DNA of 64,000 nucleotides from an uncultured Granulosicoccaceae bacterium (GTDB lineage: Bacteria; Pseudomonadota; Gammaproteobacteria; Granulosicoccales; Granulosicoccaceae): contig CALLBO010000028.1 of NCBI GenBank assembly GCA_937998875.1, positions 1-64,000 of the forward strand, read 5' to 3'. Each line of letters starts with the position of its first letter. Positions within the stretch are counted from its first letter, which is position 1. Below the pieces are notes generated by a model. That model had not been told where the DNA came from. It searched no databases and was given only the letters and a program-made list of their open reading frames with translations. Of the stretch, positions 1-64,000 are shown one piece after another. A program made the position numbers and the translations under genes.

Positions 1-132
1 ATTTCCACCGGAACACCTCCGGGCGTCGGAATGGGCATGAAGCCGCCGCGCTATCTCAAAGCCGGTGATGTGGTTACCCTGGGTATCGACGGGCTGGGTG
101 AGCAGCGTCAGGACGTGGTCGCGCATACCTGA
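1..132 (+). CDS. Fumarylacetoacetate hydrolase family protein, C-terminal end (partial)
   Basis: Only the last 43 codons are present; the gene begins upstream of the window and ends at TGA 130-132. The visible peptide carries GTPPGVGMGMKPPRYLKAGD followed by a short beta-rich tail (VVTLGIDGLGEQRQDV). The GTPxGVG turn and the LKxGDxV strand are hallmarks of the C-terminal FAH fold found in acylpyruvases, 2-hydroxyhepta-2,4-diene-1,7-dioate isomerases and fumarylacetoacetases. The metal-binding EEE residues lie upstream and are not visible, so substrate cannot be inferred. Confidence 0.8.
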   Translation: MSTGTPPGVGMGMKPPRYLKAGDVVTLGIDGLGEQRQDVVAHT

Positions 133-229
133 GGCCTGAGCAGGCCAACGGATTTACTCACCGGTGTGATGGCATTGCGGGGGGACTGTCAATCTCGCTG
201 CTGCCGTTCTACAATACAAGCTGCTCAAT

Positions 230-306
230 GCGCCCGTAGCTCAGCTGGATAGAGTACCTGGCTTCGAACCAGGTGGTCGGAGGTTCGAATCCTTCCGGGC
301 GCGCCA
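230..306 (+). tRNA. tRNA-Arg (anticodon UCG)
   Basis: A 77-nt cloverleaf. Acceptor strand GCGCCCG (230-236) pairs with CGGGCGC (296-302), followed by discriminator G and an encoded CCA (304-306). The anticodon arm is CCTGG-CTTCGAA-CCAGG, placing TCG at loop positions 34-36, so it reads CGA and probably wobbles to other CGN codons. The T arm contains the normal GGTTCGAATCC. It stands alone and is directly followed by the AT-rich accessory region, a common integration target for mobile elements. Confidence 0.97.
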
Positions 307-367
307 TTCGCCTCACACGTATACACCTATACAACGAGCAACCAGCGAAAATTGAGGAGGCAATGAC

Positions 368-724
368 ATGAGTAAGCGGAAGAGTTCACTTCAAGCAGCT
401 TTGGCAGGTGCAGCCGAGGCAGAGCCAGCCAAGCCAGTTACAAAAAAACGATCACCTGCAGGGCAGGGGAGGGCGGTTAAACTATCCTCGCCTCGCAAAA
501 CTGCAAAGTCGGCAATTGAGACGCCCAAAGAGAAAACCAGGCGTACTGCAGCCCGGGAAAATACAGTGCTGGTAGGCTGTCACTTTCCACAGCATGTATC
601 GCGTCAGCTTAAGCTGATAGCGGCAGAAGAAGACACCACCAATCAAGCGCTGATAGCTGAAGCCCTGGACCTTCTGTTTACGCGTAAGGGCAAAGGCAAG
701 ATTGCAGATCTGCCGGTAGGGTAG
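368..724 (+). CDS. Ribbon-helix-helix protein with basic N-terminal tail
   Basis: 118 residues. The first ~65 residues are low-complexity and rich in Lys, Arg, Ala and Ser, typical of a disordered DNA-contacting tail. Residues ~66-118 fit a ribbon-helix-helix fold: a strand (NTVLVGCHFP) followed by two helices (HVSRQLKLIAAEEDTTNQAL and an IAEALDLLF helix). Such antitoxin-like RHH proteins are often found on plasmids and integrated elements near partition genes and usually act as small DNA-binding repressors or centromere-binding proteins. No ParA is present nearby. Start ATG 368 has an excellent GAGGAGG site at 354-360. It is the first gene after tRNA-Arg. Function beyond probable DNA binding is inference. 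Confidence 0.7.
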   Translation: MSKRKSSLQAALAGAAEAEPAKPVTKKRSPAGQGRAVKLSSPRKTAKSAIETPKEKTRRTAARENTVLVGCHFPQHVSRQLKLIAAEEDTTNQALIAEALDLLFTRKGKGKIADLPVG

Positions 725-735
725 AGCGAAAAAAA

Positions 736-754
736 GGCCGCTCATAGAGCGGCC
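736..754 (+). terminator. Probable intrinsic terminator after the RHH gene
   Basis: GGCCGCTC (736-743), loop ATA, GAGCGGCC (747-754), then CTTTTCC. The upstream A-run (729-735) would also serve a minus-strand transcript. It lies just downstream of the RHH gene stop. The T tract on the plus side is short, so termination may be moderate. Confidence 0.6.
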
Positions 755-963
755 CTTTCCATCGTTTGCGGTCATCGGCGCCTCCGCCTGTACCGCTATT
801 AAAATCTATCACTTTTTTCGTTGATAAGCAGGTTGCCGCTTGTTCTGTTTTTCCACTTCGACTCGCTGAATCAGATGTCTCACTTCGCTGAATTAGTCAA
901 ATGAGGGACAGAATAATTTTTGTTGGACAAATACATCTTTTAAATCAGTTGTTTACTACTGCA

Positions 964-987
964 TGTCCCACAATGGCATGTGGGACA
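964..987. promoter_or_regulatory. Perfect 9-bp inverted repeat upstream of the ROK-like gene
   Basis: TGTCCCACA (964-972), a 6-bp spacer, then TGTGGGACA (979-987), in the 760-1104 intergenic stretch, about 120 bp before the ROK-like gene. The arrangement resembles a dimeric-repressor operator; it could also form a hairpin but lacks a T run. Related half-motifs (GAGGGACAG at about 903, TTGGACAAA at about 923) occur nearby. Nothing else recognisable lies in this gap except a TGTACA at about 1038. Confidence 0.4.
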
Positions 988-1104
988 CGGAATTTGTGGC
1001 CCACGCTTATTATTACTTACGCTCAAATACAAAAAAATGTACATTCGACTAAGACGCGATAGCGGATCTATCGCTAAGTTAAGAGTTAAGAGCAAGAAGG
1101 ATTG

Positions 1105-2202
1105 ATGAATAAAACCCATGTTGCAGGAATATTCCTAGAGAGGGATGGTGCACATTTGCTACATTCGATAGCAGAGAAAAGTAGTTTACACGGGCCGTGG
1201 GATCTAGAATTTATCGATCAAATGGTTGTCAAATGGGATTCGACAAATCCAGATGAGGCCAGAGCGGGAATATCCAAGCTCGGTGACATGATTGGAGATA
1301 TAGGGTCTGAACTCAAGAGTGTTGCTGTAGCGAGTTATGGACCATTTTTATCTCTAAATAAGGATAGCAATCAATATGGAACACTTCACCCATCTACAGC
1401 AGATAGCCCACTCACTGGTTTTGATCTAAAAGAACAACTTAATAATTCGTTACTTCGGCAAGGAGTAGGTGCCACATCAGGGCCGAAACTTACATTTCAC
1501 ACAGATGCAGATGCTTGTGCTTTAGGGGAAGCTTTTGAAAGAAAGATACCCAATAACTATATTCTTGGCTTCTTATTTGTTACGGAAGGTATTGGTCTTG
1601 GCTGGGTACGTGGCCAGGAAATACTAAGATCTGCTCTTCACCCTGAAATCGGCTTAATACACACCCGTTTAATGCCAAATGATCCATTAGTACTAAATAG
1701 ATCTCATATTCAATATACCGAGACATTAGAATCCTCAGAGAAAGAATTATTATATGGTGGTGGATTAGAGCAGTACGCTGCAAACAAATCATTATATGAA
1801 CGCTACTCTGCGCTAACCAATAAAAGATCACCTGAATTAAAAGACATTATTGACTATCGCGATGATGATCTATGGAATTTTCGCGCTTATTACATAGCCC
1901 AGGCGTGTTTCGCCTGTACTACGATATTCCCTCCACACTATTTAGCTATAGGCGCAAGCATTGATCCAAAGAACGATATTGGAATTAGAGTTAGGTGTAT
2001 GTTTAACGAGTTTATGACAGAACGGCTTAATTCTGAGCAATCAGTATTTGAATATGACGCACTTTCTAACGAGAACTTTATTTCCAATTCTGTGATTTCT
2101 AATGAAGACTCCACAATTAATAAAGTAGGGTATGTGGGGGTCGTCGGAATGTGTTGCGCTGCCGCATCAGAAAATCTTCTAGGGGATGTGAAAAAAATAT
2201 AA
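1105..2202 (+). CDS. ROK-family (sugar kinase/repressor-like) protein
   Basis: 365 residues, divergent from typical ROK proteins. The recognisable part is residues ~130-200: a DADA element (FHTDADACALGEAFE), then LFVTEGIGLGWVRGQEIL and SALHPEIGLIHTRLM, which correspond to the ROK phosphate-binding loop (VGTGIGGGxxxxG) and the HPExGH element. The ROK zinc-binding CxCGxxGC segment is not seen, so metal binding and perhaps kinase activity may be lost. The N terminus has no HTH, which argues against a NagC/XylR-type repressor. Start: ATG 1105 follows AAGAAGG (1094-1100); an adjacent TTG at 1102 is too close to it. The gene is AT-rich and ends at a bidirectional terminator. Substrate is unknown. 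Confidence 0.6.
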   Translation: MNKTHVAGIFLERDGAHLLHSIAEKSSLHGPWDLEFIDQMVVKWDSTNPDEARAGISKLGDMIGDIGSELKSVAVASYGPFLSLNKDSNQYGTLHPSTADSPLTGFDLKEQLNNSLLRQGVGATSGPKLTFHTDADACALGEAFERKIPNNYILGFLFVTEGIGLGWVRGQEILRSALHPEIGLIHTRLMPNDPLVLNRSHIQYTETLESSEKELLYGGGLEQYAANKSLYERYSALTNKRSPELKDIIDYRDDDLWNFRAYYIAQACFACTTIFPPHYLAIGASIDPKNDIGIRVRCMFNEFMTERLNSEQSVFEYDALSNENFISNSVISNEDSTINKVGYVGVVGMCCAAASENLLGDVKKI

Positions 2203-2218
2203 TACAGCATATATATAA

Positions 2219-2247
2219 AAAAACCGCCCAATATAGGCGGTTTTTTT
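2219..2247. terminator. Bidirectional intrinsic terminator
   Basis: ACCGCC (2223-2228), 7-nt loop, GGCGGT (2236-2241), flanked by an A-run on the left and seven T on the right. It lies between the convergent ROK-like gene and the Phd-like gene and can stop transcription from both sides. Confidence 0.85.
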
Positions 2248-2251
2248 ATTT

Positions 2252-2569
2252 CTATTTCCTTTTAGTATTAAGTACATCCTGTAAATGTACTAGCTTTCCT
2301 TTTCCACTTTTCTTCTTTAATTTCAAAAATTCTCCGATAGCCTCATGCATATCCTTTAACTCATCTTCTGTCAGATCATAAATCATGTCGGCATGATCGT
2401 CGGGTATTACAGATGCCTGTATCTTGTTATGACGCGATATTCTCACACGGCTCAAATGATGATGCTTTACAGATTCCAATATTTCACTGAGATTCCTTCG
2501 AAAATAACCAGTTTCATACTCTTTGATTTCGTCATTTTCGTCATTTTCGTCATTTTTTTTCATGGCCAT
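2252..2569 (-). CDS. Phd/YefM-like antitoxin, no adjacent toxin
   Basis: 105 residues. After an acidic N-terminal tail (a repeated Asp-Glu-Asn run), residues ~20-60 read YFRRNLSEILESVKHHHLSR, then VRISRHNKIQASVIPDDH. This follows the Phd/YefM pattern, in which an N-terminal helix precedes a strand with VxITRHGKPVAVLV and a short helix. The C-terminal part (~60-105) is helical and basic, where antitoxins usually wrap their toxin. No RelE, Doc or PIN-type partner lies on either side; the neighbours are a ROK-like protein and a poly-Gly membrane protein. It may be an orphan remnant or a stand-alone regulator. The N-terminal repeat is encoded by three tandem CGTCATTTT units near 2530-2555. Confidence 0.55.
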   Translation of the reverse strand: MAMKKNDENDENDEIKEYETGYFRRNLSEILESVKHHHLSRVRISRHNKIQASVIPDDHADMIYDLTEDELKDMHEAIGEFLKLKKKSGKGKLVHLQDVLNTKRK

Positions 2570-2641
2570 GGTTTCATAATTACCTATTAATTAACCCGAC
2601 AGAGTGGCCTCTGTCGGGAGTCGCTAGAACTAACTACTCTT

Positions 2642-3820
2642 TTATCTTACTTTCAGATTTTGTTGATACAGGGACATTATGCCAAGTGCGCTTCCTAGTA
2701 TGAGTGCGTTACTAGCAAACCCACTCCACGTTTCGTGACCAGGCGCTGAATCGGGTACACCGATCTGGTTTCTGAAACCGTTTCTGGCTACAGTAAAAGT
2801 CCATCCATCGTTGCTTAAAAAACCGCTCAGTACCAACGTACTGTTGGCAATAATATCGTTACCAATAATACTAGTCACCGGGTTGTCAGCACCAGTTTGG
2901 TTACTAGTACCGCCTTTGGCTACAGCAACAATCCAGTTGTCGTTTATCGAAACACCGGTCATAGGTATTACCTGTGAATTGTGGCTTTCGGAAGATGCAA
3001 TAACATTGTTCATTCGATTCAAAAAAGCTAGCTTTTCTCTACTTAGAACAGTTGTATCGTTATTGTGTCCGCTAGCAATATTGTTACCACCGTCGACACT
3101 TGCCGCTGTACTCATATCGTTAAGAAAAAACACCAGACAGATCAGGCTTGCTGCCATGCCAATACCAACTAACCTATGATTATCTCGCTTACAGAACTTT
3201 GCTGATATTTTTTTCTGCCACCTACTGGCGTTATCAGCGCTATCCTCTAAACCTATTGCAGACCCATTGATTTCTAATGCTAGGAAATTCCTATCAACGC
3301 TAGGTACCCTGAATGACTGATTCTTAAGTATGTATTTAGCAATTACCGGAGTATCAATATCACCATCGTCATCTAATAAGGCAGCTATTTGGCGCCCGAT
3401 TTTTCGCGCAAGACTGTTCGCGTGATGCAAGTCCAAAACATTTTCACCATGCGTACGAGCAGAGTTGGAACCGCCTCCGCCTCCGCCTCCGCCATCTCCC
3501 GTGCTGAAATCAATGTCACTAATGAACAAGGTGGTGACGCTATTTGTCTTATAGAGAAAGTAGGAAAATACAACGGTGACAATTTCATCATTACAAAGGT
3601 GGATACGAACTGACTCAATTAGTTCGACTTCGTATCTAGGATATTCAATATTTTTAACTGCTTCCTTAAACGATTTAAAAGAAGCTTTTAGGATCGTTTG
3701 AACGCCAGCTTGTCTCTCATTAAAAGTGTCTCGTAAGTACGAGAGTGTTTCCTTATCTATTCGAGTGCGAGAGAGGTTTTCACCTGAAAATGACTTTATA
3801 TTTTTCGCATTAGGTTTCAT
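2642..3820 (-). CDS. Unrecognised membrane protein with octaglycine linker
   Basis: 392 residues, no family recognised. Seen in order: a basic/acidic N-terminal region (~1-108) with alternating strands; a run of eight glycines at ~109-116; a linker with HGENVLDLHHANSLARKIGR; one clear membrane segment at ~218-236 (LVGIGMAASLICLVFFL); and a C-terminal part with two related units (VAVAKGGTSNQTGADNP and FTVARNGFRNQIGVPDS), about 62 residues apart. A second hydrophobic stretch lies at ~369-385. The gene is divergent from the oxygenase-like gene at 4161 across an intergenic region crowded with GTAC sites. Its base use is AT-rich like the rest of the accessory region. Function cannot be assigned. 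Confidence 0.6.
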   Translation of the reverse strand: MKPNAKNIKSFSGENLSRTRIDKETLSYLRDTFNERQAGVQTILKASFKSFKEAVKNIEYPRYEVELIESVRIHLCNDEIVTVVFSYFLYKTNSVTTLFISDIDFSTGDGGGGGGGGSNSARTHGENVLDLHHANSLARKIGRQIAALLDDDGDIDTPVIAKYILKNQSFRVPSVDRNFLALEINGSAIGLEDSADNASRWQKKISAKFCKRDNHRLVGIGMAASLICLVFFLNDMSTAASVDGGNNIASGHNNDTTVLSREKLAFLNRMNNVIASSESHNSQVIPMTGVSINDNWIVAVAKGGTSNQTGADNPVTSIIGNDIIANSTLVLSGFLSNDGWTFTVARNGFRNQIGVPDSAPGHETWSGFASNALILGSALGIMSLYQQNLKVR

Positions 3821-3863
3821 TAGCGGCGACCTCCAAAGTGACCTTTGTGCTCGTTATACAACG

Positions 3864-4081
3864 ATAGTACAAAAACACATAATGTACAAAGAAACGTAAC
3901 GTACATATATCACATAATGAACGTTTTGTACAAATATATCCACAGGCATTTATATATAAATCTATAAAAATCAAATAGTTAAACTATTTCTCGTGATAAT
4001 ACCTTCCCCGCTAATTTATCTCGAAAAATCTTTTTGTAAAAAATAACCCTTGATTTTTTGTACAAAACGTACAATATGTAC
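3864..4081. promoter_or_regulatory. Cluster of GTAC sites with iterated GTACAAA in a divergent AT-rich region
   Basis: Seven GTAC tetramers occur in about 215 bp (3867, 3884, 3901, 3928, 4060, 4069, 4078). Four extend to GTACAAA in the same orientation (3867, 3884, 3928, 4060); two of those sit in TTTTGTACAAA palindromes. One near-match to a DnaA box (ATATCCACA, 3936-3944; 8 of 9 to TTATCCACA) lies in the middle. The region separates two divergent genes and is very AT-rich. It may be a multi-site operator for both promoters or the remnant of an iteron-type origin; neither is shown. Confidence 0.5.
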
Positions 4082-4160
4082 ATGCAGTATTAGTAACCAC
4101 GGGGGTGGTTCATGACACCACCCCCGCGGATAGTGCCCACAAATCTATAGGAGAGACCTT

Positions 4161-5144
4161 ATGAACACCGAAGTTAAAGTAACAAATAACGAGGAACATC
4201 GTAAGACACATCTTGGTGCATTGTGCGATGAACTTCGTTTAACTGGATATAGTTCAGTATCCAACAACTTGATTGTTGGTAATTCAACACCAGCTGACTG
4301 GACTGATCTTTCACGTGACTGTCGTATGATGCCAAACGATCCATATGCTAAACGCGACGGGGCAGGTAATCCGCGATCACTCGGTAGCTTTATAGTGCTT
4401 CCATCTGGCGAAGTTATTCCTTTGCCAGGTATTGAACTACCGCATGCCGATAATATTCAGGTTAGTCCGTTTGCAATTGGTGATGCCAACCCGTTAGTAC
4501 CAAACGATCGCATGTTTCCAATACCCTCCACCCGTATACAGAACAACCCAGCGGTACTGGAAATGGTTCGCGCTGCTGTTGCTATGGATCCAGTGGCAGC
4601 AACAGCGTCTAAGCGAATGCCTTTTATTTGCCAAGTGTTTTTCCAAGGTTCAGAAGTAAATCTTCAGCACCCGGATGCTCCGGCAGCCCCACCGCCTCAC
4701 GCTCATAAAGACAACTGCCGATTCAAGCTTGTTGTACTGATTGACCGTCATAATGTTACTGGCGGTGAGAGCGCTATCCTTCCAGTTAAACGGATTCGGC
4801 AAACAACCACTGAAGGAGCACTAATGCATATTAACCTAAAAAAACCAGGTGAGGGGTATGCCTTTCTTGACGAGAAACCAGGAGCGGATGAAACGCGAGA
4901 GGACAACGTCCACATTGCTGTTGATCTTGCGCTTGGTAACCAGTGTGATACAGGCTATCGTTATGTTGCCACACTAACTACCGCACCTTTGATCATCGGA
5001 CGTGGTGACTCCTCGGAGCTTAAGGCGGGTGAGATACATTCGCGTTCTGTTGTGTGGCCATGGATTCATGGTGGTGAAATGGTTAACAAGAAAACACCAG
5101 CTGAAGTAGCAGAATGGCTGGGAAATCTTGCCCGTCCAGCCTAG
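4161..5144 (+). CDS. Probable 2OG-Fe(II) dioxygenase-like protein (IDO/PF10014 type)
   Basis: 327 residues. The key block is residues ~180-210: HAHKDNCRFKLVVLIDRHNV followed by TGGESAI. This matches the core of the PF10014 2OG-Fe oxygenase group, which includes the Bacillus L-isoleucine 4-hydroxylase, where an H-x-D iron motif is followed by a basic residue and an RxNVxGGES strand. The distal iron His and the 2OG-binding Arg expected ~100 residues later are less clear; candidates lie in GRGDSSELKAGEIHSRSVVW (~275-297). The N-terminal third has no recognised fold. Start ATG 4161 has a good AGGAGAG site. It is followed by a long hairpin. If active, the family would predict hydroxylation of a free amino acid or similar small molecule; this is inference. 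Confidence 0.5.
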   Translation: MNTEVKVTNNEEHRKTHLGALCDELRLTGYSSVSNNLIVGNSTPADWTDLSRDCRMMPNDPYAKRDGAGNPRSLGSFIVLPSGEVIPLPGIELPHADNIQVSPFAIGDANPLVPNDRMFPIPSTRIQNNPAVLEMVRAAVAMDPVAATASKRMPFICQVFFQGSEVNLQHPDAPAAPPPHAHKDNCRFKLVVLIDRHNVTGGESAILPVKRIRQTTTEGALMHINLKKPGEGYAFLDEKPGADETREDNVHIAVDLALGNQCDTGYRYVATLTTAPLIIGRGDSSELKAGEIHSRSVVWPWIHGGEMVNKKTPAEVAEWLGNLARPA

Positions 5145-5153
5145 AAGTAATAT

Positions 5154-5203
5154 GGTGGTTTGGTGAGGTAAACTGGCTACTCATCTGACCTTACCAAACC
5201 ACC
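5154..5203 (+). terminator. Long stem-loop after the oxygenase-like gene
   Basis: GGTGGTTTGGTGAGGT (5154-5169) pairs with ACCTTACCAAACCACC (5188-5203), 16 bp with one G-T wobble and an 18-nt loop. There is no T-run after it, so it may be a stabilising 3' structure or a weak terminator rather than a classical intrinsic one. Confidence 0.5.
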
Positions 5204-5320
5204 TTGATAAGTTGCATGCCATTAGAGACGAGCACCTTGCATGCGGAAACCAATTATTAATAGCCAGTTAATTCTTCTTGTGTTGATTTAAACATAACGC
5301 CCCGTTATCGGTAGAAGTTA

Positions 5321-5900
5321 TCAAGCAGCTTGAATATTTTTCCGCTTCATCCACCCATAGAGCGTAGATGGAGCACAGTCGACAATCTTCGCGATAGCTC
5401 GTTTATTAACCTGTTTATCGAGCAAGCCTCTAATCTCCATCTTGCGATCATCAAGCTTGTGTCGTGCTGCAGGCCCAGGTGGACGACCGAGTTGCATACC
5501 GGCTTGCTTACGAGCTGCCAGAGCTTCTTTGGTACGTTGAGAAACAAACTCACGTTCGATCTGTGCAGCCAGGCCAAGTACGGTTGCCATGATGGTACTG
5601 GTCATGTCTGACGACGACATGAACGGACATGCCAGCCTCTGCAGCGATCTCGAGTACTTGCAGGGTAGAGCGAGACATACGGGAGATTTCAGAGACAACG
5701 AGCGTGTCACCACTTTGCATTGTTGCGGTGAGTAGTTCGCCGATTTTTCTTTCGCGCCACTTCTTACGACCTGACACAGTATCTTCGATGAAACTTATCT
5801 GTGTGAGGTTGTGGCTATTGCAGTAATTTAAAATTCCGTGGCGCTGATTATCCACGTCTTGCTGGTCGGTAGAAACACGAAGGTAAGCATAAACAGCCAT
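5321..5900 (-). pseudogene. Serine recombinase (resolvase/invertase), frameshifted
   Basis: Two overlapping frames encode the two halves of a Tn3-resolvase-like protein. The first (from ATG 5900) has the catalytic domain start AYLRVSTDQQ with the nucleophile Ser, then SGRKKWRERK and VVSEISRMSR. The second, ending at 5321, continues with IMATVLGLAAQIEREFVSQR, TKEALAARKQAGMQLGRPPG and a C-terminal HTH (NKRAIAKIVDCAPSTLYGWM). The frames change near 5600-5630. Comparison with the usual family layout suggests a few codons are missing there as well, so a small deletion is likely rather than a single sequencing slip. An intact copy would be ~195 residues and would invert or resolve DNA. Confidence 0.8.
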
Positions 5901-6195
5901 GACATTATCCTTTACTACTGAAGGTTAAATTATACCATTTTTTAGTTGGCTGTTTTCAGAAAATCCACTTCATGCCGCTATCCTGTCCGGAGCTTTATTG
6001 TCTTTGCGAAGAAGAAAAACGGCCTTAATTATTAGGTTGGTTGAGGGATGAGTAATTCCGCACAGTATTAGTTATTAAAGCGTAAAAGTTTCATGAAAAA
6101 CCCGATTTCATCAATAACCTAATTTGAAGGGTGGGATAAGTTAGCGGTTCGCATTCGAGCGAACATCAAAACTATTCTATTAGAGGAATTATAAA
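5901..6195. other. Intergenic gap with a short palindrome
   Basis: No gene is seen. The only structure is a perfect 6-bp inverted repeat, GTTCGC-ATTCGA-GCGAAC (6147-6164), 32 bp before the next start codon. It could be an operator or part of a recombination site for the adjacent broken resolvase, but nothing proves either. Confidence 0.3.
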
Positions 6196-6681
6196 ATGAT
6201 CTACTATCCAACAGAAAAGCGACGAATTATAGACTGTGTTGCTGACACAGGAATCGATATCGCGCCCTGGTACGAAACCAGCGGTGACCCATCCACTAAT
6301 CCCAATTATTGTTACGAATGGTCTTATAGTGATCATCGGCGATTCCTATTTGTGTTCAACGTCTGGCTTGAAGAGATTGAGGACACAGGAGAGCAAGTGA
6401 GAACAGTGAAGAACTCACGTAAGACTGCCGAGATAGTCACCCCAGCTCAATCAAAGCGATACCATCGAGCCCGCCGTTCCGATCGCAACCTAGAGCTTGC
6501 ATATTCTGTTGATGCCGCTGTTCGAATGATCGTGATTGACGGTGAAAGAGATGCTGAGAAGCAACGCGTGCATAAACGTGGACTAGATCCAGTCGCATGG
6601 TATGTGGAAAGCTACGACCCGTTGACTGGAAATGGAGTGGTGGTACGTGGCCCAAGGCCAGTAAAGCAGCTTGCTGCTTGA
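6196..6681 (+). CDS. Hypothetical protein, accessory region
   Basis: 161 residues, no family recognised. The sequence is soluble and charged, with aromatic clusters at the N terminus (IAPWYETSGDPSTNPNYCYE, WSYSDHRRFLFVFNVWLEEI), a basic middle (SKRYHRARRSDRNLELAYSV) and a C-terminal VRMIVIDGERDAEKQRVHKR. The aromatic and basic pattern would fit a nucleic-acid-associated protein, but no catalytic motif is evident. The start ATG has an AGAGGAA site 7 bases upstream, so it is probably translated. It converges on the broken nuclease gene. Confidence 0.5.
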   Translation: MIYYPTEKRRIIDCVADTGIDIAPWYETSGDPSTNPNYCYEWSYSDHRRFLFVFNVWLEEIEDTGEQVRTVKNSRKTAEIVTPAQSKRYHRARRSDRNLELAYSVDAAVRMIVIDGERDAEKQRVHKRGLDPVAWYVESYDPLTGNGVVVRGPRPVKQLAA

Positions 6682-6692
6682 AGACGATATAG

Positions 6693-7115
6693 CTAAAGCT
6701 TCCGGAACTCCCAAGGCGGGATAGGATCGCTATCCCGCCACAAGCCGACACCTAAAAGTTTCGCTATATCCTCAGCGACAGAGTAACTTTCACGGTCTGT
6801 TTTTGACTGCTCGCCCTGATACTTTTTGAAGTGCCAGGCAAAACCGGACTCTACTAATCGCAGGTTGATGTCCTGATCATCGATAAAGACGACGCACACT
6901 TGCCGCTTGTATCGATCGATCTTGTGACACCTGGCTGAAGCTTCTCGATTGATAATGCACGAGCGGAGTACGTCTCGAGCTTCGATTCCGAACGCTTGTT
7001 TTAATTCCGGTGTATCGATACCCGACAAGTGAATCTTTATCCGGCCTTCTGCCTGTTACGAACAATAATTTCTAAATTAACTTTCGAGCTATCGTCGACT
7101 ACGGGCGACTGTGGA
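6693..7115 (-). pseudogene. Thermonuclease (SNase-like) remnant, frameshifted and 5'-truncated
   Basis: The 3' part (from about 7060 down to 6693) encodes RIKIHLSGIDTPELKQAFG, then DRYKRQVCVVFIDDQDINLR and LVESGFAWHFKKY. This is the staphylococcal-nuclease-like core with the catalytic Glu of DTPE and the Arg of DRYxR. Just upstream, the preceding residues are readable in another frame (KVNLEIIVRNRQKA), and an in-frame TAA interrupts the continuous frame at about 7050. The N-terminal strand with the metal-binding DGDT is missing; the sequence runs directly into the end of the acetyltransferase toxin gene. A TTG at 7028 could start a 111-residue fragment, but it would lack essential residues. 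Confidence 0.7.
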
Positions 7116-7634
7116 TCAAAATAGTTGTTGCACCGTTTTCATCGGTATAAATAGCCGGTTCCGTCCATTTGCCGTGCACAAAAAGCTAAAGCCATATTTG
7201 GAATAGAAGCTCTCCGCGTTACTGTCTAGGCAGTCGACAACAACTGAGTAGGCAGGCAATTCACTGTAAATACTACAACATCTGCACAGTGCATTGATGA
7301 GCGTAATTTTTCCTAATCCGCTGCCGTGATAACGAGAGTCAACAGCAAGCTGCGCCAATACAAATACTGGAACTGGATATCGCGGTAATTTTTTCGCATC
7401 AGCTGGGGATAGTGTTTCCCGTTCAATAACAGATGAGGAAAGTGTATAGAAAGCCCTGATTAGATGCTTTGCATCAGCGCTTTGATCAGCAGGTAGCACC
7501 ATGGTTTTACTGATACCGGACGCCTGGTGTCTAAGCGCCCGGGTTTGAAGAAATGTATTTAGTGGCTCTTGACCACAATCAAATGATGTACGGTCGTGTT
7601 CTGACTTTGAGAGCTCAACAAATCGATCACTCAA
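7116..7634 (-). CDS. GNAT acetyltransferase toxin (TacT/AtaT type)
   Basis: 172 residues, the usual length for this toxin family. Features: the N-terminal FDCGQEPLNTFLQTRALRHQ segment typical of TacT-like proteins; the acetyl-CoA binding strand and loop QLAVDSRYHGSGLGKITLIN at ~93-112; and the C-terminal AESFYSKYGF with the catalytic Tyr. These toxins acetylate the amino group of aminoacyl-tRNAs and stop translation. Its start overlaps the end of the DUF1778 antitoxin gene by 8 bases, the standard antitoxin-first operon. It appears intact. Which aminoacyl-tRNA it would modify cannot be told. Confidence 0.88.
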   Translation of the reverse strand: MSDRFVELSKSEHDRTSFDCGQEPLNTFLQTRALRHQASGISKTMVLPADQSADAKHLIRAFYTLSSSVIERETLSPADAKKLPRYPVPVFVLAQLAVDSRYHGSGLGKITLINALCRCCSIYSELPAYSVVVDCLDSNAESFYSKYGFSFLCTANGRNRLFIPMKTVQQLF

Positions 7635-7902
7635 TACCGCGCTCTCGCGATAATTCGAGCGCTGCTCTCAGCGCCTCATTTGGTGTTGATGCGTTTTCAC
7701 ATGCTGCGGTGAACTGATCAAAAATGTCATCCTGTAAGGTTATCCTGGAGTGTTCCTCGATAACGCGGGCTGCATCTTCTCTCAGGACACGGTTAACGTA
7801 ATCAGAAACACTGCGAGCGCCCGAGAGTTCAGAAGCCTTTTCAAGCATCTTTTTGGTTTTTGGTTGTGTTCGTATCTCTAAACGCTCGTTTGCAGTGGCC
7901 AT
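7627..7902 (-). CDS. DUF1778 antitoxin (TacA type)
   Basis: 91 residues. The N terminus ERLEIRTQPKTKKMLEKASE followed by SVSDYVNRVL is the ribbon-helix-helix DNA-binding domain of DUF1778 proteins. The C-terminal ~40 residues (ITLQDDIFDQFTAACENAST, PNEALRAALELSRERG) carry the DDxxFDxFxxAL-like motif that wraps the partner acetyltransferase. It is encoded just upstream of and overlapping the toxin. A perfect palindrome lies 47-73 bp upstream of its start, as expected for autoregulation by the toxin-antitoxin complex. Confidence 0.9.
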   Translation of the reverse strand: MATANERLEIRTQPKTKKMLEKASELSGARSVSDYVNRVLREDAARVIEEHSRITLQDDIFDQFTAACENASTPNEALRAALELSRERGIE

Positions 7903-7948
7903 CTCTAGTCTCGCTTTGGTCTCCCGCGTTAGCGGCTAACAGTAGGAC

Positions 7949-7975
7949 AAATGTACGGGCAATTACCGTACATTT
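7949..7975. promoter_or_regulatory. Operator-like palindrome of the toxin-antitoxin promoter
   Basis: AAATGTACGG (7949-7958), 7-bp spacer, CCGTACATTT (7966-7975): a perfect 10-bp inverted repeat between the antitoxin start (7902, minus) and the divergent HTH gene (8046, plus). DUF1778 antitoxins are known to bind such palindromes. It could control both promoters. Confidence 0.7.
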
Positions 7976-8045
7976 TCCACTAAAGTAGAAAAAATGCTAA
8001 TTATTTGACCTTAAATAGCCTAAAATTGGCTATAAATATTTAGAT

Positions 8046-8510
8046 ATGAGCTATTTTATGTTTGAAGAAGTAAGGAATATCCTCATCTGGGGAAATAAGC
8101 CCATGAGAATCCCGAACTCTCAAGAGGCTAATGCAAATACATGGTACATACGCGCTGTGTGGCAACGTATTGGCGGAGTCTGGAGAACAAATAAGCAGGC
8201 TGATGTAGCCAATATTCTCGGTATCTCTTTATCAACACTGAAGCGCTATATGACTACAGAAGGCTCTTGTCCCTACCCGGTACAATTCGGTTTGGAGTCT
8301 CTGGCAGGAATGAACGAGGCGGGTCAGGTATACAGAATCGAGGGCAGCGGACTCTGTAACGATATGCTGCCGTTCGGCGCTAGTCTCTCTTCTCGCGACA
8401 TCACACATATTGTTCTGACTAACGCTGAGCTTCAGGCGTTAAGTGCCGTTGCGCAAAGTAATGGCTATGACCTGGGTAAGATTTCGTTGATGCCATCGGG
8501 GAGGGCTTAA
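8046..8510 (+). CDS. Small HTH-containing protein
   Basis: 154 residues. Residues ~50-69 (NKQADVANILGISLSTLKRY) form a convincing helix-turn-helix, the sort found in small phage or element regulators. The remainder (CPYPVQFGLESLAGMNEAGQ, ITHIVLTNAELQALSAVAQS) has no recognised fold. It is divergent from the toxin-antitoxin pair and shares the intergenic palindrome. The ribosome site is weak; ATG 8046, 8058 or 8104 are all possible starts. It is the last gene before base composition returns to that of the main chromosome. Confidence 0.5.
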   Translation: MSYFMFEEVRNILIWGNKPMRIPNSQEANANTWYIRAVWQRIGGVWRTNKQADVANILGISLSTLKRYMTTEGSCPYPVQFGLESLAGMNEAGQVYRIEGSGLCNDMLPFGASLSSRDITHIVLTNAELQALSAVAQSNGYDLGKISLMPSGRA

Positions 8511-8553
8511 AGCGCGTGGCACCGCTCGAAGGTTTGGGGGCATACGTTGTTCT

Positions 8554-9753
8554 TCAATGACGTTTCCACGTCATAAGCACTAACCCGATCAATCCCGCCA
8601 CCACAGATAGCCGTAACAGCAGTGCCAGTGAACTCCAGTCTGCACTTTGGCTGTCTGCCACCAGTAATGAAAATCCCGAAAGCACGATAGCGAAGCCGAG
8701 TCTGCCAGCCATACTTTGTAGCGATAGAAAAGTCGCCCGGTGCTGGTTCTCAATGAGTGGGGCAATGGCCGCATTGACGGGTGCGGTAGCGACGGCCATC
8801 GGTCCGCTTCTTAAAATCATCAACAAGGCGATAAGCGGATGCAGCATTATTGCCATCGCTGCAATAATGCAAAGTTCAATGGCGGCGGCCGTGAGCAGCA
8901 ATGGCGCTAAACCCATACGACGTTGCCAACGCATGCTGTAAGCGGATGTGGTGGCTGCAACAATGGCAGTCAGCGCAAACAGGATTCCCGCCATGAGCGG
9001 TGCTTTGATACCAGCAAGGGAGTTTTGATTCTCCAGCAAGCGCAGATAGGGTTGATAAAATTCATACGGGATATGCACGAAAATTGTCATGTACATTGTG
9101 TAGATAAACAGCCACAGCAGAAGTGGATGTTTCAGGTAGCTGATACAGGTGTTTAGCTGTGTGAAAAAGCTGTTGTCATCTTTACTGGGTTTGTCTGTGC
9201 TTACTTCGGTAAAGGTGAATACGATGTACAAAGAAACTGCGGCCGTCAGCAGAGACAACAGATAGGGCCATGCGAGATCGATGGTACCGAGTAGTCCGCC
9301 GGCGATCGCTGCTATTGCCGTTGCTGCAAAACCGTATTTGCCGGCAACAGCTTCCCGGTCGCCATACTCTTCAGTCCGATCAAGTGCCTGCAATGATTCG
9401 TAATGAAAAGCGGTGTCTGTACCCGAACGAAAGGCGATGCTAACTGCAATTAAAATCTGCCCGGCAGCAAATCCGGCAAACTGACTTGATAACAGGAAGC
9501 ACCCATACGCTGCGAGCAGCGCGAGACTTGCGAGCAACAACGTTCGTCTTCTGCCAATCACATCAGACATATACCCCGATGGCACTTCGAGGATGACAAC
9601 GGCGATGTAGTAGAGTGCTTCCAGAAGCAGGACTTCCGGCAGCGTCAGTTGTTCACTGAAGAATAGAAAGAACACCGGCAACCAGGCCATCGCATCTGCG
9701 GCGGCACGGTAAACCGGATACAAGTTAACGTTGCGCTCCGCAGATGCGGTCAT
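8554..9753 (-). CDS. Major facilitator superfamily transporter
   Basis: 399 residues with about 11-12 hydrophobic segments. Between helices 2 and 3 it carries EVPSGYMSDVIGRRRTLLLA, the classical MFS signature loop (GxxxDxxGRRR). The second half has a shorter loop, SAYSMRWQRRMGL. This places it in the inner membrane as a proton-coupled or facilitated transporter; substrate is not evident. It is a monocistronic minus-strand gene at the right edge of the accessory region. Confidence 0.85.
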   Translation of the reverse strand: MTASAERNVNLYPVYRAAADAMAWLPVFFLFFSEQLTLPEVLLLEALYYIAVVILEVPSGYMSDVIGRRRTLLLASLALLAAYGCFLLSSQFAGFAAGQILIAVSIAFRSGTDTAFHYESLQALDRTEEYGDREAVAGKYGFAATAIAAIAGGLLGTIDLAWPYLLSLLTAAVSLYIVFTFTEVSTDKPSKDDNSFFTQLNTCISYLKHPLLLWLFIYTMYMTIFVHIPYEFYQPYLRLLENQNSLAGIKAPLMAGILFALTAIVAATTSAYSMRWQRRMGLAPLLLTAAAIELCIIAAMAIMLHPLIALLMILRSGPMAVATAPVNAAIAPLIENQHRATFLSLQSMAGRLGFAIVLSGFSLLVADSQSADWSSLALLLRLSVVAGLIGLVLMTWKRH

Positions 9754-10055
9754 GTGGAATCCTGATGCAGTCGGGTACTGTAAAGTGTCAGAGGGAACCG
9801 GGCAATAGCGCGCGCTGGCCCGGATTGTCGGGGCTGGCCCGATGGTTGTCTGGTTGACCGTTTCCGGCGCATGCGAAGCTGCGAGCGTTAGCTACTTCGC
9901 GTTTTCAGGTTGTTTCGCCCATTGAATCAATGGCGTGGTCGATAACGTCGTCGACAATTGGTGTCGATTATGGTGCTGGATTTACCATATAATGACTGTA
10001 GGTTGTAAAAAAATCGGTACACGTGTACTGAATTTGGTACGTAAAAGGTTCAAGA
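9754..10055. promoter_or_regulatory. Intergenic region with TATAAT and a 12-bp palindrome
   Basis: A consensus -10 hexamer TATAAT lies at 9988-9993 and a perfect palindrome GTACACGTGTAC at 10017-10028, shortly upstream of the SH3 protein gene at 10056. No good -35 is seen at the right distance. The palindrome could be an operator for that gene. Nothing else is recognisable here. Confidence 0.4.
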
Positions 10056-11087
10056 ATGCCGCTCCATAATCTCGACGACATTGATGCGCGTGATTTGTCT
10101 GAAGCCCCGCGACTCGCGAAGGATCCTCAATCCACCGGTTTGCTGATCGGGGTTGCCACTGCTGCCGTGCTATTTATTGCGCTGTTGATCTACGCCAGTC
10201 TACCGGAGCTGTCACCTGCAGAAATTGTTGCGATGGAAGGATACGAAGGCGAGCAGCCAACGAAGTACATTTTTAATATTCACAGCCTCGACGACGAGGC
10301 CGAAGTTGCCAGTGCAGGGGAAGCGCCAACAGACACGCTGCCACCGATCGCTCCCACTGAGCCAATTCCTGACAACGTGCCGGTAACCACGGCGCTGGAA
10401 TCTACCCAGGCTGCAGTTGTGGTGAGCGAGCAACCTGTTGTGGTGACTGTGACGGCAGAAGTCGATGAGTCCGTTCCGGCAGAGACTGCGTTAGCGTCGA
10501 CAGATGTGGCAACTGCAGAGGTGGTGCAAGCGGAATTGGTTCAGGTCGAGCCACAGCAGACTGAATCTACTGTGTCCGCTGAGCAACCTATCGCTGCAAC
10601 GCAAACCGTGGTTACTGAGCCTGCGCCTGCTGTTACGGAGGTTGCCATTGCCGCGGACTCTGTTCAAATCTCCGATACCGATGCTGAAACGCCCAGACCA
10701 ATGTCGTTCAACACTGATCGCAAAAAAGTTGTTGCGGCGATGGCAACTACGCCAACCATTGAAGAGTCCGCAGACACAGTTGTAGTTGCATCTGTCGCGG
10801 TTGCTGAACCGATTCCGTTACTTGTTAGCAGTTCAAGTCCGGTTGCAGAGGTGAACGGTAAGGGTAAATTGCTGCCGCTGCGCTCGATACGACAGGATGC
10901 AACGGAGCTAAAAGCATCGCCTTCTACGCGATCCAGAACACTTCTATCATTGAAGCGAGGTGTCGTCGTGACTGCGTTTGAAAGGTATGGCGACTGGATA
11001 CACATCGGCACAAACGATGGATCTTCGATCACCGGTTATGTGCTTGAAGCTTCTTTAGGTGCTGTCGATTCCAAAAGCCCGGGGTAG
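10056..11087 (+). CDS. Membrane-anchored protein with C-terminal bacterial SH3 domain
   Basis: 343 residues. Order: a short cytoplasmic N terminus with DARDLSEAPRL; one membrane segment at ~30-48 (LLIGVATAAVLFIALLIYAS); a long low-complexity Val/Ala/Glu/Thr/Pro spacer (~70-265); and a C-terminal SH3-like domain (~270-340) with LLPLRSIRQDATELKASPST, LLSLKRGVVVTAFERYGDWI and GSSITGYVLEASLG. The SH3_3 fold of this type binds peptidoglycan or regulates cell-wall enzymes. The layout predicts the SH3 domain in the periplasm, tethered to the inner membrane. AAAGG precedes ATG 10056. It may be an envelope maintenance factor; no partner is encoded beside it. Confidence 0.7.
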   Translation: MPLHNLDDIDARDLSEAPRLAKDPQSTGLLIGVATAAVLFIALLIYASLPELSPAEIVAMEGYEGEQPTKYIFNIHSLDDEAEVASAGEAPTDTLPPIAPTEPIPDNVPVTTALESTQAAVVVSEQPVVVTVTAEVDESVPAETALASTDVATAEVVQAELVQVEPQQTESTVSAEQPIAATQTVVTEPAPAVTEVAIAADSVQISDTDAETPRPMSFNTDRKKVVAAMATTPTIEESADTVVVASVAVAEPIPLLVSSSSPVAEVNGKGKLLPLRSIRQDATELKASPSTRSRTLLSLKRGVVVTAFERYGDWIHIGTNDGSSITGYVLEASLGAVDSKSPG

Positions 11088-11154
11088 TTAGCGGCCTATT
11101 TCAACCGCCTGTTTAACGCCTGATGAACCTGGGTGGCATAGCGATTCGAGTCGA

Positions 11155-11904
11155 CTATAGACGCTCAAGTTGCCACTGTTGTTGTGAGATGAATTTGCCG
11201 TTGATATAGACATCCCGACTGACTGTTAGATCGGCCGCACTGATTGATACTGTTTTGATTTCGTGAACAAGATTCAATGCAAATGGTGCCAGCGCATTAC
11301 CGCTCAAGTCATATCTTCTGGTGTTCGCAATAAATCGACGGTATTTTTCATCGAAAACCAGCGTGTCGGGTGCCGACACATCAATGGTGTAGCTTCTGTG
11401 GCCGGTTCTTTGGCCGAGTGAATTGTCGTTCAGTTCCGTTGCCAGTGATGCGTCGAGTTCCGTTTTTGGTGACAGAGGAATGGTGTCGAATTTTACTTGC
11501 TCGGCATTTTCCTGTTGCACCTGCATTATTAGCGCGCCGAGAAAGTTCTTATCGATTTCTGCATCTACATCATAATTGTTGATGGTAGTGTGAGTGTTAT
11601 CGTCAGCAACAATGCATCTTATGTCCAGTCCGGTACCATGCCATCTGCCATCCAGTCGTGAAGTAAAATCTCGCACCATTTTGATAGTGGCATCATCAAT
11701 CGAGATAGTTTGCAGGTCGTAGTACTGGTTGTCCCTATCTTGTATATCGGACGTCTTCGTATCGGAAACTGCCTTACTGAGAAGTTTGTATTGCGGGTGC
11801 TCTGAACCACACTCCTGGGCAGGCACAAAACTGTAGGCGGGTGTCGCGACTATTGTAAGGCCTGTCAGTGCAACGGCTGCTGCCAGTTTATTGGTGCTGT
11901 GCAT
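11155..11904 (-). CDS. Hypothetical exported protein
   Basis: 249 residues. Residues 1-25 (MHSTNKLAAAVALTGLTIVA, TPAYS) form a Sec signal peptide with an AYS cleavage site. The mature part is beta-rich, with the sequence LDGRWHGTGLDIRCIVADDN and three Cys after the signal. No known family was recognised. It converges on the SH3 gene but is probably transcribed alone. A periplasmic or outer-membrane-associated location is likely. Confidence 0.6.
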   Translation of the reverse strand: MHSTNKLAAAVALTGLTIVATPAYSFVPAQECGSEHPQYKLLSKAVSDTKTSDIQDRDNQYYDLQTISIDDATIKMVRDFTSRLDGRWHGTGLDIRCIVADDNTHTTINNYDVDAEIDKNFLGALIMQVQQENAEQVKFDTIPLSPKTELDASLATELNDNSLGQRTGHRSYTIDVSAPDTLVFDEKYRRFIANTRRYDLSGNALAPFALNLVHEIKTVSISAADLTVSRDVYINGKFISQQQWQLERL

Positions 11905-12104
11905 TCTAGTCTCCCTGAGAATTACCGATGAGAATCGCCGAAGAGATAAACATTAAAAAGCAGAGTTTATCCGGTGATAAGCTGCAGTTCTCTGAAGCAG
12001 TCATCCTAACCGTCAACTACTGTTGAATTATTGCGTACCAGTTCAAGTGAATTTCATGGTTTGCGATGAAATACCGCTGCAGGTTTTGAGGTGCCAGGTA
12101 AATC

Positions 12105-12470
12105 ATGCTTACCAATTCACCGAATTGGTGGGTCTTTGCAGATAGACTGCGCGAGCTGTGCTCCAATGTTGTAAAAACCCGAAAGTTGTTTAACACGATC
12201 AGGACGCGGTTTTATATGAGTAAAGAGTTTAAGGATCGACTGGCGCGAGGCGAGTTGACAGACACCAAAGACTACAGACGAATGAAAGATGCGCTCGGCG
12301 ATACAAAAGAACAACGCGCTACAGAAACAGCAGGTGATTCACAGGAATGGAAGAGCTGGGAATTGTCACCCGTCTGGACTCATTCAGATTCTAAAAAGAG
12401 CAAGTCTGTGGTTGAAAGCATCCGTGCGGACAGCGTTCAACGAGCGCTCGACAGGATGGATAAGATCTAG
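12105..12470 (+). CDS. Hypothetical small protein
   Basis: Up to 121 residues, highly charged, no membrane segment, no recognised domain. An internal ATG at 12216 would give 85 residues beginning MSKEFKDRLARGELTDTKDY, which looks more like a natural protein start and has AGGA 11 bases upstream. The alternative ATG 12105 has AGG 7 bases upstream but adds a less protein-like leader. The C terminus is helical (SVVESIRADSVQRALDRMDK). It could be a small cytoplasmic regulatory protein; coding status is moderately supported. Confidence 0.4.
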   Translation: MLTNSPNWWVFADRLRELCSNVVKTRKLFNTIRTRFYMSKEFKDRLARGELTDTKDYRRMKDALGDTKEQRATETAGDSQEWKSWELSPVWTHSDSKKSKSVVESIRADSVQRALDRMDKI

Positions 12471-12817
12471 CCTGCGTTATTCATGAGGCGACCAACGAGT
12501 TTAAGTACGAATCTGTGTTTATAGATTTTATTAGGTAATTTAACCTGTTATCAGAAATAACACTCTGTCTATTCGACACCAGAGACCCCTTGGTTAATGG
12601 GAGCAGGCGCGTCACGTCTCACCCATTCCCCTTCGGCACGTGGCGAGCCACGTTTCTCAGGCGATCGGGTGACCTGTCTAGCGCTATTGACTCTGGATGC
12701 CGAATCCTCATGAATAATGCAGGCCAGGAGCTTGTCCAAGACAAGGATCTACTGCGGTCGAGACCCTCATTCTCGGACAGGCGCCTGGCAATGTTGGTAA
12801 TAGTCTAAACGCGAAAT
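12471..12817. other. Gene-free region rich in short hairpins
   Basis: No convincing gene. Several perfect stem-loops occur: ACGTGGC-GA-GCCACGT (12638-12653) and CTTGTC-CAA-GACAAG (12731-12745), plus AGGCGCCT near 12780. This could be a structured RNA or a decayed repeat; no T-run terminator or promoter was found. Confidence 0.3.
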
Positions 12818-13030
12818 TCAGCTGCTCGTGCTGATCATTACTTTAACAAACAGTCCGACTGCCAGCAGGAACATAAGTGTCAGCAGAATACCGGCAACAA
12901 TGAAATGAATCGGTTTGCCCTGGGTAAAATCCCGCTCGCGGTTTTTTGCAGACTGGACGCCAAACCCTGCCGCTAAAGCACTTTTCAGCACATTGAAAAA
13001 TCCAGTGCCTTTATTCGATTGATTTTTCAT
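12818..13030 (-). CDS. DUF2970 family small membrane protein
   Basis: 70 residues. The first half VLKSALAAGFGVQSAKNRER followed by DF is the conserved DUF2970 motif, and residues ~42-67 (IHFIVAGILLTLMFLLAVGL) form a single membrane helix. Function of the family is unknown. Its start overlaps the stop of the upstream GbsR-like regulator by 4 bases, so the two are translationally coupled. Confidence 0.85.
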   Translation of the reverse strand: MKNQSNKGTGFFNVLKSALAAGFGVQSAKNRERDFTQGKPIHFIVAGILLTLMFLLAVGLFVKVMISTSS

Positions 13031-13620
13031 CTGTCGGGTCGTGACTCTTTATCTTTTTTGTTGCTGATGATGGATAACTTGTCTTTCATTCGTAACAGGT
13101 TCGGCATAGCGCGCCCCAGTTTTAATAAACGTTCTATTTCTCCGGGGGACAATTTCTGCAAGTCATGTGACCAGGCTGATACCAATTCCATTAATTCGCA
13201 CATTTGCTGCATGCGATCATGGGCATGCTCCTCGACGGTATCTGCCGGTTCCTCCATCAAGGTTTGGCGCAACAACGTAAGCGTCGGATCGAGTTCCCGT
13301 TTGCGGCGCTCTTCCATCAGTGTCAGTGCAATCTCGACAATGTCTTCCGGGGTGGAAAAGTACTCCCGTCTGTCGCCAGGCAGATGCTGTAAACGGACCA
13401 GGCGCCATGACTGAAGCTCTTTCAAACCCATACTGGTATTGCTGCGTGAGATACCGAGCGTATCGGTGATTTGATCTGCGTTGAGAGGATCTCTGGATAA
13501 AAACAGCAGCGCATAGATCTGGCCGACAGTTCGGTTGATTCCCCAGCGACTGCCCATTTCACCAAAGTGGAGCACGAACGCCTGAACTGAAGCCGTCAGA
13601 GCAGAAGCGTTAAGCGTCAT
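13027..13620 (-). CDS. GbsR/MarR-type winged-helix transcriptional regulator
   Basis: 198 residues when started at ATG 13620 (MTLNASALTASVQAFVLHFG). The N-terminal helix, then GEMGSRWGINRTVGQIYALL, DPLNADQITDTLGISRSNTS and MGLKELQSWRLVRLQHLPGD, matches the GbsR family (regulators of osmoprotectant genes in Bacillus; broader roles in proteobacteria). The winged helix occupies ~20-95 and a helical C-terminal domain follows. Translation upstream of 13620 is open but not protein-like. It overlaps the DUF2970 gene by 4 bp. The ligand and targets are not evident; it might regulate the adjacent genes. Confidence 0.82.
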   Translation of the reverse strand: MTLNASALTASVQAFVLHFGEMGSRWGINRTVGQIYALLFLSRDPLNADQITDTLGISRSNTSMGLKELQSWRLVRLQHLPGDRREYFSTPEDIVEIALTLMEERRKRELDPTLTLLRQTLMEEPADTVEEHAHDRMQQMCELMELVSAWSHDLQKLSPGEIERLLKLGRAMPNLLRMKDKLSIISNKKDKESRPDR

Positions 13621-13782
13621 TTGTAGTGGCCCGTTGCGTTGGTTCAGTCTGTGGCGGGTATTATACGCGTAAAGTGTGCTGTGGCTTGCGTTGGCGTGTG
13701 ACAGAAATTGCACAGCTTTGCAATAACGGCTTGATTTTAACCACCGCGACCCCATAAGGTTGACTATTAACGAGTAAGTGGT

Positions 13783-14715
13783 GTGAAGATAAAGATGACT
13801 GTGAGAAACCTGTTAGCAACAATCAGCTTTTGCTGTGGCGTGACTCTGGCGTCACCTGCGTCTGCAGAGACTATGGTCTCGCGCTTGTTTGACAGTGAAT
13901 TTTTATCGGCCGCCGTCTCGGTGGCGGCGGAAACCGTGCTCGAGGACTGGTTTGGTAGTGATGACGATGCTTCTTCAAAAGTAACGCCTACGGCAACGCC
14001 ACAGGATCCGCTGGAAAAATACAACCGCATGATGTTTAAGTTCAATGCGCGTCTGGATGAGACTGCACTGAAACCACTGGCTGAAACCTATGTTGAGTAC
14101 ACACCGGATCTGCTGCGAGCCGGGGTTCGTAACTTTTTCAGTAACGTGGGCGATGTTGGCGTTGCTGCAAACTCGGCATTGCAGGGCAAAGTTGGTCAGG
14201 CACTGAGTGACTCTTCGCGTGTTGGACTGAATTCGTTGTTCGGTCTGGGTGGAGTTTTTGATGTTGCATCAAAACTGGAACTCGAAAAGAACAATGAAGA
14301 TTTCGGTCAGACACTCGGTGTATGGGGTGTGCCGGAGGGGCCTTACATTGTATTGCCGGTATTGGGGCCAAGAACACTGCGCAGCGCTGTGGGTACCGCA
14401 TTTGATACGTATCTGCAAATGGAAACGCTGGGTTCTATTGGCGAGTTATCCGGTGTTGATACCGTCACAGAGTTGGTGGCATTAAACATTGTTGACCAAC
14501 GAACCAAACTGCTTGGCAAGGAAGCGTTGCTTGAGCAGGCAGCGCTGGACCCGTATGTTTATACCCGTGAGGCTTACCTTGCCTATCGGCGTTGTCAGGT
14601 GAATGACTGCGATAAAATAGACTACCTGCCTGCAGATCCGGAAAGGCCATCCTCCAACGATGAAGCGCTGAATGAGCTCGATATGCTGGATGAACTCGAT
14701 GGTCTTGAAGACTAG
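13783..14715 (+). CDS. mlaA: MlaA/VacJ family outer-membrane lipid-asymmetry protein
   Basis: 310 residues. A signal peptide ends near PASA-ET (residue ~28). The MlaA core follows: DPLEKYNRMMFKFNARLDET, RAGVRNFFSNVGDVGVAANS, FGQTLGVWGVPEGPYIVLPV and LGPRTLRSAVG. MlaA sits in the outer membrane with porins and removes mislocalised phospholipids from the outer leaflet, passing them to MlaC. E. coli MlaA is a lipoprotein; here I see no lipobox Cys at the signal end, so it may be processed by signal peptidase I. The C terminus is strongly acidic (NELDMLDELDGLED). The start is GTG 13783 or ATG 13795. The mlaFEDCB genes are not in the window. Confidence 0.9.
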   Translation: MKIKMTVRNLLATISFCCGVTLASPASAETMVSRLFDSEFLSAAVSVAAETVLEDWFGSDDDASSKVTPTATPQDPLEKYNRMMFKFNARLDETALKPLAETYVEYTPDLLRAGVRNFFSNVGDVGVAANSALQGKVGQALSDSSRVGLNSLFGLGGVFDVASKLELEKNNEDFGQTLGVWGVPEGPYIVLPVLGPRTLRSAVGTAFDTYLQMETLGSIGELSGVDTVTELVALNIVDQRTKLLGKEALLEQAALDPYVYTREAYLAYRRCQVNDCDKIDYLPADPERPSSNDEALNELDMLDELDGLED

Positions 14716-14749
14716 TTGAGGTTTCCCGGCCGATTAACAGGCTGAATTA

Positions 14750-15151
14750 GTGCAGGTCGTCGCAGCGGTTTTTCAGGAAGCGGAAAAAATTCTTGTCTGT
14801 CGCAGGAAAATTGATCTGCACAATGGCGGTTTGTGGGAATTTCCCGGAGGTAAGCGCGAGCCCGATGAATCGTTTGAACACGCACTCGCTCGCGAAGTCG
14901 CAGAAGAATTACATGTGCGTATCGATGCAGGTCAACTGTCAGGTTGCTCTCTTGGAAACTATGTACACCAAACAGGTTCACTGGTGATCGAGTTGCACTG
15001 TTTTATGGTTCTACAGTGGCAGGGGGAGTTTGTACCGACTGACCATGATCAAATAAAATGGTGTGCAGTTGAAGAGCTTCGATCGATGCAACTAAGCGCC
15101 GCTGATGTTCCGTTTATTGATCGAATAGAAAATTATTTGCAGTCTGTTTAG
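14750..15151 (+). CDS. mutT: MutT-like Nudix hydrolase (8-oxo-dGTP type)
   Basis: 133 residues, the size of E. coli MutT (129). It has VVAAVFQEAEKILVCRRKID at the start and a complete Nudix box, GGKREPDESFEHALAREVAE followed by EL (~37-58). The WEFPGGK lead-in and the HCFMVLQW strand are typical of MutT, which cleaves 8-oxo-dGTP to prevent A:T to C:G transversions. The start is GTG 14750, 34 bases after mlaA, so the two may be cotranscribed. It converges on the ABC exporter gene. Confidence 0.85.
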   Translation: MQVVAAVFQEAEKILVCRRKIDLHNGGLWEFPGGKREPDESFEHALAREVAEELHVRIDAGQLSGCSLGNYVHQTGSLVIELHCFMVLQWQGEFVPTDHDQIKWCAVEELRSMQLSAADVPFIDRIENYLQSV

Positions 15152-15157
15152 TGCGGG

Positions 15158-17014
15158 CTAGCCAACAGCATCACCGGGCGCATCATCCTCAACGCCAAGA
15201 AAGCCTGAAGTCTGTCGCTTCCAAAGACTTGCGTACAAACCATTCTGGTTTAACAACTCTGCATGGGTGCCTTGTTCAATAATACATCCATTGTCCATTA
15301 CGATTAATCGGTCCATTGCGGCAATTGTGGAAAGCCGGTGGGCGATCGCGATGACCGTTTTGTTTTCCATCAGTTGTGTGAAACTTTTCTGGATCGCCGC
15401 TTCCACCTCTGAGTCGAGTGCAGATGTCGCCTCATCGAGAACCAGTATTGGTGCGTTTTTAAGCAGTACCCTCGCAATGGCAATGCGTTGTCTCTGGCCC
15501 CCCGATAGCTTGACGCCCCGCTCACCCACTTGTGCATCATAACCGACGTTGCCAGTTGGATCGGTCAGACTGTCGATGAAGTCGTGTGCCTCTGCTTTTA
15601 CTGATGCCTCCATCATTTGCTGCTCGGTGGCTTGTGGCCTTCCGTACAGGATATTCTCCCGAACCGTGCGGTGTAGCAGAGAGGTATCCTGCGTTACCAT
15701 GCCTATCTGCAACCGCAGACTGTTTTGTGTAACCTGGCTGATGTCCTGCCCGTCTATGTATATCGTTCCGTTTTCTACATCGTGAAAACGCATCAGCAGA
15801 TTGACCAGTGTAGATTTACCTGCACCTGAGCGACCGACTACTCCCACCTTCTCGCCCGGTTTGATCGTCAGTTGCAGGGCTCTAATAACCTGTTCCTCAC
15901 CACCGTAGTTAAAATCCACTGCATCAAATTTTATTTCACCGTGTGGAACTGCTAACTCAGAGGCGTTTGGAGCATCCACCACAGTGAGTTTTTTTGAAAG
16001 CGTATTTTTGCCATCAATGGTGCTGCCAATATGTTCGAACAGTGCGCTGAGTTCCCACATAATCCAGTGAGACATGCCGTGTAGACGTAATGCCAGACTG
16101 ATGGCAATTGCGATTGCGCCGATACTAATGGCATTGTCGATCCATAAACTAATAGACAGTGCAGCAAGACTGAAAATTAGCAAATAATTAAGCACACTCA
16201 GGCAGATTTCTATTCCGGAAGACAGCCGCATTTGGCGGTAGACTGTTTGCAGAAATTCATCCATTGCGGATTTGGCGTATTCTGTTTCCCTTTCTGTATG
16301 CGCAAACAGTTTGACTGTTGCAATATTGGTGTAGCTGTCTACTACCCTGCCGGTCATAAGAGATCTGGCGTCTGCCTGCTGTGTTGAGATTCTTTTTAGC
16401 TTTGGAATAAAATATAGCTGTGATGCTATGTACAAACATAGCCATATAAACAGAGGCAGCATCAGAATAACGCTTGATTGCATTACTATCACCAGCATTG
16501 ACGTAAAGTAGACAACCACATAAACGAATACATCAAGCAGCTTCATCACCGCTTCGCGAACTGACAAAGACGTCTGCATAACTTTGGTCGCAATACGGCC
16601 GGCATAGTCGTTCTGGTAGAACGACAAGCTCTGTTTTAGCAGATAGCGATGCGCGCTCCAGCGGATTGCCATCGGATAGTTTCCCAGCAACGTCTGATGT
16701 GCAATCAGTGAATGGAGCAGAGATACCACCGGCAGGGCAACAAGTAACACTAAGGCCATCATCCACAGTGTGGCGCTTTCTTCAGTCAGAAAGGTTTGCG
16801 GGTTTTTATCGCCGAGCCAGTCGACCAGCTGTCCGAGAAAGCCAAACAGCATGACTTCAAGGGCCGCGATGATGGCAGTCAGAACGGCCAGCGCCAGCAA
16901 CGGCCATTCCATGCCACGGCTGTAGTGTCGAAAAAACGCGAACAGGTTTTCCGGTGGTGTCGAAGGATCTTCAGCCGGGTAGGCTGTGGTCAGTTTTTCA
17001 AAAAATGAAAGCAT
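15158..17014 (-). CDS. ABC exporter, fused membrane and ATPase domains
   Basis: 618 residues if started at ATG 17014 (MLSFFEKLTTAYPAEDPSTP), which matches how homologues begin; an upstream GTG at 17095 would add 27 poorly protein-like residues. The N-terminal half has about six membrane helices. The C-terminal ATPase has Walker A GRSGAGKST, signature LSGGQRQR, Walker B ILVLDEATS and the H-loop AHRLST. It is a half-transporter of the MsbA/ABCB type that would act as a homodimer in the inner membrane. Its substrate is unknown. It is transcribed alone and converges on mutT. Confidence 0.88.
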   Translation of the reverse strand: MLSFFEKLTTAYPAEDPSTPPENLFAFFRHYSRGMEWPLLALAVLTAIIAALEVMLFGFLGQLVDWLGDKNPQTFLTEESATLWMMALVLLVALPVVSLLHSLIAHQTLLGNYPMAIRWSAHRYLLKQSLSFYQNDYAGRIATKVMQTSLSVREAVMKLLDVFVYVVVYFTSMLVIVMQSSVILMLPLFIWLCLYIASQLYFIPKLKRISTQQADARSLMTGRVVDSYTNIATVKLFAHTERETEYAKSAMDEFLQTVYRQMRLSSGIEICLSVLNYLLIFSLAALSISLWIDNAISIGAIAIAISLALRLHGMSHWIMWELSALFEHIGSTIDGKNTLSKKLTVVDAPNASELAVPHGEIKFDAVDFNYGGEEQVIRALQLTIKPGEKVGVVGRSGAGKSTLVNLLMRFHDVENGTIYIDGQDISQVTQNSLRLQIGMVTQDTSLLHRTVRENILYGRPQATEQQMMEASVKAEAHDFIDSLTDPTGNVGYDAQVGERGVKLSGGQRQRIAIARVLLKNAPILVLDEATSALDSEVEAAIQKSFTQLMENKTVIAIAHRLSTIAAMDRLIVMDNGCIIEQGTHAELLNQNGLYASLWKRQTSGFLGVEDDAPGDAVG

Positions 17015-17216
17015 GAGTGTGCTACTTGACGGCGTGCGAAACTCTTTTGGAGCATCGCCTGCGTAGTGCGTGGTGAGGTAGCCGGAGAGTAGCACGACGA
17101 GGCTTTGGTAAGCGATAATGATTTCACGGTGGACAGGTAAAAGAAACTTACAAAGTTCAGTGAATGCGGCAACTACTGAACTACACTATCTGCTGTAGGA
17201 ATTACTATCCGAATTA

Positions 17217-18377
17217 ATGATGGCAGGTACCCGAGTGAACACAGACACTTCAACAACTCCACAGCCGGTACGCTTTTTTGACAGCCGTGAAAAGTATTTG
17301 CTGTTTGTCACAACCACTGATGAGAAGTGGTCTATTGCACAGCGAATCAATGAAGAGCTGGAAAAATTGAACCCGAAACCTCCGGCATTGCGGATGTTTG
17401 ATGCGGGTATGGGAGATGCGACTGTTCTATCTCATGTACTTCGTGCAATGCATGATCGCTATCCGGAAATTCCATTTTTGGCAGCAGCGAAAGAAATAAG
17501 TATGGAAGATGTGCGGCTCGGTCTTGAAAAAATGGCCGATCGATTTGCTGAGCATCCGCAGATGGTATTGGTACTGACAAATATGCGCTATGCCGAGGCG
17601 GCAAATCTATACCCGGGAAAGCCAGAAGAACAGAGCCGTTTTAAGCGTTGGGATATAGCGCTTGAGGGCACCACTGCGAAGCACTTCGACAGTCAGCTAC
17701 GTGATCTGACAGACATTGTGCATGAAGGATGGCAAACCAGGCCGAGCCCGAAAACCGGTAACCCGTTGTATGTAAATCCATCCATGATTGTTCTATATCG
17801 TCAAGATCAGAAGTTTGCACTTGACGCAGTAATCCCGGATGAAAAGCCGTTAAAAGATGGCTACGACATGATCATCTGTGCGCAGCCGTATCGATCCAGG
17901 ACACCGGCTGAAAAGAAAGTCAAAACAGTGCTGGCACCCATGGCGAAATCGCTGGCCATTGACGGGCGCATGATTGTTGTGCAATCGACTGGCTATGATC
18001 CGGGTATGGAGATTGTCAGAAAGATCTGGCCTGAGGAAACGCCTTTTCCAACACCTCGCCACGATATTATTGAAGCGTTAAAAAAAGAGTTGGGAGAAGC
18101 GTCTGATTTACATTGCTGTGTGACAGCAGAAGAGAATGCCTTGTTTAAGTACCGACTGCATTCGCTGCCGGAAGAGATATCCAATATCGGAACTTCCGCC
18201 CTGTTAGCTGCCTGGAATGCTGCTGTTTACGTTGCGCAAATGTCTGATGACGATATAGATCGAGCCATGCTGGATAATTCTTATATTGATGCAACGCGGG
18301 AAGTGGTCAGCCGACACGGCGGATTGTGGTTTTTGAATGAGTCTTTTGTTGTAGCGCGAGAACCGTCAGAAGACTAG
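17217..18377 (+). CDS. Putative SAM-dependent methyltransferase-like protein
   Basis: 386 residues. Residues ~55-75 (PALRMFDAGMGDATVLSHVL) look like methyltransferase motif I, a strand ending in DAGxGDG/T that binds S-adenosylmethionine. DGYDMIICAQPYRSRTPAEK (~217-236) resembles the motif IV catalytic strand, with IDGRMIVVQSTGYDPGME next. No DNA- or RNA-binding module is seen. The protein is long and soluble. I do not recognise the specific family. It is monocistronic, divergent from the ABC exporter. The substrate is unknown. Confidence 0.5.
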   Translation: MMAGTRVNTDTSTTPQPVRFFDSREKYLLFVTTTDEKWSIAQRINEELEKLNPKPPALRMFDAGMGDATVLSHVLRAMHDRYPEIPFLAAAKEISMEDVRLGLEKMADRFAEHPQMVLVLTNMRYAEAANLYPGKPEEQSRFKRWDIALEGTTAKHFDSQLRDLTDIVHEGWQTRPSPKTGNPLYVNPSMIVLYRQDQKFALDAVIPDEKPLKDGYDMIICAQPYRSRTPAEKKVKTVLAPMAKSLAIDGRMIVVQSTGYDPGMEIVRKIWPEETPFPTPRHDIIEALKKELGEASDLHCCVTAEENALFKYRLHSLPEEISNIGTSALLAAWNAAVYVAQMSDDDIDRAMLDNSYIDATREVVSRHGGLWFLNESFVVAREPSED

Positions 18378-18551
18378 TTAAACGTTTAACCGCTACCAAT
18401 GAGGGTTTGTCATTTGCCTGGTCCAATCAACAATGGAGGTGAAGGTACCGCTCGCAGGCAATGGCCATAGTTTATGCATAAGGCCCTTTTCAAGAGCTGC
18501 AAAGCAGCTGTGGAACAAATGGCGATTCATTGGTGGCGTTTGGGTGTTTCA

Positions 18552-19151
18552 CTACACCAGTTGCTTTAATTCAGCCAGCGAACCCACCCTGCAAGTAGTG
18601 AGCTCAGGCCAGTGTTGCACACCGTCAACGTCAAAGTGAACCGTGTTTACACCTGCGCGATGGCCGGACTCGAGGTCAAACTTATAGTCACCGACCATCA
18701 CCGTTGAATCAGCCGTTGCCTGCCATGCAGACAGATGCAGATTGACACCGGCAGGATCCGGTTTGGGCGCGCAGCTTTCGCGGCCCAGTACAGACTCATT
18801 GGAAAAAAATTCTGACAGGCCCGCGGCTTTCAGGGTCGCTGATGCTATCTCAACACCGTTGCGGGTAAGAATTCCCAGCTTACAGTTGTTATGTACAAGA
18901 TGTTCCAATAACGCCTGCGCTCCGGGTTGCGGCGTCGCCGATGCCGCAATTTCCATTTCAATATCAAACAACTGTTGCATCTTTGCTAACGCTTCTGTTT
19001 GTGGCAACTCATCAATCGCCTCCAGGATTGGTTTGCCTTCTGCAAGACCCAGTGTTTTGCGGATGGCGTCGAAGTCATGAACGGCAAGGGTTAGTGTGCC
19101 ATCCATATCAAAGATCCAATGTGTGCAGTGACTTAGTGATGTTGTTGTCAT
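18552..19151 (-). CDS. HAD-superfamily hydrolase (phosphoglycolate phosphatase-like)
   Basis: 199 residues. Motif I is FDMDGTL (14-20) with the nucleophile and acid/base Asp; motif II is the ILTRNG threonine strand (~94-99); motif III is the KPDP lysine; motif IV is MVGDYKFDLESG with the second Asp pair. The cap domain between motifs I and II is small and helical (subclass IA), as in Gph/PhnX-like phosphatases. The substrate is probably a small phosphorylated metabolite. It is divergent from the Gfo/Idh oxidoreductase gene. Confidence 0.82.
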   Translation of the reverse strand: MTTTSLSHCTHWIFDMDGTLTLAVHDFDAIRKTLGLAEGKPILEAIDELPQTEALAKMQQLFDIEMEIAASATPQPGAQALLEHLVHNNCKLGILTRNGVEIASATLKAAGLSEFFSNESVLGRESCAPKPDPAGVNLHLSAWQATADSTVMVGDYKFDLESGHRAGVNTVHFDVDGVQHWPELTTCRVGSLAELKQLV

Positions 19152-19232
19152 GCCGGTACCTGTTGAAAAGCTTACGTATCGTATACGAATTTGATTCGGT
19201 ATAGTTCGTCTACAGGGTCACACAGCGGTGTT

Positions 19233-20195
19233 ATGAAAGTAAATATCGGAATTATCGGCACGGGTCGTATTGCAGATACGGAGCTGGTACCAGCACTCAA
19301 TCAGGTTAACGGTGCCTGTTTTTGGAGCGTACTCAGTCGTGACAAACAACGAGCTGAGTCGTTTGCCGACCGGCATGGCGCACAGGCAAAATATTCTTCG
19401 TTTGATTCCCTGGCAGCGTTTCTTGCAGACCCGGCCCTCGATGCAGTGATCATTGCCACGCCGGATGGCCTGCATGCACAGCAGGCTATCGCCTGTGCCA
19501 GAGCTGGCAAACATGTGCTGATTGAAAAGCCAATTGCCACGACTGTAGAAGATGCCAAACAGGTTTGTGACGCATGCCTGGAGGAGCGTGTAAAGCTTGC
19601 GGTGGCTTATCACATGCGGTGGCACGATGGCCATCGTCAAGTGGCGAGTATGCTGCACAGCGGTAAGTTTGGTAAGCCGCATTATGCCCGTGCTATGTGG
19701 ACCTGGAAGGCTGATGACAATAGCAACTGGAGGGCGCATTCAGAGAACGGCAGGTGGTGGGGGCTTGCAGGTGTCGGCACGCATTGTGTCGATTTTTTGC
19801 GCTGGATGTTAATGCCACCTTGTGGTGAAGTTACCGCTGTTGCGTCATTGATTGATAAAAGCACTTACGGAGGACCACACGATGAGACGGCCAGTATCTC
19901 AATGCAGTTCGGCAATGGTGCTGTCGCCGATGTAATGACCTCTGTAATGTTCAGTGCAACATCACGTTTTGAAATCTGCTGCTCTAATGCGGTGGTCATT
20001 GGTGAAGGAACATTAGCCACCAATGGAGGCGGCATTATCAGCATTAACGATGAACCGCTTGAGTTTAAATTGGTAAATCCCTATGTTGGTGAGCTAAACA
20101 ATTTCGTTAACGCCATAGGTGGTCACGCGCGGGTTGAAGTTTCAGGTGCTGAAGGGCTACGAAATATTGAGATTCTGCTGCAGGCCGATCAGTGA
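19233..20195 (+). CDS. Gfo/Idh/MocA family NAD(P)-dependent oxidoreductase
   Basis: 320 residues from ATG 19233 (MKVNIGIIGTGRIADTELVP). The Rossmann GIIGTGRIA loop, the VIIATPDGLHAQQAIACARA segment and HVLIEKPIATTVEDA with the EKP motif are diagnostic. The C-terminal substrate domain carries GVGTHCVDFLRWML, where the His is the usual catalytic partner. Members oxidise or reduce sugars and inositols. The start codon chosen matches the family; an upstream ATG at 19191 would add 14 residues. No pathway genes lie beside it, so its substrate is open. Confidence 0.87.
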   Translation: MKVNIGIIGTGRIADTELVPALNQVNGACFWSVLSRDKQRAESFADRHGAQAKYSSFDSLAAFLADPALDAVIIATPDGLHAQQAIACARAGKHVLIEKPIATTVEDAKQVCDACLEERVKLAVAYHMRWHDGHRQVASMLHSGKFGKPHYARAMWTWKADDNSNWRAHSENGRWWGLAGVGTHCVDFLRWMLMPPCGEVTAVASLIDKSTYGGPHDETASISMQFGNGAVADVMTSVMFSATSRFEICCSNAVVIGEGTLATNGGGIISINDEPLEFKLVNPYVGELNNFVNAIGGHARVEVSGAEGLRNIEILLQADQ

Positions 20196-20414
20196 AGTTG
20201 TTTGTAGATCGCGCGGGGAAGTTCGTTATAGACCTTTCAACCGCAACAGTCTTCAGAGCAGGTTGAGTTTTCCCGTTCAAGCTACGGTGAGAATCCGTCT
20301 ATATAGGCGCTTCAACTGGAACAATCTCATAGCGGACATTCAGTCACGAGTATTAGAGTGATGGGTGTCAAAGAAGTGTGTAATCGCTCCGGCTTCTATA
20401 TGAGTGGTCTGTTA
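20196..20414. other. Gene-free region
   Basis: About 220 bp between two convergent genes. I see no convincing coding frame, terminator or repeat. Confidence 0.5.
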
Positions 20415-21080
20415 TTAGAATTCATAGTTATGAACGATATGTTCAACAGCCGAAACTTTATCTGCAGGAAAGCCTGCAATTTTCGCATGTTCCATAATAT
20501 GTTTCTCATCGTCGGTTCTATAAACGCAGAAGGTTCCTTCCTGAGTAAGGAATGACTTATCCCACTCCAACGAATTACCGATCTGTTCGACTACCGACTG
20601 TGACCCCTGAGATATTTCCTTTTGCTTCTCCAATGGCATGCTGGAAATCTCTGGTACAGCTCTCTCAATGACATAGATACTATGCCCGTCTCGCGGAACG
20701 TCTGATGCCTTCGGTCCCCCGCCTAACTCTGGGCTGTTAGTAAATTCAGATTCAATTATACTGATCGGTGTTAGTTCAAGTTCAGCTAGATATGCTTTTA
20801 CATCTTCCTGAGTCTTCGCTTTCAGAATTTCATATCGATAGTCAGGGGTTAAAAATTCCTCCTTTAGCGATACACCGAATTTAATCTCAAAAGAATCCGC
20901 CGCTGAAGAAGCAGCCGCGGCCGATTGAGACTTGGATAAGACAATCCCGGATTCGTTATCCAGTGTAACGACAAATGTATTAAGCGCACTGCTTTCGGCG
21001 TGTGCTGCGTTTGTTGCTACCACAAAAACGGGTAAGAGAATGCTCAGTAAACACCATACCGATCTTGCTAACTTTTCCAT
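20415..21080 (-). CDS. Exported DUF4242-containing protein
   Basis: 221 residues from ATG 21080, which follows GAGGAA; an in-frame ATG at 21095 is less well placed. A signal peptide ends near NAAHAES (~residue 30). The second half, IYVIERAVPEISSMPLEKQK, VVEQIGNSLEWDKSFLTQEG and TDDEKHIMEHAKIAGFPADK, is a clear DUF4242 domain, a small ferredoxin-like fold annotated as nickel-binding in some databases. The first half may hold a diverged second copy. The gene is divergent from an AraC regulator, suggesting a regulator-target pair. The function is unknown. Confidence 0.7.
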   Translation of the reverse strand: MEKLARSVWCLLSILLPVFVVATNAAHAESSALNTFVVTLDNESGIVLSKSQSAAAASSAADSFEIKFGVSLKEEFLTPDYRYEILKAKTQEDVKAYLAELELTPISIIESEFTNSPELGGGPKASDVPRDGHSIYVIERAVPEISSMPLEKQKEISQGSQSVVEQIGNSLEWDKSFLTQEGTFCVYRTDDEKHIMEHAKIAGFPADKVSAVEHIVHNYEF

Positions 21081-21288
21081 GTATTCCTCACACATATTGG
21101 TTAAAGCATTAACTTACAATTTTCAGTCAACCCATGGACGCTGTAAATGTTCGAAATTCCATATAACATGCCCAATCGTCCAGTAATTGATACCTCAACC
21201 ACCGAAATACATACGCAGCCATCAAGGCGCGCATTGCAGGCTATGGGGAGCGTAGTTATAGTAACTTCACCGACTACATTTCAAGGGT

Positions 21289-22284
21289 ATGAGCATGGAT
21301 GTACTGGCGGATGTAACAAGAGCTATTTCATTAACAGGGGCTCTGTATTTTGAGGTACATGCCTCCCACCCCTGGATATCGATGAACCCGTCGATGGATC
21401 AAATTGGCGCTGCGATGATGCCGGATGCCGATGTCGTAATTCCATTCCATATTGTGCTCGATGGGCATATCCACACCAAGCTCGGCGATGATTCCTTTGG
21501 GCCGGTCCCGATAGATGCTGGAGATGTGTTAATCATGCCAACTGGGGGTAAGCACATCATCACATCCGACCCAAATGTTTGGGAAGGTACACCTGCTGAT
21601 ATCGAATTCTATTTACGGGCAGCGAAAACTGATCCGCCGTACACCATGATGAACATCGGTGAGGATGGCGAAAAGGCCAATTTGGTGTGCGGCTATTTTG
21701 GCTGTGACAAATCACCCTTTAATCCTCTGTTGGATATTTTGCCAGACATGCTTGTTCTAAAGAACATGCTTGGTGAAGATCAGTTGATGACAGAGCTGGT
21801 TAAAGCCGCCATGGTAGAGAGTGAGGTAAGTTCAAGAGGGGGGCATACGATGGTCGCAAAGCTCAGTGAATTGATGTTTTTGAGAGCGCTACGCCAATGC
21901 ATGGACACGCTTGAATCAAGGAATGTCGAGAACTGGCTTACCGCACTAAAAGATAAACACGTTGGGAAAACACTCGAACTCATTCATAGTGATCCTACAA
22001 AAAAATGGACGCTCGACTCTTTATCCAAGACGGTTGGGCTCTCGAGCTCAGCGCTGTCAGAACGTTTTAATTTATATGTTGGCGAACCACCGATCAGCTA
22101 TCTATCGCGTTGGAGGATGGAGCTGGCGTGTCGATTGTTGAATCAGGGGATGAAAGTTGATGCTGTCGCACATCAAGTTGGGTATGCTTCCGAATCTGCT
22201 TTTCAAAGAACGTTTAAGAAAATCATGGGTAAACCGGCTGGGCAATGGCGAAAAGAGGCTGCCGAACAGGTTGAATCGATTTAA
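21289..22284 (+). CDS. AraC-family regulator with N-terminal cupin domain
   Basis: 331 residues (MSMDVLADVTRAISLTGALY; MDVLAD at 21295 is an alternative start). The N-terminal cupin_6 effector domain includes FHIVLDGHIHTKLGDDSFGP and IDAGDVLIMPTGGKH. The C-terminal AraC DNA-binding domain (~225-325) has two HTH motifs, WTLDSLSKTVGLSSSALSER and VDAVAHQVGYASESAFQRTF, followed by KKIMGKPAGQWR. Relatives sense small molecules and activate adjacent genes. The divergent DUF4242 gene is the obvious candidate target. Confidence 0.88.
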   Translation: MSMDVLADVTRAISLTGALYFEVHASHPWISMNPSMDQIGAAMMPDADVVIPFHIVLDGHIHTKLGDDSFGPVPIDAGDVLIMPTGGKHIITSDPNVWEGTPADIEFYLRAAKTDPPYTMMNIGEDGEKANLVCGYFGCDKSPFNPLLDILPDMLVLKNMLGEDQLMTELVKAAMVESEVSSRGGHTMVAKLSELMFLRALRQCMDTLESRNVENWLTALKDKHVGKTLELIHSDPTKKWTLDSLSKTVGLSSSALSERFNLYVGEPPISYLSRWRMELACRLLNQGMKVDAVAHQVGYASESAFQRTFKKIMGKPAGQWRKEAAEQVESI

Positions 22285-22377
22285 GTCGTATTAGGCGTGG
22301 CAACGATGTTGACCTGGATTAATGTCACTGTTCAGGCTAACTCAGGGCAACGCCGGCAGTCACTGGCACACAACAAT

Positions 22378-23295
22378 TTACACCGCTTGTGATAATACCT
22401 CAGCGTAGTCGGCCAGCAATGCATCCCGATTTACTTTAGTTGCAATGGACTTGTTGCTTTTGTCATTGGTTATAATTGTCGTCTTACCAATTGCCTCGCC
22501 GTCGGTTACAACGTCAAGCGAACCTTGCTCCAAAGTGTACCATTCAGGATTGCTCAGATAGGAAAGTGCCAGCTGATCATGCGGGCAGCAGCCGTCAAAG
22601 TTGAGTTGGCTCTTGTAGAACTTGCTGTAGAACTTTGCCGCATCGCGCAGAAAGCCTCCTACCGTCGGTGAATTTGCGGCTATGGTTGCAAGATAGTCCG
22701 CTGAAAAGCTGATCTGATAAGTGACATCAAGACCGTGTACTGTCAGCGGCCAGTCCGCAGTGAATACTTGTTGCGCTGCATGTGGATCGTTCCAGATATT
22801 CGCCTCAGCGTGCTTGCTGACATTGCCGTTGCGATGAAAAGCACCACCCATGACTACCACCTCACTTACCTGACTGGCTATTTCCGGTGCCAACTCGAGT
22901 GCAAGTGCGATATTTGAAAGCGGTCCGACTGCAACCAGTGTTACTTCACCCGGGTGTTTTTTGATTGTGTCAACGATAAATTCAGCAGCGCTTGAAGTTA
23001 TCGGCTTCTGCGCGGGAGATGGTAGCTCAATCTCACCGAAGCCATTGGACCCGTGAACGAAATCTGCTACAGGATGGGGTGCTATCTGAAGTGGAACGGC
23101 AGTACCTGTAGCTACGGCTACATTGTGTTTATTCAACTCGCACAGGCGTAGTGCGTTCTGTGTGGCAAGCTCGGTGGCGACATTGCCGAAAATGGTCGTT
23201 AGCGCCAGTACATCAAGTTGCGGATGATTTAGTGCGTAGCAAATTGCAATGGCGTCGTCTATGCCTGGGTCTGTGTCGAGTATTATTTTTTTCAT
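22378..23295 (-). CDS. Inosine/uridine-preferring nucleoside hydrolase
   Basis: 305 residues. The N terminus KKIILDTDPGIDDAIAICYA carries the DxDxxxDD calcium-binding cluster of the IunH/RihA family. Further signatures are the TTIFGNVATELATQNAL strand-helix, VAVGPLSNIALALEL, VVMGGAFHRNGNVS, the AEANIWNDPHAAQQVF helix and CCPHDQLALSYL, where Asp and His complete the active site. These enzymes split ribonucleosides into base and ribose for salvage. It is immediately downstream of a Nudix gene in the same orientation (17 bp gap), so the two may form an operon for nucleotide recycling. Confidence 0.9.
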   Translation of the reverse strand: MKKIILDTDPGIDDAIAICYALNHPQLDVLALTTIFGNVATELATQNALRLCELNKHNVAVATGTAVPLQIAPHPVADFVHGSNGFGEIELPSPAQKPITSSAAEFIVDTIKKHPGEVTLVAVGPLSNIALALELAPEIASQVSEVVVMGGAFHRNGNVSKHAEANIWNDPHAAQQVFTADWPLTVHGLDVTYQISFSADYLATIAANSPTVGGFLRDAAKFYSKFYKSQLNFDGCCPHDQLALSYLSNPEWYTLEQGSLDVVTDGEAIGKTTIITNDKSNKSIATKVNRDALLADYAEVLSQAV

Positions 23296-23312
23296 CGATG
23301 CAGCTTAAACCA

Positions 23313-23885
23313 TTAAACCTCTATATCGCCACTTTGAATGCCCATGCCAAGACGAAGCAGTGCCGCGATGGAAATACAGTCTGTGATTTCATTATTCACC
23401 ACCATATCAATGGCCTGCTGTAGTGGCAGCCGTTTAATGATTAGATCTTCGGTTTCCTCGTGCTGCATCTCGCCTTGAGTAAGATCAGTGGCCAGATAGA
23501 TATAACCTGACTCATCGGTGACAGAGTTTGAAGGGTGTAGTTTCATCAACTGTTGCCAGTTGGCTGCGGTCAGACCGGTTTCTTCTCGCAGTTCCCGCTT
23601 AGCGCCGTCGAGCGGAGTGTCAGTGTGCGGTGATCCACCCATTGGGATTTCCCACGAGTATTCCTCCAGTGCATAGCGATACTGGCCGACCAGCCAGGTA
23701 TGGCGGTCTTTGTCGATGGGAATAATGCCGATAGCGAGGTTTTTAAAATGCACGACGCCATAGATTCCCGCACCGCCTGAAGGGTTGATGACTTTGTCCT
23801 CGCGCACGGCGATCCACGGGTTACTGTATATTTCCTCGGTGCTTACAGTTTGCCATGGATTATGAGTTGGTTTTTCAAGCGACAT
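23313..23885 (-). CDS. Nudix hydrolase, ADP-ribose pyrophosphatase-like
   Basis: 190 residues from ATG 23885 (MSLEKPTHNPWQTVSTEEIY). Upstream frame (to 24038) is not protein-like. The Nudix box runs GGSPHTDTPLDGAKRELREE followed by TGL; the SWEIPMGG lead-in and QYRYALEEYSWE are typical of ADP-ribose and NADH-type pyrophosphatases. The NPWIAVREDKVINPSG N-terminal domain fits this subgroup. It is directly upstream of the nucleoside hydrolase and probably cotranscribed with it. Confidence 0.82.
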   Translation of the reverse strand: MSLEKPTHNPWQTVSTEEIYSNPWIAVREDKVINPSGGAGIYGVVHFKNLAIGIIPIDKDRHTWLVGQYRYALEEYSWEIPMGGSPHTDTPLDGAKRELREETGLTAANWQQLMKLHPSNSVTDESGYIYLATDLTQGEMQHEETEDLIIKRLPLQQAIDMVVNNEITDCISIAALLRLGMGIQSGDIEV

Positions 23886-24083
23886 CTTATTAAGTGTTCC
23901 GATTGGCCAGCGTTCTGTTGCAGGTGGGATTATAGATGGTACCCTGCCTCCTCGTAGCGCTGAGTTAAGCCGTTGCAAACGTATTAGCTGATCCTCAGTT
24001 AGCGGACACCGGTACATTGATATTAAGCGTGAATTCAAGTCTGCGACGGTGATGTACCTCGCACGTATTTAAGGTTAGTTACT

Positions 24084-25250
24084 GTGCATATCACCTGGTT
24101 CGGTCTTTATTGCGGATTGATGCTCAGTATTTCTGCATTCTCAATAGACATTATTCTGCCAGCGTTTCCCGGTGTCAGTGCCGGCATTGGCGCTTCCTCC
24201 CAGCAGGTGCAGTTGATCGTACCGGTGTATCTCTTCGCGCTTGGCCTCGCTCACCCGTTGTTCGGTGCGTTATCAGATCGATATGGCAGAAAGATCATCA
24301 TCTATCTGGGTTTGGGGATATTCAGTCTCGGGGCGCTTGCGTGTATTTTTTCGACCTCACTCGGCACTCTATTAGCCGGTAGGTTCCTGCAGGGTATCGG
24401 GGCGGCGTCCGGCACTGTTGTATGTCGGGCAATGATCAGGGATCGATTCTCTGGCGCTGAACTCGCACAGCATATGGCGGTAGCAAGTATGTTTTTTGCC
24501 ATTGGTCCGGTGCTCGCGCCATTGATTGGCTATCTGATATACGACTCGGTTGGCTGGCGCGGTATTTTTGTATTTTTAATTGTGTTTTCGGTAGCAATGG
24601 CGCTGGCAACTTATAAGCAACAGGAAACGCTACCACCGGCGCTAAGACGCACGACCGGGCTGCGAGACATGTTGTTAAATTTTGGCCTGGGATATCGTCA
24701 TCCGCAATCTAGATTTTTTATTCTGATGGGTAGCGTGAGTACCTGCCTTATCGTGACATTTCTAGAACATGCACAGATGGTCTATGAACAGCTTGGCGCT
24801 GACAGCAGGCGCTTTACCTATCTGTTCGCGTTTTCCTCACTTGGCATTGTCGCTGGTCAGGTTCTTAACTACAGGTTGATACGTCATTCAGGTGCGGTAG
24901 TTTCGATGCGTGTCGGTGCGTGTATCGTATCCGGAACTTCATTTTTAATTATGCTGGCGGCTCTGTTGGATGTGTTAACCGATGTAAATATGACGTTATT
25001 GATGCTCGCGTTTCACACCTCTTTTTTGATCATCTATGCAAATATTGTCAGCCTGGCACTTGACCCTCATCGCGAGTGCGCTGGTGCTGCTGCAGCAGTT
25101 TTCGGCTTTACCGGTTATGTAGCTGGCTCGTTGATGGCGGCCATGATTACTTTTATTGCAGATGAATCGTTGCGTCGATGGTCAGTCTGTTTTTTCCTGA
25201 CGGCACTGATAATTCTTGTAGCAACCTTTAACTGGAAGAGGCAGCAATAA
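24084..25250 (+). CDS. MFS transporter, Bcr/CflA drug-resistance type
   Basis: 388 residues, 12 predicted membrane helices. The first helix has SAFSIDIILPAFPGVSAGIG, the loop after helix 2 GALSDRYGRKIIIYLG (MFS motif A), and helix 5 FAIGPVLAPLIGYLIYDSVG (antiporter motif C-like), together characteristic of the Bcr/CflA family. Members export bicyclomycin, chloramphenicol or other small molecules by proton exchange. The start is GTG 24084. It is divergent from the Nudix gene and converges on the lyase gene. Confidence 0.87.
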   Translation: MHITWFGLYCGLMLSISAFSIDIILPAFPGVSAGIGASSQQVQLIVPVYLFALGLAHPLFGALSDRYGRKIIIYLGLGIFSLGALACIFSTSLGTLLAGRFLQGIGAASGTVVCRAMIRDRFSGAELAQHMAVASMFFAIGPVLAPLIGYLIYDSVGWRGIFVFLIVFSVAMALATYKQQETLPPALRRTTGLRDMLLNFGLGYRHPQSRFFILMGSVSTCLIVTFLEHAQMVYEQLGADSRRFTYLFAFSSLGIVAGQVLNYRLIRHSGAVVSMRVGACIVSGTSFLIMLAALLDVLTDVNMTLLMLAFHTSFLIIYANIVSLALDPHRECAGAAAAVFGFTGYVAGSLMAAMITFIADESLRRWSVCFFLTALIILVATFNWKRQQ

Positions 25251-25278
25251 AAAAGCCCGGTGAGGTCAGCACCGGGCT
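25248..25278 (-). terminator. Intrinsic terminator of the lyase gene
   Basis: AGCCCGGTG (25254-25262) pairs with CACCGGGCT (25270-25278), loop 7 nt. On the minus strand the stem is followed by six T, so it terminates the lyase transcript; the hairpin also lies just after the MFS stop on the plus strand. Confidence 0.85.
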
Positions 25279-25304
25279 CGTTAACCGCACTGCAGGATTA
25301 ACCG

Positions 25305-26792
25305 CTAGTCGATTTTGCTGGTCGACAAAACAAAGTTATCAAAATTCATCGTCTGTTCAGTCGAAGGTGCCCAGCTTGCATCATTGCCACCAAAGAATGT
25401 GCTGAAGTAAAACAGGTTGATGCCAATGTTATTTGTTTTACGAAACTCAAGGTTATTTACAGAAAGCACTTTTGTGCCGTCAAACCAGGCTTCCATAATA
25501 CCGTTCCTGAGCCCCGGGGTGTTCAATACAACGCGGTGCTCAACGCGATGCCATTCACCCGGTGTGGCACTGACGTTCCAGAACTCACTATCGCCATAGT
25601 AGTTGCGCTGTGACGCGTGATAAATATAGTTTTCAAGTGCCCCATCTTCGCGCCACATGCCACGTGCACTCCAGCCGTCATAGCCTGTCGGGTAACCACC
25701 ACCGGTGTTGCATCCCGTGCTGGTTGCCTGCGTTACGTCTGCGCCACAGAGTCCCGGTAATTTGCCGCCTCTGACAAAGTCAAACCCCTCTGCAAACCGG
25801 ATGTCATAAGCGACGTAAAGTTCTTCATAGGTTTTGGGCAGTCCCATACCGAACTGAACATCTGACAGAAACGCGCTTGCACCACCCGCGCCGTAGCGTC
25901 CGGCTGGATAGGTGACTTGCATCGCGTTGCCGTGACCGTCGCCGGTATCCACGATACTGACGCGGCCCTGATCGAAACCGAGATGCCAATGCGGTGATTG
26001 CCAGTCGCTGTTTAGCTGATCAGCCTGATACAGGCCTTCAGCGGAGCTGGCGAAGTCCTGTTCGTAGACAATACCGACTTTTGAATTTGCGTTGTTACCT
26101 TGTGGTGCAACTTCGGGCGTCGAACCCGGTGCAACATATCCTTCCACTACTTTACAGCTCACGTGATACTCAAACCCCCAGCCATCACCATCGATATCTG
26201 AAGAAGGGCTCGAACATATTGCGGTTCTACCTAGATAGAGGCCGTTGATGATATCCGAGGTTGGTTCGGGTTCAGCCTCTGTCGGAATGCCACTTGTTGC
26301 CGCTTGTGTGGTAACGGTGACAAGGCAACTGGCATGGTTTTCCCAGCCCCAGCCATCACCGTCGGGATCAGCGTCTGCACTCGTGCAGACGGGTGTCCCA
26401 GAGGGTGCTGCTGGAGCAGCGGGTGTGGCTGGTGCAGAAGTGACCGGCGGCGTGCTGGTTGACGGCTCGCTTGTGTTCCCGGCTTGAGTTGTCACGGTGA
26501 CAACACAACTTGCGTTGTTTTCCCAGCCCCAGCCATCACCGTCCTGGTCAGAATCGGTGCTCTGGCAAACAGGTGTGCCTGAAGAGGTGGGCTGAGCTGT
26601 AACGGTGCTCGTTGTAGACGCCGCGGCTGTGCTGCCAGATACCAGGCAAGATCTTGAGTTTTCCCAGCCCCAACCATCGCCGTCAGGGTCACTGCTTGCA
26701 GACTGGCATGATGGGGTTTGGGCATGGGAAACGGGCGAAATCAATGCAGTCGCTAAGGCGACGGCGGCAATTGAAATTCGGGCTCTGATCAT
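25305..26792 (-). CDS. Secreted polysaccharide lyase (PL14-like) with four small cysteine modules
   Basis: 495 residues. Signal peptide 1-24 (ends VSHA). Four copies of a short module follow (Cys29-Cys49, Cys76-Cys96, Cys136-Cys156, Cys193-Cys213). Each has exactly 20 residues between its cysteines and the core DPDGDGWGWENxxSC. The GWGWENxxSC part resembles the CBM10 type of cellulose-binding module and DxDGDG suggests a calcium loop. Thr/Ser/Pro/Ala linkers separate the modules. Residues ~235-495 form a jelly-roll domain with AYDIRFAEGFDFVRGGKLPG, GGYPTGYDGWSARGMWREDG and LENYIYHASQ, as in PL14 alginate or glucuronan lyases. It probably degrades acidic polysaccharide outside the cell. It is followed by a strong terminator and stands alone. 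Confidence 0.78.
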   Translation of the reverse strand: MIRARISIAAVALATALISPVSHAQTPSCQSASSDPDGDGWGWENSRSCLVSGSTAAASTTSTVTAQPTSSGTPVCQSTDSDQDGDGWGWENNASCVVTVTTQAGNTSEPSTSTPPVTSAPATPAAPAAPSGTPVCTSADADPDGDGWGWENHASCLVTVTTQAATSGIPTEAEPEPTSDIINGLYLGRTAICSSPSSDIDGDGWGFEYHVSCKVVEGYVAPGSTPEVAPQGNNANSKVGIVYEQDFASSAEGLYQADQLNSDWQSPHWHLGFDQGRVSIVDTGDGHGNAMQVTYPAGRYGAGGASAFLSDVQFGMGLPKTYEELYVAYDIRFAEGFDFVRGGKLPGLCGADVTQATSTGCNTGGGYPTGYDGWSARGMWREDGALENYIYHASQRNYYGDSEFWNVSATPGEWHRVEHRVVLNTPGLRNGIMEAWFDGTKVLSVNNLEFRKTNNIGINLFYFSTFFGGNDASWAPSTEQTMNFDNFVLSTSKID

Positions 26793-26998
26793 TCTTGTCG
26801 CACCTTGGGCTCATTAAACGTTGGACCGGCCAGTGGTAGCGGCCGGTTTCTGTGTTCGAGAAAGAGCTTAGGACACAATTTTTAACTAGTTACGCAAATA
26901 GTGGGAGTGTGACTGACGGGTAATGCCCGGAATGGCATTCTGAGGGGATGCGGTGAACCCGACCATGGATCATGGAACGGGCTAACTTTATGATTTGC

Positions 26999-27586
26999 TC
27001 AAGCTATCCCGTGCCAGTAGCTCACCTTTTCCTCGCGCACGGGGCGCTTGCGTTCGTCCGGTTGGTCCTGCTTTTTGCCAATATGAATAAAACCGGCGAT
27101 CCGATCAGAGGCCGGATCCCCGCCGAGTGCAGTAATGACCAATGGATCATAAGCGGGCCATTCCGTGATCCACTGTGCCGCATAGTCCAGTGACTGTGCG
27201 GCGATGAGAAGATGTGAACACACTGCACCTGCTGACAGTTGTTGTTCCCAAACCGGTATTTTGTGTGGCAGCACAAAGCTGCACAGCACCGCTATCACTG
27301 TACCGCTGCGTTGCATTCGTTGTGATTCGAGTTGCACTACTGCCTCACTGAGCGGTTCGTTGCTGGATGCCAAAGCGGCTTTCAGGATGACCTCTTCATC
27401 AAACTGTTTGCGTGCATCCCCTTGTATAACGACTAATTTCCACGGTTGTACATTTGCATGATCAGGTACCCTCAGGCCACACGAGATGATCTGCTCGAGG
27501 TCTGAATCTGTCGGTGCTTCAGGAAGCATTTTTTTGGTAACGACTGAGCGCCGTTGTTGCAGGAACTGAATAACGTCGTTGGACAT
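26999..27586 (-). CDS. Nitroreductase family flavoprotein (YdjA type)
   Basis: 195 residues from ATG 27586 (MSNDVIQFLQQRRSVVTKKM). It has the RRSV FMN-binding start, LRVPDHANVQPWKLVVIQGD with the HANxQPW segment, SAGAVCSHLLIAAQSLDYAA and the C-terminal GFIHIGKK. The short length and HANVQPW are characteristic of YdjA-like nitroreductases, which reduce nitroaromatics or quinones with NAD(P)H. The ATG at 27643 is a less likely start. It is divergent from the Nudix gene at 27778. Confidence 0.87.
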   Translation of the reverse strand: MSNDVIQFLQQRRSVVTKKMLPEAPTDSDLEQIISCGLRVPDHANVQPWKLVVIQGDARKQFDEEVILKAALASSNEPLSEAVVQLESQRMQRSGTVIAVLCSFVLPHKIPVWEQQLSAGAVCSHLLIAAQSLDYAAQWITEWPAYDPLVITALGGDPASDRIAGFIHIGKKQDQPDERKRPVREEKVSYWHGIA

Positions 27587-27777
27587 GGTGTAGTGCCGGT
27601 TGAAGAACTGGTAAATAGTGCCTATTGCCTGTCGACACATCAAGCGGCCACATCAGCAGGTAGGAGAACCGAAACCGACAGGCGTGTGAAATACAGGTAT
27701 TGCAGGTACTATCTTTACCACTGGATGAACTGCTGATTGCAAATAACATCCGGCACGTAAACACGAATGGTAAAGCG

Positions 27778-28272
27778 ATGGCGAATATCCTCACAGTCGA
27801 GCAGATGGATGAGTCCTGGGTTGCAAAAGATATTGCGACACTCTTGTTTGTGCTGCGTGATGACGAAGTACTGTTAATTCGCAAGAAACGCGGCCTCGGT
27901 GCCGGTAAGATAAACGGCCCTGGTGGCAAGCTTGAAGCGGGAGAAACGCCACGACAGTGTGCGTTACGAGAAGTGCGCGAAGAGCTGTGTATATCAGTGC
28001 TGGACACGACGCCCTGTGGTGAGCTCCGATTTCAGTTTACCGATGACTACTCAATACATGTTCATGTATTCGTCAGTAGCAGCTTTGACGGTGAACCAAC
28101 AGAGACTGACGAGGCAATTCCAATCTGGTTCAAGCGGTCAGAGATTCCCTATGGTGAGATGTGGGCAGATGATCGAATCTGGCTGCCGCGGGTGCTCGAC
28201 GGTGCCAGGGTATCTGGTAAGTTTGTATTCTCAAACGACGTGATGCTCGCCCATGAAGTGCATTTTGAGTAG
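27778..28272 (+). CDS. Nudix hydrolase, MTH1-like
   Basis: 164 residues from ATG 27778 (MANILTVEQMDESWVAKDIA). The Nudix box is GPGGKLEAGETPRQCALREV followed by REEL. The preceding KKRGLGAGKINGPGGK closely matches the MTH1/NUDT1 family of 2-hydroxy-dATP and 8-oxo-dGTP phosphatases; FSNDVMLAHEVHF at the end agrees. An upstream ATG at 27700 is in frame but its leader is not protein-like. This is the third of four Nudix enzymes in the window. Confidence 0.8.
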   Translation: MANILTVEQMDESWVAKDIATLLFVLRDDEVLLIRKKRGLGAGKINGPGGKLEAGETPRQCALREVREELCISVLDTTPCGELRFQFTDDYSIHVHVFVSSSFDGEPTETDEAIPIWFKRSEIPYGEMWADDRIWLPRVLDGARVSGKFVFSNDVMLAHEVHFE

Positions 28273-28633
28273 CGCTGACTGGTTCGCCTGATAAAACAAT
28301 TGCCAGTTATATCTGTCCGGTTGAGATTTACCAGTCTGTAACCAGTGCCGGTCATTGACTCGAGTTACCGGAATCGTGTTGAGCAATGTATTAAAGCTGC
28401 AAATACCGGACTTTCAGGCGGTAGAGACTTATGGCTGTCTGAATTGTATGGAGTCGGCCTTATATGTAGCGTTTCAGTTTTGAATTGTCTCGGGTACGAT
28501 ACGAACTTGGGCAGGAGTTTGCCCACCGCTTCTTTTGTAAACCGCTTTCCTTGAAGCTGCGCTGCCTGTATCAGATCAGTTGTGTGATCGGATCCACGGC
28601 AGGCAGTGAAGGTATCTACTTAACGGAAACGCC
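28273..28633. other. Gene-free region
   Basis: About 360 bp upstream of the YfaZ gene. No convincing frame, hairpin terminator or repeat is visible. Confidence 0.5.
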
Positions 28634-29230
28634 ATGCGCACACTATTACCAATCATCGTTCTGGGTTTTTTACTTTCAACCAGCACCCGTGCTTCGGGTC
28701 TTGATCTCTCGCTCAGTAATGAAAGCGCGAATATCGAGTATCTCTCCCCAGTGCGGAAATTCACTCGTGGTTCACGTGGTGGTCAGCTCGAGTCCACCGG
28801 ACTGCTATCGCTGGGTGTATTTTATAACGAGCTCGACGATGTTGTCGGTCACGCCAAATTGATCGCTGTTGGCACGCAAACCAATACCCGGGTGCCTTAT
28901 CAGCTGGAGTTCGGTGTCAAGGCGTTTGCCGGACAAGTAAAGCAAAACGATACTGATGTTGGCGCGCTGGCCGTAGGGGGTGGAATCAAAATTCAGAACC
29001 CTGCCAGATACAACCCAATCGACTTAAAAGTGGAGGCGTTTTTTACCCCGGGTATCACGACTTTCGGTGATACCGATTCGCTGCTTGAAATTTCTGCAAG
29101 AGTCAGTCTTGAGATCGTTCCTGCTGCAAAGGCGTTTATTGGCTATAGGCTGCTGGAAGTTGAAGACGATTCTCACATGACGCTTGAGCTGGATGACAAC
29201 GTCCATCTTGGTATCCGGTTGCAATTCTAA
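28634..29230 (+). CDS. yfaZ: YfaZ-family outer membrane protein
   Basis: 198 residues. A signal peptide ends near TRAS-GL. The remaining ~178 residues are alternating amphipathic strands ending in a C-terminal aromatic (IRLQF), as in outer-membrane beta barrels. LDLSLSNESANIEYL at the start and YRLLEVEDDSHMTLELDDNV with the last strand match the YfaZ family. Function of YfaZ is not established; it is thought to be a small barrel porin. Monocistronic. Confidence 0.8.
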   Translation: MRTLLPIIVLGFLLSTSTRASGLDLSLSNESANIEYLSPVRKFTRGSRGGQLESTGLLSLGVFYNELDDVVGHAKLIAVGTQTNTRVPYQLEFGVKAFAGQVKQNDTDVGALAVGGGIKIQNPARYNPIDLKVEAFFTPGITTFGDTDSLLEISARVSLEIVPAAKAFIGYRLLEVEDDSHMTLELDDNVHLGIRLQF

Positions 29231-29354
29231 ATCGGCAACTAGTCGCTCATAGATCGGCTAAGGTTTCTGCTGTTTCGGTCCAGCTCAAGCTGGACCACTG
29301 CATTACTTTCCCCGGCACGGTAGACTGACGGCTCTCGTTTGATACTGGTTTGCT

Positions 29355-30161
29355 ATGACTGCTGAAAAATCTGCGTTGCCGAACATGGGCGCATTGCTTG
29401 ATGTGATGGCCCGGCTCCGGGATCCCGAATCCGGGTGTCCGTGGGACATCGAACAATCGTTCCAAACTATCTCACCCTACACCATTGAAGAAGCTTATGA
29501 AGTCGCCGATGCAATCGAACGCGATGATATGTCGGCGTTGCGTGAAGAGTTGGGTGACCTCTTGTTGCAAGTGGTGTTTCATGCACAGATGGCTAAAGAT
29601 CTGAACCTGTTTGAATTTGAAGATGTAGCGCAAGGCATTGCGCAAAAGATGATTGATCGTCACCCGCATGTGTTCGGTGATACAAAGTTCGATACCGTAG
29701 AACAGCAAAAAGCCCACTGGGAGTCACTCAAGCAGAAGGAACGTGAAGGTAAGTCTGCGGAATTATTATCTGCTCTGGATGGTGTGGCGATCGCTCTGCC
29801 AGCGTTAACGCGTGCTGAAAAAATTCAAAAGCGCGCTGCACGAGTGGGGTTTGACTGGGATGAATTAACCCCGGTGATGGATAAGCTTGATGAAGAACTG
29901 AATGAGTTGTGGCGGGCCGCAGCAAGCCGTGAGCATGCTGCCATTGAAGATGAACTTGGCGATCTGCTGTTCTCTGTGACCAATGTTGCAAGGCATATGA
30001 AAGTAGATCCGGAGCTTGCACTGAAGAAAGCAACCGCAAAGTTCGAAGCGCGATTCAAGCATGTAGAAAAAGCAGTAAGAGCAGATGGCTGCGAGATGTC
30101 CGGAACCAGTGCCGAAGTTCTGGATCAATACTGGCGGCAATCAAAGATAGAATTTTCCTGA
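29355..30161 (+). CDS. mazG: MazG nucleoside triphosphate pyrophosphohydrolase
   Basis: 268 residues, the usual length for the two-domain form. The first MazG domain has LRDPESGCPWDIEQSFQTIS, IEEAYEVADAIERDD and REELGDLLLQVVFHAQMAKD, with the EExxD magnesium cluster. The second domain repeats the pattern near ELWRAAASREHAAIEDELGD, LLFSVTNVARHM. The linker (FDWDELTPVMDKLDEELNEL) is normal for E. coli-like MazG. It hydrolyses all NTPs and dNTPs and affects (p)ppGpp levels during starvation. No MazEF module is adjacent. Confidence 0.93.
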   Translation: MTAEKSALPNMGALLDVMARLRDPESGCPWDIEQSFQTISPYTIEEAYEVADAIERDDMSALREELGDLLLQVVFHAQMAKDLNLFEFEDVAQGIAQKMIDRHPHVFGDTKFDTVEQQKAHWESLKQKEREGKSAELLSALDGVAIALPALTRAEKIQKRAARVGFDWDELTPVMDKLDEELNELWRAAASREHAAIEDELGDLLFSVTNVARHMKVDPELALKKATAKFEARFKHVEKAVRADGCEMSGTSAEVLDQYWRQSKIEFS

Positions 30162-30199
30162 GTCGTGTGGCTATACGAGAGCTGTAGCGGAAGTGTTCG

Positions 30200-31108
30200 T
30201 TGAGTAAGGGTTGGCAGCTGACGTTACTGGCAGCGTCAATATTAATCGGTATTGCTTTGCCACCGGTTGCGGCATTTTTTAAGCCTTTCCTGTTACCGAT
30301 AATTTTTCTACTTTTTCTCTCTGCTGTTTTACAGGTGAGTTTCAAGGATGCAGCGCAAGCAGCGCTTAAAGGTCGAACCAGCTGGATAATGCTGTGCTGG
30401 CAATTGGTGTTATTGCCGTTAATCTTTTATTTTTTCTTAAAGCCGTTTCTGTCGCCGCAGTTACATCTATTTGCTGTGGTTTCGATGTGTGCGGGTTCTA
30501 TCACTGCAACCACGGCTCTCTGCCGCTTGTTCAACCTGAATAGTGCATTGTCTCTAGTGGTTGGTTTGGCGGGCGCTGTCCTGATGCCGTTGCCGTTGTA
30601 TGTTTTTCTGCACCTCATGGCTGGGGCTCAAACGACGATAAATTTATATAACTATGGTTTGCGTATCGTTGCATTTATTTTTCTGCCCATTCTCTGTGCC
30701 TGGGTATTGCGTAAATTGATTAGTGTGGAAACTGATTTTAAATTGCAGCAGATCATGCCGAGGATAACGTTGGTGCTATTGGTCTTTTTCGGCCTGTCTG
30801 TGATGGATGGTGTTGGCGCAATGATGCTGGATGACACTGGGCGCTTACTTTCCTACTTAGGATTGGCTTTTGGTGTCAGTATCTTTGTGCAATTGCTTAC
30901 CGTAGCAGCGCTATATTTCCTCGGTACACGTGATGCGACTACCGGTGCGTTGCTGTGTTCCTACCGGAATATGGGGATGATAGCCGCTATTGCGGGCCCC
31001 TCGCTTGGGGAAGACTTCTTTATCTATCTTGGTGTCTGGCAATTGCCGATGTATATCCTGCCATTAGTAATGCGGCGGTTTTATGAAAGAAGTGGTAACA
31101 GCTGGTGA
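30200..31108 (+). CDS. BASS-type (bile acid:Na+ symporter fold) membrane protein
   Basis: 302 residues with about nine or ten hydrophobic segments. LTLLAASILIGIALPPVAAF at the start, SMCAGSITATTALCRLFNLN in the middle and CSYRNMGMIAAIAGPSLGED near the end are reminiscent of the crossed helices of BASS and related transporters. No exact substrate signature is visible. The start appears to be TTG 30200. It lies 39 bases after mazG in the same direction and may be cotranscribed. Confidence 0.6.
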   Translation: MSKGWQLTLLAASILIGIALPPVAAFFKPFLLPIIFLLFLSAVLQVSFKDAAQAALKGRTSWIMLCWQLVLLPLIFYFFLKPFLSPQLHLFAVVSMCAGSITATTALCRLFNLNSALSLVVGLAGAVLMPLPLYVFLHLMAGAQTTINLYNYGLRIVAFIFLPILCAWVLRKLISVETDFKLQQIMPRITLVLLVFFGLSVMDGVGAMMLDDTGRLLSYLGLAFGVSIFVQLLTVAALYFLGTRDATTGALLCSYRNMGMIAAIAGPSLGEDFFIYLGVWQLPMYILPLVMRRFYERSGNSW

Positions 31109-31118
31109 ACCATAGGTC

Positions 31119-31559
31119 TTAGCTCCGGGTTTTAACCAGCGATTGAAGTAACTCCATGTATTCCTGTTGATCCGGTTCGGTTTGGTCTCTCTGTGCCTGC
31201 CACAGCACCTTCCCTAATGGCTCCATCATGTGATGCTCCATTTCATGGCTGTCGCGGTATCTGAGCAATAGTTTGCGAGTCAGGTCTGCAATTCCAGACG
31301 GTCGATCGGTTGCCACTTGCTCACGTAAGGCGATGTGCATACCCATATGCAGAAAGGGATTGGTGGTTCCGTGTTCAGGATAAAACTCAGAGCTTATCGC
31401 GGCATCCTCGTTGGCGAGCAATGGATGGTATTCGGGATGATCACGAATAACGTCTGCAATCAGTTCTTCAAGTGGTTCGAGTTTCTCGCGCCTATTGGCT
31501 TTTTGCCAGACATCAAGATATTGCTGACGCAACTTTGTGCGGTCTTGTGAAAATATCAT
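31119..31559 (-). CDS. DUF1841 family protein
   Basis: 146 residues from ATG 31559 (MIFSQDRTKLRQQYLDVWQK). The segments LEELIADVIRDHPEYHPLL, NPFLHMGMHIALREQVATDR and HEMEHHMMEPLGKVLWQAQR are diagnostic of DUF1841, a small conserved protein of unknown function common in gamma- and betaproteobacteria. The His-rich HEMEHHMMEP could bind metal. It overlaps the rnfE stop by 4 bases (ATGA), so it is the last gene of the metG-rnf operon, in the place where nth lies in many relatives. Confidence 0.85.
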   Translation of the reverse strand: MIFSQDRTKLRQQYLDVWQKANRREKLEPLEELIADVIRDHPEYHPLLANEDAAISSEFYPEHGTTNPFLHMGMHIALREQVATDRPSGIADLTRKLLLRYRDSHEMEHHMMEPLGKVLWQAQRDQTEPDQQEYMELLQSLVKTRS

Positions 31560-32242
31560 TGCCGGTCTTTTTCTTGTGTGCAAAGGTTTTTTAGTACCAG
31601 TAATAATCCGAACAGTACGAATGCTCCCGGTGGCAGAATGGCAATCAATAGTCCGCGGTAGTGTTCACCGAGATCAATCAGTGGCGGCAGTGGTGATGTA
31701 CCAAAAAGTAAATGTGCATCCGCCAACAGCGTGCCGTGACCTATCAGCTCGCGGATCGCACCTAGTGCAATGAGTACCGCAGCAAAACCGGCACCTGTCG
31801 CGATTCCGTCAATGGCTGATTCGAAAACCGGGTTTCTTGATGCAAATGCTTCAGCTCGTGCCAGAATTGCACAGTTGGTGATGATCAGTGGTATAAAAAT
31901 ACCCAGCCGCAGATACATGTCATGGGCGAAGGCGTTCATCAATAAGCCGACAATAGTCACAATGCCACTAATAATGATCACATACGTGGGTATGCGTATC
32001 TCCGGTACTAAAAAGCGTTTTGTTGCAGATACCAATATATTCGAAAGCAAGACGGTAAATGCGGTAGCGATCCCCAGACTCAGGCCATTGATAGTTGTAT
32101 TGCTAACCGCGAGCAGCGGACACAGACCAAGCAATTGCACGGTTGCCGGGTTGTTGTGCCACAAGCCGTCGCCAAGTAATTTTTTCCAGTGATTCGCTTG
32201 CGCGCTGCCGGTGTTGCCTAAACTGCTCACGGTTTCATTCAT
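31556..32242 (-). CDS. rnfE: Rnf/Rsx electron transport complex subunit E
   Basis: 228 residues with six membrane helices. LWHNNPATVQLLGLCPLLAV and GIFIPLIITNCAILARAEAF match RnfE/RsxE; the NCA triad contains one of the cysteines that coordinate the intramembrane 2Fe-2S cluster shared with RnfA. The Rnf complex couples NADH-ferredoxin electron transfer to sodium or proton movement, and Rsx reduces SoxR. Its start overlaps the rnfG stop by 8 bases. Confidence 0.95.
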   Translation of the reverse strand: MNETVSSLGNTGSAQANHWKKLLGDGLWHNNPATVQLLGLCPLLAVSNTTINGLSLGIATAFTVLLSNILVSATKRFLVPEIRIPTYVIIISGIVTIVGLLMNAFAHDMYLRLGIFIPLIITNCAILARAEAFASRNPVFESAIDGIATGAGFAAVLIALGAIRELIGHGTLLADAHLLFGTSPLPPLIDLGEHYRGLLIAILPPGAFVLFGLLLVLKNLCTQEKDRQ

Positions 32243-32852
32243 AGTTGAGGAGTTGCGGTTTTACTGACTCGAAAAAGAGCAGCGTATTCTTCACTTCTTT
32301 TACAACGGCGCGTGGTGTTATGGTAGCACCAGTGAACTGATCAAACTCGCCTTGTTGCTTTTTTACGGTCCAGCGTGATTCAACCGGGGTTGTCAGGTTC
32401 TTACCGTCAAAGCCTTTTATCCAGTCTGAGCGCTGTAACTCAATCGCGTCACCGAGCCCCGGGGTTTCGCTGTGTTTGGTGACTCGAACACCGCTGACTG
32501 TGCCATCCGCCATGATGCCGACGAGCATTTCTATATCACCCGAGTAACCATCAGCTGCAGTAGCGGTAATCACAACGCCGCTGAACCTGCCATCAAGCGT
32601 TGCGATGTAGCAAGTGCGATTTTTATTTGCTGTTAAATCAAGAAATTCAACTGCATTTTGTTGCAGCGGCAGATCGTAAATCTGTGGAGGCAAAATCTCA
32701 GTCAGTGTATTTTGTATCCGTAGCTCTTCGTTTCGTTGGATACGATTGCTCGTGGCGCACTGAGTGGTTGCCAGAACCAGGGTAGTCACAAGTGCAAAGC
32801 AAGCCAGTACAATACCATGCTTGTGGGAAAGTAACAGCTTGCTACTGTCCAT
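32235..32852 (-). CDS. rnfG: Rnf/Rsx electron transport complex subunit G
   Basis: 205 residues. One N-terminal membrane helix (~15-33) anchors a periplasmic FMN-binding domain. The covalent FMN attachment motif is FTGATITPRAV (~170-180), with the Thr of SGAT/TGAT type. HSETPGLGDAIELQRSDWIK is also family-typical. It overlaps rnfD by 11 bases and rnfE by 8, indicating translational coupling. Confidence 0.93.
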   Translation of the reverse strand: MDSSKLLLSHKHGIVLACFALVTTLVLATTQCATSNRIQRNEELRIQNTLTEILPPQIYDLPLQQNAVEFLDLTANKNRTCYIATLDGRFSGVVITATAADGYSGDIEMLVGIMADGTVSGVRVTKHSETPGLGDAIELQRSDWIKGFDGKNLTTPVESRWTVKKQQGEFDQFTGATITPRAVVKEVKNTLLFFESVKPQLLNYE

Positions 32853-33852
32853 TACCAGGCCTGTTTAACCAGATATCCAGCCGGTCTATGGCTGGCACTG
32901 TGCAGTTAGCCAGTAAAATCGCGAAAGCTATACTGTCCGGGTAAGCACCGTAAACGCGAATTAAATAAACCAGCAATCCGGTCATCGCACCGAATATGAT
33001 ACGACCTCTCACGCTCGCTGCAGCCGATACCGGGTCGGTGGCGATAAAGAATGCACCTAGCATCGTAGCACCACCAAACAGATTAACGGATAGCGATAGT
33101 GGTGAATCGCTGAGCAACTTGTGCAGCGCCATTGCGAGCAACAAGGTACCCAAAAAGCTCACCGGTATGTGCCAGTTGATCACGCGCTTCTTAAACATCC
33201 ACAGGCCACCCACCAGGTAGGCGAGATTTAACCACTCGCTGTTAGCTACTGCAAAAAGGCCCTTCGTTTGGGATTCTATTTCAGCCAGCGCGCTGTCTTG
33301 TAGCACGAGTGTTCTGTGTTGATCCAGCGCGGTAGCGCCGGTAAGCACATCCCAGTTCGGTAACACGGTGAGTCCACCTCGAAATACAGCGCCGATTGCC
33401 TCATTGAATGACACCGAACCGCCAACAGGTTGCTGTAACCACAAACTGAGATCAGCAGGGAAACTGATCAATACTATGGCGTAGCCAACCATGGCCGGGT
33501 TAAATATATTGTTGCCGATGCCTCCGAAGGCATGTTTGGCTAGCAGTATCGAAAAGCCGGTAGCGAGCACTGGTATCCACCAGGGAATCAGTGGTGGCAG
33601 ACAAAGCGCGATAAGAATTGCAGTGACAACCGCAGAGAAGTCAGAGAGTGCTGTGGTGATAGTTCGACTGCGGAGCTTTTGCGCCACGGCTTCAAATATA
33701 AGCGCACTGATCACAGAAAGGACGATATTGATGATCGCACCCCAGCCGTTTAAGTAGGTGAACACGAGTGTTCCGGGTAACAGCGCTAACAGCACCAGCT
33801 TCATGGTTTGTGAAACTGATAAGGGGCTTTGGATGCTGGTAAATTGATTCAC
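32842..33852 (-). CDS. rnfD: Rnf/Rsx electron transport complex subunit D
   Basis: 336 residues, about nine membrane helices. The covalent FMN site is in DVLTGATALDQHRT. The KHAFGGIGNNIFNPAMVGYA block and ATDPVSAAASVRGRIIFGAM near the end are RnfD signatures. It starts at GTG 33852, overlapping the rnfC TGA by 4 bases. RnfD is the large membrane flavoprotein that contributes to ion translocation. Confidence 0.95.
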   Translation of the reverse strand: MNQFTSIQSPLSVSQTMKLVLLALLPGTLVFTYLNGWGAIINIVLSVISALIFEAVAQKLRSRTITTALSDFSAVVTAILIALCLPPLIPWWIPVLATGFSILLAKHAFGGIGNNIFNPAMVGYAIVLISFPADLSLWLQQPVGGSVSFNEAIGAVFRGGLTVLPNWDVLTGATALDQHRTLVLQDSALAEIESQTKGLFAVANSEWLNLAYLVGGLWMFKKRVINWHIPVSFLGTLLLAMALHKLLSDSPLSLSVNLFGGATMLGAFFIATDPVSAAASVRGRIIFGAMTGLLVYLIRVYGAYPDSIAFAILLANCTVPAIDRLDIWLNRPGNGQ

Positions 33853-35288
33853 AGCGTTGAGTCCCGATCTGATTTTTTATCGGTTTCAACAGCTCTCTTG
33901 TTCTTCTTACGTTGCAACGCTTTTGCGATCAGGGCCTTTTTAGCCTCGTTGTCAGCATTTGTTGTTTTGAGAATTTCGGTTTTTGAGTCCAGCTGCTTGC
34001 GCTGCCTGACGGTTTTTTCACTTTGCCTGGCTAGATGTTTTTCGTATCGGTACTTTGCAAGCGCGGCTTTGTGTTGCTCTGTTTCTTCCTTTTCTATTGT
34101 TCGTTTGGCGCTATTGAACAGGCCTGCCAAGGGAATGTGGCTTGGGCACACTGCATCACAGCAGCCGCATTCAATGCATTGATCCAGTTTGAGTTCCTGC
34201 AGTTTTGCTGTGTCCGGTGTGGTGGCATGCCAGTAGAGATGCTGTGGTAGCAGACTCTCTGGGCAAACTTCTTCACAGGCTCCGCATCTGATGCATGGTG
34301 TTGCAGCTGGGTGATTGTCTGTGTGTAGCAGAATGCTATTGGTACGTTTGTCGACACAATGATCCTGAGTGACAACCCGGCCCATCATTCGCCCACCACA
34401 GACTACTGAAGTTGATCTTTCCAATGGTGTCAGCAATTCTTTAACAGGGGTGCCAATGCGCACTTCAAGGTTTCTTACTCGAGCATTCTCAACTATCGTG
34501 ACAATGCGTGAGATTAGAGGCCTGGATTTACTGACCGCCTGGTACATTGCGTAACAAGTGGCGACGTTAAAACATATTGTATCGTTTTCTTTAAGAGCGC
34601 CGGTTTTACCGGTGCAGAGTCGCAGCAAGGTTTTCTCGGCACCGCTCGGGTAGATGGCAGGTACACAGATCAGCTTCATATGATCGGGTAGATGCGCCTT
34701 CATTTGCTCAAGCGCTTTTGACTTATTGTCTTCAATGCCGATGATGCATTTTTTAGCGCCGGAAGCTACAATGGCTATTTCAATGCCTTGAATAACTTTT
34801 GCAGATCGCTCCTGCATCAGTGCTTCATCGCAATAGATCGCAGGGTCACATTCGGCTGCATTGATAAGCAGTGTTGTCGGCTCAAGAGAATTGAGTTTTT
34901 TATCTACTGGAAATGCAGCACCACCCAGACCGACGAGTCCCATGGATCGGAATAACTGTTGATAGTCGTTCTTATTGTGAAGTGACTGAACTTTGCAAAG
35001 ATAAGGCGTATCCAGCTGGTCTGATTGAATTGACACTGTGTTTTGGGTGATGCTGATTACTCTGCCGGAAACAGATGCATGGTTTGCAACAATTTGATCA
35101 TTGCACGTTGTGACCGGCTGACCTGTGAGCACAGTATCGCCGACAGAGACGGAAATTTCTGATTTTGCGTCAACGGGAATATGAGCGATTGCTGGAAGGG
35201 GCGCGACCTCAATCTCACCAAAAGGAAGCGGGTCAATATACAACCCTCCACGTACTGAATGCTGTTGATGCGCCTGAGTATCAGGCAT
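33849..35288 (-). CDS. rnfC: Rnf/Rsx electron transport complex subunit C
   Basis: About 479 residues from ATG 35288 (TGATG junction with rnfB; a GTG at 35291 is also in frame). It has GLVGLGGAAFPVDKK (NADH/FMN region, ~117-131), NAAECDPAIYCDE, and two 4Fe-4S motifs: CIRCGACEEVCPESLLP (~352) and CIECGCCDAVCPSHIPL (~391). The C-terminal tail is basic and Ala/Lys-rich but much shorter than the long repeat tail of E. coli RsxC (about 740 residues). RnfC is the NADH-oxidising peripheral subunit. Confidence 0.95.
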   Translation of the reverse strand: MPDTQAHQQHSVRGGLYIDPLPFGEIEVAPLPAIAHIPVDAKSEISVSVGDTVLTGQPVTTCNDQIVANHASVSGRVISITQNTVSIQSDQLDTPYLCKVQSLHNKNDYQQLFRSMGLVGLGGAAFPVDKKLNSLEPTTLLINAAECDPAIYCDEALMQERSAKVIQGIEIAIVASGAKKCIIGIEDNKSKALEQMKAHLPDHMKLICVPAIYPSGAEKTLLRLCTGKTGALKENDTICFNVATCYAMYQAVSKSRPLISRIVTIVENARVRNLEVRIGTPVKELLTPLERSTSVVCGGRMMGRVVTQDHCVDKRTNSILLHTDNHPAATPCIRCGACEEVCPESLLPQHLYWHATTPDTAKLQELKLDQCIECGCCDAVCPSHIPLAGLFNSAKRTIEKEETEQHKAALAKYRYEKHLARQSEKTVRQRKQLDSKTEILKTTNADNEAKKALIAKALQRKKNKRAVETDKKSDRDSTL

Positions 35289-35776
35289 CACAGAGGTACC
35301 AGATCAATGCAGTCCACCGGGCAGGGTGGAATGCATAATTCGCAACCGGTGCAGTGATCTTCAATGACGGTGTGCATCAGCTTGGCAGCACCCACAATCG
35401 CATCAACCGGACAGGCTTTAATGCACAGAGTGCAGCCAATACACTCATGTTCTCTTATCACTGCAACTTCGGGAGGAGACTCAACACCGAACTCGGGGTT
35501 TAATGGAATAATCTTTCTATTTAGAAGCCCGGCCAGTGCAGTAACTGTAGCCTCACCCCCCGGTGGACATTGATTAATGTCGGCAGCATTGTCTGCAATT
35601 GCTGCAGCATAAGGTCTGCACCCAGGGTAACCACATTGTGCGCATTGCGTTTGTGGTAACAACAGATTGATCTTGTCTACCAGAGACTCTTCGTCTGATT
35701 GTAGTCTGCCGGCGGCAGCGCCAAGCGCTGCACCAAGTAACAGAGCCAGGAGAGTGATGACAAATACACCGGTCAT
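35288..35776 (-). CDS. rnfB: Rnf/Rsx electron transport complex subunit B
   Basis: 162 residues from ATG 35776. An N-terminal membrane anchor ([20 protein letters not shown]) is followed by the [20 protein letters not shown] cluster (4Fe-4S) and two ferredoxin motifs, [19 protein letters not shown] and [16 protein letters not shown]. It lies between rnfA and rnfC with one-base TGATG overlaps at both ends. RnfB passes electrons between the flavin subunits and ferredoxin. Confidence 0.95.
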
Positions 35777-36351
35777 CAATTCATACCGCTGAAACCCATA
35801 AAGGCGAGTGACATAAAGCCTGCACTGATCAGTGCGATGGCGCTGCCCTTAAAAGGTCGGGGAACATCTGCTGCATCTATACGTTCCCGCATTGCAGAGA
35901 ATAGAATCAGTACCAGCGTGAACCCCAGTGAAGCACCGAAGCCATAGAAGGCTGCGCTGATAAAAGACGTATTGGTTCTGATGCTCAACAATGCCACACC
36001 GAGCACCGCGCAGTTGGTGGTGATAAGCGGAAGAAAGATACCCAGCACGCTATGTAACAACGGGCTGGTTTTTCTGATAAAAAGCTCTGTGAGTTGAACC
36101 AGCCCCGCAATAATCACTATGAACGAAATGAGTCTTAAATACTCAAGGTCCAGTGGTTCCAGTACCCAGAGGTTGAATGAATAACTGCAAACCGACGCAA
36201 GCGTTAAAACAAATGTGGTGGCCAGCCCCATGCAAAGTGCGGTATCAAGTTTGCGTGATACGCCCATAAACGGACACAGGCCGAGGAAGTTCACCAGTAC
36301 AAAATTATTCACCAGAATAGTACCGGCTAGTATCAGCAGAATTTCCTGCAC
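35776..36351 (-). CDS. rnfA: Rnf/Rsx electron transport complex subunit A
   Basis: 191 residues, six membrane helices. [20 protein letters not shown] and [20 protein letters not shown] are RnfA signatures; the NCA motif supplies cluster ligands paired with those of RnfE. It begins with GTG 36351, three bases after the metG stop, so translation is likely coupled to metG. Confidence 0.95.
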
Positions 36352-36354
36352 GGT

Positions 36355-38400
36355 TTACTTAACCCGCATCCCGGCTTGCGCACCATCATCCGGTGACAGT
36401 ATAAAAAGATCTGAACCACCCGGGCCCGCGGCGAGTACCATGCCTTCAGACAGTCCAAAGCGCATCTTGCGCGGTGCCAGGTTCGCTACCATCACGGTTT
36501 GTCTGCCAACAAGCGTTGAGGGATCATAGGCTGACTTGATGCCTGCAAATACATTGCGCTGTTCACCACCCAGATCAAGCGTTAGCTGCAATAGTTTATC
36601 TGCACCTTCAACATGATCTGCCGCGACAATAGTGGCAACCCGCAGATCAACTTTTGCAAAGTCATCGAAGCTTATTTCGTTGCTTATCGGATCATCTGCC
36701 AATGGTCCGGCCAGCTGAGCTGTGGTTGCTGCGGCTTTAGATGCTTTAAGGTCTTCTCTTGAAGCTTCAACAATTGCATCAATAGATTTTGATTCGAGTC
36801 GTGTGATCATAGGCTTGAACTTATTAATTTTATGGCCAAGCAGTGGTGAATCAAGATCACACCACATAAATTCATCGTGATTCAGGAATGCCTCTGTCTG
36901 CTTTGCGATATCCGGTACCACCGGTTTGAGATAGATCACCAGGTTTTTGAATAGATTAAGACCGAGTGTGCAGATCTCCTGTACTTCCTGTTGCTGATCT
37001 TCCTTTTTGATTAACGTCCACGGTTCTTTGTCTGCAATGAATTGATTGGCCTTATCTGCCTGTTCAATAATTTCGCGAATCGCACGGCTGTATTCACGGT
37101 TCTCGAATGCTTCGGCGATCGAAGGTGCTGCATCTTTTGATTCCTGAAACAGCGTGTTGTCTGGAAGCCGGGATGCAAGCGTTGCATCGAAGTTCTTATA
37201 GATAAAGCCTGCACAGCGACTGGCGATGTTTACAATCTTACCTACCAGATCTGAATTTACCCTTGCAACAAAGTCTTGAAGATTAAGGTCAAGGTTTTCT
37301 ACCTTGTGATTCAGCTTGGCTGCATAGTAGTAGCGTAGATAGTCTGGCTGCAGATGGTCAAGGTAAGTACGTGCTTTGATAAAAGTGCCGCGTGATTTAG
37401 ACATCTTGGCACCGTCTACCATCAGAAAGCCATGGCAATGCACAGCGGTTGGCTTTCTGAATCCTGCGCCCTCAAGCATTGCAGGCCAGCATAGTGTGTG
37501 AAAGCGCGCGATATCAATGCCAATGAAATGCACCAGTTCCGCGGTTGAGTCTTTGCCCCAGTACTTATCTAATGCGTCTTTGTCTCCTTTAAGCAGATGA
37601 AGATGACTTGCCATGTAGCCGATCGGTGCATCCATCCAGACGTAAAAATACTTGCCCGGCGCATTGGGTATCTCAAAGCCCCAGTACGGTTCGTTGCGGG
37701 AGATATCCCAGTCTTTTAAACCGCCTTCAAACCACTCCTGAATTTTATTGCGCATCTCCGGCTGTATGTGATCACCGCTGGTCCACTGGCGAAGCATTGC
37801 GCCGAAGTTATCTATTTTAAAAAAGTACTGTTCCGAATCTTTGGTGACCGGGGTTGCACCGGAAACCACAGACTTCGGGTTCAACAATTCAGTAGCGTCG
37901 TAAGTGGTGCCGCAACTCTCACAGGCATCCCCGTATTGATCTTCGGTTTTACACTTCGGGCAGGTACCTGTGACAAACCGGTCTGGGAGGAACATAGAAG
38001 CTTCCGGATCAAACAACTGTTCGATCGTTCTGACGACAATATGGCCTCCCTCAAAAAGTCGCTGGTAAATTGTCTCGACGCAGTCCTTGTTTTCATCTGA
38101 ATGTGTCGTATGGAAGTTGTCAAAGCTGAGTTGAAAATCGATAAAATCCTGTTCGTGCTCTTGTTTCATTGCAGCGATCAGGGCTTCCGGGGTGGTGTTG
38201 TTGTTACGGGCACTCATCATGATCGGCGTGCCGTGCGCGTCATCGGCCCAGACCCAGGTGACATTGTGGCCGCGCAGTCTTTGAAAGCGGGTCCAGATGT
38301 CTGTTTGAATGTACTCGACCATATGGCCGATATGAATCGAGCCGTTGGCGTAGGGCAGGGCACTGGTGACCAGGATGTCGCGTTTATCGGGTGCTGTCAT
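36355..38400 (-). CDS. metG: Methionyl-tRNA synthetase
   Basis: 681 residues, the long dimeric form. It has [20 protein letters not shown] (HIGH class I motif), zinc knuckle cysteines in [20 protein letters not shown], and [12 protein letters not shown] (KMSKS). A C-terminal tRNA-binding OB-fold starts near [20 protein letters not shown] and ends in [14 protein letters not shown]. It charges initiator and elongator tRNA-Met. It is the first gene of the minus-strand operon leading into rnfABCDGE and is divergent from apbC across 175 bp. Confidence 0.97.
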
Positions 38401-38575
38401 TTGCGTGGCCGTGAGGCAAAGGTCGGGGATGTCTCTTAAGTATAAGCGCTTTGCGTGTTTGGTTCAGTGGGTGTGATCGATTCTCACCTGTGATCGATTC
38501 TTTGGAGGATACTTCGGCACGGCGACCGGTACGGTGTATTATTGCTGCATCGATACTTTTGAATGAGAGGCCGAT

Positions 38576-39667
38576 GTGGCTAGCGTAGATAAGACGGCGG
38601 TTGAGAAGGTGCTTTCGGCACATACCGATAAGTACACCGGGCGTACCCTCGGTGCAGACAAGGTCGTGCGCGATGTGTTGATCGAAGGCGGTGAGGTATC
38701 GGTGAAGCTACAGATGGGTTACCCGTGTCAGGGTTATCTGCCGGAGCTGGTCGATGAGCTGACTGATCTTGCCAAATCTGTTGATGGCGTGACCGACATG
38801 TACGTTGAGGCCAGCATCAAAATCACCCCGCATTCCGTGCAGCATGGTGTGAAGCGTCTTGAAAATGTGAAGAACATTATTGCCGTGGCCTCCGGTAAGG
38901 GTGGGGTGGGTAAATCGACTACTTCAGTGAATCTGGCGCTGGCATTGTCGGCCGAAGGTGCAAAGGTCGGACTGCTTGATGCGGATATTTATGGCCCGAG
39001 TCAGCCGCGTATGATGGGTCTGAGCGGAAAGCCGGAGTCGACCGATGGCAAGTCCATAGAGCCGATGTGTAACTATGGTATCGAGACGATGTCGATTGGT
39101 TATTTGATTGATGAAGAATCACCGATGATCTGGCGTGGTCCGATGGTGACTCAGGCGCTGGAGCAGTTACTCAACGATACGAACTGGGATGATCTTGATT
39201 ATCTTGTGATTGATTTGCCACCAGGCACCGGAGACACGCAGCTTACTTTGTCTCAAAAAGTGCCGGTCAGTGGGGCGATTATTGTCACCACACCACAGGA
39301 CATTGCGTTACTTGATGCCCGCAAAGGCCTGAAGATGTTTGAGAAAGTTGAAGTGCCGATTTTAGGCATCGTTGAAAACATGAGCACGCATATCTGTAGC
39401 CAGTGTGGTCACGAAGAGCACATCTTCGGCCAGGGTGGAGGTGAGGCGATGGCAAAAGACTATGACATCAAGCTCCTCGGTTCGGTCCCGCTCGATATTT
39501 CCATTCGCGTGCAGGTCGACGGTGGCAAGCCATCTGTGGTCAGTGATCCGGAAGGTGCTATTGCTGAAAGCTATAGAGATATCGCTCGCAAAGCGGCCGC
39601 TTCTCTGGCCGGTCGTGCCAAGGATTACAGCGCCAAATTTCCGAATATTGTTATCCAGTCAACCTGA
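38576..39667 (+). CDS. apbC: ApbC/Mrp family Fe-S carrier ATPase
   Basis: 363 residues, starting at GTG 38576 after an AGAGG site. An N-terminal MIP18/DUF59 domain (~1-95, with GYPCQGYLPELVDEL) precedes the Mrp domain: the deviant Walker A GKGGVGKSTTSVNLALAL (~107), LDADIYGPSQPRMMG, and LVIDLPPGTGDTQLTLSQK. The CSQC motif (HICSQCGHEEHIFG) binds the cluster at the dimer interface. It delivers Fe-S clusters to apoproteins. It is divergent from metG, as in many gammaproteobacteria, and heads the apbC-dcd unit. Confidence 0.95.
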   Translation: MASVDKTAVEKVLSAHTDKYTGRTLGADKVVRDVLIEGGEVSVKLQMGYPCQGYLPELVDELTDLAKSVDGVTDMYVEASIKITPHSVQHGVKRLENVKNIIAVASGKGGVGKSTTSVNLALALSAEGAKVGLLDADIYGPSQPRMMGLSGKPESTDGKSIEPMCNYGIETMSIGYLIDEESPMIWRGPMVTQALEQLLNDTNWDDLDYLVIDLPPGTGDTQLTLSQKVPVSGAIIVTTPQDIALLDARKGLKMFEKVEVPILGIVENMSTHICSQCGHEEHIFGQGGGEAMAKDYDIKLLGSVPLDISIRVQVDGGKPSVVSDPEGAIAESYRDIARKAAASLAGRAKDYSAKFPNIVIQST

Positions 39668-39679
39668 GCGCAGAGACAC

Positions 39680-40246
39680 ATGGCTATAAAGTCTGATCGC
39701 TGGATTCGTGAGATGTCTCAGCAGCACGGTATGATCGAACCGTTCGAATCAGGGCAGGTGCGTGATTCGGATGCCGGACGGATTATCTCTTATGGTACGT
39801 CAAGCTATGGCTACGACGTTCGGTGCTCTGATGAATTCAAAATATTCACTAATATCAATCATGCGGTGGTTGATCCAAAGAACTTCGATACCGACAGCTT
39901 CGTCGATGTGCAAAGTGATGTTTGTATTATTCCGCCGAACTCTTTCGCGCTGGCACGAACAATTGAATACTTCCGGATTCCGCGCAGCGTGCTGACAGTG
40001 TGTCTTGGCAAATCGACTTATGCGCGCTGTGGCATCATTGTGAATGTGACACCACTCGAGCCGGAGTGGGAAGGTCATGTCACGCTGGAGTTTTCCAACA
40101 CCACACCGCTGCCGGCAAAAATTTATGCCAATGAAGGCGTCGCGCAGATGCTTTTCTTTGAATCAGACGACGTATGCGAGACAAGCTATGCTGATCGCGC
40201 CGGAAAGTATCAGGGGCAGCGGGGCGTTACCCTGCCAAAAGCGTGA
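39680..40246 (+). CDS. dcd: dCTP deaminase
   Basis: 188 residues, the family's usual length. [37 protein letters not shown] with the catalytic Glu of EPEWEG, and the C-terminal [11 protein letters not shown] loop that binds the triphosphate are all present. It deaminates dCTP to dUTP for thymidylate synthesis. It follows apbC by 12 bases and is probably cotranscribed. Confidence 0.96.
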
Positions 40247-40367
40247 GGTTTGCTGGCAGTGATATAAGAGTTTGCCAGAGATGTTTAAAAGTTGCGCTTC
40301 AGGTCGATTGAAGCTGCCCGAATAATATGGAAGAATCAAATCAAAAGAGAATGTTCCAGATCCGGCA

Positions 40368-40865
40368 ATGATCGACACCGACGGCTTCAGACCCAATGTA
40401 GGAATTGTCCTCAGCAATAGCCAGGGGATGGTTTTCTGGGCGCGTCGAGCCGGCAAAGATTCCTGGCAGTTTCCTCAGGGTGGAATCAAACGGGAGGAGA
40501 CGCCGGAGCAGGCCATGTACCGGGAGCTCGATGAAGAGACCGGTCTGGGTCAGGATGACGTCAAAATCATGGGCTGCACGCGCAACTGGTTGCGCTACCG
40601 CCTGCCGTCAAGATACATCCGCAAACATCAAAGCCCGCTGTGCATCGGCCAGAAGCAAATCTGGTACATGTTGCGCCTGGTAGGTGATGAGTCAAACGTG
40701 CAGCTGGATAAAAGTGATCACCCGGAGTTTGATCGCTGGCGCTGGGTTGACTACTGGCTGCCAATGCAGAAGGTTATCTTCTTTAAGCGTGATGTCTATC
40801 GCGGGGCGCTGGAAGAATTAGAGCCTTATCTGAACGCTGACGTGGCATCTGATAAATCAGTGTAG
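40368..40865 (+). CDS. rppH: RNA pyrophosphohydrolase RppH
   Basis: 165 residues. [40 protein letters not shown] and the Nudix box [20 protein letters not shown] followed by TGL are canonical for RppH/Nud[21 protein letters not shown] near the C terminus is also typical. It removes pyrophosphate from 5' triphosphorylated RNA and so starts mRNA decay. It follows dcd by about 120 bp. Confidence 0.95.
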
Positions 40866-41019
40866 CGGTTGCTAATTTACCGCTGATTTCAGTTAAATTT
40901 TCCAGTGCCTTGCTCCGGCACCGAACGCCCTATTAAAACCTACATCATCATTCCCTCCAAAATTAGTCTCTGCGAGCGCGTCTGTGTCATCGGTGCGAGT
41001 TGACTGGCACTCGGTTGAT

Positions 41020-41038
41020 AATGATACATTGTATCATT
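41020..41038. promoter_or_regulatory. Zur-box-like palindrome upstream of the zinc locus
   Basis: AATGATACA-T-TGTATCATT, a perfect 9-bp inverted repeat with one central base, 113 bp before the DUF2796 gene. It matches the general form of gammaproteobacterial Zur sites (AATGTTATANTATAACATT), keeping the outer AATG/CATT arms. The downstream gene is a zinc-binding-type protein, which supports zinc control. Confidence 0.6.
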
Positions 41039-41150
41039 TCATTCAAACCGGTAAAGTAGGCGTACTGGCCAATCCAGCGGGCGTCGCGGAATGTTATGCC
41101 TGTGCCATACTCCTTTTATTAATTCACGTATTCTTTTGAGGGACTTTAAA

Positions 41151-41864
41151 ATGAAACTTTATGGGTCGAATACCAACCGGAATGTTGGTCTTTTGTCTGC
41201 AGTTACACGTTCGCTAATATTGGCTGGTACATGTGTCTGTTGTGCACAGACTGTGGCGTTGGCGAATACAGAAAGAGATCTCGACAGTCACGAGCACGGG
41301 GCTGCGAATATCAATGTTGTTATTGATGGTGCGACGGTTTTCGTAGAGCTCGAAAGCCCGTGGAATAACCTTGTTGGTTTTGAGCACAGTCCTACAACAG
41401 AAAGCCAGCACAGTGCTGTTGATGGTGCAATGGATACACTGGCTGATCCGAATAACATTCTTTCGTTTAATAGTAGTGCTGGTTGTCAGGTAGGTACGGC
41501 ATCGGTAGAGAGCTCGCTGGATTTAGGCGCGGAGCATGATCATGAAGAAGACCATGATCATGAAGAAAAAGAGCATGGCGAGCATGAACATGACGAGCAT
41601 GCAAAAGACGAAGAGCATGAGCACAAAGATGAAGAACACGCTGACCATGACGACCATGGTGATGAAGAAACTCACTCGGAAGTTTTGGCGATGTATTCAT
41701 TTGACTGTGAAAATCCAGACGAACTCGAGTCTGTTGAAATCAGGTTGTTCGATCTGTTCGACGGTTTTAGTGAAATTGACTACCAGGCTGCGGGTCCCTC
41801 CGGTCAGGCTGGTGATGAACTAATTCCATCGAATACAACTCTGGATCTCTCCGGGGTTCGCTAG
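41151..41864 (+). CDS. Histidine-rich DUF2796/ZrgA-type periplasmic zinc protein
   Basis: 237 residues from ATG 41151, with GAGGGA 8 bases upstream; an open frame to 41091 is not protein-like. A signal peptide (~1-39) ends near VALA-NT. HEHGAANINVVIDGATVFVE and LESPWNNLVGFEH are DUF2796 signatures. Residues ~130-177 are extremely rich in His, Glu and Asp and would bind several zinc ions. ZrgA in Vibrio is a zinc-regulated protein encoded with an ABC transporter and a DUF3299 protein, exactly the order here. It is likely a periplasmic zinc-capture component. Confidence 0.82.
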   Translation: MKLYGSNTNRNVGLLSAVTRSLILAGTCVCCAQTVALANTERDLDSHEHGAANINVVIDGATVFVELESPWNNLVGFEHSPTTESQHSAVDGAMDTLADPNNILSFNSSAGCQVGTASVESSLDLGAEHDHEEDHDHEEKEHGEHEHDEHAKDEEHEHKDEEHADHDDHGDEETHSEVLAMYSFDCENPDELESVEIRLFDLFDGFSEIDYQAAGPSGQAGDELIPSNTTLDLSGVR

Positions 41865-41892
41865 TGTTTTTTATGATGCGGTGTGCTGAGTT

Positions 41893-42633
41893 GTGAGCAA
41901 TGCAGACCACATGGTGAGTTTGAGTGATGTCCGGTTCAGCTGGGCATCACAATCAACTCAAGAGCCAGCACAGCCTACCCTCGATATTGAGAGTTTTAAT
42001 CTGAGGCGTGGCGAAAGGTTGTTTTTATATGGTCCCTCCGGATCAGGTAAAAGCACTTTATTGAGTGTAATTGCGGCAATATTGAAGCCTCAGTCCGGGA
42101 CTATTCGGGTTAATAACACCGATATACAACAGTTAAGTGGCGTGGCTTCTGATCAGTTTCGCGCTGATAACATCGGTCTGGTATTTCAACAGTTCAACCT
42201 GCTGCCATTTATGAGCGTGGTAGATAACGTCACGCTGCCTTGCAGATTCTCCAGCGTAAAACGAAATGCAGTAGTGTCTTCTGGTGGATCATTGCGATCA
42301 GAGGCGATCAGATTACTCGAAGCGATGCGGCTGCCGGATTCGCTGTTCAACTCGCGCAAGACCATGCAGCTCAGTGTTGGTCAACAACAAAGAGTTGCTG
42401 TTGCAAGAGCATTAATGGGGCAGCCGCCCTTACTCATAGCCGATGAACCGACATCATCACTCGACACACAAGCCAGAGTGGCTTTTCTGGACCTTCTGTT
42501 TGCTGAGCTTGATCGATCACAGTCAAGTTTGTTGTTTGTCAGTCATGATGAGTCTCTGAAGCATTTGTTTGATCGTTCTCTGTCACTTGCAGAGATCAAT
42601 CATGCTTCGTTAAGCGTTGAAACGGCGTACTAA
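41893..42633 (+). CDS. ABC transporter ATP-binding protein of the zinc-type locus
   Basis: 246 residues, GTG start. Walker A GPSGSGKST (~50), Q-loop VFQQFNLLPFMSVVDNVTLP, signature LSVGQQQRVAVARALM and Walker B LLIADEPTSSLD are all present. The sequence is of the LolD/MacB type, which energises MacB/FtsX-like permeases rather than solute importers. The stop codon overlaps the permease start by one base. It probably works with that permease, as in Vibrio zrg loci. Confidence 0.9.
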   Translation: MSNADHMVSLSDVRFSWASQSTQEPAQPTLDIESFNLRRGERLFLYGPSGSGKSTLLSVIAAILKPQSGTIRVNNTDIQQLSGVASDQFRADNIGLVFQQFNLLPFMSVVDNVTLPCRFSSVKRNAVVSSGGSLRSEAIRLLEAMRLPDSLFNSRKTMQLSVGQQQRVAVARALMGQPPLLIADEPTSSLDTQARVAFLDLLFAELDRSQSSLLFVSHDESLKHLFDRSLSLAEINHASLSVETAY

Positions 42634-43886
42634 TGCTCGACATAGCAATTCAAAGCCTGCGCAACCGCGCGCTGACTGCAAGCCTTGCGGTGATTGCGAT
42701 TGCAATGAGCGTGGCGTTGATTTTATCGGTTGATAAAATCCGGCGTGATGCCCGTGAGAGTTTTCTGCAAACAGTATCAGGTGCGGATTTGATTGTTGGT
42801 GCCCGTAGCGGTTCGGTGCAGCTGTTGTTGTATTCGGTATTTCGCATGGGCAGCGCGACCAACAATATCAGTTGGGAGAGTATTGAAGATATTAAATCCC
42901 GCAAAGCAGTAGACTGGCTGGTGCCTTTATCTCTCGGAGACTCGCACAAAGGTTTTCGGGTGCTTGGTACCTCCATAGAATACTTTGATCGCTACAAGTA
43001 CGGTAACAAACGATCTCTTGTGATGGAGCAGGGTGAAAAGTTTGATGATGTATTTGATGTTGTGCTCGGCAGCGCGGTGGCGAAGCAGTTGCAGTACGGT
43101 ATCGGGCAGTCACTGGTTGTGGCACACGGTACCGGCAACGTCGGGCTGGTGGAGCATGATAATCAGCCTTTTAAAGTCAGCGGTATTCTGGCACCCACTG
43201 GCACACCGGTTGATAACACCCTTCATGTTAGCCTTGAGGGTATTGAGGCAATGCATGTCGATTGGCAAAGCGGTATGAAAGTACCCGGTGAAGGAACCCA
43301 TGCCGACACTATTAGAACTATGGACCTGTCTCCAAACGCGGTGACCGCCGCATTGGTAGGATTGAAGTCACGTGGTACGGTATTTCGTGAACAACGCGCT
43401 ATCAATACTTACCGTGAAGAGCCGTTATTGGCGATACTGCCTGGTGTTGCAATGACGGAACTTTGGTCGCTGGTGCGGGTCTTTGAGAATGCGTTGTTAG
43501 TGGTTTCGTCATTCGTGTTGCTCGCTGGTCTGGTTAATCTGGTCTCAGTTTTGTTTGCGGGTCTCAATGAGCGTCGACGGGAAATGGCAATTTTGCGCGC
43601 TTCCGGAGCGCGGCCTGGTCACATTTTCCGGCTGTTGTGTGCTGAGTCTGCCCTGTTAAGTGCAGTCGGTATCGTGATTGGAACGTTGGTACATTATCTG
43701 GTGGTAGGGATTGTGTCTGTCTGGGCGCAGGCCCGGTTCGGCATCGACATGAGCCTGTCTTTGCCGGATGTGCGCGATCTGATGATTCTGCTCCTGGTTT
43801 TTGTAGCCGGAGTCGCAGTAGGCTGTCTGCCGGCCTGGCGTGCCTACCGGCAGTCAGTGGCTGATGGTATGGCGCAGCGTTTATAG
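42633..43886 (+). CDS. MacB/FtsX-like ABC permease of the zinc-type locus
   Basis: 417 residues. One N-terminal membrane helix (TASLAVIAIAMSVALILSVD), a large periplasmic domain (~40-265) with GADLIVGARSGSVQLLLYSV, and three C-terminal helices with FAGLNERRREMAILRASGAR, the coupling loop of FtsX-family permeases. It overlaps the ATPase gene by one base. Mechanotransmission is the usual role of this family, so the pair might move or release a zinc protein or a lipoprotein rather than pump the ion directly. Confidence 0.88.
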   Translation: MLDIAIQSLRNRALTASLAVIAIAMSVALILSVDKIRRDARESFLQTVSGADLIVGARSGSVQLLLYSVFRMGSATNNISWESIEDIKSRKAVDWLVPLSLGDSHKGFRVLGTSIEYFDRYKYGNKRSLVMEQGEKFDDVFDVVLGSAVAKQLQYGIGQSLVVAHGTGNVGLVEHDNQPFKVSGILAPTGTPVDNTLHVSLEGIEAMHVDWQSGMKVPGEGTHADTIRTMDLSPNAVTAALVGLKSRGTVFREQRAINTYREEPLLAILPGVAMTELWSLVRVFENALLVVSSFVLLAGLVNLVSVLFAGLNERRREMAILRASGARPGHIFRLLCAESALLSAVGIVIGTLVHYLVVGIVSVWAQARFGIDMSLSLPDVRDLMILLLVFVAGVAVGCLPAWRAYRQSVADGMAQRL

Positions 43887-43929
43887 CGCCGGTGACGGCG
43901 ACGCTGCAGTAATTCGATAGGTAACCATT

Positions 43930-44523
43930 ATGGCTAGAAAACAAATGCTTCGAATCGGTGTGTTAGCTGCCGCAATAACTTTGTTGATCGGCGGGTTTAC
44001 TGTGGGTCATGCCTGGTGGGGCAAGGTTGATAAGCCTGAAGAGGTCGCCTCTGATGCACTCGAGCTTAATTGGGAAGATATGGTGCCGGAAGGGTTCGAA
44101 CCACCGGAAAATCCCATGGCTGACATGACCCGGGAAGAGATCGATAAGCTCTTTGATGGCAGTGAAGAGTCAAACAAACAGCTTGAAGAGTTAGAGACGG
44201 TCTTATCGTATGCGCCAACTGTCGCAGCACTTGACGGCCAGAGAATCAAGATACCGGGTTATATCGTGCCGCTGGATTTTGATGGCCAGACCGAACTTAG
44301 CGAATTTCTGCTGGTGCCTTATTACGGTGCGTGTATTCACACACCTCCGCCACCTGCTAATCAGGTCATTCATGCTAATGCAGAAAATACGATCACTATT
44401 AAGAACAACTACGATCCGGTTGTAGCGGTGGGGGTGATTCGCACTGAAACGACAACCAGTGAACTGGCGGAGGCCGGATATACCATTGAGATAGAAAGGG
44501 TTCTGCCTTATCAGTCGCAGTGA
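43930..44523 (+). CDS. DUF3299 family membrane-anchored protein
   Basis: 197 residues. An N-terminal hydrophobic anchor (LRIGVLAAAITLLIGGFTVG) is followed by a periplasmic region. The C-terminal half IKIPGYIVPLDFDGQTELSE, FLLVPYYGACIHTPPPPANQ and the VRTETTTSELAEAGYTIEIE-like end are characteristic of DUF3299. The CIHTPPPP motif is conserved and could bind metal. It follows the permease by 43 bases and completes the four-gene zinc-type unit. Function is unknown. Confidence 0.85.
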   Translation: MARKQMLRIGVLAAAITLLIGGFTVGHAWWGKVDKPEEVASDALELNWEDMVPEGFEPPENPMADMTREEIDKLFDGSEESNKQLEELETVLSYAPTVAALDGQRIKIPGYIVPLDFDGQTELSEFLLVPYYGACIHTPPPPANQVIHANAENTITIKNNYDPVVAVGVIRTETTTSELAEAGYTIEIERVLPYQSQ

Positions 44524-44661
44524 ATACGCTTGGTCAGCCTTCACTCGGTAGAGCCCGAACTAACCGAATTAAACCCGTCATGCAACGCCCGTACCAATGG
44601 ACGCTTTAGATTCGTTCCAAAGTAGATGCCTGTCAGGGCTTTTGCTTGATACTTATCTAGC

Positions 44662-45177
44662 CTATCGCGTAGCTAGCTGCTGCGGTTGAAGTGCTGCAAC
44701 AACCAGCTCCTCAGCGTCGAACTCTTTTATCCTGCCAATGTGCTTCCAAACGATCCTGCCATTGCCATCAATCAAAAATGTCGTCGGTGTAAATCTCACT
44801 CCCGGGAACGCATTGCTCATTTCGCCAGTACTATCAAACGCCACCGGATAGTCCACATCGTATTTCTCTATGTGGGCGTCAATATCGGACTCAATGGTGT
44901 AGGGCATAGCTATCGCAACGACCTCGAAAGCATCATTTGCAAATCGCTCGTGCAGTCGCTTCATCGACGGAATATTGCGCTCGCTGATCGGGCAATCCGG
45001 TGCCCAGAAGGTGATTAGTCGGGTTTTCCCGTCAGGCACCGCCAGATTGACGGGTTCGCCTGCAATGGTCTTCAAATTGATCAGCGGTGCGGCTTTCAGG
45101 CCGGGTGTATCTGCGAGGTAGAAAAGTGATGCTGCCGCAGTAAGTGCTGCCAGCAGATAAGGAATTCTGAGTTTCAA
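44662..45177 (-). CDS. TlpA-like thioredoxin-fold protein with a single active-site Cys
   Basis: 171 residues. An N-terminal hydrophobic segment (~5-22) acts as anchor or signal. The thioredoxin fold contains ITFWAPDCPISERNIPSMKR; the expected CxxC is CPIS (Cys62, Ser65), so the resolving cysteine is a serine. The cis-Pro loop is FTPTTFLIDGNGRIVWKHIG. It is related to TlpA/AhpC-TSA periplasmic proteins. With one Cys it may act by monothiol exchange, as a peroxiredoxin-like thiol, or bind a metal. It converges on the DUF3299 gene. Confidence 0.78.
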   Translation of the reverse strand: MKLRIPYLLAALTAAASLFYLADTPGLKAAPLINLKTIAGEPVNLAVPDGKTRLITFWAPDCPISERNIPSMKRLHERFANDAFEVVAIAMPYTIESDIDAHIEKYDVDYPVAFDSTGEMSNAFPGVRFTPTTFLIDGNGRIVWKHIGRIKEFDAEELVVAALQPQQLATR

Positions 45178-45489
45178 AAGCTCTATGTCCGGAGTTTAGC
45201 GCCGAGATTATAAGTCTCAATAGTGAAACACAGCATTGCGATCAATTAACGGTTGGCACGATTTTTCCGCGGATTGTGCTGGTTTTTGGCTAATCCGAGC
45301 CATAGAGACTCATAAGATGGGCTCGATCTGCCTGTTTTTAATTTTTATCTAAAGTTTGCGCTGCCTCTTGCCGTCGACGATAGGAGAGGCACGCGTTTGT
45401 GAGCATGTGCTGAGATCAGATGGATGACGGGTCTTGCACCACGGTTACCAAGATCCCAAGAAAATAGAGAACGAGAGCGGAGATATTCG
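45178..45489. other. Gene-free region before a porin-like gene
   Basis: About 310 bp holding the promoters of the divergent thioredoxin-like and barrel genes. No repeat or strong consensus promoter was recognised. Confidence 0.5.
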
Positions 45490-46044
45490 ATGAAAAAAAC
45501 AATGGCCAGTGCGGCAGTTGCGCTGCTGTTAGCGTGTGGTGCTGCGGATGCAAACACGCTCGATTATTTGCGTGACTTCAACCCGCGCGAAGATTTTAAC
45601 AAGAAGAATTTCTACCTCGGGCTGCAGGCTGGAAACACCGATATCGACGGCGTCGATGGTGCAGGGGATGATGTAGGCACTTTGACTGGTACGTTGGGCT
45701 TCTTCTTTAAGTGGGGCATCTCTCTTGAGGCTCGCGTCGGTCTTGGCTCAGATCAGCCAGCGAGTTTGTTTCAGGATCCGGTATCACGATTTGCAGCTGG
45801 CATGTTGCGCTACCACTACACATGGAATGAAAACATCATGGCTTATGCGAGTGCCGGTGCTGGTATTCGTCTACATAGCGGTGATGTAGATGCTGATAAC
45901 ACCGCAGGTATTGCGGCAGCGTTCGGCGTGAATCTCTTTGGTACTAAGCGAACTGCCCTCAATGTTGAGTACACGTACATGGGTGGCTCTGATGCTGCCA
46001 GTGCGGTGGGGATTGGTTTTCATCATTACTTTGGTAAGTACTAA
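45490..46044 (+). CDS. Outer-membrane beta-barrel protein (OmpA/OmpW-like)
   Basis: 184 residues from ATG 45490, preceded by GAG-rich sequence. A signal peptide ends near GAADA-NT. The mature protein alternates amphipathic strands (FYLGLQAGNTDIDGVDGAGD, GTLGFFFKWGISLEARVGLG, NVEYTYMGGSDAASAVGIGF) and ends in HHYFGKY with the aromatic C-terminal strand of small 8-stranded barrels. It is upstream of the large Ig-repeat lipoprotein (51 bp gap) and may be expressed with it. Confidence 0.75.
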   Translation: MKKTMASAAVALLLACGAADANTLDYLRDFNPREDFNKKNFYLGLQAGNTDIDGVDGAGDDVGTLTGTLGFFFKWGISLEARVGLGSDQPASLFQDPVSRFAAGMLRYHYTWNENIMAYASAGAGIRLHSGDVDADNTAGIAAAFGVNLFGTKRTALNVEYTYMGGSDAASAVGIGFHHYFGKY

Positions 46045-46095
46045 GTCACATCTGGTTTCCAGATATCTGTTTGTTTGAGTTCGAAGAGAACAACA

Positions 46096-49047
46096 ATGAA
46101 AAAAACTATAGCTCTTTTAATGGTCGCAGCCCTCTTTCTAGGTGGGTGTTCGAGCCGTGATCCGGATGAGGTTGCTGTTCCGGATGTATCTGGCCTTGAT
46201 ATCGGTGCCGCGATTGACGGGGAGACTCCAGAGATCGTAGAGCCTCCAGTTGATGCTGCAAATATCCTCATATTCAGCGATCCCCCAGCTTTAAGTACCG
46301 GTGACAGCACCAGTGCTATTATTAAAGCGGTAGTCATGGATGCGCAGAACAATGCCATTGCGGGCCATGAGGTTAGCTTTGGCAGTGATGGTGGCGTACT
46401 TCAGAACATACAGTCAATTACGGATGAAACCGGGGCTGCAACAGCTGAGCTTAATCTTGCCGGTGATTTCATTAATAAGACTATTGCCGTCTCCGCTACT
46501 GCACAAACCATAAACGCAGAGTTGTTAATTGTTGCGCAAGGCTCAGCGATAACAATGACTGCCCCGGAAGATCTTATCATCGGCGATATAGCTAACTTGG
46601 AGTTTTCCTTGCTCTCCGGTGCCGGTACGCCAATTCCAAATCAGCTCATTCAATTCACTTCGCAGGCCGGTAATTCTTTCAGCCAGAGTTCCGGGGTAAC
46701 CAATTCACTGGGTGTTGTGAACGTGACCATGACAACATCAGCCGGTGCTGATGTGATAGGTGCGATTGCACTGGATGGTACGGCGCTGGAAAATTTTGAG
46801 TTACCGGTTGCGGAAAATGTTCAGGCGGTGGTAACACCGGTTAGAATCCGGGTAATAAGTAATGAATCAGTGATAGAAACAGGTGGTAATGATGTAGCGC
46901 GAATCACAACACTTGTTACCGATGAAGACAATCGGGTTCTGGGCAACAGAGAAGTATTGTTTTCATCTACTGGTGGCGTGTTGCAAAACATATCCAGTGT
47001 TACAAACGAGGCTGGCCAGGCAACAGCCGAGCTTAGTCTCGCTGGTGACTACCGAAATCAGGATATTGTTGTAACCGCTGTGTTGGATGATCAGTCTGGT
47101 GATGTGCTCATTACCGCCGAGGGAAGCAAGATAAGCGTTGCCGGACCGACGGCGCTGGTAAGTGGTGATGAAGCTGAGCTTGAAATTACGCTGGTCGCTG
47201 GTAACGAGCAACCTATCCCCAACGAAGTGTTGTCTATAAGTACTACTTCCGGAAACACCATAGAGCCTGCAACTGCAGTGACTGATTCAGATGGCAAAGT
47301 TACTATAACCGTTGGTAGCGAATTGGGCTCGGATACCGTTATTGTCGAGGCGCTTGACAGCACTATATCTGCAGAACATGACTTGCAGGTTGCGGCAGAT
47401 GTGTTAACAGTGGTGCCGGGATCGTACGATAATATGCCGGTCAGTGAGTTCTCGCCATTTGCTGTCAAATGGACCAGCAACGGATTGGTAGTGGCCGGTC
47501 AGTTGATGCGCTTTTCAACCACTGCAGGGGTAGTTCGCGCAGCGGGTACTGGTGCGGCGGGTTCCAGCAGCATAGATGTACTGACCAATGCACAGGGTAT
47601 TGCATCGGTAGAATTGTCTTCCAACAGTGCTGGTCCTGCGACGGTATCTTTTGCAGACTCGGGTGACGCCGATCCGGCCTCGCAATATGAAGTTGAGTTT
47701 GTTGCAACCAAGCCGGCGGCAATTACTTTAAACGCCACACCCGCGAGTGTTGCTACCGGCAACTCAAGCACTGTAACAGCAGTTGTTGTGGATGCTTTTG
47801 GTAACCCGGTGAAAGATACGATTATTGAGTTCAGTAGCGAAGACCTGCGCGGTGGATCTTTGTCACCGGTTTCTGCTGTTACTGACAAAGATGGCAGCGC
47901 GGCAATTACATTTAATGCAGGCGAGCTGCCGACTGAAACTGACGGCATAACTATTTCTGCTAAAGCCAATGATTTTGTGAATGTTGGAGCTGCGAGTGTT
48001 GATTTGACCGTCACAGAACGACAGTTGAATGTCATCATTGGTATCGCAGGCTCGATCGTTGAGCAGGACTCTGATACGCGTTATCGTAAAACCGGAGTTA
48101 TTCAGGTAACTGACGGAGCCGGTCGTCCGGTACCGGATGCAACTATTCAAATGAGCCTTACACCAACTGCATATCGATATGGCTTTTTGTTTCAAGCGGA
48201 CACCAATGATGATGGCGAACCTGATGTCTGGGCATTGAACACTACGACTGAGTGTGTTGCTGAAGATTTAAACGGTAACCGAATACTGGATGGTGCGGAG
48301 GGAGAAGATCTCAACAATAACGGTGTACTGGACTACCTCGTAGAAACGGATTCCAACGGCAACGGGATACTGGACCGACATGAAGACCTGAACAACAATG
48401 GGTTTCTGGACTATGCTGAAGATACTAACAACAATGGGGTACTCGATGCCGGAGAAGATTTAAACGGCAACGGGCTTCTGGACCTGGGTGAGGATTTAAA
48501 TGGTGATGGTCGTTTAAGTACCGCAGTTGGAGAGGATCTAAACCTTAACGGAGTTCTGGATCCTGGCGAGGATGTTAACGGCAACGGCATACTTGATCGC
48601 GTTGATGATCTGAATAATAACGGTATTCTGGATATTGCTGAAGACTTGAATCTAAACGGGATACTGGATGGAACTGACTTGAATGGTAACGGCCTCATAG
48701 ATCGCTCAGAGGATGCCAACGGTAACGGCATTCTCGATCCCCGGGATCCGGCGCTGGTTGATGTTGACCCGGATAATACGCCAACTGTTATTGGTGGTCA
48801 GATCACCACTGACTCAAGTGGTGTCGGCTTCTTTACTATTGTCTACCCGCAGAGTAATGCACTTTACTTTGACACCATCGTAACAGCGCGTGTTGAAGCA
48901 CTTGGAGTAGAAGGCGTTGCTGAATATGATGTCGAACTTACAATGTCTGCTGCAGATGCCACTAACCTTGAAGCTCGCCCACCGAATATAGTCAGTCCTT
49001 ACGGTGTTGGTCCGGCGGCTCCTTGGCGTGGATGCGTACTTAAATAA
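46096..49047 (+). CDS. Large lipoprotein with Ig-like repeats and calcium-type repeats
   Basis: 984 residues from ATG 46096. Lipobox LGGC (Cys18) marks it as a lipoprotein. At least three Big_1/invasin-like Ig domains follow (~50-150, ~255-350, ~535-650), two of them sharing GGVLQNI and ATAEL plus LAGD. After ~690 comes a dense array of DxNxNGxLD units (13 tight copies plus a diverged first one) of the calcium-loop type, then a short C-terminal domain. Such architecture suits a surface adhesin or stalk. It could be displayed on the outer membrane. There is no obvious secretion partner nearby. A strong hairpin follows the stop. Confidence 0.82.
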   Translation: MKKTIALLMVAALFLGGCSSRDPDEVAVPDVSGLDIGAAIDGETPEIVEPPVDAANILIFSDPPALSTGDSTSAIIKAVVMDAQNNAIAGHEVSFGSDGGVLQNIQSITDETGAATAELNLAGDFINKTIAVSATAQTINAELLIVAQGSAITMTAPEDLIIGDIANLEFSLLSGAGTPIPNQLIQFTSQAGNSFSQSSGVTNSLGVVNVTMTTSAGADVIGAIALDGTALENFELPVAENVQAVVTPVRIRVISNESVIETGGNDVARITTLVTDEDNRVLGNREVLFSSTGGVLQNISSVTNEAGQATAELSLAGDYRNQDIVVTAVLDDQSGDVLITAEGSKISVAGPTALVSGDEAELEITLVAGNEQPIPNEVLSISTTSGNTIEPATAVTDSDGKVTITVGSELGSDTVIVEALDSTISAEHDLQVAADVLTVVPGSYDNMPVSEFSPFAVKWTSNGLVVAGQLMRFSTTAGVVRAAGTGAAGSSSIDVLTNAQGIASVELSSNSAGPATVSFADSGDADPASQYEVEFVATKPAAITLNATPASVATGNSSTVTAVVVDAFGNPVKDTIIEFSSEDLRGGSLSPVSAVTDKDGSAAITFNAGELPTETDGITISAKANDFVNVGAASVDLTVTERQLNVIIGIAGSIVEQDSDTRYRKTGVIQVTDGAGRPVPDATIQMSLTPTAYRYGFLFQADTNDDGEPDVWALNTTTECVAEDLNGNRILDGAEGEDLNNNGVLDYLVETDSNGNGILDRHEDLNNNGFLDYAEDTNNNGVLDAGEDLNGNGLLDLGEDLNGDGRLSTAVGEDLNLNGVLDPGEDVNGNGILDRVDDLNNNGILDIAEDLNLNGILDGTDLNGNGLIDRSEDANGNGILDPRDPALVDVDPDNTPTVIGGQITTDSSGVGFFTIVYPQSNALYFDTIVTARVEALGVEGVAEYDVELTMSAADATNLEARPPNIVSPYGVGPAAPWRGCVLK
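48258..48750 (+). repeat. Array of DxNxNGxLD calcium-loop-type repeats in the lipoprotein
   Basis: Within the lipoprotein, DLNGNRILD, DLNNNGVLD, DSNGNGILD, DTNNNGVLD, DLNGDGRLS and related units occur 13 times in about 165 residues, mostly 10-16 residues apart. The DNA is degenerate but keeps AACGGCAACGG-type cores. Each unit has the Asp/Asn spacing of EF-hand or thrombospondin-3 calcium loops. Confidence 0.85.
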
Positions 49048-49062
49048 AGGAAATATAAGCAT

Positions 49063-49084
49063 AACCCCGCGGATTCGCGGGGTT
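49063..49084 (+). terminator. Strong hairpin between two lipoprotein genes
   Basis: AACCCCGCG (49063-49071), loop GATT, CGCGGGGTT (49076-49084). A 9-bp GC-rich stem directly after the large lipoprotein stop and 37 bp before the next start. No T-run follows, so it may slow polymerase or protect the upstream mRNA. Confidence 0.6.
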
Positions 49085-49121
49085 AACGGTTGCACATCAT
49101 GAATTACTGCCTGGGATAGCA

Positions 49122-49865
49122 ATGAAAAAATCAGCCGGAGTCGTGATTGCCATACTGCTTGGCACCTGTCTGCAATATGGATGCGCTGGTTCCCCACCAG
49201 ACTACAGTCAGAGAACCAGCCATGCAGTCTTGAAACAATCGGAACTGGCAGAGTGGTTGTCACAGGATGCAAAGCGTAAAGTCAGTAACCCGATTGTCGC
49301 GCCGGTTTGTTCGAATGATGTCGGTCGCCCGCCAACCGGCTGGGCCTTAGAGAATGAGAGCTGGTGCGTTGTTGCCTGTCCCGCAGCTTTGACAGACACA
49401 GATCTTAATCAGTGGGTAACTGCCAACGACGGTCAGCGATGTTTTGTAACGGACCTTACAGCAAATGCGTTGGTCACCACCGAATACGAACCTGATCACT
49501 GGCAACTGGAGTCACTCGATCTGTTTACCGGGTTTGATCGATCATTTGTGAGTGACACAGAATGGAACTGTATTGAACAGGAGTATCAGATTGATCCGGA
49601 AACTCAGCAGGGTTTTTGGGTTTATGTTGGCGCTGGAAATACTTATCGTTTTTATAACGATGGCGCATTAATGCTTGCTCGCGCGGGTTCACCAATGAAA
49701 CATGCCGGTGACTGGCGTGGTAAACAGGGCAGTGGCGTGGTTGTTAATGATCGTGAGATGTTTCGTTTTGCGGTCAATTACAGCGGTGGTCACTTTGATG
49801 AATACAGGACAGCGACTCAAAAACAAGTGTGCCGGTTTAAAGATCATCCCGGGCCGCGAATTTAG
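49122..49865 (+). CDS. Hypothetical lipoprotein
   Basis: 247 residues. The N terminus VVIAILLGTCLQYGC ends in a lipobox-like Cys near residue 21 (QYGC). The rest is a soluble domain with NWVTANDGQRCFVTD-like segments and FWVYVGAGNTYRFYNDGALM in the C-terminal half; several Cys may pair. No family recognised. It follows the Ig-repeat lipoprotein in the same direction. An outer-membrane lipoprotein is likely. Confidence 0.55.
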   Translation: MKKSAGVVIAILLGTCLQYGCAGSPPDYSQRTSHAVLKQSELAEWLSQDAKRKVSNPIVAPVCSNDVGRPPTGWALENESWCVVACPAALTDTDLNQWVTANDGQRCFVTDLTANALVTTEYEPDHWQLESLDLFTGFDRSFVSDTEWNCIEQEYQIDPETQQGFWVYVGAGNTYRFYNDGALMLARAGSPMKHAGDWRGKQGSGVVVNDREMFRFAVNYSGGHFDEYRTATQKQVCRFKDHPGPRI

Positions 49866-49955
49866 TAATTTACTGACAACGTTTTTTGCAACACACATCT
49901 AAACCAGCCCGGTAAAACAGCCACGTAAATCAGCCATGTAATCAGACTGGATCAG

Positions 49956-50258
49956 TTACTGCGGCTTCCACGTCACATAACCGCTACCGGCAACGTTTTC
50001 CTTCAGTATTTTTATCAGCGGTATGGCTCTGGTTCGCAGACTGATCTCCCTCTCACCGTCTTCATCTTCTGCATCGGGCTCTTCTTCGGGCAGGTTGCTA
50101 AGTGCTGACTCAAGTTTCTCTAGCGCCACGGGCACATCCGGTGCGCTGATTGCGCCTTCGCTATTGCCGCTTAAGCCCATCATTTTAAGCATGGCTGTTG
50201 CGGCCTTGCCAAACATGACTACGCTGCCAGAGTGCTCGCCACTGAATTCAATCAACAT
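49956..50258 (-). CDS. DUF1840 family protein
   Basis: 100 residues. VVMFGKAATAMLKMMGLSGN, APDVPVALEKLESALSNLPE and the C-terminal LRTRAIPLIKILKENVAGSG are diagnostic of DUF1840, a small cytoplasmic protein of unknown function in beta- and gammaproteobacteria. An acidic insert (EEEPDAEDEDGERE) separates two helical parts. Monocistronic. Confidence 0.88.
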   Translation of the reverse strand: MLIEFSGEHSGSVVMFGKAATAMLKMMGLSGNSEGAISAPDVPVALEKLESALSNLPEEEPDAEDEDGEREISLRTRAIPLIKILKENVAGSGYVTWKPQ

Positions 50259-50514
50259 AATTTTTACCTGTTTCGGGTACCTTAGCCAATCGGCTGCGCG
50301 AAGGCGACTGCATCATAAACGATGCCATGATTTGCCGCGATCAGTATACAACAGATGACTTATAACTAGACTGATTCCAATACAGCATCTCGTTGCTGTC
50401 TTGCAGTTTATCGGTAGTCGTCAATACTGCCTGTCAGATATTTGTGTCTATGTAACTTTATGTTTACAGGGTGATATTGCGTATTTACGAAAGTTTATTA
50501 TTGGATTTGTTTGT

Positions 50515-50626
50515 TTAAGTTCGGTAGAGTTACCGCATTAAGCTGCTGTGATTTAGTTAGCAGCGGTGATCTAAACATTAGTAACAGTTGGGGGTGGGGT
50601 AGCGCTAGTCGTTGCCCCTTTTTTTT
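50515..50626 (+). ncRNA. Candidate small RNA ending in an orphan intrinsic terminator
   Basis: In the 50259-50697 gap, which has no gene, three successive hairpins occur on the plus strand. They are CGGTA-GAGT-TACCG (50522-50535); GCTGCT with AGCAGC (50542-50564); and a terminator stem GGGGTAGCG-CTAGT-CGTTGCCCC (50596-50618, two wobble pairs) followed by eight T (50619-50626). The nearest upstream genes are on the other strand, so the terminator has no protein-coding transcript to end. The 5' end is uncertain and no consensus promoter was found. The U-tail would suit Hfq binding. Confidence 0.5.
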
Positions 50627-50697
50627 GGCTTTGATGCGGCTTCCTGCCGTCATCGTTGCGCATTGTCGTTTCTGGCCAGGTCACGACCCGGTGGTGG

Positions 50698-51303
50698 TTA
50701 TGCCTGCTGCTGTATCATCCGACCCTGCAGCCTTGCCACTTCCGCTCTCAGTTGAGCTGCTTCAGATTCCGGTACCTGCAGTGTTAGTAAAATCGATTCG
50801 GCAAAAGTTTTATCAGTAACCTGAATGTTTGATTTGCGGATCCAGTACTCGAAGCTGTCGAAAGCTGTGTATGGCAGCGCGATCAGCACCTCTGATTTTG
50901 TATAGGTTAGTTGAGTGTCGAGGGTTTTTAACGCCTCGGTCACTGCTTGTGTATACGCTCTTACAAGGCCACCGCTGCCAAGTTTGATGCCACCAAAGTA
51001 GCGCGTCACCACGGCTACAATGTTACCTATACCGGAATGTTGTAGGACATTAAGCATTGGTTTGCCTGCCGTACCTCTCGGCTCTCCATCATCACATTGG
51101 TGGTGTTGATTATTGTCTGCAGGTTTGCCGGCAATCATCGCCCAGCAGTGGTGATTGGCATCGGGCATTTCCTGGTGTAGCGAGTTAATTAACTGTATTG
51201 CCTGATGTTTGTTGGCAACGTTACTAATGGTAGTGATGAAACGGCTACGTTTTATTTCCAGATGAGATCTTTGTGTGCCGCCGGGGGTCAGGTAAGAGTC
51301 CAT
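50698..51303 (-). CDS. yigZ: IMPACT family protein YigZ
   Basis: 201 residues. RSRFITTISNVANKHQAIQL, DDGEPRGTAGKPMLNVLQHS and VAVVTRYFGGIKLGSGGLVR are signature segments of the YigZ/IMPACT fold. The C-terminal domain (~140-201) is the UPF0029 ferredoxin-like part. Its molecular role is unclear; eukaryotic IMPACT inhibits Gcn2 signalling. It may be cotranscribed with dsbD, which lies 69 bp upstream in the same direction. Confidence 0.93.
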   Translation of the reverse strand: MDSYLTPGGTQRSHLEIKRSRFITTISNVANKHQAIQLINSLHQEMPDANHHCWAMIAGKPADNNQHHQCDDGEPRGTAGKPMLNVLQHSGIGNIVAVVTRYFGGIKLGSGGLVRAYTQAVTEALKTLDTQLTYTKSEVLIALPYTAFDSFEYWIRKSNIQVTDKTFAESILLTLQVPESEAAQLRAEVARLQGRMIQQQA

Positions 51304-51372
51304 AAGTGCACTTTACCCGGTAAACATTGTTCAGGCCAACGATGCTGTGTATGTTTGACTCTTGATGTTGTT

Positions 51373-53844
51373 TTACAGCGTGCCTACAACGCGGTCCAGT
51401 ACTGTGCTGAATTCTTCTGCGGGCATAAACCCGACTACCCTTGATGACTTAAGCTCAACGCCTTCACCGTCATAAAAAATTATCGCCGGTGGTCCGAAGA
51501 TGCCAAACTCTTTTAGCAGTGCTTTATCGGCTTCATCATTTTTAGTCACATCGGCTTGTAGTAGTAGTGTTTTTTTCATTTTTGCAGCCACGACCGGATC
51601 AGTGAATGTAAATGCCTCCATCTCTTTACAACTGATGCACCAGTCGGCGTAGAAGTCGAACATTACCGGTGTGTTGCTCGCGCGTGCAGCTACAAGTCTT
51701 GCATTTAGCTCTTCAACAGTTTTGACTGTTTCGAATGTCGGGTGCGTGTTGGTGGCTTCTCCGTCCTGGTGGCCTGCTAAACTCAATCCTTGCATGGGCT
51801 TGAGCAAAGTACCCGTGCCGGTGGCAACACCGATCATTAGTAGCGTGCCGTATACCAGAGCAGCAAAGCCGAAGCCTTTGCTGACTCGCCGCCAGCCGGG
51901 GGTGCCGGTTGGTAGTGAGTCAAAAGCTCCCATGAACATCGCCACTGTGATTAACAGTAGCGCTGATAGCAGCATGGTGGCCCATCCCGGAATAACACGA
52001 TCAAGCATGTAAATCGCCAGGCCGAGTAGCATGACCCCGAATATAGATTTGGTCACATCCATCCATGCACCAGCTCGTGGCATGTATTTACCAAATGTTG
52101 TACCGATGATTAACAGCGGTAGTCCCATGCCCATCGATAGAGCAAAGAGAGCAGCGCCACCGAGTACAGCGTCACCGGTTTGACCGATGTAGATCAATGC
52201 GCCAACCAGTGGTGCCGTGACACATGGACCTACAATTAATGCAGAAAGGAATCCCATTGTAGCCACACCTGAGAAGCTTCCGCCTTTTTGTCGGTTGCTG
52301 ACGTTGGATAAACGGTTCTGTATGAATTGTGGCATCTGCAGTTCGTAGTAGCCGAACATTGAGAAAGATAGCACCACAAACAACAGGGCAAATGCTGTTA
52401 GCACGTACGGATGTTGTAGTGTTGCCTGAATATTTTCACCACTCAATCCAATGAGTACCCCCGCGATAGTGTATGTCAGTGCCATGGCTAGTACGTAAAC
52501 GAGTGATAAAGTAAATGCTCTGCTGGTACTTATGTTTTCACCGCTGCCGACAATAATCGATGAAAGGATCGGTACCATAGGCAGTACGCAAGGGGTGAAA
52601 GTCAGCAACAATCCCATGCCAAAGAAGGTGGCGATAGTGATCCACCGGTTATTGTTTTTTAAGCTGTCTGCTAGCCGGTCCTGCTCGGCCTGCGGTTGAG
52701 TTGAATTGGTGCTGCTCGCAATAGTTGATGCACCAAGCCCGGTACCTGCGGCAGAACCTGTCGTAGAAGATGCCACGCTTGTGACGGGTGTGGCTGCTGA
52801 GAGCTTAATGTCTTTGAATATCGGCGGGTAGCAAATGCCAATGTCTGCGCATCCCTGATAGCCGACTTTGATTGTTGTATCAGTCTGGTTGTCTGTAAGG
52901 ATCACCGGCAGGCTGACTTCCGCACTGCCACGGAAGACTTCTGATTTACCAAAGAATGCGTCTTCTTCCCAGATCCCTTCGGGAATTTGTGCCGCTCCTA
53001 TTGAAGTGTTGTCTGTAGCTTCAAAAGAGAATCGCTTTTTGTATAAGTAGTGACCTTCACGAATGTTCCATCGTATAGTCGCAATGCCGTTGTTAAGTGT
53101 TGCAGGATCAAGCGTAAATGCAACTTCCGGATCGAGAACTTCATCATCGCTCTGGATGCTGAGCATATCTGTAAGCGATGATCCACCGGAGAACGGTGAA
53201 GACATTGCGCTACCAGATGAGCTGCCTGCAGAATTGATGAATCCGGTAGCACCTGCTATGGGATCTTGCTGCACTGTCGGGTTATTAGTAAGCTGCGACA
53301 GAAGATTGCCCGATTGCAGTGAATTTGGTTCGCTCGATTCTGATTGAGTGGCCTGTTGTGCATTTCCTTGTGCTGCAGGTTTCGGCAGTTGCCGAGAATT
53401 GAGTTGCACGGTGTGCACTTCACTATGCGGTGGATAGCAAATACCAATGTCGGCACACCCTTGAGATGTGACAGTAACTGCAAGCGAGTCGTTTACGTCG
53501 GCGTTTATTATCGCAGCGCTGTAGTTAAGCAAGCCACGATACGTTTCAACCTCACCGAAAAATTGATCTTGTTTCTTTTTACCTGGTGGCACATCAAGCT
53601 CGCCAAACTCTGCATTATCTGAACTGATGTCGAGCTTACTTCGGTACAGGTAGTAGCCTGCAGCAATGTTGATTTCAACATTGAGCCGGTCGTTGGTATC
53701 GAGTGAGACCTGCGTCTGAAATGCTTCAGAAGGTTCGAGCAGCGGCTCCTCTTCCTTCTCACCAATAAGAGACAAAGCGCTGGCTGTGATTGCCCATAAC
53801 AGGCAGGCACTCAATGTCATTGATTTGATCAGACGTATTTTCAT
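51373..53844 (-). CDS. dsbD: Thiol:disulfide interchange protein DsbD with duplicated alpha domain
   Basis: 823 residues, against about 565 in E. coli. The signal peptide (~1-23) is followed by two tandem DsbD-alpha domains: one at ~35-150 with QGCADIGICYPP (Cys130, Cys136) and one at ~238-350 with the same motif (Cys332, Cys338). A Ser/Gly/Gln-rich linker joins them. Residues ~400-690 form the eight-helix beta domain, with FTPCVLPMVPIL and VGPCVTAPLVGALI holding the membrane Cys pair. The C-terminal thioredoxin domain has FYADWCISCKEME (Cys736, Cys739). DsbD carries electrons from cytoplasmic thioredoxin to periplasmic DsbC, CcmG and others. The duplication is the main oddity. Confidence 0.95.
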   Translation of the reverse strand: MKIRLIKSMTLSACLLWAITASALSLIGEKEEEPLLEPSEAFQTQVSLDTNDRLNVEINIAAGYYLYRSKLDISSDNAEFGELDVPPGKKKQDQFFGEVETYRGLLNYSAAIINADVNDSLAVTVTSQGCADIGICYPPHSEVHTVQLNSRQLPKPAAQGNAQQATQSESSEPNSLQSGNLLSQLTNNPTVQQDPIAGATGFINSAGSSSGSAMSSPFSGGSSLTDMLSIQSDDEVLDPEVAFTLDPATLNNGIATIRWNIREGHYLYKKRFSFEATDNTSIGAAQIPEGIWEEDAFFGKSEVFRGSAEVSLPVILTDNQTDTTIKVGYQGCADIGICYPPIFKDIKLSAATPVTSVASSTTGSAAGTGLGASTIASSTNSTQPQAEQDRLADSLKNNNRWITIATFFGMGLLLTFTPCVLPMVPILSSIIVGSGENISTSRAFTLSLVYVLAMALTYTIAGVLIGLSGENIQATLQHPYVLTAFALLFVVLSFSMFGYYELQMPQFIQNRLSNVSNRQKGGSFSGVATMGFLSALIVGPCVTAPLVGALIYIGQTGDAVLGGAALFALSMGMGLPLLIIGTTFGKYMPRAGAWMDVTKSIFGVMLLGLAIYMLDRVIPGWATMLLSALLLITVAMFMGAFDSLPTGTPGWRRVSKGFGFAALVYGTLLMIGVATGTGTLLKPMQGLSLAGHQDGEATNTHPTFETVKTVEELNARLVAARASNTPVMFDFYADWCISCKEMEAFTFTDPVVAAKMKKTLLLQADVTKNDEADKALLKEFGIFGPPAIIFYDGEGVELKSSRVVGFMPAEEFSTVLDRVVGTL

Positions 53845-54220
53845 TGCGCTAAGGATTGTAACTTGCCAGTATGACCATAAGTATTAAGTATCGTTCGAGT
53901 TAAACCGGTTTAGCAGCGGTTCTGCTACCCCGGAATGGGACTCCTTCGGAATTACGTGCACAAATGCCCGGTGGCTTACAAGCAACGAAGTATAGCCTTG
54001 GTTGATTGCCGGTTTGCTGTCCGTTTGCAAACTGCGCGAACAAGTGAACTCGAGCTGCTGAGTTCGGCGCGGGCCGTTGTCACATTATAGTAGGTGTTGC
54101 CAGCCATCCCGAATTCGGTTTCGTCTGCCGCCGTGCCCGGCCGGATGGTGTAGCATGGGGCAACAGCTGATACTGGTTCTGCTTATGCAAATTTCGCGCA
54201 GAACCGATTTATGGAGCGTT

Positions 54221-54730
54221 ATGGTTTTTCCAACAATATTTTTTCTTTTTATCGCCATGCCGATTCTGGAGATTTTTCTCTTGATCCAGGTTGGTAGTGC
54301 TATTGGTGCACTGGCGACAATTGCCATCGTCATACTCACCGCGGTCCTCGGTACATGGATGCTACGTGCCCAGGGCTTGTCGACACTGGCGAAAGCCCAG
54401 GCTCGGCTGACAGGGGGTGAAGTCCCCGCCTTCGAGATGATGGAAGGGCTGGCGCTCGGGGTGGGTGGTGCGCTATTGCTGACACCGGGGTTTGTTACCG
54501 ATGCAATTGGCTTTGCCTGCCTGATCCCTTTCACGCGCAGGCTACTGGTGCGATCATTGTCAAAACGAGTGACGGTTGGTTCAGTAGCTGGTGGTTTCGG
54601 TGCCACAATGTCTTCAGGCTCTGCAGGGGCACATGCAAAGCAGTCGTCACCATTTGGCAGCGCGAGCAAAGCGAAACCTGAAATTGACGGTGATGTGATT
54701 GAGGGTGAGTACACCCGCAAAGACCAGTAG
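54221..54730 (+). CDS. fxsA: FxsA family membrane protein
   Basis: 169 residues from ATG 54221 (MVFPTIFFLFIAMPILEIFL); the open frame upstream to 54077 is not protein-like. LIQVGSAIGALATIAIVILT, AVLGTWMLRAQGLSTLAKAQ and ALGVGGALLLTPGFVTDAIG are canonical FxsA. The family confers protection from F-plasmid exclusion of phage T7 in E. coli and is a multi-pass inner-membrane protein. In many genomes fxsA lies near groESL, as here (about 1.7 kb away). Confidence 0.92.
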   Translation: MVFPTIFFLFIAMPILEIFLLIQVGSAIGALATIAIVILTAVLGTWMLRAQGLSTLAKAQARLTGGEVPAFEMMEGLALGVGGALLLTPGFVTDAIGFACLIPFTRRLLVRSLSKRVTVGSVAGGFGATMSSGSAGAHAKQSSPFGSASKAKPEIDGDVIEGEYTRKDQ

Positions 54731-54741
54731 TCAGTTTGCCG

Positions 54742-55449
54742 TTAACCGGCAAGTCGAACCGCAGCGGTGACCCTGTGAATGTGTTCCTGCTTTGCAGTGC
54801 CGTTTAGCCTGTATATTTTTCCGACTTCAGTCAGCAGGCTTTTGTTGTTGCTTTTGAGCTCGTAGGTGTTATGCAGCCACTGGCAGTAACTGTGAGCCAG
54901 ATCATTTGCTTGTTGGTATCGGTGCCGCAGTGCATCGCTTAAGTCTTCGCGATAGCTGACTTCACAGAATAGCCGATGTAGAAGTTTGTCAGGCGCATCA
55001 CTGTATCTGGTATCGAGAACTGCAAACAGAAACTTATCTATCTCTGCCTGAAGTTCAAGATCAAGCATGCTTACTTGCCGATCATAGTGAGCGTTGAATA
55101 CCATGTACAGGAAATGGCTCGCTCCTTCTAAAACAATGCAGCCATTGTCGAACAGATTTCCTGTCCAGCTTTGTTTATAGGTTTCCGTGCAGATGTCTGT
55201 CAGCAGTGACGGATTGAGGAACAGGCTGATATCAAGGTTGGTTCCGTCTTCGCGATAGACCAGCATTTCGGGTGTGGTGCCTTTGCAGTTTAATGAACCC
55301 GTATCTGTTTGTGCGCTGTGGCAAACGAATTCGCTAATACTGTAAGGCGGATCAATGTCGTAGTAGTTCTCGAGTGTTAACTGCAGCATCGTCAAAAATT
55401 GCTGATGCACGGGATTGACCGGTGTTAAGTATGCGGTATGAACGCTCAT
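54742..55449 (-). CDS. Hypothetical protein, second gene of an unknown pair
   Basis: 235 residues, soluble, mixed alpha/beta, no family recognised. Notable parts are CIVLEGASHFLYMVFNAHYD and ELQAEIDKFLFAVLDTRYSD. The C-terminal third is helical with Tyr- and His-rich RHRYQQANDLAHSYCQWLHN. It begins 6 bases after the end of the upstream gene, so the two form an operon. The pair lies between fxsA and groES. Confidence 0.55.
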   Translation of the reverse strand: MSVHTAYLTPVNPVHQQFLTMLQLTLENYYDIDPPYSISEFVCHSAQTDTGSLNCKGTTPEMLVYREDGTNLDISLFLNPSLLTDICTETYKQSWTGNLFDNGCIVLEGASHFLYMVFNAHYDRQVSMLDLELQAEIDKFLFAVLDTRYSDAPDKLLHRLFCEVSYREDLSDALRHRYQQANDLAHSYCQWLHNTYELKSNNKSLLTEVGKIYRLNGTAKQEHIHRVTAAVRLAG

Positions 55450-55455
55450 GTCAGC

Positions 55456-56091
55456 TCAGTGCGTAGCCGGGTCCAGATCAAGCAGGATGCCCGAGCAGCG
55501 CAGTTCATTGGCAAGCTCGGGATCACCAGTGCGTTGCCACTCATCGACTTTTTGTAGCAAGGTCTCAAATTCGGTGGTTTGTTTTTCCGGTTTGCTACCG
55601 ACTGCTTTCAGAACATCCACAAAGCTTGCAAATCGTTCAGACAGATCGGAAAAAATGGCAGCCTGGCTTTGTTCACGATTGGTCGCGCCTGCGGTTTCTG
55701 CCAGCGTGGCGTAGGCCGTCTCTCCCATAGACACATAATAAGAGACACCCACCACTCGTTTGTTCAGCGCTTGTGAAAACATACCTGAGATAAACATGGC
55801 CACATCCCCCAGGCGTTGCAGGTGCAGACGTCGTTCGTGGGTGGATTCCGCCTCGGCAGCTCGCTGGTAGTAGTCGGCCAATGGGGTGAGGGTGCAACGA
55901 GCATGAGCAGGTTCATGATGGTAGTCGAAAAACTGCTCGGACCGGCTGTAGTTGTGCAGGAGATTGGTGAGATACCAGAGTGTGTGGTCGGCAATGTCGA
56001 GCCTGTGCAATTCGCTTTGCCGCGATAGTGCGTGATGAAAGTATTCCTTCAGACTCGATTCTGTATTGATCAAACCGTCGCTGCTTTGCAT
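55456..56091 (-). CDS. Hypothetical protein, first gene of an unknown pair
   Basis: 211 residues from ATG 56091 (MQSSDGLINTESSLKEYFHH), mostly helical. HEPAHARCTLTPLADYYQRA, LHLQRLGDVAMFISGMFSQA and VSYYVSMGETAYATLAETAG carry conserved-looking aromatic and acidic residues but no known motif. The frame upstream to 56208 is not protein-like. It is divergent from groES and shares its intergenic region, which contains the CIRCE element. No function can be assigned. Confidence 0.55.
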   Translation of the reverse strand: MQSSDGLINTESSLKEYFHHALSRQSELHRLDIADHTLWYLTNLLHNYSRSEQFFDYHHEPAHARCTLTPLADYYQRAAEAESTHERRLHLQRLGDVAMFISGMFSQALNKRVVGVSYYVSMGETAYATLAETAGATNREQSQAAIFSDLSERFASFVDVLKAVGSKPEKQTTEFETLLQKVDEWQRTGDPELANELRCSGILLDLDPATH

Positions 56092-56303
56092 TGAACACCT
56101 GCCTGCTTCTATGCGGTCAATACCCGCCCTGTTGATTTCGCGGCTCTGTTGAGAATTCCCCCCTCTCTGTTGAGAATCCCACCGTACCGGGCCGCTTCCA
56201 GTGGGCAAAGCGCTGCAGTTTTCTTACCTCTTAAGGCGAAAACAGGCCTGCATCGCACTTTTATTTGTTTAAGACCTTGAATTCGTCCGCGAAATCACTA
56301 CCA

Positions 56304-56330
56304 TTAGCACTCGCTGAGGGTGAGTGCTAG
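56304..56330 (+). promoter_or_regulatory. CIRCE operator upstream of groES
   Basis: TTAGCACTC (56304-56312), 9-bp spacer, GAGTGCTAG (56322-56330): 17 of the 18 arm bases match the CIRCE consensus TTAGCACTC-N9-GAGTGCTAA. This is the binding site of the HrcA repressor, which depends on GroEL for activity. A sigma-32-like CTTGAA at 56276-56281 lies just upstream, with a poor -10 match (TACCATTA, 56299-56306). Confidence 0.93.
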
Positions 56331-56425
56331 CACTGCCTGACTGAGGGCGGTATCTGAGCTGTATTCCCCGGTGAAACCCAATTCCCTAAAACCTTCATAA
56401 CTCTTAGAAAGAGAGGAGATCGGAC

Positions 56426-56716
56426 ATGAATATTCGTCCACTTCACGACCGTGTGGTCGTGCGACGTATGGAAGAAGAGCGCACCAGTGCCGGTGGCATC
56501 GTAATCCCTGATTCTGCGACTGAAAAGCCAATCCGCGGCGAGATCACAGCAGTTGGCAATGGCAAAGTGACAGACGGCGGCGACCTTCGTGCGCTGGACG
56601 TTAAAGTCGGCGATACCGTTTTGTTTGGCAAGTACTCCGGTACTGAAATCAAAATGGACGGTGAAGAACTTCTGGTGATGCGTGAAGACGACATCATGGC
56701 GGTTATCGAAGGCTAG
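56426..56716 (+). CDS. groES: Co-chaperonin GroES
   Basis: 96 residues. [40 protein letters not shown] and the mobile-loop region are canonical, as is the ending [14 protein letters not shown]. It caps GroEL and closes the folding chamber. AGAGGAG precedes the start. It is first in the operon with groEL, 64 bp downstream, under CIRCE/HrcA control. Confidence 0.98.
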
Positions 56717-56735
56717 ACAGCCTCAATCGTTTTAA

Positions 56736-58421
<1,686 letters not shown>

Positions 58422-58467
58422 GCATTGCCGAAAAGTCTGTCATGGCAGATTTCAGGCAACTAAAAAG

Positions 58468-58490
58468 CCCCGCATTGCGGGGTTTTTTTT
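58468..58490 (+). terminator. Intrinsic terminator of groESL
   Basis: CCCCGC (58468-58473), loop ATT, GCGGGG (58477-58482), then eight T (58483-58490) and more T beyond. It also has an A-run upstream. Confidence 0.93.
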
Positions 58491-58710
58491 ATTTTTGCGA
58501 ACCTCAACCGGACCTGTGTTGTGGTTTGAATGGGCAAAAGTCACAATAGTTTGTATGTGTTCCTTGCATTGACGATATGCAATGTTAATAATGGCTGGTT
58601 GCTCTTTCACCGAAAGCCAATGTATGAGAATTTGCACCCTCTTGAGCGAGCGTCAACTGACAAATCGCGCAAGTATTTACTTAAAATTAGAATATTCCAT
58701 GGAATTAGCC

Positions 58711-59475
58711 ATGGGGTACAGAAGACTGAAAGTGATAAAAATAACTATAAAATCTTCAGTTCTGTCAGTGGCAATGATCACCGTTATCGGTAGTGGAGCT
58801 AATGCGCACGCCGGTGTGTTTGATCAGATTGCTGCTGTCGCGAACACCGCACTTCCCGGCTACGGTCGTGTACAAACCATGAGCGCTCAATCTGAACTTG
58901 AGCCTGCTCTTATAGAAGCCGGTATCAGGGAAGCGATTGCAGTTGCCAGTGATCGTGCAGTCGTAAAGTTCGAGACAACCTACCTTGCTGCCAGTGAGGG
59001 TTCATTGTCATCTGATATGCGTCGAGCTCAGAAAATGGCTGCCAAAATGGGTCAGGATGCTTCATTTGAGCAACTTCAAAAGCAGGTTGAGGAAGCAGTT
59101 ATTGCAGCAGCACCTGCCACAAGCGAGTTATTTAAAGAAACAGTAGAGCGGCTTGAGCTTGGTGAGCCACGCAGTCTTCTTGCTTCACACGATACTGCCG
59201 CAACAGATTTTCTGCGGCACCGGGTATCTGTGAGTTTGCAAAGACAGTTGCAGCCCATTGTGACCGAGTTGCTCGAAGATTCGGGTGCCGCATCAACCAG
59301 CGCAGCCCTGTCATCACAAATTAGTTTCGGTACACTGCTCGACACCATCGTAGAAGATTATGTGCTGCAACAAAGTATTGATGGCTTTTTTGATCACCTT
59401 GAGGCTGAAGAATCCGAGATCAGGCAAAACCCCGCGTCCCGCACAACGCGCCTGATGCGACGGGTTTTCGGCTAG
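58711..59475 (+). CDS. Exported DUF4197-like protein
   Basis: 254 residues from ATG 58711, which has GGAA 6 bases upstream; ATG 58699 or GTG 58732 are alternatives. A signal peptide ends near GANAHA-GV. The mature part is helical: LIEAGIREAIAVASDRAVVK, MGQDASFEQLQKQVEEAVIA, ATSELFKETVERLELGEPRS, LLASHDTAATDFLRHRVSVS. This follows DUF4197, where AAPxAxxIFxxAI and L-x-G-xxxAATxYFR recur. Function of the family is unknown; a periplasmic location is likely. It ends upstream of the FabA-like gene. Confidence 0.7.
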   Translation: MGYRRLKVIKITIKSSVLSVAMITVIGSGANAHAGVFDQIAAVANTALPGYGRVQTMSAQSELEPALIEAGIREAIAVASDRAVVKFETTYLAASEGSLSSDMRRAQKMAAKMGQDASFEQLQKQVEEAVIAAAPATSELFKETVERLELGEPRSLLASHDTAATDFLRHRVSVSLQRQLQPIVTELLEDSGAASTSAALSSQISFGTLLDTIVEDYVLQQSIDGFFDHLEAEESEIRQNPASRTTRLMRRVFG

Positions 59476-59502
59476 TTCAACTTCTACACTTATATTCAGT
59501 AA

Positions 59503-59521
59503 CACCTCCGATGGAGAGGTG
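59503..59521 (+). terminator. Weak stem-loop after the DUF4197-like gene
   Basis: CACCTC (59503-59508), 7-nt loop, GAGGTG (59516-59521), 28 bp after the stop. No T-run, so termination is doubtful. Confidence 0.35.
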
Positions 59522-59685
59522 GTGCTAGTCGTCGACACAAGACCTGAAAGGTTGAAGCGCTCATACTAAGTGCGTATAGAGACTGTCGATTGATCGAAAA
59601 CCGGTAGAACAGGTTCCCGGGTGGGTAATAACGAAGAACCAGGTCCCGTGGTACCATAAACGCCCTCCAGACCTACCCCTAAGTG

Positions 59686-60753
59686 ATGAATACGAAAGCT
59701 GCCTCTGACCACGACCTGGGTTCACTTTTAAACCTTAGTCGCGACGAACTGTGCCATTTGGATTGGCGATCGCTACAGTGTTTTACTGGTGAGTTGCTCG
59801 ACCTGCATGCTGAAGGTGCGCTTGGAAACGAAAATTTTGCCAAGCTGCCACGCCGGCCGATTTTGTGTATTGATCAGATCGATGTCCTTAATGAGGAGCG
59901 GATAGAGGCGTCTTTTCAGTTCCCTGAAGATGCGTCGGATTGGTCGTTTGCCGCAAGTGAGTCTCTTGAAATGCTGTTTCAGGATCAGCTCGACCAGCTG
60001 GTCGGATTCTGGGGTGCCCGAAAAACAGATGGCATCGGCAGAGCACTGTCCTCTGGTGTGTGTAATCTGCACCATTCACTTGACTATGAAGCTGGAAAAC
60101 GCCTCCGCTACGTGATGGAGAAACGTAAATGGATGGAAGGTGAGTCTGGAGGGGGTACAGCAGTTTTTAACGGAAAGATAATCGACGATAAAGATCAGGT
60201 CCTGCTTGAGACACGCAATGTCATCGTCGGGATTCTAAGTCCTGCAGTTATTCGCGATTTGCGCAAAAAATTTGGGGGTACTGGTGGTGTCGATGATAGT
60301 CGCGCGCAAGATAAGGTCTCGAGTCTAACTATCCCAATATACGATACCGATCTGGGTGTTACCGGTGTCGAAGATAGTAAAATCGCTACACGACAAGCAA
60401 CCCAGAAAATCACTCCTGATTTATGGCCCTTGCGATATCACTTTCGCGCAGATCCGGTTGTGCCCGGTAATTTTGGCACGCATGGCATGATAGCCCTGCT
60501 AAAAGCCACAGCCAGGGAACGGTTCGGCCTCACAGATCCTGTGTTCAGGTCCATGAAAAAGAAGTCGTTTTCCGGAATGATCTTCGAAGATCCTAAGCAA
60601 ATTCGGTTCGAGCTGCTGGATATCAGCAAAACCGGGTCTGATGAAGTTGTGGCTAAGGAAGCCAACCTCTACCTGGAAGATACTCAAGGGCAGAGACTCA
60701 TAGAAAATCCAATCTATACCTTTAAAGATTTGCTGGTCGCTGAACGTAAATAG
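59686..60753 (+). CDS. FabA-like beta-hydroxyacyl-ACP dehydratase, fused double hotdog
   Basis: 355 residues, twice the size of E. coli FabA. The first hotdog (~55-200) matches FabA in LEMLFQDQLDQLVGFWGARK and IGRALSSGVCNLHHSLDYEA, and includes Asp100 aligned to the FabA catalytic Asp84. The His70 position there is Trp86. The second hotdog (~235-355) carries ITPDLWPLRYHFRADPVVPG with His252 at the FabA His position, while the Asp position is His266. One complete His/Asp active site therefore exists only across the two halves. This resembles PfaC-type dehydratase didomains of polyketide-like fatty acid synthases. It sits directly upstream of fabB, in the usual fabA slot, and likely acts in unsaturated fatty acid synthesis. 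A GTG at 59683 is also possible. Confidence 0.78.
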   Translation: MNTKAASDHDLGSLLNLSRDELCHLDWRSLQCFTGELLDLHAEGALGNENFAKLPRRPILCIDQIDVLNEERIEASFQFPEDASDWSFAASESLEMLFQDQLDQLVGFWGARKTDGIGRALSSGVCNLHHSLDYEAGKRLRYVMEKRKWMEGESGGGTAVFNGKIIDDKDQVLLETRNVIVGILSPAVIRDLRKKFGGTGGVDDSRAQDKVSSLTIPIYDTDLGVTGVEDSKIATRQATQKITPDLWPLRYHFRADPVVPGNFGTHGMIALLKATARERFGLTDPVFRSMKKKSFSGMIFEDPKQIRFELLDISKTGSDEVVAKEANLYLEDTQGQRLIENPIYTFKDLLVAERK

Positions 60754-60982
60754 TAGCGACATTGCACCGACCCGTTTGGCAGCCTGATGCCATGTCGTGC
60801 ACCCGGCAAGATAATTAGCGAAGGGTAGTGGTATTGTTGCACTGCTGTTAAGCGATAGGTGTATGGGTTCTGATAAACTAGCAGTCGGCAGTGGGCAGTA
60901 AAGAAAGTTTGTCACCTGAACCTTCGAAACATCCCACGAGAACAGCAAATATCTTTTGACGGCAAAATTCCAGGGGAATAGC

Positions 60983-62200
60983 GTGCGAAGAGCGGTAGTT
61001 ACCGGACTGGGCATTGTGTCTTGTCTTGGCAATGACAAACATCAGGTTACCGAAGCGCTAAAGACAGGTCGCTCCGGCATTTCATTAAAGCCCGAATATG
61101 CCGAAATTGGCATGCGCAGCCATATTGCTGGCAGCCCGGATATTGATTTTAAAGATCTCATAGACCGCAAGCAGCTCCGCTTTATGGGTGGCTCGGCGGC
61201 CTATGCTTATATTTCCATGCAACAGGCGATTGAAGATTCAGGTCTGACTGAAGCGATGGTATCTAATGTTCGCACCGGCATCATTGCGGGTTCCGGTGGC
61301 GCTTCTTCAGCAAGTCAGGTGGAGGCGGCCGATGTCATGCGTGAAAAAGGTGTACGGCGTGTCGGCCCGTACCGGGTAACGCAGACGATGGGCAGTACTG
61401 TGTCAGCCTGCCTTGCAACACCATTCAGTATAAAAGGGATTAACTACTCCATGTCATCGGCGTGCTCAACCAGTGCGCATTGCATAGGTAATGCTGTTGA
61501 GCAAATCCAGTTGAATAAACAGGATATTGTTTTTGCCGGTGGTGGTGAAGAAGAACATTGGACAATGAGTTGTCTGTTCGATGCGATGGGCGCATTGTCT
61601 TCCAAATATAACGATACCCCGACGGAAGCATCACGTGCGTACGATGCCGATCGGGATGGTTTTGTTATCGCCGGTGGTGGAGGTATGCTGGTTGTTGAAG
61701 AGCTTGAGCATGCACTGGCGCGTGGTGCAAACATCTATGCAGAAATTATTGGCTACGGTGCGACATCAGATGGTGCAGACATGGTTGCTCCATCGGGAGA
61801 GGGTGCCGTTCGCTGTATGCAATTAGCCATGCATGATATTGGTGGTGAAATTGACTACCTCAACGCACACGGTACCAGCACGCCTGCCGGAGATGTAACC
61901 GAGCTGCGGGCTGTAAACGAAGCGTTCAGTGGTAAGACACCCAAGATTAGCTCTACAAAATCTTTATCCGGCCACTCTTTGGGTGCCGCTGGTGTACAGG
62001 AAGCGATCTATTGCCTTTTGATGCAGCAGGGCAACTTCATCACTGGCTCTGCGAATATCAGTAATCTTGATCCGGAAGCGGGAGATGCAGATATTGTTCG
62101 TGAAACGATTAACGATGCGAAGATAGACACAGTCATGTCTAACAGTTTTGGATTTGGCGGTACTAATGCTTCGCTGGTGATGCGTCGTTACACTGACTAG
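60983..62200 (+). CDS. fabB: 3-oxoacyl-ACP synthase I (FabB)
   Basis: 405 residues from GTG 60983 ([20 protein letters not shown]), which has AGGGGA 5 bases upstream; E. coli FabB is 406. Active-site residues are Cys in [20 protein letters not shown] and two His in [12 protein letters not shown] and [12 protein letters not shown]. The gatekeeper Phe-rich segment [14 protein letters not shown] closes the protein. It condenses malonyl-ACP and is needed for unsaturated fatty acid elongation. It is preceded by the FabA-like gene with a 229-bp gap, enough for its own promoter. Confidence 0.95.
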
Positions 62201-62352
62201 GGGTGCCCTTGTGATTGCAGAGCAGGCCAGCTAATGAGCCTGAATTGTCATTGGCGACCCCAAACTCCTTTCAGATGTAGAGTGCAGAAGTTTGCGTTTT
62301 TGCTGTACTAAAAGACCGAACTAAATTGGCTTTATTTATCCAGGCATCAGGT

Positions 62353-63135
62353 TCACTGAACAAAGTACCTGAATCCAAAACCAAACGTTAATCCATCAGC
62401 TGATTCGATTCCGGCATAGGCTTCTGATCTGTTTAACGGCAACACAACTCCGCCACCAAAGCCCAAAACGGTATCGTTATCGCCGCCCCTTTTTACCAGC
62501 TGCATACCTGCATTTGCATACCATTGCATAGCCTGCTTCAGTGATGCAGCGGTGATGTCGCCACTGATCAGTAGTTCAAGTTTAATATTGCGAATATCTC
62601 CGCCGGAACCAGCTCCTGAAGAACAGGAACCAGGCACCGTCACAAAAAGTAGATCTTCCGTAAAGTACTGGATGCAGGTTGATTGTCCGGAACTGCCTGC
62701 AAAGTCAGCTCGATGAAATGAAACCTTTGCTGCGGTCTCGGTTTTGTTAAAGAGTTGTTGCCCGAATCCATAGAATGCACCAAGCCCGTAGGATATTTCG
62801 TCTGCAGCTCCAAATTCCGACTGTCCCAAATCCCCGAAGAACAGAACATTCGGCGCAAACTTATAGTTCAGTCGAAATCCCAAATGGCTGTAGTCAACGT
62901 CGTCCATGTCGCCGGTTGAGTATCCCGTTTCAAGGGTCATCTTTGGATGGGTCGCAATTTGCGCCGTGCGGCCAATTTGAAGACCGAAATATTCAGCGTG
63001 GCTGACAGGCGAGGCGCCTAGTAAAAGCAGAAGGGCAAACCATATCGCGTGGTGTTTGTTTAATTTTGCTGCAACGTTTAAAACAGTGCGGGTAAGAATT
63101 AGTCGGGGCTCAAAACTAGACGTCAAACTACACAT
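62353..63135 (-). CDS. Outer-membrane beta-barrel protein
   Basis: 260 residues from ATG 63135, with GGAGAAA 6 bases upstream. The N terminus is long: ~30 residues before a hydrophobic signal core (HAIWFALLLLLGASPVSHA). The mature part alternates strands (TLETGYSTGDMDDVDYSHLG, FRLNYKFAPNVLFFGDLGQS, GAFYGFGQQLF) and ends in GFGFRYFVQ, an aromatic terminal strand. A two-Cys loop (STCIQYFTEDLLFVTVPGSC) is unusual. No family was recognised beyond a general barrel. Confidence 0.65.
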   Translation of the reverse strand: MCSLTSSFEPRLILTRTVLNVAAKLNKHHAIWFALLLLLGASPVSHAEYFGLQIGRTAQIATHPKMTLETGYSTGDMDDVDYSHLGFRLNYKFAPNVLFFGDLGQSEFGAADEISYGLGAFYGFGQQLFNKTETAAKVSFHRADFAGSSGQSTCIQYFTEDLLFVTVPGSCSSGAGSGGDIRNIKLELLISGDITAASLKQAMQWYANAGMQLVKRGGDNDTVLGFGGGVVLPLNRSEAYAGIESADGLTFGFGFRYFVQ

Positions 63136-63597
63136 TAACTTTCTCCGGTTACTACGCACTTTCCCAAGCGGATGCTTGCTGCCTCCACCCTCGCATACGC
63201 CTACATTACTATGCAGCTGAAGTAGTAAAATAAGGTGTTCCAGCTGTGTAAAATTCCCGTTACCATAAATTCCTTTAAAGTGATGGTAACATACGAAAAT
63301 TATTTTACGAGCGAATACAAGACACCGATAGCGAAGTGTGATGTCTTACCCATTGTATAAATTAGCCATTGTATAAAAACGAGCTGAAGAAAAAAATCTG
63401 GAAAGGGATTTTGTGTGAGGTTTTTACCTGTCACCTACACGGATTGCCTGAGACACCCTTTTGCATCTATATGCAAAGTAGCACGATTGCGCAGAAAAAA
63501 TACAAGGGATAGTCACGAGATACCCGAAGTCAAAAATGCTCCCTTGGAATTCGTTTGCAGTATTATTCTTAAACGTCCGAAGATATGAGGCAGGCTT
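63136..63597. promoter_or_regulatory. Divergent intergenic region with inverted and direct repeats
   Basis: A perfect 8-bp inverted repeat GTTACCAT/ATGGTAAC (63259-63266, 63283-63290; 16-bp spacer) and a 12-bp direct repeat CCATTGTATAAA (63350-63361, 63366-63377). Either could control the barrel gene or the NMT1-like gene. A CTGAGACACCC near 63448 is not enough to call a TPP riboswitch. Confidence 0.4.
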
Positions 63598-64000
63598 GTG
63601 GAAACAATAAACATTCAATTTACACTGTTTTCGGCATTTTACTCGCCATTGATTGCAGTATTTTCCGGTGGGTTTTTGAAAGAGGAAGGGCTGGACGCAC
63701 AGTGGTCTGTGGCCAAAGCGGGCACATCGGCACTGACCTCACTGGAAGACGGGTCTGCACACGTTGTTCAGTCTGCTCTCAGTCAAGGTTTAACAGCGCT
63801 GGATAAGGGTGAGAAAAGTAACATTCGCCACTTTGCCCAGGTGAATGAGATGGACGGATTTTTCCTGACCGGGAAAGAACCGGATGATAATTTTAGCTGG
63901 AGCAAGCTTGAAGGAGCCAGAGTCATATTGTTTGGCGGCGGTCAACCGTTGGTCATGTTCAAATACGCCTGTCACCAAGCCGAAATTGACTTTGATAAAA
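63598..64000 (+). CDS. NMT1/THI5-like substrate-binding protein (partial)
   Basis: The first 134 codons, starting at GTG 63598 with GAGG at 63587-63590; it continues past the window. INIQFTLFSAFYSPLIAVFS, GGFLKEEGLDAQWSVAKAGT and SAHVVQSALSQGLTALDKGE resemble the first lobe of NMT1/THI5 periplasmic-binding-like proteins. No signal peptide is seen, so it may be cytoplasmic, as for pyrimidine-synthase-like members, or the start is further upstream. Its ligand is unknown. Confidence 0.75.
   Translation, partial: METINIQFTLFSAFYSPLIAVFSGGFLKEEGLDAQWSVAKAGTSALTSLEDGSAHVVQSALSQGLTALDKGEKSNIRHFAQVNEMDGFFLTGKEPDDNFSWSKLEGARVILFGGGQPLVMFKYACHQAEIDFDK

Follow-up and report, generated by a model that had tools for sequence, protein, structure and literature searches.

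FabA, the founding hotdog enzyme, places the double bond in membrane fats; textbooks present it as a symmetric two-site homodimer. The locus described here raises the question of whether one chain with one site can take its place. In the window (the whole 64,000-nucleotide stretch of contig CALLBO010000028.1 that was analysed, from an uncultured Granulosicoccaceae bacterium, genome G000), the slot before fabB holds a gene for a 355-residue FabA-like protein, hereafter the fusion. The original prediction was that this protein is a fused pseudo-dimer with one composite active site. Invariant residues that complement each other, a confident model with two hotdogs and strict exchange with FabA between genomes support this reading.

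A FabA-like fusion gene next to fabB

The gene for this putative pseudo-dimeric FabA-like dehydratase (59686..60753, + strand) is an open frame with relatives in and outside the order. It runs from an ATG at 59686 to a stop at 60751-60753, and a GTG one codon upstream is likewise open. The predicted adjacency of a 355-residue FabA-like fusion to fabB holds: the ORF is real, and the neighbouring gene (60956..62200, +; true start probably GTG 60983) encodes a genuine FabB (beta-ketoacyl-ACP synthase I) by NF005935 (709.6 bits, cut-off 630). In a Pfam profile search, PF07977 matches the C-terminal hotdog alone (32.3 bits, cut-off 23), and the protein falls far under the FabA equivalog cut-offs (NF003509, 45.2 of 124 bits; TIGR01749, 36.5 of 238 bits). 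Matches of phmmer in the PDB are essentially confined to FabA chains and span the HFxxDPVVPG region, the top one being the tandem FabA chain 2cf2_C. Identity to FabA is only about 20-30% in each half, and both halves of a 13-relative fusion profile match FabA (best E 4e-16).

Twelve relatives (56-88% identity to the window protein) occur among 48 genomes of the window's order, and eight further members come from other lineages. The family alignment used here holds 20 full-length members, the window's included, from several gammaproteobacterial lineages at 54-88% identity to it. A scan of GTDB genomes yielded 20 loci, including Granulosicoccaceae metagenome assemblies and the cultured Leucothrix pacifica and L. 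arctica. The family is nonetheless rare, since only 2 of 369 genomes sampled evenly across the class encode a full-length fusion. A plasmid search gave no match, and searches of the available literature found neither a description of a stand-alone fused FabA nor fatty-acid data for carriers.

Complementary residues on the two hotdogs

The N-terminal hotdog (residues ~33-184; 59782..60237, +) is detected solely by profile-profile comparison with FabA (hhalign 94%, E 1e-7). It combines a FabA-like N-terminal motif with DQLDQLVGF and a shortened His loop. The start of its central helix, QDQLDQLVGF, resembles LDAMWQLVGF of FabA and places Asp100 (59983..59985, +) at the Asp84 position, which confirms that the first hotdog keeps the catalytic Asp, the predicted acid of the single site. 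The position of FabA Trp87 is occupied by an invariant Asp103. Trp86 (59941..59943, +; DLW/DW motif) had been taken to stand where the catalytic His should be. The residue is present and invariant but corresponds more plausibly to FabA Trp65: the conserved Trp and Asp lie 14 residues apart here versus 19 in FabA, so the N-terminal His loop is about five residues shorter rather than carrying a Trp in exchange for its His.

The C-terminal hotdog (residues ~221-353; 60346..60744, +) retains the FabA His loop. His252 (60439..60441, +), in the HFxxDPVVPG motif, is the equivalent of the catalytic His70, and Gly261 (60466..60468, +) that of Gly79 in the active-site loop. Without a gap from His252, the alignment arrives at His266 (60481..60483, +) at the Asp84 position, as had been proposed for the second hotdog. 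Eleven residues are invariant in the 20 full-length sequences: Trp86, Asp100, Gln104, Gly107, Trp247, His252, Phe253, Asp256, Pro260, Gly261 and His266. The invariance of Trp86, Asp100, His252 and His266 means that the arrangement reflects neither chance nor a mutation of one genome. That of Asp100 on one side and His252, Gly261 and His266 on the other suggests that a FabA-type site can form only once, across the hotdogs. As judged from the alignment, the mirror site cannot form from either side, with the N-terminal His loop shortened and the C-terminal Asp replaced by His266.

A predicted two-hotdog structure

Structure prediction and superposition on FabA gave a picture in keeping with the pseudo-dimer. 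An AF2 model based on a 13-row alignment of the fusion family is confident overall (pLDDT 85.5, pTM 0.86) and contains two long hotdog helices (residues 95-113 and 261-280), with the His loop among its least confident regions (mean pLDDT 65 over residues 251-260). The best Foldseek match in the PDB is again 2cf2_C, a chain of two FabA copies, which covers both hotdogs (E 8e-21, TMq 0.70), versus a TMq of ~0.39 (TMt ~0.8) for single FabA chains. Both hotdogs thus superpose on the FabA pair simultaneously, although an RMSD of 8.9 Å to 2cf2_C indicates that their packing is not exactly that of the fitted entry.

One-for-one exchange with canonical FabA

By PF07977, canonical FabA is encoded in 35 of the 48 genomes of the window's order (149-173 bits) and the fusion in the other 13; none encodes both and none encodes neither. 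Fusion genomes G052 and G056 likewise lack FabA. Among 63 genomes of the Leucothrix order, 48 encode FabA, 6 the fusion, 9 neither and none both. The nine with neither gene (G423, G431, G434, G442, G446, G450, G451, G458 and G461) may reflect incompleteness or a desaturase-only route. Most genomes compared are metagenome assemblies, in which gene gaps could hide FabA in single cases, but incompleteness does not easily yield a perfect exchange over 48 genomes. We found no separate canonical FabA elsewhere in the window's genome, only a FabA-like paralogue in which Glu stands in place of Asp84.

Mapped onto a FabF tree of the window's order, the distribution calls for about seven switches between FabA and the fusion, six of them forced by supported branches. 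In all six independent pairs, FabA and the fusion change in opposite directions (p 0.031 by sign test, the lowest value that six pairs can give).

Gene movement and decay of fabA

Conserved neighbours define the slot. Upstream of it in the window lie groES-groEL (56426..58421, +), found in the same order in G015, G006 and G016, with groEL also in G017 and G013, and a conserved ORF (58582..59475, +) that precedes fabA-fabB or fabB alone in eight genomes (G015, G014, G006, G016, G013, G001, G003 and G030). The position before fabB holds canonical fabA in the sister genome G015 and the fusion in the window's genome and G017; it is empty in G006, G016 and G013 (groEL-orf-fabB) and in G001 (orf-fabB). 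DNA similarity between the window and G015 ends on both sides of the slot, and a search beside the window's fusion and in the empty slots of other carriers turned up no convincing trace of canonical fabA at the DNA level. In G003, ligase-like and thiolase-like genes fill the slot before fabB (contig 141, L154, read on the minus strand, 644-3991).

FabA replacement is in progress in G030. This genome carries the fusion on contig 150 and the ancestral orf-fabA-fabB arrangement on contig 147, where fabB is intact and fabA has decayed (L146 3022-3537, +). The fabA pseudogene contains TAG and TGA stops, the latter just ahead of the catalytic His, and has changes at 13 of 93 positions that are otherwise invariant, versus 0-3 in intact homologues. 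G030 thus captures the displacement of a core lipid enzyme under way, with fabA eroding next to fabB while the fusion is present.

The fusion gene spreads horizontally, and the window's copy occupies the fabA slot itself. The gene is found in many differing neighbourhoods. In its tree, the window and G017 are joined by G032, which belongs to another genus, and G006 groups with G056, a genome outside the order. Monophyly of the fusion genes from the window's genus fails an AU test (p 2e-37). On the FabF tree, G006 groups with the canonical-FabA genome G014, and G032 falls among another genus. An origin of the fusion in place from fabA was considered and rejected, because the gene is distant from fabB in most carriers and the fusion and FabF trees disagree.

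Proposed function and competing explanations

We propose that the fusion fills the role of FabA as a stand-alone pseudo-dimer in one chain and has repeatedly displaced the ordinary enzyme, a reading to which we assign a probability of roughly three in four. Its hotdogs would pack as the two subunits of the FabA homodimer do, bringing Asp100 and His252 together in space. The C-terminal hotdog would supply His252 and Gly261 in its His loop, and the acid would come from the N-terminal hotdog, giving one composite site; the mirror site would have been lost on both sides, through the shortened N-terminal loop and His266. The fusion would catalyse dehydration of 3-hydroxydecanoyl-ACP and probably also the trans-2 to cis-3 isomerisation, the latter inferred because the gene exchanges with FabA and the Asp is kept. 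Arriving horizontally, the gene would lead to loss of the resident fabA, and in the window's lineage it would have taken the fabA slot before fabB. We also lean towards the view that, in related marine bacteria, homodimeric FabA has given way on at least six occasions to a horizontally mobile single-chain FabA with a single inter-hotdog site of N-terminal Asp and C-terminal His.

The strongest competitor, which we nevertheless regard as unlikely, is that a one-site dehydratase took over dehydration only, without isomerisation, leaving unsaturated fats to desaturases. PF00487 desaturases, present in 47 of the 48 genomes of the window's order, are indeed another possible source of such fats, and both the replacement of FabA Trp87 by Asp103 and the low identity of the halves to FabA speak for this reading. 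A second plain dehydratase would, however, be redundant in the 12 of 13 fusion genomes that have FabZ-range matches. The acid position moreover keeps Asp rather than FabZ's Glu; the Asp-to-Glu change in FabZ may explain its absence of isomerase activity (PMC516016). Finally, 10 of the 13 fusion genomes of the order have kept fabB, on which the unsaturated branch depends.

More doubtful still is a dehydratase didomain of the PfaC type that was freed from a PUFA synthase and now acts on a secondary lipid. In PfaC hotdog pairs the His loop is missing from the first member, and His and Asp/Glu are both found in the second (PMC4882568; PMC9667614), a pattern that the PfaC-like proteins compared here also show. 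The fusion has the same single-chain layout, a His-less N-terminal pseudo-hotdog ahead of a core hotdog that carries His, a likeness that the original prediction had remarked, and as a whole it aligns with PfaC DH2 across 285 columns. In the profile comparison, the expected likeness extends to one half: the C-terminal hotdog matches PfaC hd3 slightly better than FabA (hhalign 97.4%, score 73.1, versus 96.5%, score 63.9), but the N-terminal hotdog matches FabA (94%, score 53.4) and not PfaC hd2 (0.9%, score 17.8) or hd0 (6%). The PfaC core hotdog keeps its Asp/Glu, whereas the fusion has the invariant His266, so that its acid can come only from the N-terminal hotdog. PfaC is also part of a PUFA synthase megaenzyme within a pfa cluster; the fusion is a stand-alone ORF with no pfa or other PUFA cluster around it, and no PfaC-size frame with FabA domains was found in the window's genome. 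A freed didomain would leave the one-for-one exchange with FabA unexplained. Because the fusion departs from PfaC in several of these respects, we treat it as a stand-alone branch of its own among the FabA-like dehydratases. PfaC-like proteins do occur in the window's order (L147 on contig 538 of G008, L220 in G023 and L221 in G025); they have three or four FabA-type hotdogs and are possible PUFA-type synthases.

The loss of one catalytic residue per hotdog could also point to a non-catalytic pair, a scaffold or regulator in the fabA locus, but this is very improbable given that the losses are exactly complementary and all remaining parts of one site are invariant at 54-88% identity. That the FabA function instead resides in the FabA-like paralogue on contig 51 of the window's genome, with the fusion in another role, is hardly credible: the paralogue passes the NF003509 cut-off (134.6 bits, cut-off 124) but fails TIGR01749 (124 of 238 bits), and has Glu at the Asp84 position (LLLESIWQL), the FabZ state. 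Among the 13 fusion genomes of the order, proteins of this kind turned up in G000 and G006 alone (104-105 bits), and G003 has a weaker match.

Comparison with FabA and other double hotdogs

Set against FabA (1MKA, 4B0B), the single-chain FabA proposed here has two FabA-related hotdogs in which the equivalents of His70, Gly79 and Asp84 occur once each, on opposite hotdogs (H252 and G261 versus D100). Between genomes it swaps one-for-one with FabA, and in the window it occupies the fabA slot before fabB. FabA, by contrast, is a homodimer of ~171-aa chains with two His/Asp sites, whereas the fusion is one 355-aa double hotdog with one possible site.

The dehydratase double hotdogs of animal FAS and modular PKS likewise have one composite site per double hotdog. 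There the His comes from the N-terminal hotdog and the Asp from the C-terminal one, a polarity opposite to that proposed for the fusion. PKS entries are also weaker structural matches to the fusion (Foldseek TMq 0.35-0.43). Eukaryotic hydratase 2 (MFE-2) is a single-chain hotdog pair with one remaining site (PMC2698920); it resembles the fusion in this respect but belongs to another family and carries both catalytic residues on one overhanging segment of one hotdog. Didomains of a pseudo-domain and a core dehydratase from PUFA synthases complement E. coli fabA(Ts) (PMC9667614, PMC4882568).

If our reading is correct, some marine bacteria have lost two-chain FabA and appear to use a one-chain, single-site version, with several swaps by gene transfer. 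The second FabA site would then be dispensable in nature, one site being sufficient, and the fusion would provide a stand-alone parallel to the pseudo-dimer origin of FAS and PUFA-synthase dehydratases. Each half could be mutated separately, which would make the origin of each catalytic residue testable.

FabB partners and FabA-like paralogues

The pairing with FabB that was predicted from the window stands there but does not extend to the family, in which the gene lies beside fabB only in the window's genome and its closest relative. Constant pairing was rejected, as fusion carriers in the Leucothrix order lack FabB. FabB is also absent from fusion genomes G009, G012 and G032 of the window's order (80%, 94% and 76% complete). 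No FabB match at E <= 1e-100 was found in any of the 63 Leucothrix-order genomes, including the 48 with canonical FabA. FabB is thus missing there whether FabA or the fusion is present, and its absence is no argument against a FabA role. In that order, FabA and the fusion must presumably work with FabF. FabF is reported to support unsaturated synthesis in Clostridium (PMC2700279).

The contig 51 paralogue is the third FabA-domain protein of the window's genome (L002 1453-2103, -; 216 aa). Its counterpart in G006 (L156 4933-5505) lies behind AMP-ligase-like and aminotransferase-like genes, neighbours that suggest that both paralogues may be secondary-metabolism dehydratases. Near the paralogue on contig 51 is a reverse-transcriptase-like ORF (L157 6333-7763, +; 476 aa) with a YADD motif, possibly a retron or similar element.
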